This document shows positions 1 to 64,000 of a stretch of DNA of 64,000 nt, piece by piece. Position 1 is the stretch's first letter. The number at the start of each line of letters is the position of its first letter. The notes under the pieces were generated by a model. The model did not search any database. It was not told where the DNA came from and saw only the letters and a program-made list of their open reading frames with translations. The translations under genes were made by a program, and so were the position numbers. Source of the stretch: an uncultured Tateyamaria sp. (GTDB lineage: Bacteria > Pseudomonadota > Alphaproteobacteria > Rhodobacterales > Rhodobacteraceae); contig NZ_CANNES010000003.1 in the NCBI RefSeq assembly GCF_947503705.1, forward strand, positions 124,001 to 188,000, given 5' to 3'.

Positions 1-228
1 CGCTACGCGCACGGTGTAAAACTCGTCCAGGTTTGTGGCCGAGATCGACAGGAACCGCAGCCGTTCAAGCAGAGGCACACGAGGGTTTGCAGCCTCTTCC
101 AGAACGCGCCAGTTAAAGCCCAGCCAGCTCAGCTCGCGGTTAAAGAACCGCCCGGGCCCGGTCGGGTCCAGATCAGGCAGGTCTACGGGTGCGGGAAACG
201 GGGCTTGCAGGAAATCGGCGTTTGTCAT
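1..228 (-). CDS. ppk: polyphosphate kinase 1, N-terminal part (cut by window edge)
   Basis: PPK1 makes polyphosphate reversibly from the gamma-phosphate of ATP at the membrane-associated cytosolic face. Only the first 76 residues are inside the window; the rest runs off the left edge. They contain the characteristic PPK1 start: [20 protein letters not shown], followed by [19 protein letters not shown], which belongs to the N domain that packs against the catalytic core. The ATG at 228 follows a purine-rich stretch and fits the family start. It lies 40 bases downstream of hda on the same strand, an order I know from other Rhodobacterales. The catalytic histidine is outside the window, so activity cannot be judged. 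Confidence 0.93.
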
Positions 229-268
229 GAGGGCCTTATGGCGGCTGGGTGTGACGGTTGAGTGACGT

Positions 269-952
269 TTATCCCCCAGAGGTGGTGTCCTTGTCCAGCA
301 GCTCGGCGGCCAAGCTCCGGGTTATGGGCCGTTTGCGGGCCAGGCTTGTGGCATCCAACGTGGCCACGATATCGCGCGCTGCGGCAAAGCTGCGCTCCAT
401 ATGGGTCACAAGATAGGGGATCACATCCGGGCGCGGTGTCAGCTGTCGATCAGCAAAGAGCTTGGCCAGAACCGCGCCCAACAGCGTGTCATCAGGCGCG
501 TCCAGCGCGGCATGGGCAGCCGCGTCCACCCGGCTCTGGAGGTCAGGCAGGCTAAGCCGCCACAGGTTGGGGGCGGCCACACCGGTCATCAGCAGGGGCA
601 AGGCGGCACTGTGCAGCAGGTTGTGCAGGTGAAACAGAGCCGTCTGGGCGGTCATATCGGCGCGGATCGTATCCACGCCTTCAACGGCGACAGGGTGTTG
701 GGCCAAGGCGTCGATGTCTTGTTCGGCCAGGTCCATGGCCATCACGATCCGCGCACCCGCTTCGCTGGCCCAGACATGGGTCAGATGGCTTTTGCCAGAA
801 CCCAAGGGGCCGGTCAGCGCAAGCTTTGCCAAAGGCCAGGACGGCCAATTGTCGATCATGGCCAGTGCCACGGCATTGGACGGGGCAACCATGAAATCAT
901 CACGCCCCAGCGCCGCACGCGCGGGCAGGTCAAATCCCAATTGGACTGCCAT
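269..952 (-). CDS. hda: HdaA, DnaA-related regulator of replication initiation
   Basis: A 227-residue single AAA+ domain protein resembling DnaA domain III but without the DNA-binding domain IV, the architecture of Hda. Hda acts with the beta clamp to stimulate hydrolysis of DnaA-bound ATP and so limits re-initiation. The P-loop is GPLGSGKSH at residues 48-56. The N-terminal QLGFDLP resembles the clamp-binding QL(F/G)FDLP motif of Hda proteins, which supports this call over a generic ATPase. It lies 3 bases after the permease gene, so the two are probably co-transcribed, with ppk next. The ATG start keeps the clamp motif at the extreme N terminus, as expected. Confidence 0.9.
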
Positions 953-955
953 GGC

Positions 956-2041
956 TTAGTCCTCGGGCCTTGGCTTGGGTTTGCCTTGGCCATCGACGCC
1001 GCGATAAAGCAGGCTTTGCTGATATTGGTCGATGGCAAAGCGGACAAAGACGCCGAGGGCGGCGGCCATCGGCACGGCGACCAACATGCCGACAAAGCCA
1101 AAGAGTGCGCCGAAAACCGACAGGGCCAGGATCAGCCAAACAGGGTGCAAACCCACGCTGCTGCCCACCAGCTTGGGGGTCAATACGTTGCCTTCGGCCA
1201 CTTGCCCCAACATGAAAATGCCGGCCACAGCGGCGATCCAATGCCATTCACCCCAGAACTGGAAGAGGGCCAGACCAATGGCCAGCGCGCCGCCCACCAA
1301 GGCCCCCACATAGGGAATGAAGGTCAAAAGGCCCGCGACAAAGCCGACGACCAGCCCAAATTGCAGGCCCACCAGCATCAGGGCGACGGCATAGTAGGTG
1401 CCCAGCACCAGGCACACTGTGCCCATGCCACGGATAAAGCTGGACAGGGTCCTGTCAATCTCTGTGGCCAGTTCGCGAATGACGGGGGCATGATCTCGAG
1501 GCAGAAGCCCGTCGACCTTTTCGATCATCCGGTCCCAATCGAGCAGCAGATAGACGGCCACTACGGGCACAATGACAAAGAGGACAACGACATTGATCAG
1601 GCTCGCTGCCGACGTCAGGGCCGAGTTGAGCAATTGGCCGCCGCGATCAGACACCGTCTGGCCCAGCGAATTGAGGCTTTGGCGCAGTGTCGATCCTTCA
1701 TCCAGAAGGCTGGGGAATTTTTCGGTCAGAAAGGCACCCAGATCGCGAGCAAGGTTGGGAGCTGTATTAAAAAGCTGGATGGCTTGCTGGACCAGGGTCG
1801 GCACCACAAGCATCGTCACCAGGACAAAGACAATGACCGCGGCCACGGTGATCAGGCCTGTGGCCAGCCCGCGGCTGCATCCGCGGCCTTCGAGCCAATC
1901 GGCGATTGGATCAAGGAAATAGGCGATGGCCGCACCCAGGAAAAAGGGCAGCAGCTGATCCCCAAGGGCATAAAGCAGCACGAAGAAAACCGCCGCCGCG
2001 ATGCTCCAATACTTCAACTGTTCGCGCACCGGAAGCGCCAT
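956..2041 (-). CDS. AI-2E/PerM family (UPF0118) membrane permease
   Basis: A 361-residue polytopic inner-membrane protein of the PerM/YdgG family, which has been linked to export of the AI-2 signal, sodium/proton antiport or unknown solutes; the substrate here is not known. Hydrophobic segments are visible near residues 10-45, 60-85, 150-180 and through the C-terminal half, where the GLLTFIPYVGALVGG segment is typical of the family. I chose the ATG at 2041 because AGGAG lies 6 bases before it; reading further upstream is open but would run into the terminator hairpin of the preceding gene. It is the first gene of the permease-hda-ppk group. Confidence 0.85.
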   Translation of the reverse strand: MALPVREQLKYWSIAAAVFFVLLYALGDQLLPFFLGAAIAYFLDPIADWLEGRGCSRGLATGLITVAAVIVFVLVTMLVVPTLVQQAIQLFNTAPNLARDLGAFLTEKFPSLLDEGSTLRQSLNSLGQTVSDRGGQLLNSALTSAASLINVVVLFVIVPVVAVYLLLDWDRMIEKVDGLLPRDHAPVIRELATEIDRTLSSFIRGMGTVCLVLGTYYAVALMLVGLQFGLVVGFVAGLLTFIPYVGALVGGALAIGLALFQFWGEWHWIAAVAGIFMLGQVAEGNVLTPKLVGSSVGLHPVWLILALSVFGALFGFVGMLVAVPMAAALGVFVRFAIDQYQQSLLYRGVDGQGKPKPRPED

Positions 2042-2108
2042 GGCATGCTCCTGTCTGGATGGGTCCGACATTGCCGGTTTCATCGGATTCTTCAAGGGCG
2101 CAACGGCA

Positions 2109-2137
2109 AAAGGCCCCGCCATGGCGGCGGGGCCTTT
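2109..2137 (-). terminator. hairpin terminator after the fasciclin gene
   Basis: A perfect 12-bp stem (AAAGGCCCCGCC paired with GGCGGGGCCTTT) with a 5-base loop lies 27 bases past the fasciclin stop. Read on the minus strand the stem ends in TTT followed by a T. It is symmetric enough to act in both directions and separates the fasciclin gene from the permease operon. Confidence 0.75.
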
Positions 2138-2164
2138 CCGTGTCGTGGTCAACTTCTATGCGGC

Positions 2165-2680
2165 TTAGTGGCAGGCAGGGCGCGTGCCGGGCAGCAGGAC
2201 CTTGTCGATCACGTGGATCACACCGTTGTCGGCCTCAATGTTGGCGATAACAACATTTGCGGTTTCGCCTGTGCCATCGGCAATGCTCACGCCGGACGCG
2301 CCTTTGGTGATGCAAATCCGCTCAGAGGCCAGGATCGGCTTGAAATAGTTCGACCCATTGGGGATCTGCTCGGCTGTCAGGTTGCGGTCGTCCACGTGGT
2401 ACAGCAATACGTTGGTCAGTTGATCCTTGTTCTCGGGCTGCAACAGCGTTTCGACCGTGCCGTCAGGCAGGGCGGCGAAGGCGTCATTGACGGGCGCAAA
2501 GACAGTGAACGGGCCAGGGCCTTGCAGGGTCTCGACCAGGCCTGCGGCGCTGACGGCGGCGACCAGGGTCGAGAAGCGGTCATCGCCCGAAGCGATCTCG
2601 ACGATGTTGGCGGCCTGAGCGGCGGTGCCGAATGTCAGTGCCGTTGCTGTGATCGCGGCGAACTTGCGCAAGTGTGTCAT
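2165..2680 (-). CDS. secreted fasciclin-domain protein
   Basis: A 171-residue exported protein with one fasciclin (FAS1/beta-Ig-H3) domain, a fold linked to cell adhesion or surface binding in bacteria and of unknown ligand here. Residues 1-24 form a signal peptide ending in AQA. The H1 motif appears as GPFTVFAPVNDAFAALP and the H2-like region as GVIHVIDKVLLP near the C terminus, both hallmarks of the domain. Two cysteines (in RICITK and at the very end) could form a disulfide. The ATG at 2680 is preceded by GGAGG about 9 bases upstream; a longer frame to 2758 lacks a site. It is followed by a strong terminator and appears monocistronic. Confidence 0.9.
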   Translation of the reverse strand: MTHLRKFAAITATALTFGTAAQAANIVEIASGDDRFSTLVAAVSAAGLVETLQGPGPFTVFAPVNDAFAALPDGTVETLLQPENKDQLTNVLLYHVDDRNLTAEQIPNGSNYFKPILASERICITKGASGVSIADGTGETANVVIANIEADNGVIHVIDKVLLPGTRPACH

Positions 2681-2989
2681 AGTGATTATTTCCTCCAGTG
2701 TGCATCCATGCCTTTGGACATGTGACAAAGGTACGGAGGAACGCGGGCGGCGGTTCACGTCGCTCGCGCTTTCGTTATCGGTGTTTCACCTTTAAAGCCC
2801 GATGTTCCTGATCTGACCGCCCGCGACCCAATCGAGCGCCATGTGGAGCATTCCTTTGTTTTGTGGGGGCGCTGCCACCGCCTTCGGCTCCTCCGGGATA
2901 TTTTTGACCAAAAGAAGTGCAGGCTTGCCGATTGCGGGGCAGGGTGCTTTGGCATAATCAGGGCGAAACTCGTATCAAGGAGCGCACGC
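2681..2989. other. 309-base intergenic region between fasciclin gene and proS
   Basis: No gene was found here. The region holds the divergent upstream sequences of the fasciclin gene (minus) and proS (plus) and one dispersed repeat at 2863-2918. A possible proS -10 box, CATAAT at 2953-2958, has only a weak -35 candidate (TTGCGG, 15 bases upstream). Confidence 0.5.
2863..2918 (+). repeat. dispersed intergenic repeat of the Roseobacter type
   Basis: The stretch contains a GGGGGCGCTGCCACC hairpin part, then CTCCGGGATATTTTTGACC and AAAAGAAG. From memory, near-identical G/C-rich-then-GATATTTTTG strings recur between genes in Rhodobacteraceae genomes. A diverged partial copy lies at 50998-51032 in this window. 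The function is unknown. Confidence 0.5.
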
Positions 2990-4327
2990 ATGCGTCTGAG
3001 CCGCTATTTTCTGCCCGTTCTCAAGGAAAACCCCAGCGAGGCACAGATCGTCAGCCACCGCTTGATGCTGCGCGCAGGCATGATCAAACAGGCCAGCGCC
3101 GGCATCTATTCCTGGCTGCCGCTGGGCTTCAAGGTGCTGCGCAAGATCGAGAACATCGTGCATGAGGAACAACAGCGCGCGGGCCATATGCCAATGCTGA
3201 TGCCTACGATCCAGTCGGCGGATCTGTGGCGCGAAAGCGGCCGCTATGACGCCTACGGGGCAGAGATGCTCCGCATCAAGGACCGGCACGACCGTGACAT
3301 GCTGTTCACCCCCACGGCGGAAGAGTTGATCACCGACATTTTCCGCGCCCATGTGGGCAGCTACAAGGATCTGCCCCTGACCATGTATCAGATCCAGTGG
3401 AAGTTCCGTGACGAGATCCGCCCGCGCTTTGGTGTGATGCGTGGTCGCGAGTTCCTGATGAAGGATGGGTATAATTTTGACCTGACCAAAGAGGATGCGA
3501 TGCATTCCTACAACCGACACCTGGTCAGCTATCTGCGCACCTACGAGCGGATGGGTCTGCAGGCAATCCCCATGCGCGCCGACAGCGGCCCCATTGGCGG
3601 CGATGATACGCATGAATTCTTGGTGCTGGCCGAAACGGGCGAGAGCGAGGTGTTCTATGACAGCACTGTCACCGACCTGACCTTTGGCGATCGGGACATC
3701 AATTATGATGATGTGGCGCAATGCGCCGCTGTGATGGACGAGTTCACGAACCTTTATGCCCGGACCGACGAAACCCATGACGAGGCCCTTTTCAACGCCA
3801 TTCCCGAGGATCGCCGTCGGGTTGCGCGGGGTATCGAGGTGGGCCAGATTTTCTATTTTGGCACCAAGTATTCCGAGGCGCTGAACGCCGTTGTCCAGGG
3901 ACCGGATGGAAAGCAAAACCCGGTCCACATGGGCAGCCACGGCATAGGCGTCAGCCGCCTTTTGGGCGCCATCATCGAGGCCAGCCATGACGACAAGGGC
4001 ATCATCTGGCCCGAAGGCGTGACGCCCTTCCATTGCGGGATCGTGAACCTCAAGCAGGGCGACGATGAGGCAGACGGGGCCTGCGAGGCCCTCTACACGA
4101 GCCTCAAGGCACTGGGTCTCGATCCGCTTTATGACGACCGGAACGAGCGGGCAGGGGGCAAGTTTGCCACGATGGACCTGATCGGTCTGCCCTGGCGGAT
4201 CACGGTTGGCCCGCGTGGCCTCAAAAACGGGGTGGTCGAGCTGACCTCGCGCCGCACTGGCGAGAGCGAGGAGTTGCCGCCCGAAACCGCCGTGCAGAAG
4301 ATCGCGGAGATTTACGCAGGGACGTGA
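2990..4327 (+). CDS. proS: prolyl-tRNA synthetase (short alphaproteobacterial type)
   Basis: Charges tRNA-Pro with proline in the cytosol. At 445 residues it is the short type lacking the roughly 180-residue editing insertion of the E. coli enzyme (572 residues), as usual in alphaproteobacteria; mischarged alanine must then be cleared by a separate deacylase not seen here. Class II motifs are visible: TPTAEE at 108-112 in the proline pocket, motif 2 around [16 protein letters not shown] at 140-155, and [10 protein letters not shown] in motif 3. The C-terminal anticodon-binding domain starts near residue 350. I chose the ATG at 2990 because AAGGAG lies 7 bases upstream; an upstream extension has no site. 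Confidence 0.96.
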
Positions 4328-4331
4328 TCAG

Positions 4332-5321
4332 ATGCGCAGTTTTCTGACCCGCTGCATTTTTCTTGTTTGGACATTTCCGGCTTTCGCTCAGGGCGGACAA
4401 GCCCAGATGAATGCGGCGGAGCTTGTGATTGCCTATGATCGCTGGCTTGTCGCGCAGAGTACGACAGGCGCCTTGGGAATGGGTATGCGGCTTGAAGATG
4501 GGCGCTGGGTCACTGTGCAATCCGCCGATGCCAATGCGCCCGGCTTTGGCGAATTGGCAAGCGTGAGCAAGTCCATAACCGCCGCTTGCGCGTTGCAACT
4601 GGTTGAAGCGGGCCGATTGGACTGGTCCGACAGGCTTCCGATGCATCTGGGCACGGCCCCTGATGTTACCGTGTCCGAATTGATCACACACACGTCTGGT
4701 CTTGGGCCGGATTCCACACAAGCAACAATGCCGTTCTGGCTGGACCGCGCGACAGACCCGTCTTTGCATTTCAGCGACCATGTGCTGAGCGCTGTGAATG
4801 CACGCGACACCCAGAGCGGAACGCGCGGTACATATCTTTACAACAATGAAAACTATGCTCTCCTGGGCCTGGTGATCGAGGCGGCCAGCGGACACCCCTT
4901 TTGGGAAACCTGTCGCGATGTCCTGGACTTGAACGACGATATTTCGCCCAGCCCACGAACCGGCGGCTTTCAGCCTTGGGGTGGCTTGCAGGCCAAACCG
5001 CGCGGGTACGTGCGCTTTCTGGAGGCGCAGTACGGCCCGGACAGTATTATCGGGGATGATCCGTTTGCGCTGCCGCATGTCGCTTTGGGCGACGGGGCCT
5101 TTTACGGTCTAGGCATTGTGTTTCGTGCATTTGGCAACGGCTACAACTTTTGGCATTTTGGGGCATTGTGTATCTCTGACCGCCTGAACATCGGCAGCTA
5201 TGGCGTCATCTGGGAGGGGCAGGCGGCGGCTCTGGCCGTTTATGAAGGATGCCACGATTGGGATGCGATGGCGGCCTTGGATGGCGCAATGGCCAGAGCA
5301 GTCTATTGGGGCGGAAAATGA
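4332..5321 (+). CDS. exported serine hydrolase, class C beta-lactamase-like fold
   Basis: A 329-residue protein with a signal peptide (about residues 1-19, ending FAQ). It has the penicillin-binding/beta-lactamase family landmarks: SVSK at 77-80 (nucleophile S77, base K80) and Y170-N-N172 as the YxN motif. The third motif, normally HTG or KTG, appears as HFG at 275-277. Members include esterases, D-aminopeptidases and carboxypeptidases, so beta-lactam hydrolysis cannot be assumed. It starts 4 bases after proS and its stop overlaps the next start by ATGA, suggesting translational coupling with the DUF2937 gene. Confidence 0.82.
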   Translation: MRSFLTRCIFLVWTFPAFAQGGQAQMNAAELVIAYDRWLVAQSTTGALGMGMRLEDGRWVTVQSADANAPGFGELASVSKSITAACALQLVEAGRLDWSDRLPMHLGTAPDVTVSELITHTSGLGPDSTQATMPFWLDRATDPSLHFSDHVLSAVNARDTQSGTRGTYLYNNENYALLGLVIEAASGHPFWETCRDVLDLNDDISPSPRTGGFQPWGGLQAKPRGYVRFLEAQYGPDSIIGDDPFALPHVALGDGAFYGLGIVFRAFGNGYNFWHFGALCISDRLNIGSYGVIWEGQAAALAVYEGCHDWDAMAALDGAMARAVYWGGK

Positions 5322-5866
5322 TTATACGGGTCCTTGTGATGGTGGGCGGGTTGATGGGCGGTGGTGTGGCCTCGCAATTTCCCGAATATGCCCAGCAATA
5401 CACGCAGCGTCTGGGTGGGGCCGTGGACGCGCTGGGCCAGGTGGTGGCCGATTTCGACGCCTCTGCCAGTGCCGAGGGGCTCAGCCGGAACGAGGCGCTG
5501 GCCCAAATGCAAGGCACGGACTTCATCGAACGGCGACGCGCGGACATGGCACGTACCTTTGACCGACATGCCCGGCTCGCCGCTGACCTCGAACTGCTGC
5601 AATCGGCGGGCCCCTTCATGCGGGCCTATCACGCAACGCGGCTCACGGATGGCGAGGTGGCGCGTGCAGCCCTTGCCAGCTATGAACCTGCCGTGCCGAT
5701 CAATTTCGCAGGGCTCACCTTTGCGGGCAGCGGCTTTGTCGCGGGGCTTTTGGCGATGTGGGCCGCGCTCAAAATCGCGCTGTGGCCGTTTCGGCGCAGA
5801 CCAGCGCGCCAGCACACTGCGCCTGCACCCACGCTTGACGTTCCGGGGCCAAACGACCAAGTCTGA
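5318..5866 (+). CDS. DUF2937 family membrane protein
   Basis: A 182-residue protein with an N-terminal hydrophobic segment (about residues 1-20), a soluble, helical middle section of about 120 residues, and a second membrane segment near residues 138-162 followed by an arginine-rich cytosolic tail. This hairpin-like layout and the sequence match what I know of DUF2937, a proteobacterial family without assigned function. The ATG overlaps the stop of the serine hydrolase in an ATGA arrangement. LolC follows after 27 bases, so the gene sits within an envelope-related cluster, but nothing in the sequence shows a catalytic site. Confidence 0.75.
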   Translation: MIIRVLVMVGGLMGGGVASQFPEYAQQYTQRLGGAVDALGQVVADFDASASAEGLSRNEALAQMQGTDFIERRRADMARTFDRHARLAADLELLQSAGPFMRAYHATRLTDGEVARAALASYEPAVPINFAGLTFAGSGFVAGLLAMWAALKIALWPFRRRPARQHTAPAPTLDVPGPNDQV

Positions 5867-5893
5867 CCAAAACCCGAGCAGGAGCGAGAACAC

Positions 5894-7162
5894 GTGGCCA
5901 CAGCCCCCTTTGCCCCCTTCGAGTGGATGATCGCCTGGCGCTATTTGCGCGCCCGGCGGGCCGAAGGCGGGGTCAGCACCATGACCTGGATCAGCCTCAT
6001 CGGGATTACGCTTGCCGTCTTTGCCCTGATTGCGACGCTGTCGGTCCGCTCGGGCTTTCGCGCGGAATTTGTCGACACCATCCTGGGGGCAAATGCCCAT
6101 GTCACCGTCTACCAGATCGGGCAGGTGGACGAGGCGGGCCGCATCGACCGGACGATTGCCGACTATGACACGACCGCTGCGGCGCTGCAGGCGCTTCCCG
6201 GTGTGACGCGGGCCGCGCCGCTGGTGCGAGGCCAGGTGATGGCCAATCTGCGCAGTCGGAATGCAGGCGTCGAAGTCTTTGGCCTCAGCGCCACCAATCT
6301 CGGCACGCTGCCACGTATCGCGGACCCTGAAACTTCCCAAGGCGACATCACGCGGTTCGAACAGGGGGTTGCCATCGGTTCAGGTGTCGCGCGCGAGTTG
6401 GGCGCGCAAGTGGGCGACCGGATCAAGCTGATATCGCCCAACGGCGTGCGCACCGCTTTTGGGACCAGCCCACGGATCAACGCCTATGAGGTCACCTACA
6501 TCTTTTCCGCCGGACGCTATGACATTGACCGCACGCGGGTCTATCTGCCTCTGGCCGAGGCGCAATCCTTCTTCAACCGCGAGAACGTGGTGGACGAGAT
6601 CGAGGTGATGGTGGAAACGCCCGAAGCGGTCGACAGCTATCTCGCTTCGATCCTTATGACGGCGGGTGAACGGGCCCAGGTCTGGACCTGGCGCGATGCG
6701 TCCGGCGGCTTCCTGCGAGCGCTGGAGGTTGAGGACAACGTGATGTTCATCATCATGTCGATCCTGGTGCTGATCGCGGCAATGAACATTGTTTCGGGCT
6801 TGATCATGCTGGTCAAAAACAAGGGGCGCGACATTGGCATCCTGCGCACAATGGGACTGTCCGAAGGGTCGATCCTGCGCGTCTTTTTCATCTGCGGGGC
6901 CTTTACCGGTGTGATCGGAACGGCGTTCGGAGTGATCCTGGGCTGCCTCTTTGCGGTCTACATTGATCCAATTTTTTCTGTGCTGATGGGCGGCGACTGG
7001 ACGCCCGAGAAATACGGGCTGTATTCGTTGCCCGCCGAATTGCATCTCGACGATGTGCTGTCGGCGGTCGCCCTTTCGCTGGGGTTGTCGTTCATCGTGA
7101 CGATCTTTCCGGCACGGCGGGCGGCACGCATGAACCCGGTCGAGGCGCTGCGCTATGAGTGA
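5894..7162 (+). CDS. lolC: lipoprotein-releasing ABC transporter permease LolC/E
   Basis: Inner-membrane subunit that, with LolD, extracts mature lipoproteins from the inner membrane and hands them to LolA. The 422-residue protein has the family layout: cytosolic N terminus with [13 protein letters not shown], a first membrane helix near 35-55, a large periplasmic domain (about 55-270), then three C-terminal helices of the FtsX domain, ending [17 protein letters not shown]. Alphaproteobacteria often use one LolC/LolE hybrid, and only one permease gene is present. It starts with GTG at 5894, with AGGAG 9 bases upstream. It overlaps lolD by 8 bases. Confidence 0.92.
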
Positions 7163-7838
7163 TCCGGTTCTGAACCTGCAAGGCATCACCAAGACCTACA
7201 ACAAGGGCAAGCCCACCGCCGTTGATGTGCTGCGCGGCGTTGACCTGAGCGTGGCCAAAGGCGAGGTGGTCGCGTTGGTGGCGCCATCGGGGGCCGGCAA
7301 ATCCACGCTGCTGCATATCGCGGGGCTTCTGGATACGGCCGACGCGGGCGCAGTGACGCTGGCCGGGCAGGACATGACGCGGCAGTCTGACCGCAAACGG
7401 ACAGCGGCGCGGCGCACACAAGTGGGTTTTATTTATCAATTCCACCACCTCTTGCCGGAATTCACCGCCCTGGAAAACATCGTTCTGCCACAACTCAGCG
7501 CAGGCGTGGCAAGGTCCGATGCTGATGCACGGGCGCGCGATTTGCTGGCGCAAGTGGGTGTGGATCATCGCGCCGATCACCGGCCCGCCGCACTGTCGGG
7601 AGGCGAGCAACAGCGCGTCGCTTTTTGCCGGGCGCTGGCCAACGCGCCCCGGCTTTTGCTGGCGGATGAGCCGACGGGCAACCTTGACCCGGATACGGCT
7701 GATCAGGTTTTTGACACGCTGATTGGATTGGTACGCGACACCGGGCTGTCGGCGCTGATCGCCACGCACAACCTTGAACTGGCGGCTCGGATGGACCGGA
7801 AAGTCGCACTTGAGAGTGGGCAGCTCACAGTGCGCTGA
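7155..7838 (+). CDS. lolD: LolD, ATPase of the lipoprotein-releasing complex
   Basis: A 227-residue ABC ATPase that powers LolC/E. Walker A is APSGAGKST at 43-51, the signature LSGGE lies at 147-151, and Walker B LLLADE at 167-172 is followed by PTGNLD, as in the MacB/LolD/FtsE subfamily. The Q-loop [17 protein letters not shown] is typical of LolD. The start codon lies inside the end of lolC (8-base overlap), so the two are translationally coupled. The RTX gene downstream is separated by 126 bases and has its own ribosome site. Confidence 0.95.
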
Positions 7839-7964
7839 GCCAAGATGAAGGTCACTTGGCACATATTTGGAAACACTGTGTTTTCCTCATTTTGCTCGGG
7901 TAAGTTGCGGTTCTGTGATAGGGCAACGTGGTTAACTGGTTAATTTTTGCGTGTCGGAGCCCTC

Positions 7965-9518
7965 ATGACCCCCCTGATGACCCTCTTGATTGTGACCCTT
8001 GCGCCGCTCATCGGCGCCTTGGGCAGTTCGTCTTCTGTGATTGAAACGGATGAAACGGACGATGTCGTGGACGTCGACGACCCCGATGCGCCGATTGATG
8101 ATGGGGGCGACCTGCTTGGCGATGACACGATCGCCGATGATCTGATGGGCACCGCGGACAACGACACGATCAACGGCCTGGGCGAAGATGACACGCTGAG
8201 CGGTGGTGCTGGTGATGACGTTGTTTCGGGCGGTGAAGGCGATGATGCGGTGGCTGGCAACGCAGGCAACGACACGGTGTCGGGCGATGCAGGCAATGAC
8301 ACGGTCACGGGCAACGCAGGCGACGATGTGCTGGCGGGTGGCTTGGGCGATGACAGCGTTGTGGGCGGCGTGGGTGCGGACATCGTGCAGGGCGACGCGG
8401 GCAACGATATCCTGCAAGGCGGCACTGCGGCAGACCCTTTTGATGATGAGGCCGACACGCTGCTGGGTGGCGAGGGGCTCGACACGTTGTTCCTGTCGGA
8501 CAACGACATTGGCACGGGCGGCGCGGACGCGGACCAATTTGTGCTGAGCGCGGGGGAAACCGGTGCAATCACCGTGACAGATTTTGACCCCGCCGAGGAT
8601 GCGCTGGTCTTTGAAGTGGCGGAAGAAGGCGACGTGTCGGTTGTCAGCCAGACCATTCTGGCCGACGGTGTGCTGGTGGCATTCGACAATGGGGCCACGG
8701 CGCTGTTGCAGGGCCTGACCGAAGAAGTGTCCGAAGATGCGATCTTGTTCGTGACCGCAGAAGACGGCCCTGACGAAGACACGACGCCTGGCGATGATAC
8801 GACCCCCGGCGACGATACGATGACGGGCGATGACACAACCCCGGGGGACGACACCGTGACGGGCGACGACACCGTGACGGGCGACGACACCGTGACGGGC
8901 GACGACACCGTGACGGGTGACGATACCATGCCGGGCGATGATACCGTACCCGTCGACGACCCAGGCGTCGTTAGCTTTACCGGCACGGATGATGGCGAAA
9001 CTTATGCAGGCCCCGGACCGACGCAGGCGGTTAATGCGGATCTGCAAGGGGGCGATGATACCGGCAGCGGTGATGCGCTGAATGATACGATCGCAGGCGG
9101 TGCAGGAGCGGATGCGCTGAGCGGCGCGGCAGGAGATGACGTGCTCTTCTCCACCAGCGCGGACAGTACCGTTGCCTCTGACAGTGATGCCGATACGCTG
9201 GCTGGTGGTCTGGGCGACGATATACTGGTGTTGGGCACCGGGGATACGGGCACCGGTGGCGAGGGGGCAGACAGCTTTGTTCTCGCCTCAGACGTTGCTG
9301 GCACCGTGATCGTGACCGACTTTGACGCGACAAATGACGCATTGGTGGTCGAGGCAACTGATCCGGACGGTGTCACTATCGTTGGGCAAAGCCTTGAGGC
9401 GGATGGCGTGCTGATTACCCTGTCCACCGGCGGTTCGGTTCTGCTGCAGGGGCTGTCAGCCCCGATTGATGCGGCGCTGGTGCAGGGCGTGTCGCCTGGG
9501 GTCACTGCGGCGGGTTGA
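7965..9518 (+). CDS. acidic RTX-type calcium-binding repeat protein with two homologous halves
   Basis: A 517-residue, strongly acidic protein. An N-terminal hydrophobic stretch (MTPLMTLLIVTLAPLIGALG) may anchor or export it. Residues about 55-155 carry RTX nonapeptides (GGxGxDxxx) such as GGAGDDVVS and GGEGDDAVA. A globular piece (ADQFVLSAGETG...TVTDFDPAEDALVFE...) follows, then a 10 x 6-residue TxxGDD linker, then a second, shorter RTX block and a second copy of the globular piece (ADSFVLASDVAG...VTDFDATNDALVVE...). The ATG at 7965 has GGAG 6 bases upstream; a TTG at 7947 is less likely. RTX proteins usually leave by a type I system, but none is adjacent. Adhesin, protective-layer or calcium-sink roles are all possible. 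Confidence 0.8.
   Translation: MTPLMTLLIVTLAPLIGALGSSSSVIETDETDDVVDVDDPDAPIDDGGDLLGDDTIADDLMGTADNDTINGLGEDDTLSGGAGDDVVSGGEGDDAVAGNAGNDTVSGDAGNDTVTGNAGDDVLAGGLGDDSVVGGVGADIVQGDAGNDILQGGTAADPFDDEADTLLGGEGLDTLFLSDNDIGTGGADADQFVLSAGETGAITVTDFDPAEDALVFEVAEEGDVSVVSQTILADGVLVAFDNGATALLQGLTEEVSEDAILFVTAEDGPDEDTTPGDDTTPGDDTMTGDDTTPGDDTVTGDDTVTGDDTVTGDDTVTGDDTMPGDDTVPVDDPGVVSFTGTDDGETYAGPGPTQAVNADLQGGDDTGSGDALNDTIAGGAGADALSGAAGDDVLFSTSADSTVASDSDADTLAGGLGDDILVLGTGDTGTGGEGADSFVLASDVAGTVIVTDFDATNDALVVEATDPDGVTIVGQSLEADGVLITLSTGGSVLLQGLSAPIDAALVQGVSPGVTAAG
8781..8960 (+). repeat. ten 18-bp in-frame tandem repeats
   Basis: Ten consecutive 18-base units encode TTPGDD, TTPGDD, TMTGDD, TTPGDD, four TVTGDD, TMPGDD and TVPVDD. 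The four central units are nearly identical at the DNA level (ACCGTGACGGGCGACGAC), which points to recent expansion by slippage or recombination. They form the linker between the two halves of the RTX protein. Confidence 0.93.
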
Positions 9519-9582
9519 CGGGCCGAGGCGGTTTTGATCTGACTGCGCGTCAGCGGCCCCTTGCCGCAGGGGAAGTATCACG

Positions 9583-10569
9583 ATGGCCACCGTCTCTCAA
9601 AGCGACATTGAAATCACCGTTCAGGCGGCGCTGCTGCGCCATGGCGCGGGCGCTTTTGCTGCCGCAGAAGTGGCACGCGCTGTGGCTCGGGCCGAGGCAG
9701 CGGGCAACCGGATTTGCGGTCTCTACTATCTCGAAAGCTATTGCGCGCAATTGACCACGGGCCGGGTCAAAGGCGATGTCGTGCCCCTTGTGACAACGCC
9801 CCGACCTGCCGCCATTCATGTGGATGCGCGCATGGGCTTTGCCCAACCGGCCTTTGCTTATGGTCTGGCCCCGGCTCTGGATGCCGCGCGCCAGTTCGGG
9901 GTCGCAAGCCTCGCAGTGGGTCACGCCCACACCTGCACGTCGCTGGGCTATTTCACCGAACAGATCGCGCAAGCCGGGCTGATCGGCATCGGCTTTACGA
10001 ACGCGTCGCCCATCGTGGCCCCGCCCGGTGGAAAATCCCGGGTGATCGGCACCAACCCCATCGCCTTTTCCGTGCCTGACGGGCAGGGGGGGCTTGCGCT
10101 GCAATTCGACCAATCGACGACGACTGTGGCCTTGGGCAAGATCACCATGGCCAAGGCGGCTGGTGAGAAAATCCCCTCGGGCTGGGCGCTGGACGCAGAC
10201 GGCAATCCCACCACCGATCCCGAGGCCGCTATTGGCGGTTCGCTCGTGTCGATGGGCGGCTACAAGGGCTGGGGTTTTGGCCTGATGGCGGAACTGCTGG
10301 CCGCAGGCATGACCGGCGGCGTGCTCAGCCGCGATGTCAAACCGCTCAAGGCGCCTGAGGGGCCACCGCACGATCTGGGCCAGTATTACCTGCTGATCGA
10401 CCCCAGCACATCGGATGCCTTTGGCGACCGGCTGGCCGCTCTGGCGGCACTGGTAGATGCGGATGAGGGCGGGCGGATACCGGGCCAGAACCGTGTTCTG
10501 GCCGATCCGGTGGACGTGGACCCCGCAGCATGGTCACAGGCGCTGGAACTGGCGGATATGAACGACTAA
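9583..10569 (+). CDS. malate/L-lactate dehydrogenase-family (LDH2/MDH2) oxidoreductase
   Basis: A 328-residue NAD(P)-dependent oxidoreductase of the LDH2/MDH2 (YbiC/DpkA) family, which includes L-malate and L-sulfolactate dehydrogenases, ureidoglycolate dehydrogenase and delta1-piperideine-2-carboxylate reductase; the substrate cannot be assigned. Typical segments are GNRICGLYYLESY near the N terminus, VGHAHTCTSLGYFTEQIA around residue 110, containing the conserved active-site histidine, and PGGKSRVIGTNPIAFSVP in the cofactor region. AGGGGAAG precedes the ATG. It stands alone between the RTX gene and a convergent small permease gene, so context gives no substrate hint. Confidence 0.85.
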   Translation: MATVSQSDIEITVQAALLRHGAGAFAAAEVARAVARAEAAGNRICGLYYLESYCAQLTTGRVKGDVVPLVTTPRPAAIHVDARMGFAQPAFAYGLAPALDAARQFGVASLAVGHAHTCTSLGYFTEQIAQAGLIGIGFTNASPIVAPPGGKSRVIGTNPIAFSVPDGQGGLALQFDQSTTTVALGKITMAKAAGEKIPSGWALDADGNPTTDPEAAIGGSLVSMGGYKGWGFGLMAELLAAGMTGGVLSRDVKPLKAPEGPPHDLGQYYLLIDPSTSDAFGDRLAALAALVDADEGGRIPGQNRVLADPVDVDPAAWSQALELADMND

Positions 10570-10573
10570 GCGA

Positions 10574-10600
10574 TGGCAGGCGACACGCCCGCCTTATGCC
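10574..10600 (+). repeat. short hairpin repeat (copy 1)
   Basis: A 27-base element starting TGGCAGGCGACACGCC and ending in CGCCTTATG. It matches the element at 11055-11082 with four mismatches over the shared 25 bases. The convergent YdcZ-like gene takes its TAA stop codon (10594-10596) from inside it. Confidence 0.5.
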
Positions 10601-11028
10601 TGCTGCGTCAACCACACCCCTGCGGCCATCAGGGCTATCCCACCCAGGCGCGCGGGCCCCAAGGCCGTCACCTGCGCGCCAAAGAGCCCGAAATGGTCAA
10701 TGGCCGCCGCACTGATCAATTGTCCCAACAGCACAAAGAACACCGCGTTACCGACCCCGAAATGGGGCGCGATATAGGTGATCGAGAGCACGTAAAAGGC
10801 AATCAGAACGCCTGCGAGCAGCAGATGCTTGGGGGCTGCAGCCACGCGGGCCATGCCCTGCCCGCCCGAGAGGGCAAAGAACACCGCCGAACTGGCCAAC
10901 GCGATCAGAAACAGGATGGTGGCCGCCGCTGCGGGGCTGCCCAGGCGGACGCCCAGGGCCGCGTTCAGTGTCGCCAGGATGGGTATGCCGATCCCCGCCA
11001 GCAGCATGATCAGCGCATATTGGGCCAT
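10594..11028 (-). CDS. YdcZ-type (DUF606) DMT-superfamily small permease
   Basis: A 144-residue integral membrane protein with about five hydrophobic helices covering almost its whole length, consistent with the half-size DMT transporters of the YdcZ/DUF606 family, which probably dimerise. The substrate is unknown. AGGAGG lies 6 bases before the ATG at 11028. The stop codon comes from a dispersed hairpin repeat (10574-10600), and a second copy of the same repeat (11055-11082) lies just upstream of the gene, so the gene is bracketed by the element. It is convergent with the dehydrogenase gene and probably monocistronic. Confidence 0.82.
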   Translation of the reverse strand: MAQYALIMLLAGIGIPILATLNAALGVRLGSPAAAATILFLIALASSAVFFALSGGQGMARVAAAPKHLLLAGVLIAFYVLSITYIAPHFGVGNAVFFVLLGQLISAAAIDHFGLFGAQVTALGPARLGGIALMAAGVWLTQQA

Positions 11029-11054
11029 TGGGCACCTCCTGTTGCATCTGGCGA

Positions 11055-11082
11055 TGGCGGACGACACGTCCGCCTTACGGGG
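11055..11082 (+). repeat. short hairpin repeat (copy 2)
   Basis: The element contains a GGCGGAC/GTCCGCC stem with a GACAC loop, followed by TTACGGGG. It shares its conserved tail CGCCTTACGGG with copies at 46730-46756 and 46803-46829, and approximately with 50899-50925. Confidence 0.55.
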
Positions 11083-11095
11083 ATCCTGGCGCCCC

Positions 11096-11776
11096 TCATC
11101 CGCAAATTCCGTCGATTTGAACGCCGTCCCAGGGCAGTTGCACGTCATAGGGGCGCGACTGCGGCAACGGCGCCACCGGCATCGCTCCGCTGATCAGTGC
11201 ATGGAGGCGTTTGGTGCGCGGGGCCTGAGGGTCCAGTGCCCGACAGCACACAAACTCCTCCACGATGGAACCTTGTTGCTCGTAGCCGAAATCGCCGAAC
11301 ACCCGATCATCGCTGACGTCAAACAGATAGGGGTCCGCGCCGCGCCGATGTTCGCGCGCCGCGCGCAGCGGCGAATAGCCTGTCGTCTTGCGGTTCTGCC
11401 ACTGCCAGACATGCGTCAATTCATGGGCCAGCAGCATGGCCGCGATCAGGTTCACCTTGTCCGGGTATTCCGGCACGTAGTCGTCCAGATACCAGTCGCG
11501 ATCAAACAGCACCCGCGTCCAGAGCGCCACCGCCGCTGGCTTGGCCGTCACAATCGCATCCTTGGGCGGCGGCAAAATCCGCTCGCGGCACGTGGTGCGC
11601 GGCCGCGCTTTGCGCCGAAAGGTGACCGCCCGCGTGGGGGACCCTTCCACCAGTCGCACGCGCGTCACATCCAGGCTGTCGCCATGCAGTGTCCGGGTAA
11701 AGGCAATCTCGGCCTCGGTCAGGGGCCGCCCGCAACCCGCCAGCAGCGTCAGGATCAAAAACATGCGCAGGATCAT
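11096..11776 (-). CDS. putative lipoprotein with HELTH zinc-protease-like motif
   Basis: A 226-residue protein with a lipoprotein signal (LLAGC, lipid-modified C15), so it probably sits in the periplasm anchored to a membrane. Residues 118-122 are HELTH inside AHELTHVWQWQ, the HExxH pattern of zinc metallopeptidases; a downstream glutamate (EEFVCC region) could be the third ligand. I do not recognise a named family, and some HExxH proteins of this type (eCIS or DUF4157-like) are inactive or structural. The start is uncertain: the ATG at 11776 gives a standard signal peptide but has no good ribosome site. It lies between the YdcZ gene and a thioesterase on the same strand. Confidence 0.6.
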   Translation of the reverse strand: MILRMFLILTLLAGCGRPLTEAEIAFTRTLHGDSLDVTRVRLVEGSPTRAVTFRRKARPRTTCRERILPPPKDAIVTAKPAAVALWTRVLFDRDWYLDDYVPEYPDKVNLIAAMLLAHELTHVWQWQNRKTTGYSPLRAAREHRRGADPYLFDVSDDRVFGDFGYEQQGSIVEEFVCCRALDPQAPRTKRLHALISGAMPVAPLPQSRPYDVQLPWDGVQIDGICG

Positions 11777-11857
11777 GGGCGCAGTAGGGGGCGGATGGAT
11801 GCGGGGATCAAGGGAAAATATGGTGCGCCTGATGATTAGCGTCTGTGCAGGTGTCAA

Positions 11858-12271
11858 TCACATCGGCGGGGCCGCAAAGGTCGCCGTGGCCAGGGCGATG
11901 GGCTTGCCCGACGGGGCGGCAACCAGCGTGCAGCGCGCAAAGATCAGCGCCTTGCCCGCCCGCGTAACCTCGGCCTGTGCCTGAATGCAGTCGCCGCTGC
12001 CGGGGCGCAGGAATTGGGTGTCGAGGGTTACGGTCGCCACAGGCACCATCCGCCCCAGATGCGCGCCGCAGGCCAGCACCATCGCCGTGTCGGCCAGCGT
12101 GGCCAATGCCTGACCCGACACGATCCCGCCCACCCGCGCGATGTCGTTGGTGATCGGGATGTCGAGGGTCAGGCCCTCGGCGTCGACGCGGGTGACTGTC
12201 GGGGTCAGGGCCAGGACCCAGGGTGCGAAATTCTCGTTCAGAAAGCGTTGTGCATCATCTGTATTTACCAT
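11858..12271 (-). CDS. PaaI-type hotdog-fold thioesterase
   Basis: A 137-residue protein of the hotdog-fold PaaI/YdiI thioesterase group, which hydrolyses acyl-CoA esters as tetramers in the cytosol. The helix-initiating segment VGGIVSGQALATLADTAM (about residues 46-63) holds the G-G-x-x-x-x-x-x-x-x-x-D pattern in which the aspartate (here D60) is usually catalytic. The last strand (ATATFAAPP) fits the fold. No phenylacetate or fatty-acid genes are nearby, so the physiological substrate is open. The upstream region to 12479 is the start of a divergent transcript. Confidence 0.85.
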   Translation of the reverse strand: MVNTDDAQRFLNENFAPWVLALTPTVTRVDAEGLTLDIPITNDIARVGGIVSGQALATLADTAMVLACGAHLGRMVPVATVTLDTQFLRPGSGDCIQAQAEVTRAGKALIFARCTLVAAPSGKPIALATATFAAPPM

Positions 12272-12478
12272 GCGGCCAGCCTGACTGGCGGGCCCCGTCG
12301 ATGCAAGCCTTGCGTTTCAATCCCGTCGCGGAGCCGTGAGCAAAGATGATCAAACAGGGGGTTTTTGTGTCAAAGGGGCGTGCCCACCTTGGTGTCATGA
12401 TCGCAGAGATACGCTTTGCGGCACGCACCGCAGGCCACCACTCACGGGTTCCCGGCCTGCCTGGAAAGGACTGAAAAG

Positions 12479-12559
12479 ATGGAAAAAGTTATCATTCCCA
12501 CTGTGTTTGGATTTGCTGCGCTGATGAGCCTTTGGGCTGTGGTCGGCGTCACGATCTGA
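12479..12559 (+). CDS. 26-residue single-pass membrane miniprotein
   Basis: The frame starts with ATG at 12479, 8 bases after AGGA in a GGAAAGGA run, and ends at TGA 12557-12559. The peptide begins MEKVIIPTVFGFAALMSLWA and ends in VVGVTI; it is hydrophobic from residue 4 onward with one charged pair at the N terminus, as in small membrane regulators. I do not recognise a family. It sits at the head of a gene-poor region with a strong terminator 207 bases downstream on the same strand, so it may be the coding part of a short transcript. The frame is short enough that chance cannot be ruled out. Confidence 0.45.
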   Translation: MEKVIIPTVFGFAALMSLWAVVGVTI

Positions 12560-13098
12560 CGGTTTTGCCCCCGGTGTCATGGACGTCACGGGCGGCAGAG
12601 CACGCGGCGGAGGGCCTTGCCGGTGTCCCCCTTCGAGTAAGGCCCCCGTCGCCTTGAAATGGCCTTGATATCGCCCCGGTTGGGTAAATCCCGGTTAACC
12701 CTTGGAGGGCGATAGTGAAGGTGAGACGGGCAGCGTATTGGCCCGGATAAGTTTAGCGAGTGACGGCGGAGGCGTTAGCCTCCGCTTTTTTGCCAGCGTC
12801 CGCAAAGCGGGCGCGTCACCCGGCAGCGTATCGCTTTGCGATGCGCGAGAGGGTCGGGGATCACCTAATTCAGATCTACCTTGCTGCTTTGCCCTCAGGG
12901 CGGAATCAAGGCTGAAAGCCGCCGCCTCATCGCCGGGCCGCCCCCCGGCACGGCGGTTTGGTTGATGTAGGCGCTGAGATTTGAGCGAGGAGGTACCTGG
13001 CTGCCATAAAGTGCTGTCGCAGAACGGTCGGATCGCCGCACCGCGGCCCGACGATCGGTCTGCTTGGCCCTACTTTGAACTGGTGCTACGTTTGCGAT
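12560..13098. other. gene-poor stretch, possible small RNA locus
   Basis: No convincing protein gene was found in these 539 bases; the open frames present begin with TTG and lack ribosome sites. The first 230 bases end in a strong intrinsic terminator (12766-12791, plus strand), so something is probably transcribed across 12560-12791, either a long 3' region of the miniprotein gene or a small RNA. The stretch 12600-12765 contains several G/C-rich self-complementary pieces. I could not match it to 6S, SRP, tmRNA or RNase P RNA motifs. The remainder, up to the AbiU2-like gene, shows no clear structure. Confidence 0.5.
12766..12791 (+). terminator. strong intrinsic terminator without an obvious gene
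   Basis: The 8-bp perfect stem GCGGAGGC/GCCTCCGC with loop GTTA is followed directly by six T. This is a textbook Rho-independent terminator and works only for plus-strand transcription. Confidence 0.85.
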
Positions 13099-13782
13099 AT
13101 GAACATAGACGCCGAGCAGTATTTTGAACTGGTTAAGCAGGATGTGTTTTCTGCACGGATCGAATGGCGTCTGTACAGAAGCTTATTTGGCACTAATCCT
13201 GAAACAGTGGAGTTTTTGAACAAAATTTCAGGCCGAACGGCAAACACATTGGAACGCGTTCTGTTTGAGCGCACGCTTTTGAATTTACGCAAGCTCACTG
13301 ATCGGCCTGAGAATACACGTTGGAATGAGAAGTCGGTTACTTTGCGTGGCCTCTCGCATTTTTTCTTTGTTGAGGATGCGCAGTTGAAACGTTTACAAAC
13401 CCAAGCCATAGAAAAGGCAAGCTTTGCAAAAAACTGGTCTGACAAGAAGATCGCACACTCTGACTTAGACCATCGGACAAACGCGGTAAAACTTAGCTCA
13501 GCAAGTCGCGAAAGAGTTGATAATGCTCTAGAAGCTGCTGCCGAAGTAATCAAACACGTTGCGAAAGAACACTACGGATATACACAGATCACCCACCCAA
13601 TTCCTGATGCGAATGATGAACGATGGTTCTTGTTGCACCTATTCGAAGGTGCGCGCGCGTTTGATGAAAAAGAGCGACTAAGCAGAGAATACTCTGCTTC
13701 AGGGCGGTACGTTGAGCGAGACAGTCTTTATGACTTCCCTAGTTGGCTAGATCGACCGGAGCCACCGTTTGACATCGATTAA
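13099..13782 (+). CDS. HEPN/AbiU2-like protein
   Basis: A 227-residue helical protein that I match to the HEPN_AbiU2-like family: the early segment RLYRSLFGTNPETVEFLN, then LERTLLNLRKLTDRPE, then KKIAHSDLD at 116-124. AbiU2 is named for an abortive-infection protein, but most family members are uncharacterised. The HEPN RNase pattern R(x4-6)H is not intact: H120 is present, but the usual arginine before it is replaced by D/S/K, so nuclease activity is doubtful. Base and codon use are visibly more AT-rich than the neighbours, suggesting transfer. The ATG at 13099 lacks a clear ribosome site. Its stop overlaps the parE stop by 4 bases in convergent orientation. Confidence 0.6.
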   Translation: MNIDAEQYFELVKQDVFSARIEWRLYRSLFGTNPETVEFLNKISGRTANTLERVLFERTLLNLRKLTDRPENTRWNEKSVTLRGLSHFFFVEDAQLKRLQTQAIEKASFAKNWSDKKIAHSDLDHRTNAVKLSSASRERVDNALEAAAEVIKHVAKEHYGYTQITHPIPDANDERWFLLHLFEGARAFDEKERLSREYSASGRYVERDSLYDFPSWLDRPEPPFDID

Positions 13783-15749
13783 ACATCCAACTCCTCCACA
13801 AACCGCGCATTCTCCTGAATATACTGAAACCGCATCTCCGGTTTCTTCCCCATCAGCCTCTCCACCAGGTCCCCGGTTTCCCCCGGCTCATCCTCGTCAA
13901 TCGACACCCGGATCAGTTTCCGCGTGGCCGGGTTCATCGTTGTGTCCTTGAGGTCCTTTGCATCCATCTCGCCCAGACCCTTGAACCGTGACACGTCGAT
14001 CTTGCCCTTGCCGCCCAATCCCTTCTCAAGGTGGGCGTTTTTTTCGACCTCGTCCAAACAATAGACCCGCTTCGCCCCCTGGGTCAGGCGGAACAAAGGC
14101 GGGCAGGCGAGGTACAGGTGCCCCTGGTCGATCATCGGCCGCATCTGGGTAAAGAAGAACGTCATCAGAAGTGCTGCGATATGCGCGCCGTCCACGTCCG
14201 CGTCGGTCATGATGATGACCTTGTCATAACGCAGGTCGTCCACGTTGAATTTCGTGCCCAACCCCACGCCAAGCGCCTGCGTTAGATCAGAGATTTCGGC
14301 GTTGGACCCCAGCTTGCTTGAGGCCGCGCCCAACACGTTCAAAATCTTGCCGCGCAGGGGCAAGAGCGCTTGCGTCTTGCGATCGCGCGCCATTTTGGCG
14401 GACCCGCCCGCGCTATCGCCCTCCACGATAAACAGCTCGGTGCCGTCCCGGTTCGTGGCTGAACAATCGACCAGCTTGCCGGGCAGGCGCAGCTTTTTCG
14501 TGGCGGTCTTGCGCGCGGTCTCTTTCTCCATCCTCCGGCGCAGGCGTTCTTCGGCCCGCAACACCAGAAAGTCGAGGATCGCACCGGCCGATTTGGTGTC
14601 GGCGGCCAGCCAGTTGTCAAAATGGTCGCGGACGGAGTTTTCGACCATCCGCTGCGCGTCGACCGTGGCCAGCCGGTCCTTGGTCTGGCCGACGAATTCC
14701 GGCTCGCGGATGAAACACGACACCAGCGCGCCCGCCCCTGTGATCAGGTCTTCGCGGGTGATGGTGGACGCCTTTTTATTGTTCACCAACTCGCCATAGG
14801 CCTTGATCCCCTTAAGGATCGCGGCCCAGAACCCCGCTTCGTGCGTGCCGCCCTCGGGCGTGGGGACCGTGTTGCAATAGGACTGGATGAAACCGTCGCG
14901 CGCAGGCGTCCAGTTGATCGCCCATTCCACTTTGCCCGGAACCTTGAACTTCTCGAACGACACCGCGCCTGCGAACGGCGCGTCTGCATAGGTTGTGGCA
15001 CCCGCCATCACTTCGGTCAGGTAATCGGCCAGACCGCCGGGAAAGTGGAATGTCGCCTCAAGCGGTGTGTCGCCATCAGGAATCGCCGTTTTCCAACGGA
15101 TTTCCACACCGGAAAAGAGGTACGCCTTGGACCGCGCCATCTTGAACAGCCGCGCAGGCTTGAGTTTGAGCGAGCCAAAAATGTCCGGGTCTGGGTGGAA
15201 GGTCACGGATGTGCCGCGCCGATTGGGGGCGGCCCCGATCCTGGCCAGCGGGGCCTGCGGCACGCCGCGCGAAAACTCCATGGCAAAGAGTTCCTTGTTC
15301 CGCGCCACCTCGACCCGTAGGTGATCCGACAGGGCGTTGACGACGGATGAACCAACACCGTGCAGCCCGCCCGAGGTCTCATAGCTGTCGCCGGAGAACT
15401 TGCCGCCCGCATTGAGCGTACAAAAGATGATCTCAAGCGCGGTCTTGGATGGGTCCTTGGGGTGCGCGCCGGTGGGAATGCCCCTGCCGTTGTCGCGCAC
15501 CGACACGTGCCCGTTTGCGTGCAGCTCGACTTCAATCCAGGTGGCGTGGCCTGCAACGGCCTCGTCCATGGAGTTGTCGATGATCTCGGCCACCATGTGG
15601 TGCAGGGCGCGGTCGTCCTTGCCGCCGATATACATGCCCGGGCGCAGCCGCACATGTTCCATATCCTCCAGCACCTGGATGGAGGAGGCATCATAGTCAG
15701 ACGGCGACGGTTTCTTGGGAAACTCGTCCGGAACCAGAAGATCGGTCAT
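13779..15749 (-). CDS. parE: DNA topoisomerase IV subunit B
   Basis: The ATPase subunit of topoisomerase IV, which decatenates daughter chromosomes with ParC. The 656-residue length, without the large insertion of gammaproteobacterial GyrB, fits ParE. The GHKL ATPase region carries DNSMDEAV and DNGRGIP near the N terminus and GGLHGVGSSVVNALS. The TOPRIM domain has EGDSAGG at about 443-449 and DADVDG at about 516-521, which coordinate magnesium. The C-terminal motif KDTTMNPATRKLIRV is typical of type IIA B subunits. ParC is not in the window. The upstream gap to 15868 holds the divergent promoter. Confidence 0.95.
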   Translation of the reverse strand: MTDLLVPDEFPKKPSPSDYDASSIQVLEDMEHVRLRPGMYIGGKDDRALHHMVAEIIDNSMDEAVAGHATWIEVELHANGHVSVRDNGRGIPTGAHPKDPSKTALEIIFCTLNAGGKFSGDSYETSGGLHGVGSSVVNALSDHLRVEVARNKELFAMEFSRGVPQAPLARIGAAPNRRGTSVTFHPDPDIFGSLKLKPARLFKMARSKAYLFSGVEIRWKTAIPDGDTPLEATFHFPGGLADYLTEVMAGATTYADAPFAGAVSFEKFKVPGKVEWAINWTPARDGFIQSYCNTVPTPEGGTHEAGFWAAILKGIKAYGELVNNKKASTITREDLITGAGALVSCFIREPEFVGQTKDRLATVDAQRMVENSVRDHFDNWLAADTKSAGAILDFLVLRAEERLRRRMEKETARKTATKKLRLPGKLVDCSATNRDGTELFIVEGDSAGGSAKMARDRKTQALLPLRGKILNVLGAASSKLGSNAEISDLTQALGVGLGTKFNVDDLRYDKVIIMTDADVDGAHIAALLMTFFFTQMRPMIDQGHLYLACPPLFRLTQGAKRVYCLDEVEKNAHLEKGLGGKGKIDVSRFKGLGEMDAKDLKDTTMNPATRKLIRVSIDEDEPGETGDLVERLMGKKPEMRFQYIQENARFVEELDV

Positions 15750-15867
15750 GGCTGCTGCTCTTTTTTCGTTGGTTGGACGACACTATGCCAGAGCCGGGGG
15801 AGGGGGGGAAGATGCTGTGTGCCGTAGGCTCTGGACATATGGAAGGACATTGCGTCCAGTGGCGGAG

Positions 15868-16512
15868 ATGAGACTTGTCATAATCAGCGATACCCACGGG
15901 CGTCATTCAGAGTTGGGGCGTCTGTCAGGCGACATTCTAATCCATTGTGGCGATTTCGAAGATATGTTTCAGCGCAACGGTGATGTGCTTGGAAATGTGG
16001 ATCGTTGGTTTGCGAAACAGCATTTCGAGCACATCATCTGCATTGGCGGAAACCACGACCGGACGCTGGAATATTGCGGGGCCAAGAGGGCGCAGCCCTT
16101 TCGAAACGCCACCTATTTACAGGATGAGGAATTTTCCTTTCGCGGCCGCCGGTTCTATGGCGCGCCCTGGGTGCCGGACCTGCCAAACCATGCGTTTTAC
16201 GCAGGTGATGCCGCCTTGCGAGCCGCTTGGGCGGCAATCCCACCTGATGTTGATGTGTTGGTGAGTCATACGCCACCCGCCGGAATTCTCGATGTTTCAA
16301 GCCGTGGGCGGGCTTTGGGCTGCCGACATTTGACAGACAGACTGGCGCAGGTGCGACCGGCGCTGCATTGTTTTGGCCATGTGCATGCAAGTGCGGGCCA
16401 GCGGGTGATCGGCGAGACGACATATGTCAACGCAAGTTCGGTCAACAGCAGCATGACCATTGCGCATGCTCCGGTCGTCATTGACCTGCCGGAAAAAGGG
16501 GCTTGTGCGTGA
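15868..16512 (+). CDS. MPPED-like metallophosphoesterase
   Basis: A 214-residue calcineurin-like phosphoesterase. The metal-binding blocks are all present in order: DTHGRH near residue 9, HCGDFED around 30, GNHD around 65, SHTPP around 134 and GHVH around 170. The pattern and size resemble the 239FB/MPPED1 group, whose known members cleave phosphodiesters such as cyclic nucleotides; the natural substrate here is unknown. The start is ambiguous: ATG at 15868 gives the compact family N terminus (MRLVIISDTHG), but GTG at 15859 has AAGGA at a more usual distance. It is divergent from parE and convergent with the next hydrolase gene. Confidence 0.82.
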   Translation: MRLVIISDTHGRHSELGRLSGDILIHCGDFEDMFQRNGDVLGNVDRWFAKQHFEHIICIGGNHDRTLEYCGAKRAQPFRNATYLQDEEFSFRGRRFYGAPWVPDLPNHAFYAGDAALRAAWAAIPPDVDVLVSHTPPAGILDVSSRGRALGCRHLTDRLAQVRPALHCFGHVHASAGQRVIGETTYVNASSVNSSMTIAHAPVVIDLPEKGACA

Positions 16513-16526
16513 CAAATGGTTTTCGG

Positions 16527-17393
16527 TCAGGCAAGCCAGTCGTGGATAATCCCTGCCACCTCTTGCGGCTTTTGATGCAGCACCCAGTGATCTGCCCCGG
16601 AAATGCAGGCCCGTTTCAGATCGGGCGCGAACTCCTCCAGCCCTTCGGTTGATGAGGGCAGGAGGGCTTTGTCGTCTTCGCCCCAGATCAGCAGGTGCGG
16701 GCATCGGACCCGCAGTTTGTCCAGCGGCAGATCGGGCATTGGCACTGGCGCGCCCGGGTCGGCCACAACAAGCGGTGAGGCGCGATACCAGTTGATCATG
16801 CCCCGCAACCCCGATTGCCGCCAGGCAGCCTTTTGCCCGTCAAGCCGAGAGCCCGATAGCCAGCTCATGTCCATCTTGGCCGAAAAGAAGCCCAGCATAC
16901 CCGCGAAATCATCTGCCGCCAGCGCATCCTCGGACCCTGGCTGGCGCAAATAGTTGATGTATTGCGAGGCCGCGGATTGCGCCCCGCCAGACGCCATCGC
17001 CCGCTGAAACGGCACTGGATGCACGCCATTGGCCACGATCAGCCGATCGACCAGATGCGGTTGGAACATCGCCAACCCATAGGCCACGGCCGCGCCCCAG
17101 TCATGGCCAAAGACAGTGACCGGGCCACCGTCACCGATCAGCGCGACCATGTCCCCCACCAGCTGCGAGGTCGCATAGGCCCCCACCTCATCGGGCGCAT
17201 AGCTGCCGCCATAGCCCCGCTGATCCGGCGCAATGCAGTGAAACCGGTCAGCCAAAAGCGGGGCCAGATCGCCCCAGGCGCCGCCATATTCGGGAAAGCC
17301 ATGCAGCATCAGCATCTTGGGCAACCCAGGATCGCCCCAGGAGCGGATCACAAAGTCTTGGCCCCACAGCCTTCGTGTCTCGACCCGCATCAT
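16527..17393 (-). CDS. alpha/beta hydrolase of the epoxide hydrolase type
   Basis: A 288-residue alpha/beta hydrolase. HGFPE at 31-35 is the oxyanion-hole motif typical of epoxide hydrolases, and the nucleophile elbow GHDWGA at 96-101 has aspartate (D98), as in epoxide hydrolases and haloalkane dehalogenases rather than the serine of esterases. The catalytic histidine is probably in SGADHWVLHQ near the C terminus. No signal peptide is present, so it should be cytosolic. The ATG at 17393 overlaps the TGA of the upstream gene (ATGA) and has AAGGGCGA before it, so the two hydrolases form an operon. Confidence 0.85.
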   Translation of the reverse strand: MMRVETRRLWGQDFVIRSWGDPGLPKMLMLHGFPEYGGAWGDLAPLLADRFHCIAPDQRGYGGSYAPDEVGAYATSQLVGDMVALIGDGGPVTVFGHDWGAAVAYGLAMFQPHLVDRLIVANGVHPVPFQRAMASGGAQSAASQYINYLRQPGSEDALAADDFAGMLGFFSAKMDMSWLSGSRLDGQKAAWRQSGLRGMINWYRASPLVVADPGAPVPMPDLPLDKLRVRCPHLLIWGEDDKALLPSSTEGLEEFAPDLKRACISGADHWVLHQKPQEVAGIIHDWLA

Positions 17394-18688
17394 TCGCCCT
17401 TGGGCTTGGTTTCGAACATGAGCCCCGCGGCAGTGCGCGGCGCAAATCCCCGCCAATAGGTGTGGTCCTCGGTCGGCACGCCTGCGTCATCCAAATCAAC
17501 CAGGCCGTCGCTCGATGTGGGCACCAGATCGAAATAACCCGCCATGTCCGCCTCGTCCTTGAGGTGCAACCCCATGAAAGCGGTCGCAAAATGCTGGGCA
17601 ATGTTGTTCATCCGCGTCGTGTCCCAGACCGCATCGGCATAATGCTCGAACGGCACAAAATCGAGGCCCTCGACGGGTGCCCAGCTTTCGATGGGGGCAG
17701 GCATCGGGGCCGCAGCATTGTGGTTGGCATGATCAAAAGTGAGCAAATGCCGATCCGTGCCCACCGCTTCGTCAAAGATGGTGCGCATGGCGGAATAGAC
17801 CGACACGTCGTCCCTGCCGCCCGCCATCAGCATTGTGGGCACGCGGAGCCCCGCCAAGCCTTCCATGTCCCAAAAGCCAGCATTGTTGCCCCAGGGGCCA
17901 ATTGCAATGACGGCTTTGACGCGCGGATCAATCAGCGCCTCGTGACTGTCAGAGCCTGCCAGATGCGCGGAAAGCAAGCCGTTGGGTGCACCCCAGCTGA
18001 ACTCGGTCGATGCTTGGGTGACGCCCGCACCGCCAAAGATCAGCGCGCCGTACCCGCCCATGGAATAGCCGATCACGCCGGTCTGATCTGCATTCACGAT
18101 GTCACCCAACGGCCCAGTCATCCCCGCCATGTGATCCACCACAAAAGCCTGATCGAGGGGCCGGTTGAACAGGGTGGAACCAAACGCGGCCTGGTCCGAA
18201 TAGGTGCTGTCGGTGTGGTCAATGGATACTGTGACATAGCCTTTGGAGGCCAGATTTTCACCCAGATGCGCCATCAGATAACGGTTGCCAGGATAACCGT
18301 GGCTGATCACGATCAGGGGAAAGCGGGTGCCCGTCGCGGGCTCCGCATCGCGCACGGCCTGACCGGTCAGGGTCACTTCGGTTGCGCCATCGCGGATCAA
18401 CGCGCGGTAGCTGCCCCCGGGCACCGTGCCCTCTGCCGCCGGATACCAGACCTCCAAAGTCAGGGGGCGATCATAGCGGGGGACATCCTTGCCTTCCACG
18501 CCAAGCACATCGACGCTGTCCGGGATCTTCACGTCAAGGGTCTGCACACCGACGCTGAACGCGCCATAGGCGGCCAGCTCAGGCGCATCGGGGCGGATTT
18601 GGTCAATAGGATTGGCCAGCGCATCTGCCGCGACGGTGGTGGTTAGTGCGGCGGTTGCGGCCAACAGGTGCTGTGTGCGACGGGGCAT
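17390..18688 (-). CDS. exported alpha/beta hydrolase, dienelactone hydrolase/PAF-acetylhydrolase-like
   Basis: A 432-residue exported hydrolase. A signal peptide (MPRRTQHLLAATAALTTT...ALA, about 27 residues) is followed by a domain with VISHGYPGNR (oxyanion region), GYSMGGYGAL (serine nucleophile elbow) and a likely catalytic histidine in TFDHANHN. The sequence resembles predicted dienelactone hydrolases of the platelet-activating-factor acetylhydrolase group; the substrate is not predictable. AAGGAG lies 6-12 bases before the ATG at 18688. It is first in a two-gene operon with the epoxide-hydrolase-like gene, and divergent from the DUF1007 gene. Confidence 0.8.
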   Translation of the reverse strand: MPRRTQHLLAATAALTTTVAADALANPIDQIRPDAPELAAYGAFSVGVQTLDVKIPDSVDVLGVEGKDVPRYDRPLTLEVWYPAAEGTVPGGSYRALIRDGATEVTLTGQAVRDAEPATGTRFPLIVISHGYPGNRYLMAHLGENLASKGYVTVSIDHTDSTYSDQAAFGSTLFNRPLDQAFVVDHMAGMTGPLGDIVNADQTGVIGYSMGGYGALIFGGAGVTQASTEFSWGAPNGLLSAHLAGSDSHEALIDPRVKAVIAIGPWGNNAGFWDMEGLAGLRVPTMLMAGGRDDVSVYSAMRTIFDEAVGTDRHLLTFDHANHNAAAPMPAPIESWAPVEGLDFVPFEHYADAVWDTTRMNNIAQHFATAFMGLHLKDEADMAGYFDLVPTSSDGLVDLDDAGVPTEDHTYWRGFAPRTAAGLMFETKPKGE

Positions 18689-18873
18689 CCAAGGCTCCTT
18701 TTCGAGCGATTGTTCAAAAGGCGTAACACGCAGGCACTGACTATGGCGCCCACTGTGACAGAGCACGCGGCGCATTCAAGCGGTGATGCATCATACCATA
18801 TCGGCAGCGTCCCGCCGAATGCACATCGCGGCAGGGCTTGAGCCTTTGGGTGGTCGCGACTACATCTGCGTGC

Positions 18874-19506
18874 ATGTTCCGCTCGTTCCTCCGCAGCATT
18901 GCGATCCTTGCCCTTTTGCCGGCCGCCGCATCGGCGCACCCGCATGTCTTTGTGGACACGCAACTGCGCCTGCAAATCAACGAAGCAGGCATATTTGAAG
19001 GGATCGAGGTCAAGTGGACCTATGATGATTTCTATTCCATGTTGCTGCTGGCTGATATGGGCCTCGACCGCGACGGGGACGGACGTCTGGTGCAGGGTGA
19101 GACGATCCTTCTGGACGGCTTCGACCGGCAGTGGATCGAAGGGTATCAAGGCGACACTTACGTAACGCGGGATGGCGTGCCCGTAGCCCTTGGCCCCCCC
19201 GAGGGGCGCGGCACCACGGTTGAAAACGGATTGATCACCACAACCCATTTTCGCGCAGCGAGCGGGCCTGCGGACGGTCTCGTGATCAAGGCCTTTGACC
19301 CCACATTCTACACCGCTTACAGCCTCGTGGGTCCGGTGGACACAGGTGCCTTCTGCGAGGCCGCCATCCTGCCTGCGGATCTGGACGCGGCCTATACCCT
19401 GGTCGAAGAGCTGCTTTATGCCACCCCCTCATCCGATGCCGAACAGGACTATCCCGAGGTTGGCGAAGCTTTTGCGGATACGGTGCGCCTGACATGCGCC
19501 TCCTGA
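18874..19506 (+). CDS. DUF1007 family exported protein
   Basis: A 210-residue protein with a signal peptide (to about residue 20, ASA) followed directly by HPHVFVD, the conserved start of mature DUF1007 proteins. This family is regularly encoded beside NicO/RcnA-type metal transporters and is thought to be a periplasmic partner; its histidines and acidic residues (LDRDGDGRL resembles a calcium- or metal-binding loop) suggest metal handling. It overlaps the transporter gene by 13 bases. The ATG at 18874 gives a clean signal peptide though without a strong ribosome site; TTG at 18838 is the alternative. Confidence 0.82.
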   Translation: MFRSFLRSIAILALLPAAASAHPHVFVDTQLRLQINEAGIFEGIEVKWTYDDFYSMLLLADMGLDRDGDGRLVQGETILLDGFDRQWIEGYQGDTYVTRDGVPVALGPPEGRGTTVENGLITTTHFRAASGPADGLVIKAFDPTFYTAYSLVGPVDTGAFCEAAILPADLDAAYTLVEELLYATPSSDAEQDYPEVGEAFADTVRLTCAS

Positions 19507-20390
19507 AAATCGGAGTTCTGAGCGTCGCGATTGTGCTGCTGGTCTGGCTCTTTGGCATGGGCGGGATCGGAGACATTTCGCGCTGGGCCGCCGCCGAACA
19601 GCGTGAGGCACAAAATGCGCTGGCCGCAGGCCTGCGGGCCGTGCGCGCGGACGAGCCGAGGGCGTGGTTCGCGCTGATGGGCGTCTGTGCCGCTTACGGG
19701 TTTTTCCATGCGGCGGGGCCGGGCCATGGCAAGTTGGTGATCGGCGGATATGGCGCCGCGGCACGGGTCACTGCCTGGCGGCTGTCGTGGATGGCTGTCG
19801 CTGCGTCCTTGGCCCAAGCGCTGGCCGCGATCGTTCTGGTCGGCGTGGGCGCCCTGCTGTTGGGCTGGGGCCGGGCCGAGATGACAGAGACGGCGGAACA
19901 GGTACTGGCCCCGGCCAGCTACGCCGCCATCGCCCTGGTGGGGCTGTGGCTGGTCGTGCGGGGTGTGCGGCGTGCGCTCACGGTGCCAAAACACGCCCAT
20001 GATCACGATATCGACGCTGACGGGCACTGTCACAGCTGCGGCCACGCCCACGGCCCCAGCGTGGAACAGGCCGAAAACGTAAACTCCTGGCGGGACGCAG
20101 CGGCCATCATTGCCTCCATCGCCATACGGCCCTGTACGGGGGCGGTTTTCCTGCTGATCCTGTGCTTTGGGCTTGGCATTCCGCTGGCCGGAATAGCGGG
20201 GGCGCTGGTCATGGGGCTGGGCACGGCAAGTGTCACGGTGCTGGTGGCTTTGGCCGCTGTGGGCACACGGCGCACGGCGCTGGCGGGCTGGTCCGGCAGC
20301 GGGGCGTTGCGGGCCATGGCGCTGATCGAAGTCGTGGCAGGCGGGCTGATTGCATTGATCGCAATCGCTCTGGTGCTTCCCTTCCTCTGA
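19494..20390 (+). CDS. NicO/RcnA-type nickel/cobalt transporter
   Basis: A 298-residue inner-membrane protein with six or more hydrophobic helices. GFFHAAGPGHGK (about residues 62-74) is the NicO family signature, and IRPCTGAVF marks the second conserved helix pair. Between them is a cytosolic or periplasmic loop with about nine histidines (from HAHDHD to HAHG), the usual metal-sensing or binding loop of RcnA-like exporters. With the overlapping DUF1007 gene it forms a two-component metal system; direction (uptake or efflux) and metal cannot be read from sequence, though the histidine-rich loop favours efflux. Confidence 0.85.
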   Translation: MRLLKIGVLSVAIVLLVWLFGMGGIGDISRWAAAEQREAQNALAAGLRAVRADEPRAWFALMGVCAAYGFFHAAGPGHGKLVIGGYGAAARVTAWRLSWMAVAASLAQALAAIVLVGVGALLLGWGRAEMTETAEQVLAPASYAAIALVGLWLVVRGVRRALTVPKHAHDHDIDADGHCHSCGHAHGPSVEQAENVNSWRDAAAIIASIAIRPCTGAVFLLILCFGLGIPLAGIAGALVMGLGTASVTVLVALAAVGTRRTALAGWSGSGALRAMALIEVVAGGLIALIAIALVLPFL

Positions 20391-20519
20391 ATTGAGAGCC
20401 ACAACCCCTGCGCGAGCATCTCAAGCATTCGCAACCGTATGCATGGCCAAGGGTGGCATCCTGACGCCCGCCACACGCGAGGGCTTTTCAAGTTGGCAAA
20501 GCAGGCGTAAGCCTGTCTC

Positions 20520-21908
20520 ATGTCCACCCGTTTGCTGTCATATCCCGCGCATATGCGCGCTATCATGGTCCTTGGCCTGCCGCTGATCGGCGGGCATCTG
20601 GGGCAGGTGGCCATTGGGGTGACCGACACGGTCATGCTGGGGTGGTACGGCGTCGACGAATTGGCCGCGCAAACCGTTGCAGGCTCTTATTTCTTTGTGC
20701 TTTTCCTTGTGGGTTCGGGTTTTGCCTGGGCGGTAATGCCCATGGTGGCGTCTTACCAGGCCGAGGACGATGAGGTCAGCTTGCGGCGTGCTACGCGCAT
20801 GGGGCTATGGCTCAGCATGGGTTTTGCGGCCCTCGCCATGCCGCTGATGATCTGGTCCGAACCTTTGCTGCTGGGCTTGGGGCAAACCGACCAGGTGGCC
20901 CGCGACGGGGCCACCTATCTCGCTATCGCGGGCTGGGGGATTTTCCCGGCACTGGTGGTCATGACATTCAAAAGCTATCTCGCCGCCCTCGAACGCACCC
21001 AGATCGTGTTCTGGATGACGGTTGTGGGGGCCGTGGCCAACGGGTTGGCCAATTATGCGTTTATCTTTGGCAATTGGGGCGCGTCCGAGATGGGGATCGC
21101 TGGGGCGGCCTGGGCTTCGATCGTTACACAGTTTGTCATGCTCATCGGCGTTGTGGCCTATGCGCTGATCGCGCTGCCCGAACACGGCATTCTCAACCGG
21201 CTCTGGCGACCCGATTTCGACATGCTCGGGCGGGTGTTCCGGCTGGGCTGGCCCATCGGGCTGACGACACTCAGCGAGGCGGGGCTTTTTGCGGCCACGG
21301 CCATCATGATGGGCTGGTTGGGGACGATCCCGCTGGCCGCGCACGGGATCGCGCTGCAACTGGCCTCGATCACCTTCATGATCCATCTGGGGCTGTCCAA
21401 TGTGGCCACGATCCGGGCGGGCAACGCTTATGGGCGAGGGGACTTGCCGCATATGATCAAGGGCGCGCAGACTGTCATCGTTATGAGCCTGCTGACAGCG
21501 CTGGCCACAATCGTGGTCTTTGTCGCCATGCCAGAGCCGCTGATCAGCGTCTTCATGAAAAGCGATGAACCCGCCCGGGACGAGATCATGACCATCGGCG
21601 TGGTGCTGGTGGCCATGGCGGCACTGTTCCAACTGATGGATGGGGCGCAGGTGGTGGCACTGGGGCTTTTGCGCGGGGTGCAGGACACGCGGGTGCCGAT
21701 GGTGCTGGCGGCGGTGTCCTACTGGGTGATCGGGCTGCCCTGCTCATACGTGCTTGGTTTTGTGTTGGGCTGGGACGGCGTTGGTGTGTGGCTGGGCCTC
21801 GTCGTCGGGCTGGGCTTTGCCGGGGTCGCACTGATGTGGCGGTTCTGGGCCGTGTCCGTGCCTGCCTTGCGCATGGGCGCGACGCCAGAGGTGACACCGA
21901 CAGCCTGA
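20520..21908 (+). CDS. MATE family multidrug exporter (NorM-like)
   Basis: A 462-residue protein with about twelve membrane helices in two homologous halves, the MATE layout. MATE proteins export cationic drugs, dyes or metabolites using sodium or proton gradients. Family landmarks visible are GLPLIGGHLGQVAIGVTDTV in helix 1, AIAGWGIFPALVV in helix 4 and GLLRGVQDTRVPM before helix 10. The length is typical for NorM. No regulator is adjacent, and the conserved small protein gene downstream is convergent. The ribosome site before the ATG at 20520 is weak. Confidence 0.9.
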   Translation: MSTRLLSYPAHMRAIMVLGLPLIGGHLGQVAIGVTDTVMLGWYGVDELAAQTVAGSYFFVLFLVGSGFAWAVMPMVASYQAEDDEVSLRRATRMGLWLSMGFAALAMPLMIWSEPLLLGLGQTDQVARDGATYLAIAGWGIFPALVVMTFKSYLAALERTQIVFWMTVVGAVANGLANYAFIFGNWGASEMGIAGAAWASIVTQFVMLIGVVAYALIALPEHGILNRLWRPDFDMLGRVFRLGWPIGLTTLSEAGLFAATAIMMGWLGTIPLAAHGIALQLASITFMIHLGLSNVATIRAGNAYGRGDLPHMIKGAQTVIVMSLLTALATIVVFVAMPEPLISVFMKSDEPARDEIMTIGVVLVAMAALFQLMDGAQVVALGLLRGVQDTRVPMVLAAVSYWVIGLPCSYVLGFVLGWDGVGVWLGLVVGLGFAGVALMWRFWAVSVPALRMGATPEVTPTA

Positions 21909-21913
21909 CGCCG

Positions 21914-22327
21914 TTACTCGGCCGCCTGACCTTTCATCAACCGATCCGCTTTTTTGCGGACCAGAACCGACCGCAGGTCATGCATCGCCAAAAGCAAAGC
22001 ATCGGTTACATCCTCAAGCTGATCCTCGGTGGCACGCGATTGCGCCCAATGGGTCGTCAGGTTCAGGTAGTCTACTGCGCGGTGAATGTCGTCGATATCG
22101 CGGTAGGACAGCAGCTCGGTCCGCTCTGCCATCCATTCCTTGATCCGTGCCAGATCGTCCTCTGACAGCACCCGATCGCCATTCGGCTTGATCTCGCCAT
22201 TTCGAATGTTGACGGTCGCGATCTGGTCCATCTCGATCCGCCGCTGACGGTTCTGGGTGTCGACGCGAAACACGGTCGCCCCGTTTTCGCGCACACGGAA
22301 ATAGTATTCTGGCAGTTCCGCACCCAT
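21914..22327 (-). CDS. conserved hypothetical protein of Rhodobacterales
   Basis: A 137-residue soluble, charged, probably cytosolic protein starting with PEYYFRVRENGATVFRVDT, a pattern I recall as conserved in Rhodobacterales but without a function. The first half looks like small beta strands, and the second half is helical (DDIHRAVDYLNLTTHWAQSRAT and onward). No catalytic motif, signal peptide or membrane segment is visible. It is separated by 19 bases from the aminotransferase gene on the same strand, so co-transcription is likely. Confidence 0.6.
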   Translation of the reverse strand: MGAELPEYYFRVRENGATVFRVDTQNRQRRIEMDQIATVNIRNGEIKPNGDRVLSEDDLARIKEWMAERTELLSYRDIDDIHRAVDYLNLTTHWAQSRATEDQLEDVTDALLLAMHDLRSVLVRKKADRLMKGQAAE

Positions 22328-22346
22328 GATCTTCGCGCTTCCCTCG

Positions 22347-23564
<1,218 letters not shown>

Positions 23565-23654
23565 CTAGATTGGATACCTGAACCCTCATAGGCGGGGTCC
23601 CACGCGCAATCAAGCGCCCGAACCTGCCAAAACAACAGTGAAAAGGTGACTTCA

Positions 23655-24053
23655 ATGGACGACACCCACGATTGGTACAGCCCCGAGGCATCGACATTTG
23701 GTGATCGGGTGGCAGGGGCACGCGAACAGGCGGGCATGACCCAGAAACAACTGGCCAAACGTCTGGGCGTGCGTCTGGCGACATTGAAATCGTGGGAAGA
23801 AGACCTGAGCGAGCCGCGCGCCAACCGCCTGTCGATCATGGCGGGGCTGCTGAATGTTTCGATGATGTGGCTGATGAACGGCGAAGGCGAGGGCGTCGAG
23901 GCCCCGTTCGAAGCGGCCCCCATGTCCGACAACATGCGCGATCTGCTCACCGAAATGCGCGACCTGCGCACCGACTTGCTGCGCCGGGCCGAACAGGTGG
24001 GGCGGTTGGAAAAACGCCTGCGCACTGCATTGCAAGAGAGTTCCGATGGCTGA
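23655..24053 (+). CDS. XRE-family helix-turn-helix regulator
   Basis: A 132-residue DNA-binding protein. Residues about 15-75 form a lambda-repressor-like helix-turn-helix (GDRVAGAREQAGMTQKQLAK, then VRLATLKSWEED). The remainder has a helical, charged C terminus (RDLLTEMRDLRTDLLRRAEQ) that could form a coiled coil for dimerisation. AGGTGA lies 5 bases before the ATG at 23655. Its end overlaps sdhE by 8 bases, so both are on one transcript; whether it regulates succinate dehydrogenase assembly, or is only co-located, is unknown. Confidence 0.85.
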   Translation: MDDTHDWYSPEASTFGDRVAGAREQAGMTQKQLAKRLGVRLATLKSWEEDLSEPRANRLSIMAGLLNVSMMWLMNGEGEGVEAPFEAAPMSDNMRDLLTEMRDLRTDLLRRAEQVGRLEKRLRTALQESSDG

Positions 24054-24330
24054 AGAGCTTTATGAACACCGTCTGAAGCGGTTGCATATGCGGTCCATGC
24101 GGCGCGGGATCAAAGAGATGGATTTGATTCTGACGGCCTATGCGGCGGACAATCTGGCGCACATGGATACGCCCGATTTGGACACCTATGACGCGCTGCT
24201 CAGCGAGAATGACCAGGACCTCTATCGCTGGGTCACCGGGCAAGAACCGGCACCGGATCGATTTTCTGACATGATTTCAAAGATTTCCCAGGCGCTGCAA
24301 GGTGCGGCGTCGGGGTCTGGCGGCGCTTAA
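24046..24330 (+). CDS. sdhE: SdhE, flavinylation factor for succinate dehydrogenase
   Basis: A 94-residue small helical protein of the SdhE/YgfY (DUF339) family, which promotes covalent attachment of FAD to the SdhA subunit. The conserved RGxxEMD motif is present as RGIKEMDLIL in the first helices, and ENDQDLYRWVTG is the second signature. The length is typical. It overlaps the upstream XRE gene by 8 bases, indicating coupled translation. The sdh genes themselves are not in the window. Confidence 0.92.
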   Translation: MAEELYEHRLKRLHMRSMRRGIKEMDLILTAYAADNLAHMDTPDLDTYDALLSENDQDLYRWVTGQEPAPDRFSDMISKISQALQGAASGSGGA

Positions 24331-24350
24331 CCATATATTTCCGAATCTGG

Positions 24351-24374
24351 CTCATTTTCTGAGCATCAAATGAG
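24351..24374. promoter_or_regulatory. inverted repeat upstream of the MarR gene
   Basis: CTCATTT and AAATGAG are separated by 10 bases and lie 14 bases before the MarR start. Spacing and position fit an autoregulatory MarR operator, but it could equally be a short mRNA hairpin. Confidence 0.4.
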
Positions 24375-24387
24375 TCGGAGAGCGTAG

Positions 24388-24906
24388 ATGAGCATTCAGG
24401 ACCCCATCCGCCAGCTTCCTGGTGCGGCCAAGGGCAATACGGACCACAGCTTTATGGTGGGCTACCTCGAAGCCTTGTCGCTGGTCGAACGATTGCACCG
24501 GCTGCTGCTCGACGTGATCAAGGACGAATTCGAACGCGTCGGCGTGCTCGAAATCAACGCGGTGCAGGCGCTGCTCTTGTTCAACATCGGCAACAACGAG
24601 GTGACGGCAGGCGAATTGAAAAGCCGTGGCTATTACCAGGGCTCAAACGTCAGCTACAATCTGAAAAAGCTGGTCGAAATGGGGTATATGCACCACCAGC
24701 GCTGCGAAATTGACCGCCGCTCCGTGCGGGTCCGCCTGACCGAAGACGGGCGCAAGGTGCGCGACGTGGTGGCCGATCTTTTTGAACGTCACGCCGAAGG
24801 GCTGCAATCCAAGGGCGTGCTGGGCCCCGAGGGGATCACCGACATCACCGGGTCACTCAAACGGATGGAACGCTACTGGACGGATCAGATCCGCTATATC
24901 TACTGA
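24388..24906 (+). CDS. LdtR-like MarR-family winged-helix regulator
   Basis: A 172-residue dimeric MarR-type regulator. The N-terminal helices (EALSLVERLHRLLLDVIKDEFER) form the dimer interface; the winged helix runs through EINAVQALLLFNIGNNEVTAGELK, GSNVSYNLKKLVEMGYMHHQR and DRRSVRVRLTEDG, the last being the wing. This close pattern (VQALLLFNIG, GSNVSYN) is that of LdtR of Rhizobiales, which controls L,D-transpeptidase and stress genes, and related Rhodobacter regulators; the target set here is inferred only by that resemblance. GGAGAG precedes the ATG. An inverted repeat at 24351-24374 may be its own operator. Confidence 0.82.
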   Translation: MSIQDPIRQLPGAAKGNTDHSFMVGYLEALSLVERLHRLLLDVIKDEFERVGVLEINAVQALLLFNIGNNEVTAGELKSRGYYQGSNVSYNLKKLVEMGYMHHQRCEIDRRSVRVRLTEDGRKVRDVVADLFERHAEGLQSKGVLGPEGITDITGSLKRMERYWTDQIRYIY

Positions 24907-24923
24907 GCCGGAAAAACAGGTGT

Positions 24924-25670
24924 TTAGCGTGCTACGGGCGGCACTCCTGGCTGCGTGATGTCTTCGGAAAAGATCAGGGTTTCCAACTCCCGCTCCAATT
25001 TTCGCGCCATGGATTGGGCATATTCCTCAAACCCCAGCGCGGTTTGCACAAAACTGTCCTCGCCGACAATCACGTTGTGACGATAATAACTGGACAGCTC
25101 TGCCACATCCATCTGGCGTAAATCGCCGAAGGATGGCGCATCCGCCCCGATCACCAGCGCGTTGATGGTCACATCAGTGCCTGCGAGTTCTGCCTTCACG
25201 TCCTGCGGGCGGGGGCCCAGGTTCGACTTGCCGTCCCCCGATATATCCAGGGTCCGTTTCCAGCAATAAGACCGCTGCGCCAAAAATCCAACGCCGACAC
25301 GCATCGCCAACCCCAGCGCCGTGCCCGGCGTGGTCTGGCGCCGCTCGGTCGTTTGCAGGTGGGCGATGACGCCATTCAAAATGGCCTCATCCGCGATCGT
25401 GGTCCAGGGCAGGATCACCGCCGGATCTTCCGGCCCGCTCCACTCATACACCAACAGATCCACCGGTGTTCCCGGCATGACGGTCAAGGCCTGACGCACC
25501 GACGGCGCGCCCAAGGCCGCGGCCAACCCATCAATCTGCAACCGGTATTCCAGCTGATCCACTGACCCCGACACGTCCAACCCCAGGGCCAGTGCCTGCC
25601 GACATTCCGCCACCGCGCCACCCGCCCAAAGGGCCAACACAGCCGCACAGGCTGCGCGCCGCCAGATCAT
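24924..25670 (-). CDS. DUF1194 family exported protein, von Willebrand A-like (second of pair)
   Basis: A 248-residue exported protein with a signal peptide ending AVA. It carries LGLDVSGSVDQLEYRLQ at the start of the mature domain, a DxSxS-type MIDAS motif, and TLDISGDGKSN in the middle, which together identify DUF1194, a vWA-like family of unknown function. The MIDAS pattern suggests divalent-metal-dependent protein binding in the periplasm or at the surface. Four cysteines (CRQAL, CWKR) may pair. Its ATG overlaps the TGA of the upstream paralogue (ATGA), so the two are co-translated and may form a heterodimer. Confidence 0.8.
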   Translation of the reverse strand: MIWRRAACAAVLALWAGGAVAECRQALALGLDVSGSVDQLEYRLQIDGLAAALGAPSVRQALTVMPGTPVDLLVYEWSGPEDPAVILPWTTIADEAILNGVIAHLQTTERRQTTPGTALGLAMRVGVGFLAQRSYCWKRTLDISGDGKSNLGPRPQDVKAELAGTDVTINALVIGADAPSFGDLRQMDVAELSSYYRHNVIVGEDSFVQTALGFEEYAQSMARKLERELETLIFSEDITQPGVPPVAR

Positions 25671-26368
25671 CCGGCCCGACCCGCGCGGGGCAGGGCACCA
25701 ATCACCGGCGGGGTCAGTTCCCGCTCCAGCTTGCGACGCATCGCCCGCTCATAGTCCTCAAACCCTTGGGCCACCTCCATAAAGGCACCCGGGCCCCACA
25801 ACACTTCGTTCTGGTAAAATGAAATCAACTGGGTCTCTGAAGCGAACTCTGCCGCATTCACCACCAACCCATTCACGGTCACGTCGCGAAAGGGAAACTC
25901 GCGATAGGCCAATAACGGGCCAAAGCCCTCGTTGTTCTGACCATCGCCCGCCATATCAATGGTCTTGTAGAGGCATTGCGGCGCACGGCCCAACATCTCA
26001 GCACCATAACCCAGAGCATAGCCCATCGCGGTAGGAAACTCATTATGGGATCGCTCGCTGGCCGCCACCGTTTCGGCCGCCCGCAACAGGGCGGCGGGGC
26101 TGTCAATCAACAGCCAATCCAGAACAACCTCCTGATTATAGCGCCCCGACCACTCGTAAACGGCAAGGGCCACGGGATCGTCCGAGGCAAAGAACGCGGC
26201 CTGTACCTCGGGGGCCGTCAGGGCAGACACCAGCCCGCCCCGCTGCAACTGGTCTTCTGTCGCATCGACCGAAGAGGATACGTCGAGCGCCAACAACAGT
26301 GCCAAGCGACACGCCGCCGCCGGAGAGGCGGCGCAAAACAGCGCACATGTGGCGGCAAACCTTACCAA
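25667..26368 (-). CDS. DUF1194 family exported protein, von Willebrand A-like (first of pair)
   Basis: A 233-residue paralogue of the following gene with LALDVSSSVDATEDQLQ (MIDAS-like) and TIDMAGDGQNNEG. The signal peptide ends about PAAA. The start is unusual: there is no ATG in range. TTG at 26368 overlaps the glyoxalase stop and gives a normal signal peptide; TTG at 26395 would add nine residues. Both imply translation coupled to the glyoxalase gene. Together with the second copy it forms an operon of paired vWA-like proteins; function and partner are unknown. Confidence 0.75.
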   Translation of the reverse strand: MVRFAATCALFCAASPAAACRLALLLALDVSSSVDATEDQLQRGGLVSALTAPEVQAAFFASDDPVALAVYEWSGRYNQEVVLDWLLIDSPAALLRAAETVAASERSHNEFPTAMGYALGYGAEMLGRAPQCLYKTIDMAGDGQNNEGFGPLLAYREFPFRDVTVNGLVVNAAEFASETQLISFYQNEVLWGPGAFMEVAQGFEDYERAMRRKLERELTPPVIGALPRAGRAG

Positions 26369-26790
26369 GAGCCGGTGTTTTCCATGCTGGCCCAAGGCTC
26401 TGCCGGGGGCAGGTTATCGCCCGCCTGAAGCAACTCGATCGAGATGTTGTCGGGCGAGCGGACAAAGGCCATATGCCCATCGCGCGGCGGGCGATTGATG
26501 GTCACGCCATTGTCCATCAGGTGCTGACACATCTCATAGATGTTGTCGACGCGGTAGGCGAGGTGGCCAAAATGGCGGCTGTCGCTGGGCAGGCCCTCAT
26601 CGCCGTCCCAATTATAGGTCAGCTCGACCGGACATTCGGGTTGATCAGGCGGGGCCATGAACAACAGGGTGAAACGGCCCTTTTCGTTGTCATAGCGGCG
26701 GGTCTCTTCGAGGCCCAACAGCTTGTAAAAGGCAATCGAGGCATCGAGGTCTTTCACGCGAACCATCGTGTGCAGGTAAGTCAGGGCCAT
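26362..26790 (-). CDS. gloA: lactoylglutathione lyase (glyoxalase I)
   Basis: A 142-residue VOC-fold enzyme that converts the methylglyoxal-glutathione hemithioacetal to S-lactoylglutathione. The start YLHTMVRVKDLDASIAFYKL carries the first metal ligand (H7), and the typical LTYNWD, HLAYRVDNIY (second histidine) and IELLQ (glutamate) segments follow in order; the set H/E/H/E fits GloA. The length matches the bacterial enzyme of about 135-145 residues. It lies directly upstream of the DUF1194 pair, which it overlaps. An acetone or alternative VOC substrate is less likely given the intact motif set. Confidence 0.92.
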   Translation of the reverse strand: MALTYLHTMVRVKDLDASIAFYKLLGLEETRRYDNEKGRFTLLFMAPPDQPECPVELTYNWDGDEGLPSDSRHFGHLAYRVDNIYEMCQHLMDNGVTINRPPRDGHMAFVRSPDNISIELLQAGDNLPPAEPWASMENTGSW

Positions 26791-26859
26791 CCGGCGCTCC
26801 TTGCTAAGTCTGTCTGATGGCTAACCTAGCATGTCCACCGGCAGGGGCCAGCGCCGCTC

Positions 26860-28242
26860 TCAGAACTTTGACTGGATGCCGAGCGAGATGGTGGTCTCGC
26901 CGATCTCGAAGCGGTTCACATTTGACGACCGACGCCCCGTGCGCACCTGCACCGTGGGGGCAAAGCCCGCAAAATCGTAGTCGGCGAAAAAGAACGACAC
27001 ATCGCCATAAAGCGACTGATCCTCGCGTCCGCCCGCAACCGGGCTGACCAGCACATAGGTGTCGTAATCGGTATAGCCAAAGGTCACCCCGGTGGTGATC
27101 TTGACCGGCCCGACCTGCTTGCCAAAGGCATAGCTCGCCCTGACACTGGCCGTTCGGTAATCGGCATTGGTAAAGGCGCCGCTGACGTCCTGCACAGTCA
27201 GCCCGAGGTTCACCCTGTCACCGTTGTCGCGGCGGTGGCTGTAATGTGTGCCAAGCGTAAACACATCCACGTCGCGCAGCGAAGAGCGTGTCGAAAACCT
27301 TTTCTCGGCTGTGCCGGAGAAAGACAAACGGTCCGCTGGCGACAGGCGAATGCCGCGGCGCACCGACAATTTGCCAAAGTCATAGGACCGACTGCCGCCC
27401 GACCAACTTGCCCCGACCGCCCCGCTCAGCGTGACGGAATTTCCCTCTTTGCCCGCAGCGAACTGATGCTCCAGCCCCGCTTCGGCAAAGGTCGAGGCAA
27501 AGTCGCTGTTGCTGACAAAGGGGGCCGCCGCCTTGGCCGAGGCAGACAGATCAATCTGGCGCGTATAGATGCGCGCAGTGGCGTTGGTTTGCGAAGTCTT
27601 GTCGCGGGCCAGACGGTAGCGCAGCCGCGCATCGACCACGCCCACCACACCAGACAGTGCACGTGTCGCGCCGCCAAAAAGACCTTGGGTATAGGTGCCG
27701 TTGATCACCTCAAGCACGTTGTCAGTGCCGTTGTTCACATTGTCCGACGGGGCCACCGACACGGTCAGGTTAAAGCTCAGCGGGTTGGCGGCACGCACGT
27801 TCCGATAATCCGAGGCGAGCAGGTTCTTTTGCTTGTCAGTGTCGGCATGGGCGGCGGCGATGCGCAGCCAGGCTTGCGACAGGGTGGGGCGCTCTTGCTG
27901 GTAGGCGATGCTGGCTGCGGTGCGGGCCGCACCGAACTTGGCACCAGGGCTGTCACCATGGCGATAGGACAAGCGCACCGCGGCGCGGGCCAGTTTCGGG
28001 TTGTTCATGCGCGAATGGGCGGCGGCCAGAATGCCGTAGGCATAGGCATCCGTTTCGTCCGCCTGAACCAGACCCATGGCAATCTGGCGGGCCAGCTCAA
28101 AGTCGCCCGCATGCAGGGCCTGGCGCGCCAAAACCCGCGCCTGATCGAGCGAGATGGAGGCGCGTTCAGGCTGATCTTGGGTTTGTGGCACAGCCGCCGT
28201 CGCCCAAAGGGCCACGGCCACCGCAAGAGCCGCCCGGATCAT
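26860..28242 (-). CDS. Slam-like outer-membrane protein (TPR plus DUF560 barrel)
   Basis: A 460-residue exported protein. After a signal peptide (to about residue 19) residues 30-150 are helical TPR-like repeats (ARVLARQALHAGDFELARQI, AYAYGILAAAHSRMNNPKLA). From about residue 170 to the end it is a string of amphipathic beta strands ending in VRTGRRSSNVNRFEIGETTI plus SLGIQSKF with a terminal phenylalanine, as in outer-membrane barrels. The layout and the RxSSNxxxFE...SLG ending are those of surface lipoprotein assembly modulators (Slam, DUF560), which move lipoproteins to the cell surface. It follows a TbpB-like lipoprotein gene by 5 bases. An alternative is a generic TPR-porin. Confidence 0.72.
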   Translation of the reverse strand: MIRAALAVAVALWATAAVPQTQDQPERASISLDQARVLARQALHAGDFELARQIAMGLVQADETDAYAYGILAAAHSRMNNPKLARAAVRLSYRHGDSPGAKFGAARTAASIAYQQERPTLSQAWLRIAAAHADTDKQKNLLASDYRNVRAANPLSFNLTVSVAPSDNVNNGTDNVLEVINGTYTQGLFGGATRALSGVVGVVDARLRYRLARDKTSQTNATARIYTRQIDLSASAKAAAPFVSNSDFASTFAEAGLEHQFAAGKEGNSVTLSGAVGASWSGGSRSYDFGKLSVRRGIRLSPADRLSFSGTAEKRFSTRSSLRDVDVFTLGTHYSHRRDNGDRVNLGLTVQDVSGAFTNADYRTASVRASYAFGKQVGPVKITTGVTFGYTDYDTYVLVSPVAGGREDQSLYGDVSFFFADYDFAGFAPTVQVRTGRRSSNVNRFEIGETTISLGIQSKF

Positions 28243-28247
28243 GATGC

Positions 28248-29204
28248 TCAGGGTTGGACTGCGTTGACGCAGATCGGGTCAGTATTGCCCGCCACACACA
28301 GGTCCAGGACAAAGACGCCGTACTCGATCTCGTCGCCCAGGGCGTCCGAGAAATCTTCGATAAAGGTGCCGCCCGCCATGGCCGATCCATCCGTGCCGCC
28401 GATCACACCGGCAAAATCGCCAATGTCGACGCCCACGGGATCATCGGGTGCATCGGGGTTGGGATCGGTCGCGTCCACTTCGATGTTGCCGGTAAAGGTG
28501 CCATCGCCCGTCAACGTCCCGTCCACCAGAACGAGGTCGGCCAGATCGCCAAAGCCCGCGCCGAACACGGCCGTCCGGTCATAAATCTCGCCCTCGACCG
28601 ACATGTCGTTCAGGTCCACGTTCACAAACATCAGCCCGGTGATATAGGCGGTCTGGGTCGGGGTGTTCACATCCGGATCAATAGGCTGGGTGATGGGCAA
28701 CAGATCAGTAACCGGCCCCACGCCATTCAAACCAGCGGCATAGTTGCCATAATATGTCACGTCAAAGCGGCCCTCGGGCGCCGTGGGCGCGGTATAGGTG
28801 CCTGTGCGCTCAAAGAATGTCCCGCCAAAGAACTTGTTGAACTGCCCGCCCGTCATGACAACGCCCGCCTGCACGCCATCGCGACTGGCGACAAAGGCGG
28901 TGGCATGGCGACCCAGCGGATCGTTCTGGCCGGTAAAGGTGGTGTAACCGGGCGCAAAGGTGTTGCTGACAGCAGTATAGCTGTTGACCAGCGGCACACC
29001 ATCCTGGGTCAGGCCCGTCACGGTCAAGGTGTTGTCCGACGCGTTAAAGCTGATGCGTTCCAGATCGCCCAGGATGTTGGCGGGCACATCGCTCGTTGCT
29101 GTACCGCCGCCCGTCGTCGTGTCGCCGCCATCTGTAAAGGGGTTACCGTCTCCGCACGCCGCGACCCCAAGGGCCAGCGCGCACACTGCTGCCGTTCGTT
29201 TCAT
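28248..29204 (-). CDS. TbpB-like lipoprotein, probable Slam cargo
   Basis: A 318-residue lipoprotein (lipobox LGVAAC, lipidated C17) followed by a low-complexity GD/TT linker that could span the envelope. The mature protein is beta-rich. Near the C terminus, FAGVIGGTDGSAMAGGTFIE resembles the barrel-domain repeat (F-G-x-F-G-x-x-G-x-E-x-x-G) of transferrin-binding protein B and related surface lipoproteins. Two late cysteines (LCVAGN, ICVNA) may form a disulfide. It is the first gene of a pair with the Slam-like gene, read away from thyX; a -10-like TATAAT lies about 25 bases before the ATG. Ligand unknown; no TonB receptor is adjacent. Confidence 0.7.
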   Translation of the reverse strand: MKRTAAVCALALGVAACGDGNPFTDGGDTTTGGGTATSDVPANILGDLERISFNASDNTLTVTGLTQDGVPLVNSYTAVSNTFAPGYTTFTGQNDPLGRHATAFVASRDGVQAGVVMTGGQFNKFFGGTFFERTGTYTAPTAPEGRFDVTYYGNYAAGLNGVGPVTDLLPITQPIDPDVNTPTQTAYITGLMFVNVDLNDMSVEGEIYDRTAVFGAGFGDLADLVLVDGTLTGDGTFTGNIEVDATDPNPDAPDDPVGVDIGDFAGVIGGTDGSAMAGGTFIEDFSDALGDEIEYGVFVLDLCVAGNTDPICVNAVQP

Positions 29205-29414
29205 GCCTGAAAAACCTTTTGCGGTTTATTATATCTGCCTCATTGCGGTCCAGAGTCTGCCCCAATCGCTAAAAAGTCAACGAATTCCTGCACGTTGGAC
29301 GCGCGAGCGGCTGCGGGGCGTTGCCAAAAAACGACCTCTATATTGCGGTTCTCAGGGCGGCCTCCACCAGATAAGGTATAGGCCTGACAGATTCTGTGGA
29401 TAAGGACGCGCCCC

Positions 29415-30320
29415 ATGCCGCTCAGCCCCGACCAGCTTGCCGAAATCGACGCCCTGCGCGCCACGCCCCAGCCCACGCTGCGGGCGACCGTGCCGGGGAT
29501 GGAGGCGCATTTGTACCACGCCCGCCCCGTGCTCGATCACGGCTTTGTCCGGGTCATCGACTATATGGGCGATGACAGCGCGATCTGCCAGGCGGCGCGC
29601 GTGTCTTATGGCAAGGGCACCAAGTCGGTGCAAAACGACGAAGGGCTGATCCGCTATCTCATGCGCCACTGGCATTCGACCCCGTTCGAGATGTGCGAGA
29701 TCAAGCTGCACGTGAAACTGCCCGTCTTCGTGGCGCGCCAGTGGATCCGGCACCGAACGGCCAACGTCAACGAATACTCCGCCCGCTATTCGATCCTGGA
29801 TCGCGAGTTTTATATCCCCGAGCCGGATGCCCTGAACGCACAATCGGTGGTCAACAACCAGGGACGGGGCGATGTGCTGGAAGGGGCCGAGGCCGCCCGC
29901 GTCCTCGAAATCCTCAAATCCGACAGTACCCGTGCGTATGATCATTACCAGGAAATGATTTCACAAGACGACCAACAGGGGCTGGCCCGCGAATTGGCCC
30001 GGATGAACCTGCCCGCCAATGTCTATACCCAATGGTATTGGAAAGTGGACCTCCACAACCTCTTCCATTTCCTGCGCCTGCGCGCCGATGCCCACGCGCA
30101 ATATGAGATCAGGGTCTACGCCGACGCGATCTGCGAAATGGTCAAAGACTGGGTGCCCGCCGCCTACGGGGCGTTCGAGGATTACCGGCTCGGTGGCGCC
30201 ACGCTTTCCGCCACAGCCCTTGCGTGCATCGCCCGAATGCTAAAGGGTGAAGAGGTCACGCAGGAAAACTCCGGCATGTCCAAAGGGGAATGGCGGGAGT
30301 TTATGGGGGTGATTGGGTGA
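29415..30320 (+). CDS. thyX: flavin-dependent thymidylate synthase
   Basis: Makes dTMP from dUMP with methylene-tetrahydrofolate and FAD/NADPH, the alternative to ThyA. The ThyX motif [14 protein letters not shown] is intact (RHRTxxxNExSxRY), and [20 protein letters not shown] precedes it as usual. At 301 residues it is longer than the shortest ThyX proteins but normal for alphaproteobacteria. AAGGA lies 8 bases before the ATG. It is divergent from the Slam-cargo lipoprotein gene. No thyA was seen in this window. It ties into the folate pool that fhs and folD (47-50 kb) also serve. Confidence 0.95.
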
Positions 30321-30379
30321 GCGCCATTGCTTTGGCATGCCGTTTTCGATTTTGACAGTAGTGCTTTGTTTGCATTCCC

Positions 30380-30901
30380 GTGATCAGCGTAAATGAAATG
30401 GAAATTGAAAAAACAGCTTATGAGGCCAGCTACGGTCAGTTGCGTGCACAAAAGGAAGACCTAAAAGCTTTCCGTGCTCAAGCGTCATTCTGTGCTGCGA
30501 TATCTGGATTGGTAGCTACTGCTTTCGCGACAATTTCAGCTGCAAACATGTTTACTGGGGAAGCAAAACACCAGTTCCTAAACATTTCGGTACATGAATG
30601 GTTGGTGTTGTCGACGTTTTCCTTGTCTATCTTGTTTGCGATTTTGGCGATTGTGGACTGGCGAACTGTGCGCTTTGATCTGGATCCAAAGACAGCGCTG
30701 CATTTTTCCGAATACTACGAAAATTACCCGGAAGATGGCTACCGATCCGCTGAAGCACAGTTGTACGCTTTGCTTGCTACAGAAGCAGACAGATTCTTCG
30801 ATGAAAACGAAGGTGTCATTAGCAGAATAAAAACCTACATATTCCTTTCATCAATTTTTGCGTTTGCACAAATCCCGGCATGGGTTATGCTGTCGATATA
30901 A
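30380..30901 (+). CDS. small membrane protein of unknown function
   Basis: A 173-residue protein of more AT-rich composition than its surroundings. It has a charged N-terminal helix (KTAYEASYGQLRAQKEDLKAF), two central membrane segments (about residues 33-55 and 70-92), a soluble charged section (FSEYYENYPEDGYRSAEAQ) and a final membrane segment (TYIFLSSIFAFAQIPAW). I do not recognise the family. GTG at 30380 or ATG at 30398 may be the start; neither has a clear ribosome site. Two tiny proline-rich genes follow on the same strand, 17 and 133 bases later, so the three may be a unit. Confidence 0.6.
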   Translation: MISVNEMEIEKTAYEASYGQLRAQKEDLKAFRAQASFCAAISGLVATAFATISAANMFTGEAKHQFLNISVHEWLVLSTFSLSILFAILAIVDWRTVRFDLDPKTALHFSEYYENYPEDGYRSAEAQLYALLATEADRFFDENEGVISRIKTYIFLSSIFAFAQIPAWVMLSI

Positions 30902-30917
30902 TAAGGGTTGCTGTACA

Positions 30918-31010
30918 ATGAGCGATGAGAAGAAACCTACCCCGCCGCCGCCTTCGTCGTCTAAGCCGACGTATCGCGAAGTCGAAAAGCAAGATGACAA
31001 CGGCAAGTAA
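30918..31010 (+). CDS. 30-residue Lys/Pro-rich miniprotein (first copy)
   Basis: ATG at 30918 to TAA at 31010. The peptide starts MSDEKKPTPPPPSSSKPT and ends DDNGK; it is hydrophilic, basic-acidic and proline-rich, probably disordered. AAGGG lies about 10 bases before the ATG. The similar neighbour at 31035-31142 (KKP...PPSSxKPT...NDNGK) shows it is under some constraint or a recent duplicate, which is the main reason to believe it is a gene. No family recognised. Confidence 0.55.
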   Translation: MSDEKKPTPPPPSSSKPTYREVEKQDDNGK

Positions 31011-31034
31011 GCCAAATCGATGGTAAGTTTGACT

Positions 31035-31142
31035 GTGTCTGGAAGCAAGAAGCCACCCGCTCCGGCTCCGAAGCCACCTTCTTCGGCTAAACCAACGACA
31101 CGCGGTCAAATGAACGACAACGGTAAGCCAACTAAAAAGTAG
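31035..31142 (+). CDS. Lys/Pro-rich miniprotein, paralogue of the preceding gene
   Basis: Starting with GTG at 31035 the peptide begins VSGSKKPPAPAPKPPSSAKP and ends NDNGKPTKK, 35 residues. Aligned with the preceding 30-residue peptide it shares KKP, a proline run, SSxKPT and DNGK, in the same order and spacing, so the two are tandem duplicates. ATG at 31020 in the same frame would add five residues not shared with the paralogue, so I prefer the GTG; GGTAAG lies about 7 bases before it. Probably disordered and cytosolic; function unknown. Confidence 0.5.
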   Translation: MSGSKKPPAPAPKPPSSAKPTTRGQMNDNGKPTKK

Positions 31143-31236
31143 GGCATAGATCACGTTGTCAGCTCACTAAAATCAGGTTGTCTCAAAATTGCGCACTGAA
31201 TTAACCTTTAGTTTTGCGTGTTCCGCACGGTAAACA

Positions 31237-31396
31237 CCAAAACGTACAGAACTCCCCCAAAAATGTAGCTTTCTCAAAAGTCCTCTCGAATCGCTCCAAA
31301 TCCACGGCTCCGAAAACGCACATTCCCCTGCCCAAACTGTACATTTCTCCCCAAATCGCCAGCCAAACCCCAAGGCCCAGCCGCCCAAATCCACCG
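31237..31396 (-). repeat. iteron-like array of degenerate CCAAAA-N-GTACA units
   Basis: Units beginning CC(A/C)AAA occur at 31237, 31257, 31296, 31310, 31332, 31351, 31363 and 31384, roughly every 12-22 bases (often about 20). Four of them continue as (C/T)GTACA-like: CGTACAG, TGTAGC, CGCACA, TGTACA. The stretch lies between two convergent genes, so it is not an ordinary promoter. A 73-residue minus-strand frame crosses it but looks like chance. Confidence 0.4.
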
Positions 31397-31422
31397 GTTA
31401 ACACAGCGTTCGGTGACCCCAA

Positions 31423-31671
31423 TCACCGGACAAACCGCTGGCTCCGTTCCCGCAATTGTGTGACCAGAACGGGGTTCTCATCTTCCCATTCCTTAAACTC
31501 CAGGTACCCCAAACGGTGGCTCTGCGGCCCTGTCTCACCGTCTGCAAAGTGGCGTTTGACTTCGGCGTAATACCCCATGCAGGTTTCCCATTCCGGGGGC
31601 GTCAAATGCCGTTCTGCCGCCGCGATGTCGCAGGCGTAATAGAGCACAAGCACACGCAAAATTTCTGTCAT
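31423..31671 (-). CDS. small conserved-looking hypothetical protein
   Basis: An 82-residue soluble, mostly helical protein with many aromatic and charged residues (TPPEWETCMGYYAEVKRHF) and no signal peptide, membrane segment or known motif. GGAGG lies 6 bases before the ATG at 31671, a good start. I do not recognise a family, though the composition and codon use match the host genes rather than the AT-rich patch before it. It is convergent with the miniprotein genes and divergent from the exported cysteine-rich protein gene. Confidence 0.6.
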   Translation of the reverse strand: MTEILRVLVLYYACDIAAAERHLTPPEWETCMGYYAEVKRHFADGETGPQSHRLGYLEFKEWEDENPVLVTQLRERSQRFVR

Positions 31672-31840
31672 GACATCCTCCGATCCGTCTGAATTGTCCT
31701 CAGCCTAGACACAATCAGGAAAATTTTAGGTAAATCATGCGTGCGTTGGTGTGAGTGGGCAAAAAATCTGGACTTATCAGCGCCTCAGAGGCAGGGTGTG
31801 CCCATAGATTTCGTGGTGAGTTCACAAAACGAGGGAAGAT

Positions 31841-32128
31841 ATGCGGTTTACACAGGTTCTGATGGCATCAGCCGCGATGACGCTGATGGGGGCCGTTTCG
31901 GCCATGGCAGACACGCCCAAGATTTATCCGGTGCACAGCAAACACAACTATTGCCCCGCCGGCCTGCAGCCGGTGTCGATGTCAGGCGTGATCTGCTGCG
32001 GCAGGCCAAACCAGTCCATGACCTATCAACAGGCCCTGGCGCACCCCGTCGCCAAAAAGCGCGTGCACTACGTGCGCCGCTCCAGCTCCAGCTGCCCTGT
32101 GGGCACCAAGGGCTGCACCTACGACTGA
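31841..32128 (+). CDS. small exported cysteine-rich protein
   Basis: A 95-residue protein with a signal peptide (about residues 1-23, ending AMA). The mature part has five cysteines (YCPAG, ICCGR, SCPVG, GCTYD) and a basic stretch (KKRVHYVRR). No family is recognised; it may be a small periplasmic, disulfide-linked protein. GAGGGAAG lies just before the ATG at 31841. It is convergent with the cold-shock gene. Confidence 0.6.
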   Translation: MRFTQVLMASAAMTLMGAVSAMADTPKIYPVHSKHNYCPAGLQPVSMSGVICCGRPNQSMTYQQALAHPVAKKRVHYVRRSSSSCPVGTKGCTYD

Positions 32129-32177
32129 CCTGATCCGCGGCGCGCCAACACCCGTGCCGCGCCTGATCTTGCAGCGT

Positions 32178-32384
32178 TTACAAGGGTTTGAGGTCGCCAG
32201 CCATTTGGCGGCCGTCGCGTCCTTCAAGCAGCTCGAACCCAACCTTCTGGTTGTCTGCAAGCCCGCTCAGTCCTGACCGCTCCACCGCTGAGATGTGAAC
32301 AAATACGTCCTTGCCGCCGTCATCGGGCGCAATGAATCCGTAGCCTTTTGTGGTGTTGAACCACTTCACGGTGCCAGTTGGCAT
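32178..32384 (-). CDS. cspA: cold-shock domain protein
   Basis: A 68-residue single-domain CspA-family RNA/DNA chaperone. RNP1 KGYGFI lies at 13-18 and RNP2 DVFVH at 26-30, with GTVKWFN at the N terminus. AGGAGG lies about 8 bases before the ATG at 32384; extending the frame upstream to 32525 would add non-homologous residues, so that stretch is better read as a long 5' leader, which is common for cold-shock mRNAs and may fold as a thermosensor. No other cold-shock gene is in the window. Confidence 0.93.
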   Translation of the reverse strand: MPTGTVKWFNTTKGYGFIAPDDGGKDVFVHISAVERSGLSGLADNQKVGFELLEGRDGRQMAGDLKPL

Positions 32385-32571
32385 GTCCGTGCCTCCTTTT
32401 GCCTTGTCGTCTTGCCCCGCAAGCGAAGCATGGTGGCGGATGAGGCTCTGCGCGCTGCGCAATTCCTTAACCACTCCTTCAGAGATTGCCTCTGAGGGCC
32501 AAAATTCAAGGGATTTGGGGTGCATTCCGGCCTAAGTGATGCTTAATTCAACGCAAATGTGAGGTAAGGCC

Positions 32572-32889
32572 ATGGAAATATACGGTTTAAAAACATGCGA
32601 CACCTGCCGCAAGGCGATCAAGGCGTTGCCGGATGCCACCTTTGTTGATGTTCGTGCTCAAGGGGTGCCTGCGGACGTGATGGCGCGCGCCCATGCGGCT
32701 TTTGGCGCGGCCCTGGTCAACACCCGCTCGACCACATGGCGGGGGCTGGACGCGGCAGAGCGGGCGGCAGACGCCGCCCAACTCCTGGCCGATCACCCGA
32801 CTTTGATGAAACGCCCGCTGATCGTCGATGGCGATCAGCTTTATCTGGGCTGGACGAAAGACGTCCAAGCCGCCCTAGGCGCGGCGTAG
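32572..32889 (+). CDS. ArsC/Spx-family thioredoxin-fold protein
   Basis: A 105-residue protein of the ArsC/YffB group. C9 and C12 lie in KTCDTCRKA; the family uses the first cysteine for arsenate reduction or, in YffB/Spx-like members, for other redox roles. The cis-proline region MKRPLIVDG near residue 80 fits the fold. The arginine triad of true arsenate reductases is not obvious, and no ars genes are nearby, so the function may not be arsenate reduction. It overlaps the convergent DoxX gene end by 15 bases. Confidence 0.85.
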   Translation: MEIYGLKTCDTCRKAIKALPDATFVDVRAQGVPADVMARAHAAFGAALVNTRSTTWRGLDAAERAADAAQLLADHPTLMKRPLIVDGDQLYLGWTKDVQAALGAA

Positions 32890-33420
32890 CGCCCGGTCAA
32901 AAGACAGCGGTCCGGCACCCTTAACCACCAGAACCAAAAGCAAAAATATCCAGAGTGACCGCTGGTCCATGATCAGGCTGCCTGACGGCGCATCAAACCA
33001 GCCGCCCAATACCAGCGCGTCGTCCCATTTGTTGTGCCCATAAAGGTCGGTCAGCGACTGGACCACGATAAAACCGATCATGCCAAGGGCCGACAAGCGG
33101 GTCAGCAGCCCGATGATGATCAGAGCAGGCAGGATGAACTCGGCCCAGGTGCCCAGCGTTACAACCGCCCAATGAAAGACCGAAAGCGCCTCGACGTCAT
33201 AGCCCACGGCCTCCATCGCTTTTGGGAAAATCTGAGCATAGGCACCCAGCGACGGCGTCCAGAGCCCGGAAAACCCATCGCCGAGTTTGGTCAGGCCAGA
33301 GACCCAGAAATAAGCGGCCAGAACGGAGGCAAAGAGGAAACGGGCCAGCGTTGGCAATATCCAATCAACCCGCTCCAGCGGGTCAAAAACGGCGGCGTGC
33401 AAGCGAGACAGGGCAGTCAT
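32875..33420 (-). CDS. DoxX-family membrane protein of the bufferin operon
   Basis: A 181-residue inner-membrane protein with four to five hydrophobic helices (about 22-42, 80-105, 110-130, 155-172). DoxX proteins are quinone- or thiol-linked membrane oxidoreductase parts; in bufferin operons a DoxX gene often comes last. Here it starts 3 bases after bufC and is the fourth gene of bufA-bufB-bufC-doxX, so its expression is linked to metallophore production. A role in electron supply or redox partner for the modified precursor is a guess. The C terminus overlaps the ArsC-like gene in convergent orientation. Confidence 0.85.
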   Translation of the reverse strand: MTALSRLHAAVFDPLERVDWILPTLARFLFASVLAAYFWVSGLTKLGDGFSGLWTPSLGAYAQIFPKAMEAVGYDVEALSVFHWAVVTLGTWAEFILPALIIIGLLTRLSALGMIGFIVVQSLTDLYGHNKWDDALVLGGWFDAPSGSLIMDQRSLWIFLLLVLVVKGAGPLSFDRALRRA

Positions 33421-33423
33421 AAG

Positions 33424-34182
33424 TCAGTCCTTTGGGGTGTTGAGGTGGGTCAATGCGCCCTGCTGCACCAGCAATGTCAGCAGAGGCGAAAGGTCAAAAT
33501 CGGGTGCGCGGGCGACGGCTGCGTCTTGTGCCGCCTCGATGGCGTCGCCATTCAGGATCGCACTGATCCACGCGGTTTCTGCGGGGTCCAGCGGGTGCGG
33601 GATTGGGTCGAACTCGGGCCGTGTGATCAGCACGGATTGTGCTTCGGCACGCGGCTTTGGCGCGCTTTCTTCCATGTTGAACCGCCAGATGTCATAAAGC
33701 GGCCAATCCGAGCGGATCAGGTGCATCGTGGGGGCAAACGTGAGCGTCGCGGCCAGCAGTGCCTCGGGTTGCACAGCGCCAAAGGCATCAGCGGGAAGCG
33801 GTGTGGTATCGGCTGCGTGATAAGAGGCGCGCATTGCGACCTCCAACCGGGCCACGTCTGCGAGGTATCCGATATGCTGCAACGGTTGAAAGGCCGCCAA
33901 AAAGGCAGGCATTTCAGCTCCGTAGTGCATCATCAGGGGTGTGCTCGGTGGGTGCGCGCGCGCAAAAGTCGGGGCAAGCTGATCAAAATTCTTATCGCCC
34001 AGCAATTTGCGCAGCACCGGAAAACTGGCCTTGAGCGCATCGACCAATGCCACTGTCACATTGTTGCGGTAGACGGCAAAACGCTTGGTGATCGGTTTGC
34101 CTTGCCCGATGGTCAGGCCGTTTGGCACGGGTTGCGCCGGGTCCAGCAATGCCGTGCGAAATTCGGATTGGCCACTGTGCAT
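33424..34182 (-). CDS. bufC: BufC/HvfC-type DUF2063 protein
   Basis: A 252-residue protein of the DUF2063 family (annotated as putative DNA-binding, but better known as the partner of DUF692 MNIO enzymes). The N-terminal segment FAVYRNNVTVALVDALKASFPVLRKLLG is the family signature. HvfC/BufC is thought to bind the precursor leader and present it to the enzyme. It begins 5 bases after bufB and ends 3 before doxX, in the canonical operon order. No catalytic residues are expected. Cytosolic by sequence. Confidence 0.88.
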   Translation of the reverse strand: MHSGQSEFRTALLDPAQPVPNGLTIGQGKPITKRFAVYRNNVTVALVDALKASFPVLRKLLGDKNFDQLAPTFARAHPPSTPLMMHYGAEMPAFLAAFQPLQHIGYLADVARLEVAMRASYHAADTTPLPADAFGAVQPEALLAATLTFAPTMHLIRSDWPLYDIWRFNMEESAPKPRAEAQSVLITRPEFDPIPHPLDPAETAWISAILNGDAIEAAQDAAVARAPDFDLSPLLTLLVQQGALTHLNTPKD

Positions 34183-34187
34183 CTGAT

Positions 34188-35048
34188 CTAGCGGTCGGCC
34201 AGCGCGGCCAAGGCTTGCTCGGCTCGCCCTGCCTCATCGCGCAAGCTGGGCCAATCGGGCACATCATTGTCCCATTCAACCAAAAGCGGCGTCGGGCCAG
34301 TAAGGTGCAAGGCGTAATCTAACAGGGTCCAGACAGGGTCGGCCACGGCGCGCCCGTGGCTGTCAATCAATAGCAGGGCACCGTCATCGTCCTGATCTTC
34401 GTCATGGCCACCCACATGGATTTCACCAACGGCATCGGTTGGATAGGCGTCCAGATATCCGGTCGCGGTATAGCCAAGATTGGTGGCCGAGATGAATACG
34501 TTGTTTACGTCCAGCAACAGGCCACAGCCCGTGCGACGCACCAATTCGCTCAGGAAATCGGTCTCGGACCAAGTGCTTTCGGCAAAGGCGAGATAGCTGG
34601 ACGGGTTTTCCAGCAGCATTTGACGGCCCAAGGTGTTTTGCACTTGATCAATGTGCTCCGCCACGCGGGTCAGCGTCGCATTTGTATAGGGCAGGGGCAG
34701 CAGATCATCGAGAAACTCGGCCCCGTGAGTGGACCACGCCAGATGTTCGGAAAAGCTGGCAGGTTGCAGCCAGTCAACCAAAGTCTTGAGCCGCGCCAAA
34801 TGATCTGCATCCAGTGCGCCTTCGCCCCCGATGGACAGGCCAACGCCGTGGACCGATATGGCAAAATCGTCCCGCAGCGCGCGCAGTTGCGCATGCGGTC
34901 GACCGCCATCGCCCATATAGTTCTCTGCATGCACTTCTAGCCATTTGACGGGGCCTGGGTCTGCGCGCAACGCACTGAAATGTTGGGATTTATATCCGAC
35001 GCCCGGGGCGGCAGGCAGGCGGGGCGGGTGTCGCGTCGCGTCCAGCAT
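34188..35048 (-). CDS. bufB: BufB, MNIO (DUF692) multinuclear iron oxidase for bufferin maturation
   Basis: A 286-residue TIM-barrel enzyme that, with BufC, uses an iron cluster and oxygen to modify cysteines of the BufA precursor into heterocycles. The metal-binding residues are all in place: E38/H40/E42-N43, H67, E101-H102, E147-N148, D180-N182-N183, H211 and H215 in EIHVGGH, D229-x-H231 and E258. GGAGGA lies 7 bases before the ATG at 35048. It follows the precursor gene by 68 bases, with a hairpin between, and runs into bufC. Cytosolic by sequence. Related MNIO enzymes act on other precursors, but the DUF2282 neighbour makes the bufferin call strong. Confidence 0.92.
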
Positions 35049-35073
35049 TGCATGTCCTCCGGGGTGGTTGGTA

Positions 35074-35097
35074 CGTCGGGCAAGGCGCTGCCCGACG
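35074..35097 (-). promoter_or_regulatory. intercistronic hairpin between bufA and bufB
   Basis: A 9-bp perfect stem (CGTCGGGCA/TGCCCGACG, 6-base loop) in the 68-base gap. It has no T-run, so it is more likely an mRNA-stabilising or partial-attenuating element than a full terminator; it would favour a higher precursor-to-enzyme ratio. Confidence 0.5.
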
Positions 35098-35116
35098 CAG
35101 TATTCAAATCAGCGAC

Positions 35117-35422
35117 TTACGCTGGCAGATCGCGGCTCTGCTCTTCGAGCGAACCTTGACGTGGTGTGCCATCGGCCATCGCGGGCAGTTCAATTTCGGT
35201 GCACGTGCCTGCGTCAACCAGTGTCCAGGCGTTGCCCTGATAATCGACGGTCGATGTACCGGCGCATGTCGTGCCTGCACCCGCAGCGCAGTCGTTTTCG
35301 CCGGCCAGCGAGATGCCAAAGCATTTTTCTTTGGACGCGGCTTCGGCCGATGTGGTGGCATGTGCGGTCATTGCGGCGGCGACGGCACCAACCAGTGCGA
35401 CTGTTTTGATTGTCTTCGACAT
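35117..35422 (-). CDS. bufA1: BufA1 bufferin precursor (DUF2282), cysteine-containing RiPP
   Basis: A 101-residue precursor. Residues 1-29 are a Sec signal peptide (TSAEA/A), so the product is exported. The mature part carries four cysteines, C34 (EKCFG), C45 (NDCAAG), C53 ([10 protein letters not shown]) and C74 (GTC), in the DUF2282 pattern. Known bufferins bind copper after the MNIO enzyme converts core cysteines to thiooxazole-type rings; which cysteines are modified here is inferred from that family. AAAAGGGAAG lies before the ATG at 35422. First gene of the operon. The tail beyond C74 is acidic and longer than in compact homologues. Confidence 0.9.
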
Positions 35423-35470
35423 CTGAAACTTCCCTTTTGGATATCGGTTGCGTTGTCTTCGTGAACTTTA

Positions 35471-35496
35471 GATAGGCTATGTCGCGGGCAGGTTAC
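35471..35496 (-). promoter_or_regulatory. possible ECF-sigma promoter of the bufferin operon
   Basis: On the minus strand GTAACC (35496-35491) is followed after 16 bases by TATC (35474-35471), about 50 bases before the bufA1 ATG. GTAACC is the -35 box of SigF-type ECF promoters that drive similar operons in Caulobacter; the usual -10 there is CGAA, which is not matched. No sigma or NrsF-like gene is nearby. Confidence 0.4.
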
Positions 35497-35563
35497 CACT
35501 CACGAGCCTGTGTGTCACAGCCCCGTTATGAGATGTCAGAGAACCGGCGGTATTTGAGGGGAA

Positions 35564-35592
35564 ACCCGCCAGATTGTTGCAATCCGGCGGGT
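35564..35592 (-). terminator. terminator after thrS
   Basis: ACCCGCC and GGCGGGT pair, with an inner GATTG/CAATC stem and a TTG loop, forming a 12-pair hairpin with one mismatch. Read on the minus strand it is followed by TTTCCCC. It lies 35 bases past the thrS stop. Confidence 0.8.
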
Positions 35593-35626
35593 CAATTGTT
35601 GCAAAACCCGTGCTGATCGCCCGGAC

Positions 35627-37573
35627 TTAGCGCTGGTCTGGCGGCGTCGCTTCAACCCGCAAAGCGGCGGTCACGGCGTCCAGCGGCTCCACTTGCGTTT
35701 GCTTTTGGCCCAGACGACGCACGGAGACGGTGCGCTCTTCGACCTCGCGGGCACCCACGGCCAGGATCACCGGCACTTTGCCGACCGAGTGTTCGCGGAC
35801 CTTGTAGTTGATCTTTTCGTTGCGGGTATCGGCCTCGGCGCGGACGCCCACGGCTTGCAGGCTCTGCACCACTTCAGCCACATAGTCATCCGCCTCAGAA
35901 GTGATTGAGGCGACGACCACCTGACGCGGGGCCAGCCAGAAGGGCAGCTTGCCTGCATGTTCCTCGATAAGGATGCCGATGAACCGCTCGAACGAGCCAA
36001 GGCAGGCGCGGTGCAGCATATAGGGTCGCTGTTTCGAGCCGTCGGGCGCGATGTAAGTGGCACCCAGCCGTTCGGGCAGGTTTGGGTCGACCTGGAAGGT
36101 GCCGCACTGCCAAACGCGACCAATGGCGTCGGTCAGATAGAAGTCCAGCTTGGGCCCGTAGAACGCGCCATCGCCGGGCTCCAGCGTGAAATCACGCCCG
36201 GTTGCCTTGATCGCGGATTCAAGCGCACCTTCGACATGATCCCAGGATTCGTCCGACCCAACCCGTTTTTCAGGCCGGGTGGCGAACTTGATCTCGAACT
36301 GCTCGAACCCGAGGTCCGCATAGATATCGGCCAGGAAGTTGATGAACTTCGCGCACTCGGCCTCGATCTGGTCCTCGGTGCAGAAAATATGTGCGTCATC
36401 CTGGGTAAAGCCGCGCACCCGCATTATACCATGCAGCGCGCCCGAGGGTTCGTAGCGGGCACAAGATCCGAACTCGGCCAGCCGCAGGGGCAGGTCACGG
36501 TAGGACTTCAGACCTTGGTTGAACACCTGTACGTGGCAGGGGCAGTTCATGGGTTTCAGCGCGTTAATCGCCTTTTCCTTGGCGTGCTCTTCCTCCACCT
36601 CAACGATGAACATGTGTTCCTGGTACTTGTCCCAGTGGCCTGAGGCCTCCCAAAGCTTGCGGTCCACGACCTGGGGCGTGTTGATCTCTTGATAGCCGCC
36701 CGCGCGCTGTTTGCGGCGCACATAGTCCTGCAAAGAGGTATAAACGGACCACCCGTTAGGATGCCAGAATATCTGACCCGGAGCCTCTTCCTGCATATGG
36801 AACAGGTTCATCTCGCGGCCCAGCTTGCGGTGATCGCGTTTGGCCGCCTCTTCGAGCATGTTGAGATGGGCGCGCAGCTTTTCCTTGCCGGTAAAGGCCA
36901 CGCCATAGATGCGTTGCAGCATCGCGCGGTTGCTGTCGCCGCGCCAGTAAGCACCTGCGATGGACATAAGTTTGAACGCATCCCCTGGCACTTGGCCAGT
37001 GTGCTGCAAGTGCGGTCCACGGCACAGGTCCTGCCAGTCGCCGTGCCAATACATCCGCAACGGCTCGTCGCCGGGAATGGCGTCGATCAGCTCGACCTTA
37101 TAGGGCTCACCCCGTTCCTTGTAATACTGGATCGCCTTTTCGCGCTCCCACACTTCGGTGCGGACGGGATCGCGCTTGTTGATGATTTCTTTCATCTTTT
37201 TCTCGATCACGCCGAGGTCTTCGGGCGTGAAGGGTTCGGCGCGGTCAAAGTCGTAGTACCAGCCGTCCTTGATGACAGGGCCGATGGTGACTTGAGTATC
37301 GGGCCAAATCTCCTGAACGGCGCGGGCCATGATGTGGGCCAGATCGTGCCGGACCAACTCGTTGGCTTGGTCTTCGTCCGCCATGGTGTGAATGGCGATT
37401 TGTGCATCAGCCTCGATGGGCCAGGCGAGGTCCCAGTGCTGACCATCCACGGTCGCGCTGATCGCCTTTTTGGACAGGGATTTGGAAATGCTCTCGGCCA
37501 CAGCAGCAGGGGTAATCCCGGCCTCGTATTCGCGCGCATTGCCATCGGGGAAGGTAAGAGAGATTTGGGCCAT
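35627..37573 (-). CDS. thrS: threonyl-tRNA synthetase
   Basis: Charges tRNA-Thr and edits misacylated serine. The 648-residue protein has the full bacterial layout: TGS domain (about 1-60, [19 protein letters not shown]), the N2 editing domain with DLAHIMARA and the [10 protein letters not shown] segment, the class II core with MNCPCH (zinc-binding cysteine), [16 protein letters not shown] and [14 protein letters not shown] (motif 2), and a C-terminal anticodon domain. The ATG at 37573, with GAGGA 9 bases upstream, gives the usual N terminus; a longer frame to 37771 has no support. Terminator 35564-35592 follows. Confidence 0.97.
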
Positions 37574-37673
37574 ATCGGCATCCTCGTCAGTTTGGCGCCC
37601 ACGGAACGCCCGGTTGCTAGGTGTGTGTGAGCGTCTTGTGACGAGGAAGACCCAAACGGTCAAGCCTGTTTGC

Positions 37674-38855
37674 TTAGGAGCAGTCGTAGAGCGGCGGGCC
37701 GTCCGTAGTCGTTGTTTCTTGTTTGGGCTTGCCAGCACACCAAGCCGCGACGTTGCGTGTATACGCATCAAGCCGGATCAGCCCTTCTTGTTGCAGAACC
37801 TGACGGGCGATGTTCGCGCTTTCGCGGTCTTTGAAGGCCACCACCGTCCGAATACGCCTTCCGGTCTTGTACATCGCCACATAGTCCTTCACCGCGGTTT
37901 CCGTGCGCGGGGAAAATTCGAGTGTTGTGCTGCCCTCGCCGCCAAGTGCTGCCTTGTAGGAGCCGGTCAGCGCCTGACGCAAATCCTTAACTTCGGAGAG
38001 GGCGGCCGATTGATTGATGTCAGAGGCGGTGATCAGCAGCCAGGCTGTTTCGATGTCCTCGGCGTCGGGTTTGACCAGCACCAACTGCTTTCGAGGGATT
38101 GGCGGCGCGGCTCCCTTGTCGGCGGCGGCCAATTGCGCATCCGTAGCGACGGGGGCGACAGTTGTTTCGATTTTGGACAGCGCGCCTTTGAGGGTATCCA
38201 AACGTTGACGCCACGCACCCAGGATGATGGGTGGCACAACGTCCGAGAACTCATTCGACACGAATTCGAAGCCCGCGTTTTCCCAGTCATAGAGGGCTTT
38301 CAGGTCTTGCGAGTATGGTTTGCGCTCACCTTCAGACAAAGTAAATTTGACGGTGGTGGCAGTCACATCCGTGACACGACCACATCGCAAGAAGTGTCGG
38401 ACACGGCCAACGGTATCGAAAGGAATGGCGTGTTGGCGCGCCAGTTCTTTCAAGTTGTAGATTTCCAGAACCTTGTCCTGGATCTGCCGTAGCTGCGCCA
38501 TCTGCGCCGAAGCCTGGGCGATTGCAACGGCCCGGGTTGCTTCACTCTCACCCTCGCTTGCCGTGGGCGCAGTCTGATCGGGCAGGGCGATGGTATAGGC
38601 ATGCTTGTTGCACAAAAAATCACGCTTGGCCGTGGTCAGCGTATGATCCGTCTTCCACCACAGCATCACCTGTTCTGCGACCAGCCAACTCGCGACAACG
38701 AGGAAAACAACCATGGCACCAGCCGCCGCGAGGTTCTTGGTCAGCCCTGATGCGCGCGAAATGGCGGCTTGCAATCGCGCCAGACCTTTGGGTTCGCTTG
38801 GTTCTTCCGGCGGGTTTTGGCGCGGCGCTGATGGGCGGCTTTGAAAATCGGTCAT
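37674..38855 (-). CDS. single-pass membrane protein of unknown function
   Basis: A 393-residue protein with a proline-rich cytosolic start ([14 protein letters not shown]), one membrane helix (about residues 44-65) and a large periplasmic part. The first half of that part is helical and may coil ([21 protein letters not shown]); three cysteines (CNKH, CGRV, CAGK) plus the final DCS could pair. I do not recognise a domain. The gene lies 100 bases upstream of thrS on the same strand and is divergent from the next small gene. Codon use is like the host's. Function unknown. Confidence 0.65.
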
Positions 38856-38909
38856 AAGCGGACAAATCTGGTTTCTACAATAGGTCGAGTAGAGGCGCTG
38901 AACCCTGAT

Positions 38910-39311
38910 ATGTCAAACCATTTGGCTGTGCTTGTGCCGCCTGCCCGTGACCTCTTGTGCCTTGCGTCGCTCTGCATACAAGTGCATGCCGAAAAAGCGT
39001 CATTTCGAGGTCAGAATTCGACATATTGGGGTGGACAATCGAGGCCCCAGACGTATTTTGACGCCTATCGGAAACTTTTGCTCAGCGGAGATATCACAGT
39101 GCCAAAGTTCAACACGCAGTTTGAATTGTCTGTGTCGGATATGGATCTGATAGAGGATGCATTGCGCGCCTCAAAACTTTCAAAAACCCAAGCTGATGTC
39201 AAAGCGCGGTCCCAGGATGACGAGGTGCGTCAGATCCATGATCTGTTGGGGCGGCTGCACAATCAAAAGACCTTCTATCGCCCCGCCAAAGGGCCTTATG
39301 TCAGCGGCTAA
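38910..39311 (+). CDS. hypothetical protein, 133 residues
   Basis: A soluble protein starting MSNHLAVLVPPARDLLCLAS, with a charged helical C terminus (DDEVRQIHDLLGRLHNQKTF). No signal peptide, membrane segment or recognised motif. The ATG at 38910 has only a weak GAGG upstream; a longer frame to 38841 would overlap the divergent gene. Its stop overlaps the end of the convergent GNAT gene by 4 bases. The base composition is somewhat lower in GC than the neighbours. Confidence 0.5.
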   Translation: MSNHLAVLVPPARDLLCLASLCIQVHAEKASFRGQNSTYWGGQSRPQTYFDAYRKLLLSGDITVPKFNTQFELSVSDMDLIEDALRASKLSKTQADVKARSQDDEVRQIHDLLGRLHNQKTFYRPAKGPYVSG

Positions 39312-39754
39312 AGGTTGATGCCAAAGCGCGGGCCCTGTCCGGTCCGTCGCGCGAACCCGTGTGTTTCGTAATACCGATGTACTATCCTGTTGTCCGGATG
39401 TGTGCCGACGCTGACGTAGGTGCATCCCTGGGCTTTTGCATGTCTGATGCAGGCTTGGATCAATGCCCGACCTGTGCCCGACCCACGCGCCTCTGGTTCG
39501 ACAAACAGGTGATGGATATCGATCCCAAGCCTTCCAAACTGCAATTGGCCTGTCGGCAACATGGCCGCGTATCCTGTTACCTTGCCGTCTGGGACTTCAG
39601 CGACCAGAACGGTGAACCACGGCGTGACGCTCACAAGGTTCTCCAGCATCTCTGGGCCGAGGGGCAGGGCCACGTCCCCATGATGGGCCGCGAGCCCGTT
39701 AATCATCCGTTGCATATCGTTAAGGTCGGCGGGGATTAGGGGTCGTATCTTCAT
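39308..39754 (-). CDS. GNAT-family N-acetyltransferase
   Basis: A 148-residue acetyltransferase. Motif A, the acetyl-CoA pyrophosphate loop, is VEPEARGSGTGRALIQA (R/Q-x-x-G-x-G/A), preceded by IHHLFVEPE, and motif B is YYETHGFARR near the C terminus. AGGAG lies 8 bases before the ATG at 39754. GNATs of this size acetylate amino groups of small molecules, antibiotics or protein ends; the acceptor cannot be named. It is convergent with the preceding small gene. Confidence 0.88.
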   Translation of the reverse strand: MKIRPLIPADLNDMQRMINGLAAHHGDVALPLGPEMLENLVSVTPWFTVLVAEVPDGKVTGYAAMLPTGQLQFGRLGIDIHHLFVEPEARGSGTGRALIQACIRHAKAQGCTYVSVGTHPDNRIVHRYYETHGFARRTGQGPRFGINL

Positions 39755-39928
39755 TGTGATGCTCCTGCGCCGCGCGGGCATCGCAACAAACAAAAGACCG
39801 CGCTCGGGCGGTCAATTGAGTTCAGATATTGGAATGAACACAGGTCCGCTAACGTTGTGCGGTGCCGGGATAACCTTTGGGCGAAACATGTGTCATGGCG
39901 CTGTCTGTGCCAAATCCATGCTTATTGG

Positions 39929-40342
39929 TCAACCTGTGCCTGAGCTTAGCAGCAGCTGCACGCCGACGGCCAGCGTGCACAGCCAGCTCAGCAAAAAGAT
40001 CAACGGCCGCGCCGGAAAGCGCGCAATGCCGGAAATCATGCCGATCGCATGGATGACCCGCAACCAGAAAAAGGCGGCCGCCGCCCAGATCGTGACCGGT
40101 GTGGAGACGTCGAGGATATGGGCCATGAGCAACAGCGCTGCAAAGGGCATGGCTGTCTCGATAAGGTTCAGATGTGCACGGTGTGCCCGGTGCACCCAAG
40201 GCGGGAATCCCATCAGGGCCGGAGGGCGTTCGAAACTGTCCACGCCATCCTGTGGGTGAGTGTTGACCCCGACGATGTAGGGGATCCAAAGCGAGGCGGC
40301 GAGCATGAGGGTCAGTGTAAGATATGTGAATTCGATGGTCAT
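39929..40342 (-). CDS. MAPEG-family membrane protein
   Basis: A 137-residue integral membrane protein with four hydrophobic helices (about 3-23, 58-80, 82-105, 115-135). The conserved MAPEG helix-2 segment appears as RAHRAHLNLIETAMPFAALLL (with R-A-x-x-N-x-x-E), and the loop FERPPALMGFPPWVHR is typical of bacterial members. MAPEG proteins include glutathione transferases, but bacterial short forms are poorly defined. AGGA precedes the ATG at 40342. It lies next to the ArsR-AHSA1 gene on the same strand, 72 bases downstream. Confidence 0.85.
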   Translation of the reverse strand: MTIEFTYLTLTLMLAASLWIPYIVGVNTHPQDGVDSFERPPALMGFPPWVHRAHRAHLNLIETAMPFAALLLMAHILDVSTPVTIWAAAAFFWLRVIHAIGMISGIARFPARPLIFLLSWLCTLAVGVQLLLSSGTG

Positions 40343-40414
40343 GAGGGCTGTCCTGGATGGGTCCGGGGCGACGCGCCCGGACAACGTTTGAATGATTTTG
40401 GAACAATGAAAGGA

Positions 40415-41164
40415 TCACTGTACTTGCGGGCTGAGAAATTTGGCACTCTCGCCGGTTTCGAGCCAGGTCTTGAGACCAGAGAGCGTGCGCGCCCATCCAT
40501 CTGCAATCCCATCAGCGGCAGCGGGAGGGATGTTGTAATGCTCCAGCGTCAGTGCACAAAATGGCCCCTCGACCGCGATGAGATACACGATCTGGGAGAC
40601 CGGCACGCCGGGGGCCCATTTCGGCTCAAAGGTTGAGGCGATGCGGGTTTTGGGATCAAGCGCCGTCTCGCGGCACACCAGCATTTCATTGCCGTCAGGT
40701 GTTTGGAAATGCAGTGTATCGCCATCGCGGCGCACGTCCTGGCACATGAAGTTGTAGGCCGCATGAGCCGATGCTTCGGTCAAGGCGGCCCACAGGGCGT
40801 CCTGGGTGCAGCGGATATAGGTTTGCATCACGAAATCTGGTTTTGTCATGGTTTCATGTCCTTCGAGTTTTGATTTGAGGTCCAAAACTGCTCGGGCCGC
40901 CGGTTTGACGAGCAACGGCTCGATCCAGCGATCAATCGCTTCCTGCAAGGGCAGGGCGTTGAGGTAGTGGTGCTTGAAGCGCCCCACCTTTTTGGTGGTG
41001 ATCAGCCCTGCCTCTTCGAGCACGCCTAGGTGCTTCATCACACCGAACCGGGTCATGTCGAGTTGGCCCTGCAATTGTTGCAGGGTTTGCCCGTCGGTAC
41101 TGCGCAGACTGTCGAGCAATATGCGGCGCGCGGGGTCGGAGAGGGCTTTGAACAGAGCATCCAT
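40415..41164 (-). CDS. fused ArsR-type regulator and AHSA1/SRPBCC domain
   Basis: A 249-residue fusion. Residues 1-95 are an ArsR/SdpR-like winged helix (MDALFKALSDPARRILLDSL, TRFGVMKHLGVLEEAGLIT, KHHYLNALPL) and residues 105-249 a START-like AHSA1 domain (YIRCTQDALWAALTEASAHA, PPAAADGIADGWARTLSGL). These two domains are more often neighbouring genes, so here a ligand-binding domain is directly joined to the DNA-binding one. No metal-binding cysteines are seen in the helix-turn-helix part. AAGG precedes the ATG at 41164. Two abutting palindromes at 41179-41210, just upstream, are its likely operators. Confidence 0.85.
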   Translation of the reverse strand: MDALFKALSDPARRILLDSLRSTDGQTLQQLQGQLDMTRFGVMKHLGVLEEAGLITTKKVGRFKHHYLNALPLQEAIDRWIEPLLVKPAARAVLDLKSKLEGHETMTKPDFVMQTYIRCTQDALWAALTEASAHAAYNFMCQDVRRDGDTLHFQTPDGNEMLVCRETALDPKTRIASTFEPKWAPGVPVSQIVYLIAVEGPFCALTLEHYNIPPAAADGIADGWARTLSGLKTWLETGESAKFLSPQVQ

Positions 41165-41178
41165 GGCGAGCCTTATAT

Positions 41179-41210
41179 GTGATTCTATAGTCACGTGACA
41201 ATATGGTCAC
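41179..41210. promoter_or_regulatory. two abutting GTGA-N8-TCAC palindromes (operator)
   Basis: GTGATTCTATAGTCAC (41179-41194) and GTGACAATATGGTCAC (41195-41210) stand head to tail with no gap. They lie 15 bases before the ArsR-AHSA1 ATG and 77 before the divergent hydrolase ATG, which suits control of both by a dimeric winged-helix repressor. Confidence 0.75.
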
Positions 41211-41286
41211 TTAAAAATGCCGCTGCGGCAGGATGGACAGCGCCGCCGCCCCTGCGCATGATCCGCCAAAACCGGGAGGACAGCAG

Positions 41287-42039
41287 ATGAGTGCCGCACA
41301 GTATCTTGAGACACCACAGGGGCGGCGATTGGCCTATCACGCAACGCCCGGGGTGGGGCCGACGGTTGTGTTTCTGGGTGGTTTGAAGTCCGACATGGAG
41401 GGCACCAAGGCGGTGCATCTTGAGGCCTGGTGCCAGGCGCACGGGCGTGCATTTCTCCGTTTCGATTATTCCGGCCATGGCGAAAGCTCGGGTACGTTCG
41501 AAGAGGGATGTATCGGGGATTGGGCCGAGGATACAGCAGCCGCCCTTGCGACGCTGACCACCGGCAAGCTGATCGTTGTGGGCAGTTCGATGGGGGGCTG
41601 GCAATCACTTTTGTTCGCGCGCGCGCACCCGGATCGCGTTGCGGGATTGGTTACGGTGGCCGCGGCCCCAGACTTTACCGAGGACGGTTATTGGGCGTCC
41701 TTTACCGAGGATCAAAAGGCGACTTTGGCGCGGGACGGTCAGATCGCGATGCCTTCGGATTATATGGAGCCCTACATCATCACCCAGCGCCTGATCGAGG
41801 ACGGGCGCAGCAACCTGGTGCTGCGTGATCCTTTGCCGTTACCTTTTCCGGTGCGCTGCCTCCAGGGAACGGCGGACACGGCGGTCAGCACCGATACTGC
41901 CCTGCGCCTAATGGATCATGCCGATTGCATCGACATGCGCCTGACTTTGGTCAAGGATGCGGATCACCGGTTTTCAGATGGTCCTTGTCTGGGCCTGATC
42001 GAGGCCGCCATCACCGATATTCTGGAGGCCTTGCAATGA
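41287..42039 (+). CDS. alpha/beta hydrolase, ABHD10-like serine hydrolase
   Basis: A 250-residue cytosolic hydrolase. The oxyanion segment is FLGGLKSDMEG, then RFDYSGHGESSG, and the nucleophile elbow GSSMGG has S101 at its centre; DADHRFS near the end supplies the catalytic histidine. The order matches ABHD10-type (YqiA-like) thioesterase/depalmitoylase hydrolases. GGAGGA lies 6 bases before the ATG at 41287. It is divergent from the ArsR-AHSA1 gene, shares its operator region, and overlaps the next hydrolase by ATGA. Confidence 0.85.
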   Translation: MSAAQYLETPQGRRLAYHATPGVGPTVVFLGGLKSDMEGTKAVHLEAWCQAHGRAFLRFDYSGHGESSGTFEEGCIGDWAEDTAAALATLTTGKLIVVGSSMGGWQSLLFARAHPDRVAGLVTVAAAPDFTEDGYWASFTEDQKATLARDGQIAMPSDYMEPYIITQRLIEDGRSNLVLRDPLPLPFPVRCLQGTADTAVSTDTALRLMDHADCIDMRLTLVKDADHRFSDGPCLGLIEAAITDILEALQ

Positions 42040-43019
42040 GGATGGTCGGAAAATTCCTGGGCCGTCTGTTGCTGATCCTGGTGGTGCTTGGCTTTGGTCT
42101 ATGGCTCCTTGGTCCCTATGAAGATGCGACGCTGACCCCGATGGGCGTTTCCGTTGGGCCCGACCTTGATGCGCATTTTGCGGCTGTGGAGGCCCAGTAT
42201 GACGATATCACGCCCGGTGTCGAAAAACGGGTGATCTGGGCTGAAGCGCCGGGGGCACGAACCGAATGGGCGGTCCTTTATGTGCACGGGTTTTCGGCCA
42301 CCTCGGAAGAGATCCGCCCCGTGCCGGATCGCGTGGCCAAGGGACTTGGCGCAAACCTGATCTATACCCGCTTGCGAGGACATGGACGCAGTGGCGACGC
42401 CATGGCCGAAGGATCGGTGCAGGCCTGGGTCAACGATCTGGCCGAAGGGTTGGCAGCGGCACGCATTGCCGGTGAAAAGGTGCTGATCCTGTCCACCTCG
42501 ACGGGCGGCACGCTTGTGGCGGCCACAGCGCAAAACGCGCTGATGATGCAGGACGTGGCAGGCGTTGTTTTCATTTCCCCGAATTTTGGGATCGCAAATC
42601 CTGTCGCGCGGCTGCTCAGCTGGCCCGCCGCGCGCTATTGGCTGCCGGCTCTGGCGGGACAAAGGCGGTCGTTTGAGGCGCGCAACGAGGCCCATGGCAC
42701 ATATTGGACAACCGAATATCCCAGCGTGGCGGTGATGCCGATGGCGGCACTGATCGACGCGAGTATGGCGATGGATCACGGAGAATCCACTTTGCCCGCC
42801 CTATTCTGGTTTGCCACGGCAGACCAGGTGGTGCGCCCAGACCTGACGGCGCAAGTGGCGGGTCAATGGGGCGGACCTGTAGAAGTGGTGAATCCTGTGA
42901 TGACCAGTGCCGACGACCCGCAAAGCCATGTGATTGCGGGCGCTATCATGTCGCCTGCCCAGACCGAAACAGCTGTTCTGGGCATACTGAACTGGGCGCA
43001 AAAGCTAGGGGACAACTGA
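42036..43019 (+). CDS. membrane-anchored alpha/beta hydrolase
   Basis: A 327-residue protein with an N-terminal membrane segment (about residues 8-25) that may be a signal anchor, followed by a hydrolase domain: VLYVHGFSATSEE (oxyanion), RGHGRSGDAM, and STSTGG with S155 as nucleophile. A late histidine in DPQSHVIAG may complete the triad. The ATG overlaps the stop of the cytosolic hydrolase (ATGA), so both are made together. Substrate unknown; lipase-like or carboxylesterase activity is possible. Confidence 0.82.
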   Translation: MRMVGKFLGRLLLILVVLGFGLWLLGPYEDATLTPMGVSVGPDLDAHFAAVEAQYDDITPGVEKRVIWAEAPGARTEWAVLYVHGFSATSEEIRPVPDRVAKGLGANLIYTRLRGHGRSGDAMAEGSVQAWVNDLAEGLAAARIAGEKVLILSTSTGGTLVAATAQNALMMQDVAGVVFISPNFGIANPVARLLSWPAARYWLPALAGQRRSFEARNEAHGTYWTTEYPSVAVMPMAALIDASMAMDHGESTLPALFWFATADQVVRPDLTAQVAGQWGGPVEVVNPVMTSADDPQSHVIAGAIMSPAQTETAVLGILNWAQKLGDN

Positions 43020-43035
43020 TGGAACAGGCCCTCTG

Positions 43036-43668
43036 ATGCGCCGCCCCGCCAGCATGTGGAGCCTGGAAAACCTTGGGCGCGTGCGACTGTCCAAACACTT
43101 TTACATGCGCGATTTCCTCTATTCCGAGATCGGGAACTACCACCGCGTCCAGAACCTGCCGCGCGACCCCGACCTTGCGATTGCCAACGGTCGACAGCTT
43201 TGCACCCAATTGCTCGACCCGCTTGAAGAGACCTTTGGCCGTCTGGCCATCCGTTCGGGATATCGCTCGCCCGAACTCAACAGCTATGGCAATGAAAACA
43301 AGTTGAACTGCGCGCGCAATGACAATCCGATTGAGTGTCATATCTGGGATTGGGCGGATGGGGATGCGGCGATTGCGGGGACGTCGCTGGCTATCCCCTG
43401 GTTTGCAGATCAATACGAGGCGGGCCGCGATTGGCGCGATCTGGCCTGGTGGGTGCACGATCATTTGCCCTATTCAGGCATGTGGTTTTTCCCAAAGCTC
43501 TGTGCCTTTAACTTGGACTGGCGACCAATGCCGCACAGGATGATCGGCAGTTATATCACACCCAAGGGTCTGTTGTTGCGCCGAGGCGATACGCCGAGCG
43601 AAGACCTGGCGGCCCGGCAAAAGCGTTATGCCGATTTTCCGCCTTTTCGCGGCATCCGCTATCCGTGA
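43036..43668 (+). CDS. M15-like peptidase-fold protein (VanY type)
   Basis: A 210-residue protein whose first half matches peptidase M15/VanY-fold proteins: LSKHFYMRDFLYSEIGNYHR, LCTQLLDPLEETFGRLAIRSGYRSPELN. The pattern FG-x-(L/I)-x-(I/V)-x-SGYRSPxLN is diagnostic. The zinc ligands are less clear (CHIWDWADGD, HDH); the histidine and aspartate may be there in changed spacing, so activity on peptidoglycan cross-bridges is uncertain. No signal peptide is seen. It starts 17 bases after the membrane-anchored hydrolase and is the last gene of that operon. Role unknown. Confidence 0.6.
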   Translation: MRRPASMWSLENLGRVRLSKHFYMRDFLYSEIGNYHRVQNLPRDPDLAIANGRQLCTQLLDPLEETFGRLAIRSGYRSPELNSYGNENKLNCARNDNPIECHIWDWADGDAAIAGTSLAIPWFADQYEAGRDWRDLAWWVHDHLPYSGMWFFPKLCAFNLDWRPMPHRMIGSYITPKGLLLRRGDTPSEDLAARQKRYADFPPFRGIRYP

Positions 43669-43699
43669 GGCTCGGCAAATTTCCCACTATATTTGGTTT

Positions 43700-43746
43700 A
43701 CCCGTTGACCCACCCCCACCAGATAAGGGATTTTCCGTCAACGGGT
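43700..43746. promoter_or_regulatory. inverted repeat in the leader of the LysM/SBP pair
   Basis: ACCCGTTGAC (43700-43709) and GTCAACGGGT (43737-43746) are perfect 10-base arms 27 bases apart. The second arm ends 16 bases before the ATG, close to the GGGGGAT ribosome site, so the element could be an operator or an mRNA hairpin limiting translation. Confidence 0.5.
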
Positions 43747-43762
43747 TCTGGGGGATGACACC

Positions 43763-44827
43763 ATGAAACGATTCTGGACAGCCTTGGGACTGGCGGTGCT
43801 GGGGACATCTACGCCCGCCTTGGCCCAATCCTGCGGCGGCACCTATGTAGTGGCCCCCGGCGACAGCCTGTCGGTGATCGCGGACACGCTTTACAAAGAC
43901 GCGGGCAAGTGGACGGCGATCCATCAGGCCAACATCACGGCCATCGGCGAAAATCCCAACGCGATTGGTGTGGGCCAAAGCCTGTCGATCAACTGCATCG
44001 ATGGGCTGCCGACCGGCTTGGACGGCGCGCCACCTGTGATCCGGGCAACGGCCCGGGCACCGGAACCGCGCCGCACGGCATCACAGGCCAAGATCAAGCT
44101 GATCACTGGTGATGACTTTGCCCCCTTTACCGACCGCGGCCTTGAGAATGGCGGGCTTTTGGCGGATGTGGTCAATGTGGCAATGCAGGCGGCAACGGGT
44201 GCAGATGGCTACGACATTCACTGGATTAACGATTGGTCCGCACATCTGACGCCGCTCTTGACCGAAGAGATGGCCGATATGTCTTTTCCCTGGGCGCGGC
44301 CCGATTGCGAGGGGGAGCCGGATCAGGACCGCTGCGTGAATTTCCACTACTCCAAACCGATGTTCGAATATCTGATCCTGCTGTTTGTCGACAAGGACCG
44401 CCCCGTTGTCTTTGCCCAAGACAGCGATCTCGAAGGGCGCAACCTGTGCCGCCCCGAAGCCTACACAACCCACATGCTGGATCAGAACGGGCGTAATTGG
44501 GTGCGTGATGGCAAGGTAACGCTTAAGCGCCCGCGCACAGTTGCAGGTTGTTTTGAGATGTTGGCAGAAGGTCAGGTCGATGCGGTTGTATTGAATGAAT
44601 TCACCGGCCGGGCCGCGATCAAAGAGCTTGGCATGCAAGACCGCGTCGATGTGGTGCAGGGGCGACCAATTTCGATCACGGGGCTGCATGTCATGATCTC
44701 AAAGTCCAATCCCGAGGCGGACAGGTTTTTGGCGACAGTCAATGACGGGTTGGAACGTATTCAGGCGTCGGGCGAATACCAAAGCATCGTGAACGCGCAT
44801 ATGTCGCGAATCTGGGCGGATTTCTGA
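43763..44827 (+). CDS. exported LysM plus solute-binding-domain protein (first copy)
   Basis: A 354-residue exported protein. After a signal peptide (to about residue 21) a LysM domain spans about 27-78 (YVVAPGDSLSVIADTL, IGVGQSLSINC), able to bind peptidoglycan. A short linker follows, then from about residue 96 a type 2 periplasmic solute-binding domain (KLITGDDFAPFTDR, LLADVVNVAM, SFPWARPDCEG, LHVMISKSNPEADRF). LysM would tether a binding protein to the wall. No ABC permease is adjacent. GGGGGAT precedes the ATG. It is followed by its paralogue with a one-base overlap (TGATG). Confidence 0.85.
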   Translation: MKRFWTALGLAVLGTSTPALAQSCGGTYVVAPGDSLSVIADTLYKDAGKWTAIHQANITAIGENPNAIGVGQSLSINCIDGLPTGLDGAPPVIRATARAPEPRRTASQAKIKLITGDDFAPFTDRGLENGGLLADVVNVAMQAATGADGYDIHWINDWSAHLTPLLTEEMADMSFPWARPDCEGEPDQDRCVNFHYSKPMFEYLILLFVDKDRPVVFAQDSDLEGRNLCRPEAYTTHMLDQNGRNWVRDGKVTLKRPRTVAGCFEMLAEGQVDAVVLNEFTGRAAIKELGMQDRVDVVQGRPISITGLHVMISKSNPEADRFLATVNDGLERIQASGEYQSIVNAHMSRIWADF

Positions 44828-45894
44828 TGCGCTGGGCGGTGGGCGCATGTCTTGTGGCGATGTTTGGGGCAGGGGCGGCTCAGGCCTGTGCCCCGAACTA
44901 TACGGTGCAGACGGGCGATACGCTTTTTTCCATCGCCGAAGAGCAGTTGGGGGATCTGACCAAATGGTCACTCATCTTCTACACCAACCCTGCCGTGCAG
45001 GAAGGCAGCCTGGTCGAGCTGCCCGATGGCATCGTTCTGAAACTGCCCTGCGCGGACGCGCCTGCCGCGGTCGCGGTGGCCCCGGCGCCTGAGGCACCCG
45101 CCCCGGCCCAAATCCCTGTGTCCGACCCGACCCCGTTGCAGCGGCAAGATGCCGAGATCAACATCGTTACCGGCTCGAACTATGCGCCGTTCACCGATCT
45201 GGACTGGCCGGGACAAGGCATGTTGACCGAAGTGGTCAACGCAGCCTTCGAGGTCACGCCCGAACCTGCCACCTATGCCATCACTTGGGAAAATGACTGG
45301 TCCCGGCATCTCTTTCCCATGCTGGACAGCACCGAGTTTGATATGGGGTTTCCCTGGTTCAAACCCGATTGTGCGGGCAATCCCGGGGATGAGCGCTGTG
45401 CGAATTTCCATTTCTCCGAACCGCTTGTTGATCTGGTAATCCTCGCGTTTGCCCGGGCCGAGGATGATATCGCCTTTGAAACGGATGTGGACATGCACGG
45501 CAAACGGCTGTGCCGCCCCATCGGGTACTTTATCCACGATCTGGACCGCGCCGATCGACAGTGGCTGTCGCGCGGGCTGGTGACGCTGGAACAGCCCGCG
45601 ACGCCTGACGCCTGTTTTGAGATGCTCTTGGCGGGCACGGTGGATGTGGTAGCGCTCAATGAGTTTCTGGGGGTGCAAAAGGTGTTTGAATTGGGCCTGA
45701 CGGACCAGGTCGTGCCGTTGGACCGGGCCTTGTCGGTCGAGGGGCTGCATGTGGTGATTTCCAAGAAACACTGGCGCGGCACAACGCACCTTTATCGCTT
45801 TAACGCAGGCCTTGCCAAACTCAAGCAATCGGACCGGTACAACGAAATTGTCAGCAGGCACATGGCGCTCTTTTGGGATCAGATCAAGCAGTAA
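44827..45894 (+). CDS. exported LysM plus solute-binding-domain protein (second copy)
   Basis: A 355-residue paralogue of the preceding protein: signal peptide to about residue 20, LysM about 25-75 (YTVQTGDTLFSIAEEQLG), an alanine/proline linker (PAPEAPAPAQIPV), then the solute-binding domain from about 110 (NIVTGSNYAPFTDLDWPG, MGFPWFKPDCAGNPGDERC, LHVVISKKHWRG). Shared sequence blocks (FPWxxPDCxGxPxxxRCxNFH, LCRPxxYxxHxLD) show a common ligand class, but the two differ enough to bind different ligands. Start and stop of the neighbours overlap by one base, so they are coupled. Confidence 0.85.
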   Translation: MRWAVGACLVAMFGAGAAQACAPNYTVQTGDTLFSIAEEQLGDLTKWSLIFYTNPAVQEGSLVELPDGIVLKLPCADAPAAVAVAPAPEAPAPAQIPVSDPTPLQRQDAEINIVTGSNYAPFTDLDWPGQGMLTEVVNAAFEVTPEPATYAITWENDWSRHLFPMLDSTEFDMGFPWFKPDCAGNPGDERCANFHFSEPLVDLVILAFARAEDDIAFETDVDMHGKRLCRPIGYFIHDLDRADRQWLSRGLVTLEQPATPDACFEMLLAGTVDVVALNEFLGVQKVFELGLTDQVVPLDRALSVEGLHVVISKKHWRGTTHLYRFNAGLAKLKQSDRYNEIVSRHMALFWDQIKQ

Positions 45895-45989
45895 GGCGCG
45901 ACCGGATTTGTGTTTGCAGACAGTGTCTTGCAACTGCCCAGCAAATGCAGGATGGATAGAATAGTACGCGTGAAACGGCAGGTGACTTG

Positions 45990-46019
45990 ATGATGAATGC
46001 AAGCGTGAGCGATGTCTGA
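45990..46019 (+). other. possible leader peptide overlapping the next gene
   Basis: ATG at 45990 opens a 9-codon frame (MMNASVSDV) ending at TGA 46017-46019; AGGTGA lies 4 bases before it. The start of the following hydrolase (46012), which lacks its own good site, lies inside this frame in another phase, so coupled translation is possible. Confidence 0.25.
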
Positions 46020-46722
46020 GCCTCTGGTTTTTCTTCCCGGCATGATGTGCGATGCGCGGCTCTTTGGTCCCCAGCTTGCCGCTCTGTCGCCAGACTACTC
46101 GGTGATGGTTTGCCCGATCACGCGGGGCGAACGGATCGAAGAGATTGCAAGCGGATTGTTGAACGATCTGCCGGCCAAATTTGCGCTTGTGGGCCTGTCG
46201 ATGGGCGGGATCGTCGCGATGGAAATCCTGCGCCGCGCGCCTGATCGGATTACGCGACTGGCGCTGCTCGATACCAATCCGCTGGCGGAAACACCGCAGG
46301 TGGCGGCGGCCCGCGAACCGCAAATCGTCAAAGTCCGCGCAGGCCGCATGCAGGACGTGATGCGCGAAGAAATGAAGCCGAATTACCTCGCCCCGGGGCC
46401 CTATCGGAACGAGATTCTGGATCTGGTGATGGATATGGCCGATGCGCTGGGCCCGGATGTCTTTGTGCGCCAATCGCGGGCACTGCAACGGCGCCGCGAT
46501 CAACAGGGCACGTTGCGCAAATGCCGCGTGCCGACATTGGTGATGTGCGGGGCGCATGATGCGCTGTGCCCGGTCAAGCGGCATACGTTCATGGCAGAGC
46601 TGATCCACGGTGCGGAACTGCGGGTTTTGGAACATGCAGGCCATTTGCCGACGCTGGAAATGCCGGATGAGACAACGGCCGCCCTGCGCACCTGGATGCG
46701 GCAACCTTTATACCTGAGATAA
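46012..46722 (+). CDS. alpha/beta hydrolase
   Basis: A 236-residue cytosolic serine hydrolase. FLPGMMCDARLF is the oxyanion region, GLSMGG with S63 is the nucleophile elbow, GAHDALCP carries the acid and LEHAGHLPTLE the histidine, giving a complete triad. The size and motifs resemble MenH/BioH-like small hydrolases, but no biotin or menaquinone genes are near. The ribosome site is weak. It ends 7 bases before an inverted pair of hairpin repeats (46730-46829), which may act as its terminator. Confidence 0.82.
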   Translation: MSEPLVFLPGMMCDARLFGPQLAALSPDYSVMVCPITRGERIEEIASGLLNDLPAKFALVGLSMGGIVAMEILRRAPDRITRLALLDTNPLAETPQVAAAREPQIVKVRAGRMQDVMREEMKPNYLAPGPYRNEILDLVMDMADALGPDVFVRQSRALQRRRDQQGTLRKCRVPTLVMCGAHDALCPVKRHTFMAELIHGAELRVLEHAGHLPTLEMPDETTAALRTWMRQPLYLR

Positions 46723-46729
46723 CCGGCGT

Positions 46730-46829
46730 TGGCGCACCACAGGTACGCCTTACGGGTGTGTCCTGAGGGCCGTCAACAGCGGCAAAAACACGGTTGGATT
46801 TCCCCGTAAGGCGTACCTGTGGTGCGCCA
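46730..46829. repeat. two copies of the hairpin repeat as a perfect 27-bp inverted pair
   Basis: The left arm (46730-46756, starting TGGCGCACCACAGGTACGCC) is exactly complementary to the right arm (46803-46829), 46 bases apart. Each arm is itself a copy of the repeat seen at 11055-11082 (4 mismatches in 27). As RNA the pair would fold into a very stable hairpin. Confidence 0.85.
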
Positions 46830-47015
46830 TGCTTGGATCTATCGCGGCGATGAAACATTTTTCTCAACTTCCCCGCATCGTTTCCGAAACGAAACGGGTG
46901 GATGTATTTGAGCCGCTCCATCTCTCTGAAATGTCGGAATCACGCGCATAGCGACTGGGCATACGCCTGTATGCAGGCCACGAGTGACGTGCCCATCAGA
47001 CTTGCGGGGAGCAAA

Positions 47016-48692
47016 ATGGCCTACAAAACCGATATCGAAATTGCGCGTGAGGCGCAGAAGAAACCGATCCAAGAGATCGGGGCCAAGCTGGGCATCTCCA
47101 GCGACGACCTGCTGCCTTATGGCCATGACAAGGCCAAGGTCAGCCAGTCCTTTATCAACTCGGTGCAGGACCGCGATAACGGTAAGCTGATCCTTGTGAC
47201 CGCCATTAATCCCACGCCCGCAGGCGAGGGCAAGACCACGACAACCGTGGGTCTGGGCGATGGTCTGAACCGGATCGGCAAGAACGCCTGCGTCTGTATC
47301 CGCGAGGCGTCTTTGGGTCCGAACTTTGGCATGAAGGGTGGGGCCGCTGGCGGTGGCTACGCGCAGATCGTGCCGATGGAAGAGATGAACCTGCACTTCA
47401 CAGGCGATTTTCACGCCATCACATCTGCTCACTCGTTGTTGTCGGCCATGATCGACAATCACATCTATTGGGGCAACGAGCTGGAAATCGACACCCGCCG
47501 CGTCGTGTGGCGTCGGGTCGTCGACATGAACGACCGCGCCTTGCGCCAGATCACCGCCAGCTTGGGCGGCGTCGCCAACGGTTTCCCCCGCGAGGCGGGC
47601 TTTGACATCACTGTGGCCTCTGAGGTCATGGCGATCCTGTGCCTGGCCAAGGATCTGAAAGACCTGCAAAAACGCCTCGGCGACATGATCGTGGCCTATC
47701 GCCGTGACCGCAGCCCCGTCTTTGCCCGCGACATCAAGGCCGATGGTGCCATGACTGTCCTCCTCAAGGACGCCATGCAGCCAAACATTGTGCAAACGCT
47801 GGAAAACAACCCGGCCTTTGTCCACGGCGGGCCTTTTGCCAACATCGCTCATGGCTGTAACTCTGTTATCGCGACGACGACGGCCCTGAAACTGGCTGAT
47901 TACGTTGTGACCGAAGCAGGCTTTGGCGCTGATCTGGGTGCCGAGAAGTTCATGAACATCAAATGCCGCAAGGCGGGCTTGTCGCCGTCGGTGGTGGTCT
48001 GTGTGGCCACGGTGCGCGCGATGAAGATGAATGGCGGCGTGGCCAAGGCCGACCTGGGCGCGGAGAATGTCGAGGCCGTCAAGGCGGGTTGCCCGAACCT
48101 TGGGCGTCACATCGAAAACCTCAAGTCGTTTGGCGTGCCTGTCGTTGTGGCCATCAACCACTTTGTCACCGACACCGATGCCGAAGTGCAGGCGGTCAAG
48201 GACTTCGTGGCCGAGCAGGGGGCCGAGGCGATCCTTTCGCGGCATTGGGAACTGGGCTCCGAAGGGTCGGCCGATCTGGCCACCAAAGTGGCCGAACTGG
48301 CCGACGCGGACACCGCAAACTTCGCCCCGATCTATCCCGACGACATGTCATTGGCCGACAAGATCCAGACCATCGCCAAGCGTATCTACCGCGCGGACGA
48401 GGCGCTCATGGATCAAAAGATCCGCGATCAGCTGAAACTGTGGGAAGAGCAGGGCTATGGCAATCTGCCGGTCTGCATGGCGAAAACGCAGTATTCGTTC
48501 TCGACCGATCCGACTTTGCGCGGCGCACCCACCGGGTTCTCTGTGCCTGTTCGTGAGGTCCGCCTGTCGGCGGGCGCCGGGTTTATCGTGGCTGTTTGCG
48601 GTGAGATCATGACCATGCCGGGCTTGCCCCGGGTGCCGTCTGCCGAAAGCATCCACCTCAATGACGAAGGCCAGATCGAAGGGCTGTTCTAA
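47016..48692 (+). CDS. fhs: formate-tetrahydrofolate ligase
   Basis: Joins formate to tetrahydrofolate with ATP, feeding the one-carbon pool. The 558-residue length and motifs fit: the ATP loop [18 protein letters not shown] at about 65-82, [19 protein letters not shown], and [23 protein letters not shown] lies 4 bases before the ATG at 47016; an upstream extension to 46902 has no family match. It probably has its own promoter in the 186 bases after the repeat pair. FolD lies 624 bases further downstream, so formate can be moved to the methylene level; ThyX and serine routes would use that. Confidence 0.96.
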
Positions 48693-48716
48693 GGCTTCAA
48701 GCCGATCACACAAGGT

Positions 48717-48752
48717 TTGCAGCCCCCTCACGATTGCGGCAGGGGGCTGCAA
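48717..48752 (+). terminator. hairpin after fhs
   Basis: A 12-bp perfect stem (TTGCAGCCCCCT/AGGGGGCTGCAA) with a 12-base loop lies 25 bases past the fhs stop. No T-run follows, so it may only partly terminate or may protect the fhs mRNA end. Confidence 0.55.
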
Positions 48753-48813
48753 CTCTATTGACCGGAAGGGATGCGCGGTTCAGCGTGACCTCTGGTTGAT
48801 TAAGGAGAAACCA

Positions 48814-49284
48814 ATGACCCGATTTATGACATTCATCGTGGCACTGTTTGCGGCCACCGCCGTTTTGGCCGAAGACCGCTATGTCGGGTACTACTACCCC
48901 GAAATCACGTCCGAAGAAACATTTGACCGCGTCGTGCGCGACGGTGGCGGCGCAAGCAAGTCGGTGCGCATTGATTTCGTGAACGTGCTTACAACTGCCC
49001 AGCTTGAGGCGCCCGAAAGCCCCCGCTTCGTGTTCTTTTCCAAGGGCAACGATGCGGGCACTCTGATCCTTGTGGCGCTGGATGATGACGTCTTTTCAAC
49101 GATCTACCGGGCACGGGCCATACTGGCGCAATTAACTGTCAGCGTGCGCAAGGGAGGGTTTTTCCGCCAGGAAGAGCTGCAATATGTGGCCACATTCTAT
49201 GACCTTTTGCAACTGATGGGCTTTGACGAGTTGCTGATCAGCGACGGTGAAACTTGGACCCACAAGGTCACATTCAACAGATAG
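48814..49284 (+). CDS. exported protein of unknown function between fhs and folD
   Basis: A 156-residue exported protein with a signal peptide ([19 protein letters not shown], cleaved before [11 protein letters not shown]). The mature part is alpha/beta with the segment [21 protein letters not shown] and two hydrophobic patches, no cysteines, and no known domain. I recall similar proteins at this place in other Rhodobacteraceae, sometimes with misleading molybdopterin-related names; nothing here supports that. AAGGAG lies 7 bases before the ATG at 48814. FolD follows 31 bases later, so it may be co-transcribed. Confidence 0.7.
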
Positions 49285-49315
49285 ACGGGCAACCGATAAA
49301 CAGGAGAAGACGCGC

Positions 49316-50215
49316 ATGAGTGCGACGACGATCGATGGCAAGGCTTTTGCGGCCAGTGTACGAGGCCAGGTGGCCGCCCACGTGGCCCGGCTGAAGGATG
49401 ATCATGGCATCACACCGGGCCTTGCGGTCATACTGGTGGGCGAAGACCCTGCAAGCGAGGTTTATGTCGCAGCCAAGCACAAGCAAACCGTCGAGGTTGG
49501 CATGGCCTCGTTCGAGCACCGCCTGCCCGCGGATGTGCCCGAGGCGGAGTTGTTCGCGCTGATTGATCAGTTGAATGCAGATGTGTCTGTGCACGGCATC
49601 CTCTGCCAATTCCCTGTACCTGATCATCTGGACGAGCGCGCCGTCGTGGCCCGGATTGATCCGGCCAAGGATGTCGATGGCCTGAGCGTCGTCAACGCGG
49701 GTCTGTTGGCCAGCGGCGAAAAGGGTCTTGTATCCTGCACGCCGCTGGGCTGTCTGATGCTGCTGCGCGATCAGTTGGGCAATATGTCGGGGATGGAGGC
49801 AGTTGTGATTGGCCGTTCTAACCTTTTTGGCAAACCGATGGGCCAACTTTTGCTGCGCGAAAACTGCACGGTAACCATCGCCCACTCGCGGACCAAAGAC
49901 CTGGCAGAGGTATGTCGCCGTGCCGATATCCTCGTGGCTGCCGTTGGTCGTGCCGAGATGGTCGAGGCGGACTGGATCAAACCCGGTGCCACGGTTATCG
50001 ACGTGGGCATCACCCGCATTCCGCACCCTGAAAAGCCGGGTAAGAGCAAGCTGTTGGGTGATGTGAACTTTGCCCAGGCCGTGACCGTGGCCAAGGCTGT
50101 GACACCCGTGCCGGGCGGTGTCGGCCCAATGACTATCGCCTGCCTTTTGGCCAATACCGTCACCGCCTGTTGCCGTGCCCACGGGCTGCCCGAGCCCGAA
50201 GGGCTGACCGCCTAG
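49316..50215 (+). CDS. folD: methylenetetrahydrofolate dehydrogenase/cyclohydrolase
   Basis: Bifunctional enzyme that interconverts methylene-, methenyl- and formyl-tetrahydrofolate with NADP. The 299-residue protein carries [16 protein letters not shown] with the catalytic lysine, [12 protein letters not shown], the nucleotide-binding [17 protein letters not shown] and the C-terminal [10 protein letters not shown], all family marks. AGGAG precedes the ATG at 49316. It completes the fhs-folD one-carbon pathway. The stop overlaps the end of convergent pdeM by 4 bases. Confidence 0.96.
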
Positions 50216-50874
50216 CGCGGCATCGGGATGCGCATCGGCCGGGCGCCTGTCAGAACGGCATGGGCGCCCGGTTTCATCAGGCCCGTAAGCGCCGGATCAT
50301 GACTGCGCAGCCCGCCTGTATAAGTTCCGTAGGCCGGCATGATCAGGCGATCCTCGTCGATCAGGAATGCGGGTCGAGTGATGGCCCGCCCGCGCGCGTG
50401 CAGCGTCGCCTTGGGATGATAATGCCCCGATACTTCGGCGGTTTCCGCCGGGGACGCGATGTGGCGGAAAGTCAAAGGGCCTTCGGCCAACTCTGCCAGA
50501 TGGGTACCGCCGTATTCGATGGGGCCCGGGTCATGATTGCCCTCGATCCAGACCCAGTGTCGCCCCGCTTGCAACCGTGTTATCCAAAGGCGCTCTGCGT
50601 CCGGTAAGGCCATGGCCGCACTCAGGTCGTCAAAGCTGTCGCCCAGACAGATCACTTTGCGCGCGCCTGTGGCGTCAAGATCGCTGGCCAGGCGTGCAAG
50701 CGTGTCGCGCGTCTCATAGGGGGGCAACTGCGTGCCGCCGCGCCGGGCAATCCGTTCGGACTTGCCCAAATGCAGGTCAGAGACGCAAAGCAGGTCCTGC
50801 GCGGGCCAATAGAGCGCGCCCGATCCAAGCGCCTTGAGGGCGGCCCCGGCAAGGGTGATGTCACACATGTTCAT
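50212..50874 (-). CDS. pdeM: PdeM, ligase-associated metallophosphoesterase
   Basis: A 220-residue calcineurin-like phosphoesterase of the Pe/PdeM type, which is found with Lhr helicase, an exonuclease and an ATP-dependent ligase in a DNA-repair set. Metal-binding blocks: SDLHLGK (D33, H35), [15 protein letters not shown] and SGHYHPK. The N terminus [21 protein letters not shown] is typical. Start choice is weak: ATG at 50874, 50868 or 50895, none with a clear ribosome site. It lies about 160 bases downstream of the Lhr-type gene on the same strand, across a repeat-containing gap. Confidence 0.88.
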
Positions 50875-50898
50875 ATTTTGTTCATATCCATGCATGGG

Positions 50899-50925
50899 TG
50901 CCGCATCAAGATGCGCCTTGCGGGG
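50899..50925 (+). repeat. short hairpin repeat, diverged copy
   Basis: Contains a GCATC/GATGC stem (loop AA) followed by GCCTTGCGGGG, matching the tail of the other copies (GCCTTACGGGG) with one change. It lies just upstream of pdeM, in the gap to the helicase gene. Confidence 0.45.
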
Positions 50926-50997
50926 ATTGGGGTGAAAGTTGGAGGGTTATGACCCGCACGCATTGATTTTCGACCGATTTGCTCTTTGGGACCTTGC

Positions 50998-51032
50998 CGC
51001 AAAATCCCCAAGATATTTCGGACTAAAAAAGG
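50998..51032 (-). repeat. partial copy of the GATATTT-type intergenic repeat
   Basis: CCGCAAAATCCCCAAGATAT followed by TTCGGACTAAAAAAGG resembles the repeat at 2863-2918 in its GATATTT core and flanking purine run, but has lost the G/C-rich half. It ends 2 bases before the helicase stop codon. Confidence 0.35.
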
Positions 51033-51034
51033 GG

Positions 51035-53473
51035 TCAGAAAGGCACTCGCCAATCCCGCTTTTGCGGTTCCGGTGGCAGGCCCGCAGTGCTCATTAAACG
51101 CTCTGCCTCAGCGGCGAGCAGTTTTTCCTCGGCGAGGCCTTTGACCGGCACGCGGCCGACTTCAAGCATGAGCGGGGCGGCGAGAGGCGTGACGCGATCA
51201 AGTTCGATCAAGTCGATCCGCCCCTCAACGCGCGCGGCCATTTCCTCGATTCTGCCAAAATCAACGAGGCCCCGCATCGCTTCTTGTTGCGTGATGCTCA
51301 GCATCAGATGGTCGGGGTCGTATTTGGCCAGCGTGTCATAGAGGATATCGGACGAAAACGTGGCTTGTCGGCCGGATTTGCGGGCGGAGGGTGAATTGCG
51401 CTCAATCAGTCCGGCGATGGTTGCAGAAGCGCGAAAGGTCCGCTTCATGACGGCGTTGCCTGACAACCATCGTTCCAAACCGTCGCGCAAGCCGTTGATG
51501 TCAAAGAGAGGTCCGGGATCGCGGATCGGATCAAGCCCCCAGATCAGTGTTGCATAATCCGTCGCGAGAAACCCCAAAGGGTTTAGTCCCGTTTCCTCCA
51601 TCCGTTTCGTGAGCAATAGCCCGAGGGTCTGCATCGCGTTGCGCCCGGCAAAGCCGTAAACTGCGGTATGAACGCGACCATCATGGGGAAAGCTCTCGAT
51701 CAAGAGCCGACCCGGTTCAGGCAGCCGACTGACCTTGCGCTGCAGTTTCAGCCACTCGGCGGTATGCGGCGGCAGGTCGGGCCAGTCTTTTTGTTGAAAC
51801 ATCTCGATGATGCGGTGGCTGAGTTGGGTGGAGGTGGCGAATTTGGTGCCCAGAAAGGTCGCGATCTTGGGTTTCTTGGCGGCGTCCCGTGTCACTTGTA
51901 CCGTCATTTCGCGTAGACTGTCGTAACGCACGATTTGGCCACCGATCAGGAATGTATCGCCGGGCGTGAGGGTCGCGGCAAAGCCTTCCTCGATCTCGCC
52001 CAAAGGCTTGCCACCACGCCCCTTGAAGCGGACCTTGAGCGTGTCGGTGTCCTGGATCGTCCCGATGTTCATACGGATGCGTTGCGCGCTGCGCGGGTCG
52101 CGCAATTGCCAGAGGCCATCGGGACGCTGTTGCAACCGCTTCCACTGGTCATAGGCGCGCAACGCATAGCCGCCTGTGGCGCAGAAATCGAGGCAGGCGT
52201 CAAAATCAGCACGGCTGAGCGTGCTGTAGGCACCGACCGTCGTTACCTGGTCAAAGAGTGCGTTTGCGTTAAATGGCCCGGCGGCCGCGACGATCAGGAT
52301 GTGTTGGCATAGTACATCGCGTGGCCCGGGGCCGCGCGGATCGCCGTCAAGCGCACCTGCTTTGACCGCCTCTAGAGCCGCAACGCATTCCACCACTTCG
52401 AACCGGTTGGCGGGCACCAGAAGCGCCTTGGACGGGGCGTTATAGCGGTGATTGGCCCGCCCGATCCGCTGGACCAACCGCTTGACGTTCTTGGGCGCGC
52501 CAACCTGGATGATCAGGTCCACGTCGCCCCAATCAATGCCCAGATCAAGCGTGCCGGTGCAGACGATAGCCTTGAGGTGGCCTGCGACCATCGCCGCCTC
52601 AACCTTTTCGCGCTGTTGCCGATCAAGACTGCCATGGTGGATGCCGATGGGCAGTTGGTCGTCATTGGCAAGCCAGATGTTATGGAAATAGAGCTCGGCC
52701 TGCGCGCGGGTGTTGTGAAAGATCAGGGTGGTCTTGTGCTGTTTGACCTGCTCCAGAACTGCCGGGATTGCGTATTTGCCGCCCGAGCCGGACCACGGTG
52801 GCGCCTCTTCGGTTACCAGCATCTGGATGTCGGGGGCGGGACCGGGATCGGCATGGATGATCTGGCAGGGGTCGGGATGTTTGGCGAGCAGGTAGGCGAT
52901 GGCGTCCGGATCCTCAACCGTGGCCGACAGGCCTACTCGCTTGAGGTCTGGGCAGGTCGCTTGCAGCCGCGACAGCGCCAGAAACATCTGGTCCCCCCGT
53001 TTGCTTTCGGCGAGCGCATGGATTTCGTCTACAATCACCCGTCTCAGGCCCGCAAACATACGAGGCGCGTCCTCGTAACTGGTGAGCAGGGCAAGGCTTT
53101 CGGGGGTGGTCAGCAGGATGTGCGGCGGATCGGCCCGTTGCCGTTTCTTTTGGGTCTGGCTGGTGTCACCGGTTCGGTCCTCGATGCGAATGGGCAGGCC
53201 CATATCCTCGACCGGGGTACGTAAATTGCGCTTGATGTCAGCCGCCAGTGCCTTGAGCGGCGAGATATAGAGAGTATGCAGCCCTTTATGTGTTCCGTCA
53301 GCCAATTCGGCCAGCGAGGGTAGAAAACCGGCAAGTGTTTTGCCGCCGCCCGTGGGGGCGATGAGCAATAGGGCAGGGTCGGTCGCCCGGTCCAGCATCT
53401 CTTGCTGGTGCGGGTGGATCGACCAGCCTTTGGCGGCGAACCAGTCCTGAAACTGTTGCGGTATTTGGGCCAT
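51035..53473 (-). CDS. lhr: Lhr-type ligase-associated DEXH helicase
   Basis: An 812-residue SF2 helicase of the Lhr core type, which unwinds RNA:DNA and DNA duplexes 3' to 5' and is co-inherited with PdeM. Motif I is APTGGGKT (residues about 41-48), motif II DEIH (VIVDEIHALAESKRGDQMFL), motif VI QRIGRANHR, and the Lhr-specific winged helix and C-terminal parts (TFRASATIAGLIERNSP) follow. The shorter length compared with full-length Lhr (over 1400) is that of Lhr-core. The ATG at 53473 lacks a strong ribosome site. The exonuclease and ligase partners are not adjacent here. Confidence 0.9.
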   Translation of the reverse strand: MAQIPQQFQDWFAAKGWSIHPHQQEMLDRATDPALLLIAPTGGGKTLAGFLPSLAELADGTHKGLHTLYISPLKALAADIKRNLRTPVEDMGLPIRIEDRTGDTSQTQKKRQRADPPHILLTTPESLALLTSYEDAPRMFAGLRRVIVDEIHALAESKRGDQMFLALSRLQATCPDLKRVGLSATVEDPDAIAYLLAKHPDPCQIIHADPGPAPDIQMLVTEEAPPWSGSGGKYAIPAVLEQVKQHKTTLIFHNTRAQAELYFHNIWLANDDQLPIGIHHGSLDRQQREKVEAAMVAGHLKAIVCTGTLDLGIDWGDVDLIIQVGAPKNVKRLVQRIGRANHRYNAPSKALLVPANRFEVVECVAALEAVKAGALDGDPRGPGPRDVLCQHILIVAAAGPFNANALFDQVTTVGAYSTLSRADFDACLDFCATGGYALRAYDQWKRLQQRPDGLWQLRDPRSAQRIRMNIGTIQDTDTLKVRFKGRGGKPLGEIEEGFAATLTPGDTFLIGGQIVRYDSLREMTVQVTRDAAKKPKIATFLGTKFATSTQLSHRIIEMFQQKDWPDLPPHTAEWLKLQRKVSRLPEPGRLLIESFPHDGRVHTAVYGFAGRNAMQTLGLLLTKRMEETGLNPLGFLATDYATLIWGLDPIRDPGPLFDINGLRDGLERWLSGNAVMKRTFRASATIAGLIERNSPSARKSGRQATFSSDILYDTLAKYDPDHLMLSITQQEAMRGLVDFGRIEEMAARVEGRIDLIELDRVTPLAAPLMLEVGRVPVKGLAEEKLLAAEAERLMSTAGLPPEPQKRDWRVPF

Positions 53474-53536
53474 GGCGCGCAATGTAGCGGATGGCGGGGC
53501 GGGGGCCAGTCCTCAAACGGTGCAACGACGGGGCCA

Positions 53537-53579
53537 GCCCCTGATTGGACTTTGGCTGGACCAATTGAAAATCAGGGGC
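53537..53579 (-). terminator. candidate hairpin at the end of the HIBADH-family gene
   Basis: GCCCCTGATT and AATCAGGGGC form a 10-bp stem with a 23-base loop that holds an extra TTGG/CCAA pairing. It overlaps the stop codon of the 53572-54360 gene. No T-run on the minus strand, so termination is only suggested. Confidence 0.35.
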
Positions 53580-54360
53580 GCGGTTTGAGGGCGTGGATTG
53601 TATCCTGAATCGTGCGCGGCAATGCTTGATCCGCGCCCTCCGGGGCCGCATCGAGGGCGGCGGCCACGTCCTTGACCAAAATGCCAATCGTATTGTCGGG
53701 CGCAAAGCCGTCGCGCGCAAATTCTATGCTGTCAAAGCCTGAGGCAAGCCAGTTCTGACCCGACGAAGTATGGATAAGTTGAAGCAATTTGTCTTGATCG
53801 AGGCCTGTTGCATCAGCCCAATCCAAGACCAGACGCGTCATGGCCGTGTGCGAGGCCGCCAACATGTTGTTGAGCACTTTGGCCTGCATTCCTGCCCCAA
53901 AATCACCCATGTGGTGAAAGTGCTGCCCCATCAGGGCGAGCAGGGGGATGGCATCGTCGATATCCGCCGACGTGCCGCCCAGCATGAAGCTGAGTGCGCG
54001 ATTTTCGGCCGCGACCTGCGCGCCGGACACTGGGGCGTCGATCAGGGTGATGTGATCGGGGATGCGGGCGCGCAAATCGCGCACATAGCGAGGTGACAGG
54101 GTCGAACAGATGAAGATGCGCGCCAAGTTGGGGGCTGTACCAATCAGGTTCTGTTTGTCGAATAGCAGCGCATCGGTTTCGGCAGCGTCCCGTACTACGC
54201 TGAACAGCGTCTCGAGCCGAGGGGCAAAGGCCATCACGTTGCCGGCGATGTGCCCCACTCCCTTGTCGACCACGTCAAATCCGATGGCACCTGTGCCCCC
54301 GTCCCGCAGAGCCGCCAACATTGGCCCGCCCATACGTCCGCAGCCTGCAAGGCCGATCAT
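53572..54360 (-). CDS. 3-hydroxyisobutyrate dehydrogenase-family oxidoreductase
   Basis: A 262-residue NAD(P)-dependent beta-hydroxyacid dehydrogenase. The dinucleotide fold starts at once (MIGLAGCGRMGGPMLAAL, GxGxMG), DAPVSGAQVAAENRALSFMLGG is the substrate-binding signature of the family (DAPVSGG), and KVLNNMLAASHTA carries the catalytic lysine. It lacks some C-terminal residues compared with 290-300-residue members. The substrate is open. Its ATG overlaps the AAA ATPase stop (4 bases), so the two are co-translated. Confidence 0.85.
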   Translation of the reverse strand: MIGLAGCGRMGGPMLAALRDGGTGAIGFDVVDKGVGHIAGNVMAFAPRLETLFSVVRDAAETDALLFDKQNLIGTAPNLARIFICSTLSPRYVRDLRARIPDHITLIDAPVSGAQVAAENRALSFMLGGTSADIDDAIPLLALMGQHFHHMGDFGAGMQAKVLNNMLAASHTAMTRLVLDWADATGLDQDKLLQLIHTSSGQNWLASGFDSIEFARDGFAPDNTIGILVKDVAAALDAAPEGADQALPRTIQDTIHALKPRP

Positions 54361-55664
54361 TTGACGATATGTTCGTCCTTGACGAACATGTTAGCCCAGG
54401 CGCGATCCAGCAGATCGGGACGCATTTGCAGGGGGATGCCTTCGAAATTGCAGATTGCCACCATCTGATCGATTAAAAAGTTTGGCTGATAGTTGGCATA
54501 GACATTGTCGATTGTCGGATATTTGACTTTGAGCAGATGGATAAGCGTGCTTTCGTCCAGTGGCATGCCCCGTTTCTTGGCGACCATGGCAAAGATCTTG
54601 AGGAAATTCGCCTGGTCCGGCCCGTCAATTTTGATCTTGAAGAAGATCCGACGAAGGGCGGCTTGGTCAAAGATCTCGTTCGGGTGGAAGTTGGTGGAGA
54701 AGATGACCAGCGTGTCAAAAGGCACTTCGAATTTTTCGCCCGATTGCAGGGCGAGGATGTCCTTGCTTTCCTCCAGAGGAACGATCCAGCGGTTCACGAG
54801 CGCCTGGGGCGGTTCGGCCTGACGGCCAAGGTCGTCCACGATGAAAATGCCGCCGGTGGATTTGAGCTGAAGCGGCGCCTGATAGGTCCGCGCCGTCGGG
54901 TTATAGACCAGATCAAGCATGTTCAGCGACAACTCACCGCCTGTGATCACGGTGGGGCGTTCGCATTTCACATAGCGTTTGTCATATTTGGTCACGCGGC
55001 GCAGGGACGTGGGGTCTTGTTCCTCTTCGCGGGCCAGCACGTGCACAATGGGATCATAGACCGTGATCACCTGGCCCGCATATTCAATAGCGCGGGGCAC
55101 ATAGACCTGATCGCCCAAAGCGTCGCGAATACCGTTGGAGATCGAGGACTTGCCGTTGCCGGGAGGGCCATACATCAGGATGGAGCGGCCGGCCGAAACG
55201 GCGGGCCCAAGCTGGTCCAACAGATCGTCGGGCAGGACCAGATGGCCCATGGCCCCTGTCAACTGGCCGCGGGTGACCATGATATTGCGGATCGACTGGC
55301 GCTTTACCTGTTCGCGGTAAACCTCCAGCGGGACGGGCATAGCACCGAAATATTCCGACTGTGCAAGGGCATCCAGCGCGCGGGCCTTGCCCAGATCGGT
55401 CAGTTGATAGCCCATCTCGTTGCCATTGTTGGCATTCAGCGTACCCGTCGCCTCGACCAGCCGTTGTTCGCGGCACATGTCGATCAATTCCTGCACCACC
55501 GGAATTGGCAGGCACATGGCAGGCGACAATTCGGACACGTTTTCCAACGTCTTGCGGAACATCGTCTTGAGAGTGATGTCGCGCATCATGACGATGGGCA
55601 GTCTCATATCTTCCAACCGCTTGGGCGCGGGAGGAGAAATCACATCGGTGGTGTGCATGTTCAT
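54357..55664 (-). CDS. AAA-type ATPase linked to the Tad region
   Basis: A 435-residue ATPase with an N-terminal helical/winged domain (residues 20-150, EMGYQLTDLGKARALDAL looks like a winged-helix end) and a AAA core: Walker A GPPGNGKS at 166-173, Walker B FIVDDL at 274-279 and an arginine-finger-like RRIFFKI later. I do not recognise a named function; proteins like this are annotated simply as AAA ATPases in Rhodobacteraceae. It lies 61 bases downstream of the prepilin peptidase on the same strand, so a role in pilus biogenesis or its control is plausible but inferred. A GAGG site precedes the ATG. Confidence 0.72.
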   Translation of the reverse strand: MNMHTTDVISPPAPKRLEDMRLPIVMMRDITLKTMFRKTLENVSELSPAMCLPIPVVQELIDMCREQRLVEATGTLNANNGNEMGYQLTDLGKARALDALAQSEYFGAMPVPLEVYREQVKRQSIRNIMVTRGQLTGAMGHLVLPDDLLDQLGPAVSAGRSILMYGPPGNGKSSISNGIRDALGDQVYVPRAIEYAGQVITVYDPIVHVLAREEEQDPTSLRRVTKYDKRYVKCERPTVITGGELSLNMLDLVYNPTARTYQAPLQLKSTGGIFIVDDLGRQAEPPQALVNRWIVPLEESKDILALQSGEKFEVPFDTLVIFSTNFHPNEIFDQAALRRIFFKIKIDGPDQANFLKIFAMVAKKRGMPLDESTLIHLLKVKYPTIDNVYANYQPNFLIDQMVAICNFEGIPLQMRPDLLDRAWANMFVKDEHIVK

Positions 55665-55725
55665 TTGGTCAGCCTCGGAAACTCTGCGCGATTTTGGGCA
55701 GGTCTACCGGGGCAATTCGGCCAAA

Positions 55726-56220
55726 TTATGTCCCGTATGCGGCGGCAAGCATCAGGTAAAGGGCGAGGGTAGGCCCCAGGGCCAGTCCCATGGGGAACTT
55801 GCGCCCCTGGTCCCAGCTGTCCCAATCCGGCGCAATGCGGCGCAGGGGCGTGAATTTGGCAATGCGGTGGGCAGCGAAGGCGGCGAGGAGCACGGCCGTA
55901 AAGATCACGATCAGCAATTGCAGGTCGCCCAAAGCAATGTAGGGCGCGGCGGCGGCGGCAAACTTTGCGTCACCTGCGCCCATGATGCCTGCCGCATTGG
56001 CCACGATGCCCGCCACCAACACGATGCCAAGCTGGGCCAGTTGCCACAGGTATACCTCAAAGGGCAGGACAAGCGGCCCGATCAGGGCAAAGACCAGCGC
56101 GATGGCGATCACCGTGCCATTGGCGATGCGCATCGCTTGCAGGTCGGTGAAGGCCACATAAAGGCACAATGGGATCAAAAAAGGCAGGAACCACAGGGCC
56201 GCCGTCGCCGAAAAGGCCAT
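55726..56220 (-). CDS. cpaA: prepilin peptidase CpaA/TadV
   Basis: A 164-residue membrane aspartic protease that cuts Flp prepilin. The two catalytic aspartates are D26 (YVAFTDLQAMRI) and D84 (MGAGDAKF), the GxGD motif. Hydrophobic helices cover most of the protein. Compared with type IV PilD it lacks the N-terminal methylase domain, as is normal for CpaA/TadV. The ATG at 56220 is 4 bases after the TPR lipoprotein gene. No flp pilin gene was seen within the window; it may lie beyond the right edge. Confidence 0.88.
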   Translation of the reverse strand: MAFSATAALWFLPFLIPLCLYVAFTDLQAMRIANGTVIAIALVFALIGPLVLPFEVYLWQLAQLGIVLVAGIVANAAGIMGAGDAKFAAAAAPYIALGDLQLLIVIFTAVLLAAFAAHRIAKFTPLRRIAPDWDSWDQGRKFPMGLALGPTLALYLMLAAAYGT

Positions 56221-56224
56221 CAGA

Positions 56225-57088
56225 TCAACCGTTTGCCACGTTTTCTTCGAGAGCGCGCAGCGAACGGACCGCGGCCTCAAAATGCTGAGGATGGGTGTCG
56301 ATGGCATCGCGCAAGAGGCCCTTGCCTGTGGACACATCCCCCTGTTTGATCGCCGTCAGGCCCAGAGTGTGCAACAATTGCGCCCGCTCGGTCTGGTCAA
56401 TTGGAATGACGGGGATGGCATAGTTGCGCTGTGCACCTCGGGCCAGGATTAGGTTGTTCTTGGCGGTAAACAGGGTCGGGTCCTGACGGATCGCATCGCC
56501 GAACAAGCGTTCGGCATCCTTGAAATCGCCGCGCGTCAACTTGGAATAGCCCCAGTTGTTCAAAACACCTGCCGGACGAGTTGTCAGGCCCACGGCGGTT
56601 TCATAGAAACTGTCGGCCTTCTTCCATTCCTTGTTGCTGTCGGCGATCAGCGCTTCAAGGCGGTAGCGTTTGAAGGTTTCAAAGGTGGGCGGCACCGTGT
56701 CCAGTTGCTCTTCGGCCCGGGCCCAATCGCCAGACCGTAGCAAAGCGTCTGCATAGTCCACGCGGTCGTCATTGGTGGCGCCGTCCATCTTGATGACTTT
56801 AGCGTAGGCGGGCACGGCTTCGGAAAAGCGCTTGGCGCGAATGAGGCTTTGGGCCAGGCCACGTTGCACGTCGATCCGGTCGGGTTGTTCCTTGGCGGTG
56901 CGGTTGAAATAGTTCACCGCCTCGTTGGGGTCAGCAACAGTCAACATCACGTCATTGAGGTTTGTCTCGTCCACGACGTTCACGTCCTGAAACGCACGTT
57001 CTACGGTTTCATCCGCATTTTGCTGTGCGCATGCAGACAAAGCCAGCGCGCCTGCCACGGACACGGCCAAAAACATAGGGTGGCGCAT
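56225..57088 (-). CDS. tadD: TPR lipoprotein, TadD-like
   Basis: A 287-residue lipoprotein (lipobox ALSAC, lipidated C20) with tetratricopeptide repeats over about residues 60-270 (AKRFSEAVPAYAKVIK, KKADSFYETAVGL, KDAERLFGDAIRQDP). TadD lipoproteins help the secretin reach the outer membrane. It follows a second TPR lipoprotein gene and precedes cpaA. A leaky separation of 84 bases from that gene suggests the same transcript. Which of the two is the functional TadD cannot be told; this one has the longer, better repeat set. Confidence 0.8.
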   Translation of the reverse strand: MRHPMFLAVSVAGALALSACAQQNADETVERAFQDVNVVDETNLNDVMLTVADPNEAVNYFNRTAKEQPDRIDVQRGLAQSLIRAKRFSEAVPAYAKVIKMDGATNDDRVDYADALLRSGDWARAEEQLDTVPPTFETFKRYRLEALIADSNKEWKKADSFYETAVGLTTRPAGVLNNWGYSKLTRGDFKDAERLFGDAIRQDPTLFTAKNNLILARGAQRNYAIPVIPIDQTERAQLLHTLGLTAIKQGDVSTGKGLLRDAIDTHPQHFEAAVRSLRALEENVANG

Positions 57089-57172
57089 GTTTGCGTCCTT
57101 TTTCCTGCTCGTTCACGCGAAGCTTTTGTTGCCTCGTCGCATCCTATATCGCACCCTGAGGCGCGTCCTCAA

Positions 57173-57739
57173 TTACAGAGCAGATCGTATCAGAAAGTCA
57201 CTGCTGCCGCGTCGCACGAGTTTATACTCGGTGTCATTGATCGGTAGGCTAACAGAATTTTCGGATTTTGCGAGAGCCAAGCGCAAATTATCCCGGATAA
57301 GTGTGCTTTCTCCGTCATCTAGGGCAAAGGCACGACGAAAAATCTCGATCGCTTCGCCGGTCTGGCCCCGCTCCATCAGCACGACGCCCAGATTGTTGAG
57401 GTCTTCGGGATAAGGGTCGTATTCCGTCGTGGCCCGACGCAGAAGCATTTCTGCCTGGTTCAACCGCCCCAGACCCAGATTGGCCGTGCCCAGGCCCGAT
57501 AAGACTTCGGCGCTGAACCCGCTGTTGAGGGCTGAGCGGTTGAAGGCCTTGATTGCCAATTCGTATTCACCCGCCGCGATCAGGCGGTGACCCACGTCAA
57601 TGCCGCTGACCGCCTCGCCGCGCGGATCAACGCCTGGGGCAAAGGGGCCGGTCTGCGACGCGTCAATGCCGCCCGATGAACAGGCGGCAAGACATAGTAT
57701 CAAAAGGGCGGCGGGCAGAGCCCGGATACGCACGCGCAT
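57173..57739 (-). CDS. second TPR lipoprotein of the Tad locus
   Basis: A 188-residue lipoprotein (lipobox LCLAAC, C20) with about three TPR motifs (AAGEYELAIKAFNRSAL, GRLNQAEMLLRRATTE, GQTGEAIEIFRRAF). Compared with its neighbour it is shorter and diverged. Such paired TPR lipoproteins are usual in roseobacter Tad loci, where they are thought to assist assembly of the outer-membrane pore. It lies 56 bases after tadC on the same strand. Confidence 0.78.
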   Translation of the reverse strand: MRVRIRALPAALLILCLAACSSGGIDASQTGPFAPGVDPRGEAVSGIDVGHRLIAAGEYELAIKAFNRSALNSGFSAEVLSGLGTANLGLGRLNQAEMLLRRATTEYDPYPEDLNNLGVVLMERGQTGEAIEIFRRAFALDDGESTLIRDNLRLALAKSENSVSLPINDTEYKLVRRGSSDFLIRSAL

Positions 57740-57795
57740 CGTGTCAGTTCTTTCCCGTTGCGCTATGCGCGGTTCCCGGTGTCGCGTTGCGGACG

Positions 57796-58767
57796 TCAGT
57801 TGCCCATATTGCCCAGCTGCGTGATCCCATGCACCGAAGGACCCACAAGGATGATCAACAGCGGCGGCACCGTCAGCATCATAGTGGCAAGCGTCATCTT
57901 GGTTGGCAACTTGTTTGCCGCTTCTTCGGCGCGCATCACGCGTTTGTCCCGCATCTCGCCCGCATAGACCCGCAGGGCGTCCGCAATGGAGGTACCAAAG
58001 CTGGCCGATTGCACCAGAACGGTAACGAAGGAGGCCACATCCTGCACACCACAGCGTTCAGCCATGTCGTTGAGAACCGTAACCTTGTCCTTGCCCGCCT
58101 TCATCTCGTAGCTGACGACCTTGAACTCTTCCGCCAGGGCAGGGAAGGAGGCCTGCAACTCATTGGCGACCCTGGTGATGGATTGGTCCAGCGATTGGCC
58201 GGCCTCAACGCAGACCAGCATCATGTCGAGGCTGTCGGGAAAGCCTTGGGTGATCTGTTCCTTGCGCTCCTCGACGCGCCGTGTGATCCAGTATTGCGGC
58301 AGGTAATAACCCACGCCACCGGGGCCGACGGTGTACATGATGATCTTTTGCGTGGTCATCCCGTCGGTGCCCACGATGAAATTCACATAGACCACACCCC
58401 CCAGAAGGCCCAAAAGCCCCAATATGAACTGCGCCGCATGGAATATCCGCACCGCATCGCGCGACTGATAGCCCGCCTGGCGGAGGGTCAATTGCCGCTT
58501 GCTCAGTTCCGCCACGTCCTGTGGTTCGAGAAAGTTCGAGAACTTGTCGAGCTTTTCGTTATGGGCACCCTGGCGCAGGTTCTTTTTGTCGGACCCAGAG
58601 ATTGCCGTGCCTGCCTTGACGTTCCGCTTGAGCTTGGCCAGCGGGTCTTCGGGCTGGCGGATCATCATGATCGCAACGATGGCAATCATCATGATGCCCA
58701 GCACGCCCACGATCACGATGGGCCCAAGGGGGCCAAGCGCGTCGGTGATCAATGTCATAAAATCCAT
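57796..58767 (-). CDS. tadC: TadC, inner-membrane platform protein
   Basis: A 323-residue polytopic protein with an N-terminal membrane pair (about 10-35), a GspF/T2SSF domain (residues 150-290; DSLDMMLVCVEAGQSLDQSI, ASFGTSIADALRVYAGEMR) and C-terminal helices. TadB and TadC together form the membrane platform on which the TadA motor acts. It starts 10 bases after tadB. Length and motifs are typical. Confidence 0.9.
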   Translation of the reverse strand: MDFMTLITDALGPLGPIVIVGVLGIMMIAIVAIMMIRQPEDPLAKLKRNVKAGTAISGSDKKNLRQGAHNEKLDKFSNFLEPQDVAELSKRQLTLRQAGYQSRDAVRIFHAAQFILGLLGLLGGVVYVNFIVGTDGMTTQKIIMYTVGPGGVGYYLPQYWITRRVEERKEQITQGFPDSLDMMLVCVEAGQSLDQSITRVANELQASFPALAEEFKVVSYEMKAGKDKVTVLNDMAERCGVQDVASFVTVLVQSASFGTSIADALRVYAGEMRDKRVMRAEEAANKLPTKMTLATMMLTVPPLLIILVGPSVHGITQLGNMGN

Positions 58768-58777
58768 GACGGTCTCC

Positions 58778-59743
58778 TTACACTTTGATGTTTGTCAGGA
58801 CGCGCATGACAAAGAGGTTGATGGCCAGAAAGATACCCACGGCGAAACAGGCCGGGATGAAGTAGGGGTGGTCTCGGACCTCGTCGTAGTAGTGCGGATC
58901 GCCGATGTTGATCACCACCAGGGCGACGATGGGGAAGGCCGACAGGAACTTGCCTGACCACTTCGCCTCGGCCGTGATCGCCTTGACCCTGCGGAACAAG
59001 CGGAAACGAGCGCGGATCACCTTGGCAAGACCGGCGAGGATCTCGGCCAGGTTACCACCTGATTGCTGCTGGATCGTCACGGCAACGGCGAGAAAGCGCA
59101 AATCCTGCATGTCGAGCCGTTCGGCCATGTCCTTGAGGGCATCGCCCACATCGCGGCCAAAGGCGCTTTCGTCCGCGATCACCCCGAATTCAGAGGCAAG
59201 CGGGTCTTGGACTTCCTTCGCAACAATCTGGATCGCAGAGCTGAAGGGGTGGCCGACCTTGAGCGAGCGGACCATAAGTTCGACCGCGTCGGGCAATTGT
59301 TCCTCGATCATGGCCATGCGTTTGCCAGCCTTGGATGACACCCAGAAATAGACCGCCCCGATGCCGATCCCGACCGACAGGAGGGCACGCACAGGCGTGT
59401 CTGTCTCGGTGCCGACACTCAGGCCGATAAAGGCCACAACCGACACGCCGCCCATCACCATGATGAGTTGGGTGGGGGTAAAGGCGATGGATGCCTTTTG
59501 GGCCTTGTCCGCAAGCAGGGAATAAAGCGGGATAGACCGCGCGCCCATATGCTGCTGCATCTCTTTGCGCAGCTGTTCGAGAACTTCTTCGCGGCGGCCG
59601 CCAGCCTTGTTCAGCATTTCAAGACGGCGGTTCACGCGGCTGTTGAGGCTGATGGATTTGCCAAAGGCAACCAAGTACAGGCCCTCGACCAGGACCAGCA
59701 CGCCGATGAATATTAGGCCGTAGATAATGGGTTCTGCGCTCAT
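58778..59743 (-). CDS. tadB: TadB, inner-membrane platform protein
   Basis: A 321-residue polytopic protein homologous to TadC with an N-terminal helix (about 5-25), a pair of central helices (90-130), the T2SSF segment (DAVELMVRSLKVGHPFSSAI, RDVGDALKDMAERLDMQDL) and C-terminal helices. It works with TadC as the pilus platform. It lies between tadA (47 bases upstream) and tadC, the standard order. Confidence 0.9.
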   Translation of the reverse strand: MSAEPIIYGLIFIGVLVLVEGLYLVAFGKSISLNSRVNRRLEMLNKAGGRREEVLEQLRKEMQQHMGARSIPLYSLLADKAQKASIAFTPTQLIMVMGGVSVVAFIGLSVGTETDTPVRALLSVGIGIGAVYFWVSSKAGKRMAMIEEQLPDAVELMVRSLKVGHPFSSAIQIVAKEVQDPLASEFGVIADESAFGRDVGDALKDMAERLDMQDLRFLAVAVTIQQQSGGNLAEILAGLAKVIRARFRLFRRVKAITAEAKWSGKFLSAFPIVALVVINIGDPHYYDEVRDHPYFIPACFAVGIFLAINLFVMRVLTNIKV

Positions 59744-59790
59744 TTGTCTTAGTCCTCAAGTCGTGACGCGGTAGGGCATCTCTGGTTCTT

Positions 59791-61218
59791 TTATTCGGCG
59801 GCTACGGGTTCATAGATCGATGATGGCAAGTCATAGCCCCACATACGGAACCGTTCAGCGTAGTGGCTGCGCACGCCGGTGGCGGTGAAATGCCCGATGA
59901 TCTTATTGTCGGGTGTCAGGCCCACGCGCTGATAGCGGAACACTTCCTGCATGGAGATCACTTCGCCCTCCATCCCGGTGATTTCAGTGATCGAGGTCAT
60001 GCGGCGCGAGCCGTCCTGCAAACGCGAGGCCTGCACAATCAGGTTCACAGCGCTTGAGATTTGCGAACGCACGGCCTTGAGCGGCATTTCGATGCCTGCC
60101 ATGGCGATCATATTCTCCAAACGGCTGACGCCGTCGCGGGCCGAGTTGGCGTGGATCGTCGTCATTGAGCCGTCGTGGCCGGTGTTCATGGCCTGGAGCA
60201 TGTCGATCACTTCCTCGCCGCGGGTCTCACCCACGATGATCCTGTCCGGCCGCATCCGCAGCGCGTTTTTCAAACAGTCGCGCGGCGAAACCTCGCCTTT
60301 GCCCTCCACGTTCGGGGGCCGACTTTCCATCCGGCCGACATGGGTTTGTTGCAGCTGAAGTTCGGCCGTGTCTTCGATCGTCAGGATGCGTTCAGAGTTG
60401 TCAATGAAGGATGACAGCGCATTGAGCGTGGTCGTTTTGCCCGAACCAGTACCGCCTGAGACGATCACATTCAGGCGCGTGGCCACCGCTGCCTGCAAAT
60501 AGGCGGCCATTTCCTCTGTAAAAGCGCCGAACTCGACCAGATCGTCGATGCCCAGCTTGTCCTTTTTGAATTTCCGGATGGACACCAGCGACCCATCCAC
60601 CGCGATGGGCGGTACCATGGCGTTAAAGCGAGAGCCGTCTTTGAGGCGGGCGTCAACGTACGGGTTGCTTTCATCCACCCGGCGTCCCACCGCCGACACG
60701 ATCTTGTCGATGATGCGCAAGAGGTGGCGTTCATCCTTGAACGTCACGTCGGTCAGTTGCAATTTGCCGGCCCGCTCAACAAAAATCTGTTGCGGGCCGT
60801 TGACCAGAATATCGTTGACGCTGTCATCCTTGAGAAGGGTCTCAAGGGGGCCAAGGCCTGTAACTTCGTCATAAAGCTCCTGGTTCAGGGTCGTGCGATC
60901 CTCGCGACCCAGAATGATGTTCTTTTCTTCCAACACCTCGCTGGCGATGGAGCTGATCTCCTGGCGCAGATCACTTTCGGATGCGTGTTCCAACGCCGCC
61001 AGGTTGAGGTTGTCCAAAAGGGCGCGGTGAAGCTCAAGCTTGATCTCACCCATGCGCTCCTTCTTTTTGCGCTCCTTGTCCATGGGCATGACCGTGGCCG
61101 CGCTCATGTTGGACTTGCGCGCCACTTTCGGAGCCGCGTCCGCCTTGGGCAGTTCCGTGACCTTGGCTGCCGGGGCGGCAGCGGGGGCGGGGGCAGTCTT
61201 TTTGTACTTGGAGAACAT
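59791..61218 (-). CDS. tadA: TadA/CpaF secretion ATPase
   Basis: The motor ATPase for Flp pilus assembly and perhaps retraction. A 475-residue PulE/VirB11-type protein with a flexible alanine-rich N terminus, Walker [10 protein letters not shown] at 255-263, the aspartate-box region [16 protein letters not shown], and [10 protein letters not shown] as the histidine box. The ATG at 61218 (MFSKYKK) has GAGG 7 bases upstream; TTG at 61221 is less likely. It follows tadZ by 22 bases. Confidence 0.93.
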
Positions 61219-61240
61219 CAAGTGACCTCAGTTTGTTGGA

Positions 61241-62479
61241 TCACGCCGCTTGAGCGTGGTCCGCATTCAATTCATGGATGGACGCTGCCAGCTTGGCGAT
61301 TTCGCGGCGCAGCGGATTTTTGGTGGCCGATGTGGCCAGGGGCAGGCCGTGGTCCGCACCTTGGGTGATCGGTTTGCCGCCGTCGGGCAATTGCACCTCG
61401 ATCGAGATGTCCAGGCTTTCAGACAAGCGCTTGACGCGCGCCTTGCCGCCCAGATCGGTGAACTTGGGCGCGCGGTTCAGCACATAGCGCAGCTTTTCCA
61501 CCGGCAGTTCTTCGGATTGCAACGCCCGCTTGAAACGCAGGGTGTTCTGAGCCGAGCGCATGTCCAGCTCAAGCGTGGTGAAGTAAAGATGCGCCGAAGA
61601 CAGCACCGTTTCGGTCCACTGCACAAGGGTCGACGGCATGTCGATGATCACATAGTCGAAATGCGCACGGGCCATGTCGACAACACGCTGCACGTCCTCG
61701 GGGGTGATCAGATCAAGGGGGATCATGTCGGCCGGGGCCGTCAAAACCTGCAACTTGTCCTCAAAGGTCAGCAAGGACTGGCCAAAGATTTCCTCGTCCA
61801 TGTTTTCGGTGTCCGACAACATCTCGAACACAGCCTCGCGGCGTCCCAAATCCAGATAGGTGGAGGCTGAGCCGAATTGCAGGTCGAGGTCCAAAAGGCA
61901 CACATTCGGTGCCTCGGCAGTGTTCAGCAAGGCCAGTTCCCACGCCAGGTTCACGGCCAAAGTGGTGGTGCCGGTCCCGCCAGCAATGCCGTGGCAAACG
62001 AAAACCGCGCCCTGTTTGTCGGTGCCTGATTTTAGACGGGCGGTCTGTTCGGCCTCAACCGGTTGCGGATTGGCCGCAGCGCGCAGACGGTCTACGGCTT
62101 GCTGCAATTCGCCTTCCGGCAGCGGGTAGGGGACAAATTCGTCCGCCCCCTGCCGCAGCAATTGATGCAGCGAGGCGGGTGTCACATCTTCCGCGATGAG
62201 TATGACACGGATACCGTGCGATTTGGCCTGAGTGATGATTTCACCCAACAAAACCAGGTTATCCTCGTCCTCATCGTCGATGGCCAGTGCCACGAATTCC
62301 ATCGCTTCCGCGTCCGGTTGATTGAAAAAGGCCAGCGCCTCGGCAAAACCAAGGTCACCCCAGGCCTCGCCCAGAGCCTGTTCCATATCCTCGATCAGCA
62401 GATCAAAGTTCTGCACATCGCGGCTGATGGTACAGGCCACAATCGGCGCTGTTTCTGGTTGTGGCATTACACTGCTCAT
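61241..62479 (-). CDS. tadZ: TadZ/CpaE, pilus localisation protein
   Basis: A 412-residue protein with an N-terminal receiver-like domain (about 10-130, ending VDRLRAAANP) and a C-terminal MinD/ParA-like ATPase. The P-loop is GIAGGTGTTTLAVNLAW: the deviant-Walker lysine is absent (GGTGTTT), as is typical of several TadZ/CpaE proteins that bind but hydrolyse ATP weakly. It places the Tad machine at the pole. The ATG at 62479 gives the family N terminus. A terminator lies upstream (62669-62698), so this gene probably has its own promoter in the 190 bases between. Confidence 0.88.
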   Translation of the reverse strand: MSSVMPQPETAPIVACTISRDVQNFDLLIEDMEQALGEAWGDLGFAEALAFFNQPDAEAMEFVALAIDDEDEDNLVLLGEIITQAKSHGIRVILIAEDVTPASLHQLLRQGADEFVPYPLPEGELQQAVDRLRAAANPQPVEAEQTARLKSGTDKQGAVFVCHGIAGGTGTTTLAVNLAWELALLNTAEAPNVCLLDLDLQFGSASTYLDLGRREAVFEMLSDTENMDEEIFGQSLLTFEDKLQVLTAPADMIPLDLITPEDVQRVVDMARAHFDYVIIDMPSTLVQWTETVLSSAHLYFTTLELDMRSAQNTLRFKRALQSEELPVEKLRYVLNRAPKFTDLGGKARVKRLSESLDISIEVQLPDGGKPITQGADHGLPLATSATKNPLRREIAKLAASIHELNADHAQAA

Positions 62480-62668
62480 TGCCCACTCGTCCTTTATTCC
62501 GGGGTTCGGCAGGCAGATCGGGCAAAACATGCGCCCAAATCACTCTGCGGTCACCCAAGCCCGGCACGGTACGGCCGGGCATACGTATCCCATGGAGCGG
62601 TTGTCGCAGTTAATTCAGGCGAGATTGGGGCCAAAAAACTCCAATTGTTTGGTATCTTTGAACGGTAA

Positions 62669-62698
62669 GGGGCGCGGACAGTTGATTGTCCGCGCCCC
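62669..62698 (-). terminator. terminator between OmpA lipoprotein gene and tadZ
   Basis: A 12-bp perfect stem (GGGGCGCGGACA/TGTCCGCGCCCC, 6-base loop) lies 27 bases past the OmpA stop. On the minus strand it is followed by TT. It separates the secretin/OmpA transcript from tadZ onward. Confidence 0.7.
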
Positions 62699-62724
62699 TC
62701 TTAGCCCACGAAATTACGGTTGAT

Positions 62725-63390
62725 TTATTGTTCGGTCCGCAGATCAGCGCCCACGATGCCGGTCAGTTGCGACGGCGCTTCGGCGCTCTTGAGGTAATCG
62801 CGATAGATGATCTCGGCATAGCGGCCGTTCAACACACTGGGATGCGATTGCACGAATCCGCTGACCTCGGTGACAGTGCGCCGATTGCGGCGTTCGCGGC
62901 CCTGGGTCACGATCAATGGTTGCGTTTCGCCGAAAGAGGCGACCGCTTCGAGCCGCGAACGGCTGATACCCTGGGTCGTTAGATAAGCGACAACGGCGTT
63001 GGCACGCGCGAGGCCCAGACGCTTGTTGGCGGAATTTGAACCAACCGCGTCCGTATGGCCATAGACCCGGAACCGAATTTCGGGGAACTGGCGGATCCAT
63101 TGCGCCTGTTCGCGCAGCGCGTCTTGTGCGCCTGCGTCCAGTTGCGACGAATTGAAGGCGAAATTGACGGTTGTGATCACCTCAGAGGCGAAACGGTTCG
63201 CCAGATCAAAGGTATATTGCCGTTCACCTGTCATGATCAGGGTGTTGTTGGCCGTTGCATTGCCGAACTGACCGGTATCCACCAGCGCACCTGCTTCGCG
63301 ATAGAACTGGGTATAGACCGGATCGCTGGACGGCGCGCACGCACCAAGTGCGATGCAGCCTGCCATTGCGACGGAGATGATCGGTTTCAT
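62725..63390 (-). CDS. OmpA-family lipoprotein of the Tad locus
   Basis: A 221-residue lipoprotein (lipobox ALGAC, C18) with a C-terminal OmpA domain (about 85-190): GHTDAVGSNSANKRLGLARA binds peptidoglycan diaminopimelate, and ERRNRRTVTEVSGF closes the domain. It probably anchors or positions the secretin, replacing the CpaD role in this order. It follows the secretin gene by 10 bases and is followed by a terminator. Confidence 0.88.
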   Translation of the reverse strand: MKPIISVAMAGCIALGACAPSSDPVYTQFYREAGALVDTGQFGNATANNTLIMTGERQYTFDLANRFASEVITTVNFAFNSSQLDAGAQDALREQAQWIRQFPEIRFRVYGHTDAVGSNSANKRLGLARANAVVAYLTTQGISRSRLEAVASFGETQPLIVTQGRERRNRRTVTEVSGFVQSHPSVLNGRYAEIIYRDYLKSAEAPSQLTGIVGADLRTEQ

Positions 63391-63400
63391 GACCCAGTCC

Positions 63401-64000
63401 TTAATCTAACACGTAGCCATATGAGCCGGAGAAGTCCTGTTTGGCAACCTCGCCCGCAGCCCCTTGTTTGGGTGTGCGTGTGCCTGCGGCGGTACGCCCG
63501 AACAAAAAGAGGTCTTGCTCAGACGGTGGTTTGATCCTGTCGGTGGGCAAGGCCAGGACGTCACCTTTGACGGGCGACACAAGATGCGCGGTGATGATGA
63601 TCACCAATTCTGTCTGATTGCGTTGATACGAGGCGCTGCGGAACAGGGCACCGAGGACAGGCACATCACCCAACCAGGGCAATTGCGAGTTGTCATCGTT
63701 GAAATCGTCTTGCAACAGACCCGCGATGGCAAAGCTTTCGCCATCCCGCAACTCGACTGTGGTCGAGGTTTCGCGGCGGCTGAAGGCGTCGATCTGGAAG
63801 TTGTCAAACTGGAACCCGTTCGTTGGGTCGATGGCCGACACAGCCGCTTCAAGTTCGAGGTTGATCAGGTCCTTGTCCACCACGCGGGGGATAAAGTTCA
63901 ATTCGATGCCGAAAGGTTTGAATTCAACGGTAATCGTGCCGTTATCCTGGCTGATCGGCACCGGATATTCGCCACCGGCGAGGAACTTTGCTTCCTGGCC
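63401..64000 (-). CDS. cpaC: RcpA/CpaC secretin, C-terminal part (cut by window edge)
   Basis: Only the last 199 codons are inside the window. They show the secretin core: AKFLAGGEYPVPIS, IELNFIPRVVDKDLINLELE, LQDDFNDDNSQLPWLGDVPV, ALFRSASYQRNQTELVIIIT, and a C-terminal tail rich in R/K/Q. This pore lets Flp pili cross the outer membrane. The N domains and signal peptide are beyond the right edge. It is the most upstream Tad gene visible, and the pilin should lie further right. Confidence 0.92.
   Translation of the reverse strand, partial: GQEAKFLAGGEYPVPISQDNGTITVEFKPFGIELNFIPRVVDKDLINLELEAAVSAIDPTNGFQFDNFQIDAFSRRETSTTVELRDGESFAIAGLLQDDFNDDNSQLPWLGDVPVLGALFRSASYQRNQTELVIIITAHLVSPVKGDVLALPTDRIKPPSEQDLFLFGRTAAGTRTPKQGAAGEVAKQDFSGSYGYVLD

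Follow-up and report, generated by a model that had tools for sequence, protein, structure and literature searches.

What does a small cysteine-containing precursor, encoded next to an oxidative maturase, do in a marine alphaproteobacterium, and what controls its synthesis? We addressed these questions for an operon of an uncultured Tateyamaria sp., located in a window of 64,000 nucleotides, i.e., the whole stretch of DNA analyzed here (contig NZ_CANNES010000003.1, positions 124,001 to 188,000).

Gene content and likely product of the operon

A sequence-only reading had placed four genes in one tight minus-strand operon, and we found the same genes at the same positions and on the same strand: bufA1 (35117-35422), encoding a Buf1 (DUF2282) bufferin precursor of 101 residues; bufB (34188-35048), encoding the bufferin maturase, an MNIO (multinuclear non-haem iron oxidative enzyme) of 286 residues; bufC (33424-34182), encoding the DUF2063 partner of the MNIO, with 252 residues; and doxX (32875-33420), the last gene, encoding a DoxX-family membrane protein of 181 residues. 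The intergenic gaps are 68 nt (bufA1/bufB), 5 nt (bufB/bufC) and 3 nt (bufC/doxX). All four products matched their Pfam families far better than chance, namely, PF10048 (85 bits, cut-off 22.4, 3.6e-24), PF05114 (338.9 bits, 2.3e-101), PF09836 (87.3 bits, cut-off 27.2, 8.7e-25) and PF07681 (33.6 bits, cut-off 23.6, 6.2e-08), respectively. BufB moreover scored 364 bits on the NCBIfam model MNIO_BufB (NF050167), above its cut-off of 310. Passages of PMC12452194 describe a precursor, an MNIO, a DUF2063 partner and DoxX as the core of bufferin clusters. Judged from its sequence, the operon is thus a complete Buf1 (DUF2282-type) bufferin operon of a known kind, as had been proposed.

The nine iron ligands of TglH (His71, His107, Glu151, Asp184, Asn187, His216, Asp229, His231 and Glu258; PMC10880893, in excerpt) aligned, in order, with H67, H102, E147, D180, N183, H211, D229, H231 and E258 of BufB, which bears out the earlier statement that all metal-ligand positions are in place. 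In BufC, aligned for 45 of 79 sequences, the DUF2063 domain covers residues 5 to 95. Its second half, expected to adopt an RRE fold, gave one weak match in a profile search of solved structures (TglI, E 0.46), and a phmmer search with BufC returned a chance match alone (E 2.1).

We compared the operon with related loci, the first 80 of which were picked by similarity to the entire window precursor, tail included; two (L034 and L056) were excluded before counting because their precursors were not parsed. bufA1, bufB and bufC occurred together in all 79 parsed loci, the window being one of these; doxX, which is frequent but not invariable in bufferin clusters, was found in 76 of them. The Buf1 operon of Caulobacter vibrioides (CC3254-CC3257) contains these four genes in identical order (PMC3511200, in excerpt), and its DUF2282 core carries four cysteines, as here. 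The gold-induced gene (gig) operons of Cupriavidus and Legionella are likewise bufferin clusters, according to passages of PMC12452194. That of Legionella lies on a mobile element (PMC5413113, in excerpt), whereas the operon studied here is chromosomal, and thrS is found directly upstream in 72 of the 79 loci. The Buf2 and EGKCG oxazolin/captophorin systems (HvfABC, fontiphorin) share the MNIO, the DUF2063 partner and the conversion of cysteine to thiooxazole (PMC13097082, in excerpt), but their precursors are of the repeat type and not DUF2282, and the HvfABC/oxazolin models stayed below cut-off (BufB, 227.8 versus 360 for HvfB; BufC, 51.4 versus 142 for HvfC; DoxX, 29.2 bits versus 80 for HvfX). 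Taken alone, the genes are one further member of a large known family.

By analogy with this family, the product most probably buffers copper in the periplasm. The modification of BufA1, the roles of its cysteines and its copper binding are carried over here from the Buf1 literature, in which the thiooxazole chemistry and copper binding are reported (passages of PMC12452194 and PMC13097082); the passages of PMC12452194 assign to Buf1 the sequestration of periplasmic copper and do not present it as an acquisition system. The same modified peptide could instead serve another metal or oxidative stress, such as gold, zinc, iron or hypochlorite. Indeed, Buf1 operons have been described as gold-induced genes, gold and copper both elicit a response of the Legionella operon (PMC5413113, in excerpt), and the Caulobacter operon is sigma-F dependent under chromate (PMC3511200, in excerpt); the presence of DoxX and the absence of the Caulobacter control system (see below) would also fit an inducer other than copper. 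However, the studied Buf1 product binds both Cu(I) and Cu(II) and aids growth in excess copper (PMC12452194, in excerpt), and we consider a role directed at a stress other than copper unlikely.

The precursor and its acidic tail

BufA1 has the DUF2282 match and the four cysteines noted before (Cys34, Cys45, Cys53 and Cys74), and all four were invariant in an alignment of 37 of the 79 sequences. Its N terminus consists of a lysine-containing start, a hydrophobic stretch and an Ala-x-Ala ahead of KEKC; by eye, this looks like a Sec signal peptide, suggesting that the precursor is exported. The core is followed by an acidic tail of 27 residues with a net charge of -4, which is longer than that of C. 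vibrioides and ends in RDLPA.

This tail had been read as a possible variation of the window precursor, a view that did not hold up. The tail motif was present in all 78 relatives that had been selected for their similarity, a count biased by the selection query, which included the tail. For a less biased count, we took the 30 best core matches of 87 listed, of which L181 and L188 were unreadable: among the 28 readable family loci picked by the core domain alone, 22 carried the tail. At the level of the class at large, it was found in 3 of 29 loci, one of the three belonging to the same family. A tail peculiar to this organism was accordingly rejected; on these counts, the tail is a clade trait.

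A conserved site and a hairpin around bufA1

The sequence-only reading was right about the gene set, but two more informative features of the operon had gone unnoticed, i.e., a conserved site upstream of bufA1 and a hairpin between bufA1 and bufB. The site, a proposed operator of about 33 bp (35496-35528, minus strand), is roughly twofold symmetric, with a consensus of about TnAC-N6-GTGA-N2-CAC-N6-GTGAnTgG. It begins 80 to 166 bp ahead of bufA1 in 69 of 78 related loci. With a matrix trained on the same loci as were scored, these 69 upstream regions reached scores above 15, compared to -0.4 for the best shuffled upstream region; 78 of the 79 loci were scored, L077 having been dropped because it had too little DNA. 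The site was missing by this matrix from nine loci, including the close relatives L011 and L009. Throughout the 79 loci, which total 631,350 bases, matches above 14 were confined to 70 places, 69 of them ahead of bufA1 and the last ahead of bufB in L067, and each reverse-strand match was one of these places read backwards.

Whole genomes gave a similar picture. Across 120 family genomes, a strict form of the pattern detected 31 sites, each in a different genome, compared to none for a reversed-pattern control; each of these 31 genomes belongs to the 85 of the 120 that carry Buf1. Of 30 such sites that were fetched, 29 precede a DUF2282 gene, and the remaining one follows a terminator-like hairpin and is located between bufA1 and bufB. 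Within the genome of the window, the site upstream of bufA1 was the only match without a mismatch; a one-mismatch match (C1:675032) falls within an open reading frame and was regarded as fortuitous, and with up to three mismatches there were 18 matches, versus 13 in the reversed control. The relaxed pattern yielded 80 further matches elsewhere versus 48 in the reversed control, and at this stringency there may be other sites. The promoter itself is less clear-cut: a possible -10 box of bufA1, TATCTA, lies at 35469-35474 (minus strand), and some 17 bp past the site-terminal TGG a TAnnnT is weakly conserved across the loci and shifted by one base in the window.

The segment comprising the bufA1 stop codon and the gap to bufB (35049-35119, minus strand) contains a hairpin with a 12-bp stem (-25.2 kcal/mol; z -2.37, with 4 of 200 shuffles equally good). 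Perfect stems of at least 9 bp were found in this gap in 62 of 79 loci, versus 2.4 expected from shuffles, and were followed by a T-run in only 6 of the 79. An Rfam scan of the window gave no match, and hence there is no known riboswitch at hand.

Control of the operon and its probable place in copper stress

In C. vibrioides, sigF-nrsF adjoins the operon. NrsF (PF06532) was not detected in the genome of the window, whereas the Caulobacter positive control was; control of the operon by sigma-F in this genome was thus rejected. The promoter region correspondingly differs from the GTAACC-N16-CGAA of C. vibrioides: GTAACC occurs just downstream of the new site, yet there is no CGAA 16 bp beyond. 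In a promoter scan from which L188 was left out because it had no upstream DNA, all seven NrsF-linked loci read had sigma-F-type promoters (GTAAC(G/A)-N16-CGnn) between -167 and -201 relative to the core, and L179, which is without NrsF, had, at -289, a sigma-F-like match bearing a single mismatch.

The two control elements excluded each other among the 85 Buf1 genomes: 54 had only a site match ahead of the bufA1 core (for G251 and G280 at least, through the reverse reading alone), 14 had only NrsF, none had both and 17 had neither (Fisher p 7e-8, kinship ignored). Counted with the relaxed form of the site and with linked NrsF, 19 of the 85 had neither. This pattern could reflect nothing but shared ancestry, with a functionless site inherited once by NrsF-less lineages. 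The genomes are related, a fact the Fisher test ignores, and no such site was detected in the 29 loci from the class at large (L188 had no upstream DNA, and L109, in the wrong frame, and L112, which yielded no precursor, were unreliable). We nevertheless judge this explanation improbable, because about 18 positions of the site are nearly fixed across many genera while the adjoining DNA has drifted to background, and because in one species with a split operon (L067/L131) an extra copy sits before bufB, past the terminator-like hairpin, exactly where a second promoter would be needed.

The same extra copy also speaks against the idea that the site is the end of thrS (a terminator or downstream sequence) or a structured leader RNA. 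The frequent position of thrS directly upstream and the partial palindrome could be taken in its favor, but the site is present in L048 (score 29.7), where no upstream thrS was found; it is absent where NrsF is present, and what is conserved is invariant letters and not pairings. An origin in thrS or in a leader seems improbable as well.

An operator remains our preferred reading of the site. We tentatively suggest, as a possibility of nearly even weight, that in most Rhodobacterales Buf1 operons sigma-F/NrsF was replaced by a single-target circuit, in which one regulator encoded away from the operon would be paired with a near-palindrome of 29 to 33 bp. This element would sit at the bufferin promoter, with roughly one copy in each genome and a second copy where the operon is split, and the clade-specific RDLPA tail may have altered in step with the circuit. 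No shared regulator candidate was seen in the flanking open reading frames of seven loci without a recognized upstream thrS. A LysR-type gene is found near several loci, where it adjoins a methionine gene. A literature search of listings and passages, with the original bufferin paper outside its scope, brought up no publication that deals with the promoter or the regulator of a bufferin operon in these bacteria.

Overall, a modified copper-binding peptide under a dedicated operator, with a message ratio set by a hairpin, is in our view a highly probable explanation of this operon. Transcription would start from a promoter just downstream of the operator, which would stand in for the sigma-F/NrsF control of Caulobacter and would probably be bound by an activator encoded elsewhere; the hairpin after bufA1 would then yield more precursor message than enzyme message. 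BufA1 would be synthesized in the cytoplasm, carrying a Sec-type signal peptide, and handed by BufC to BufB, a multi-iron oxidase predicted to convert the two central cysteines, Cys45 and Cys53, to thiooxazoles. Following export, a Cys34-Cys74 disulphide would form, and the finished peptide would take up excess copper in the periplasm, while DoxX in the membrane probably aids the redox side of the stress.

The earlier proposal of a modified, exported metallophore, possibly for copper, agrees with the Buf1 literature as far as copper is concerned (PMC12452194, in excerpt), but the product is better read as a buffer against excess copper than as a metallophore. A methanobactin-kind acquisition peptide released for scavenging is very hard to reconcile with the data: methanobactin (MbnABC) and pearlin (TglAHI) systems share the MNIO fold family, and methanobactin the MNIO cysteine chemistry, but BufB scored only 61 bits on the MbnB model (cut-off 325), the precursor and partner belong to the DUF2282/DUF2063 type and differ from those of both systems, and no uptake receptor gene was recognized among the immediate neighbors examined.

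What appears to be new is the control region, in a copper-stress operon that recurs among abundant marine bacteria. Since the compact site is nearly exclusive to the operon, its regulator should be directly findable, and the clade offers a test of whether a conserved precursor tail has a part in maturation. The family would provide a clean case of one stress operon that swapped its control system while keeping its genes.

Gene content and neighbourhood of the operon

The operon comprises bufA1 (35117-35422), bufB (34188-35048), bufC (33424-34182) and doxX (32875-33420), all on the minus strand and separated, in that order, by 68, 5 and 3 nt. Their products matched the Pfam families DUF2282, MNIO, DUF2063 and DoxX, respectively, each above cut-off, and BufB scored 364 bits on the NCBIfam bufferin-maturase model (cut-off, 310). 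Alignment with TglH indicated that BufB keeps 9 of the 9 iron ligands listed for that enzyme in the accessible text of PMC10880893. The sequence-only reading had described a complete bufferin-type operon with all MNIO metal-ligand positions; since the gene row, the Pfam and NCBIfam scores and the nine ligands all check out, that description was correct, and this is a true, complete Buf1 bufferin operon that is ordinary in gene content. The closest relatives by precursor are named Rhodobacterales (e.g., Tateyamaria, Thalassococcus and Marivita), and the Rhodobacterales background proposed earlier therefore fits. The NCBIfam models for HvfB, ApyH, MbnB and ChrH were each below their own cut-offs with BufB.

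In GTDB-type samples, DUF2282 was found in 85 of 120 family genomes and in 65 of 190 class genomes. The window and 78 relatives gave 79 parsed loci; in every one of these bufA1, bufB and bufC occurred together, with doxX next in 76 and thrS upstream of the operon in 72. An ArsC/Spx-like gene (32572-32889, plus strand) overlaps the doxX end by 15 nt on the opposite strand, and its ORF cluster was represented in 66/79 loci. Just downstream of the operon, 31841-32128 (plus strand) encodes a Cys-containing, signal-peptide-like protein of 95 aa, for which Pfam and NCBIfam gave no match; an ORF clustering with it lies near the operon in 15/79 loci.

The organism's genome holds one DUF2282 gene and two MNIO genes. 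The second MNIO cluster (locus L001; contig C7, about 4.4-6.8 kb) stands behind an ORF without family match; its MNIO protein also passes the BufB cut-off (359.7 against 310 bits), and its DUF2063 partner scored 62.2 against 27.2 bits. A very Cys-rich ORF of 204 aa (848-1462 of this locus), with no obvious signal peptide, recalls in length and Cys richness the adjamnio-I precursors (122-293 aa, 8-21 Cys) of PMC12452194. However, the accessible text of that source lists PME-type 2 partners for those precursors.

The precursor tail and the bufA1-bufB hairpin

The acidic tail had been regarded as a possible variation of this precursor, which proved not to be the case. A G-x-L...RD-x-P tail (median length, 27; median charge, -4) ends the precursor in 78/78 relatives, which were selected by likeness to the whole precursor, tail included, and the RD-x-P end recurred in 22 of 28 readable family loci selected by the core domain. 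Among 29 class loci it was found in three, one of them from the same family; Buf1 tails elsewhere are mostly shorter and retain just a GSL-like motif. Across 72 alignable relatives, the tail differed from that of the window at 17.5, 15.8 and 52.8 per cent of first, second and third codon positions, matching the expectation for selection on the protein. Judging from the family and class counts and from these codon-position differences, the tail is a clade trait under selection. Our guess would be that it helps recognition by BufB-BufC. Two tandem precursor genes were observed in one locus (L057) and in genomes G196 and G288; in L057, the tail of the second precursor is changed and ends in SPALDALDRDLPS.

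The gap between bufA1 and bufB, taken with the bufA1 stop codon (35049-35119, minus strand), folds as a hairpin of -25.2 kcal/mol, equalled by 4 of 200 shuffles. Perfect stems of at least 9 pairs were present in 62/79 gaps (2.4 expected from shuffled gaps), z was below -2 in 55/79, and a T-run followed the hairpin in only 6 cases. The stem sequence varies between species. Within this comparison of bufA1-bufB gaps, we take the hairpin as a putative device that makes the message for the precursor more stable than that for the enzymes.

A conserved upstream site and its relation to sigma-F/NrsF control

Alignment of the upstream regions revealed a block of about 33 bp (35496-35528, minus strand, in the window), cTgACg-N5-cGTGAnnCACgnnctCGTGAnTgG, starting 80-166 bp 5' of the start codon. 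A matrix was built from 78 upstream regions and applied to those same regions: 69 scored above 15, and shuffled regions reached at most -0.4. Conservation falls to background on both flanks, save a weak TAnnnT about 17 bp past TGG, at the position expected of a -10 box. Scanning the 79 loci (631,350 bases in total) gave hits above 14 at 70 places, of which 69 precede bufA1 and one precedes bufB; across 29 class loci (two unreliable), no score exceeded 4.3. In loci L021 and L073, where the operon by eye adjoins respiratory complex I genes, not thrS, the site is absent by matrix.

A strict pattern gave 31 sites in 31/120 family genomes (reversed control, 0), all among the 85 with Buf1. Of 30 sites fetched, 29 precede a DUF2282 gene; the remaining one (L131, genome G251) falls in the bufA1-bufB gap, past a hairpin that a T-run follows, with a second, weaker copy before bufA1. 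L067 (Actibacterium sp. 188UL27-1) has the same layout, and each half of the split operon carries the site. The organism's genome has a single match without mismatch, the copy at bufA1; allowing up to three mismatches gave 18 matches versus 13 in the control. In the family genomes, a relaxed form of the pattern matched 80 times at places other than upstream of bufA1, versus 48 in the reversed control (counted by hand from the table), making additional targets possible.

In the Caulobacter operon, sigma-F drives expression from GTAACC-N16-CGAA and the CC3252 product represses, according to the accessible text of PMC3511200. Our NrsF search, with Caulobacter as positive control, detected none in the organism's own genome and hits in 17/120 family genomes, 14 of them with Buf1; in 12 genomes NrsF lay within 5 kb of bufA1. 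The CC3252 product is presumably of the NrsF family, consistent with that positive control. In 54/85 Buf1 genomes, the 500 bp preceding the DUF2282 core contain a relaxed site; at least two of these genomes match only in reverse reading. The 85 genomes thus divide into 0 with both, 14 with NrsF only, 54 with the site only and 17 with neither (Fisher p 7e-8, kinship uncorrected). Among 30 loci read, each of the seven that are NrsF-linked has, between -167 and -201 relative to the core, a match to GTAAC(G/A)-N16-CGnn containing one or two mismatches; none of the 22 readable loci without linked NrsF had an equally good match there. One locus without linked NrsF (L179) has a comparably good match at -289, and 8 of the 22 have two-mismatch matches at scattered positions. 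Because no genome has both and sigma-F-type promoters stand at all seven NrsF-linked loci, the site and sigma-F/NrsF control are mutually exclusive in this sample. Counting against a clean swap, the site is missing by matrix in 9/78 loci, and 19/85 Buf1 genomes have neither relaxed site nor linked NrsF. Some of these cases probably reflect a drifted site, since L178 and L190 (genomes G224 and G246) scored 28.3 and 16.1 although the pattern missed both. We found no description of this change of control in Buf1 operons in the accessible portions of the literature searched.

Proposed working of the operon

In Buf1 systems, as far as PMC12452194 and PMC13097082 describe them in the accessible text, central cysteines become thiooxazoles, outer cysteines form a disulphide and the peptide binds periplasmic copper; the signal peptide may form part of BufB-BufC recognition. 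The same modification and copper binding would be expected in this organism, where the evidence at sequence level consists of the genes, their order and families, the ligands, the conserved cysteines, the tail, the site and the hairpin. The operon would be switched on via a putative regulator at the new upstream site; as this site lies immediately 5' of the presumed -35 region, the regulator may be an activator. Ordinary in its genes, the operon combines a clade-wide tail with a probable change of control.
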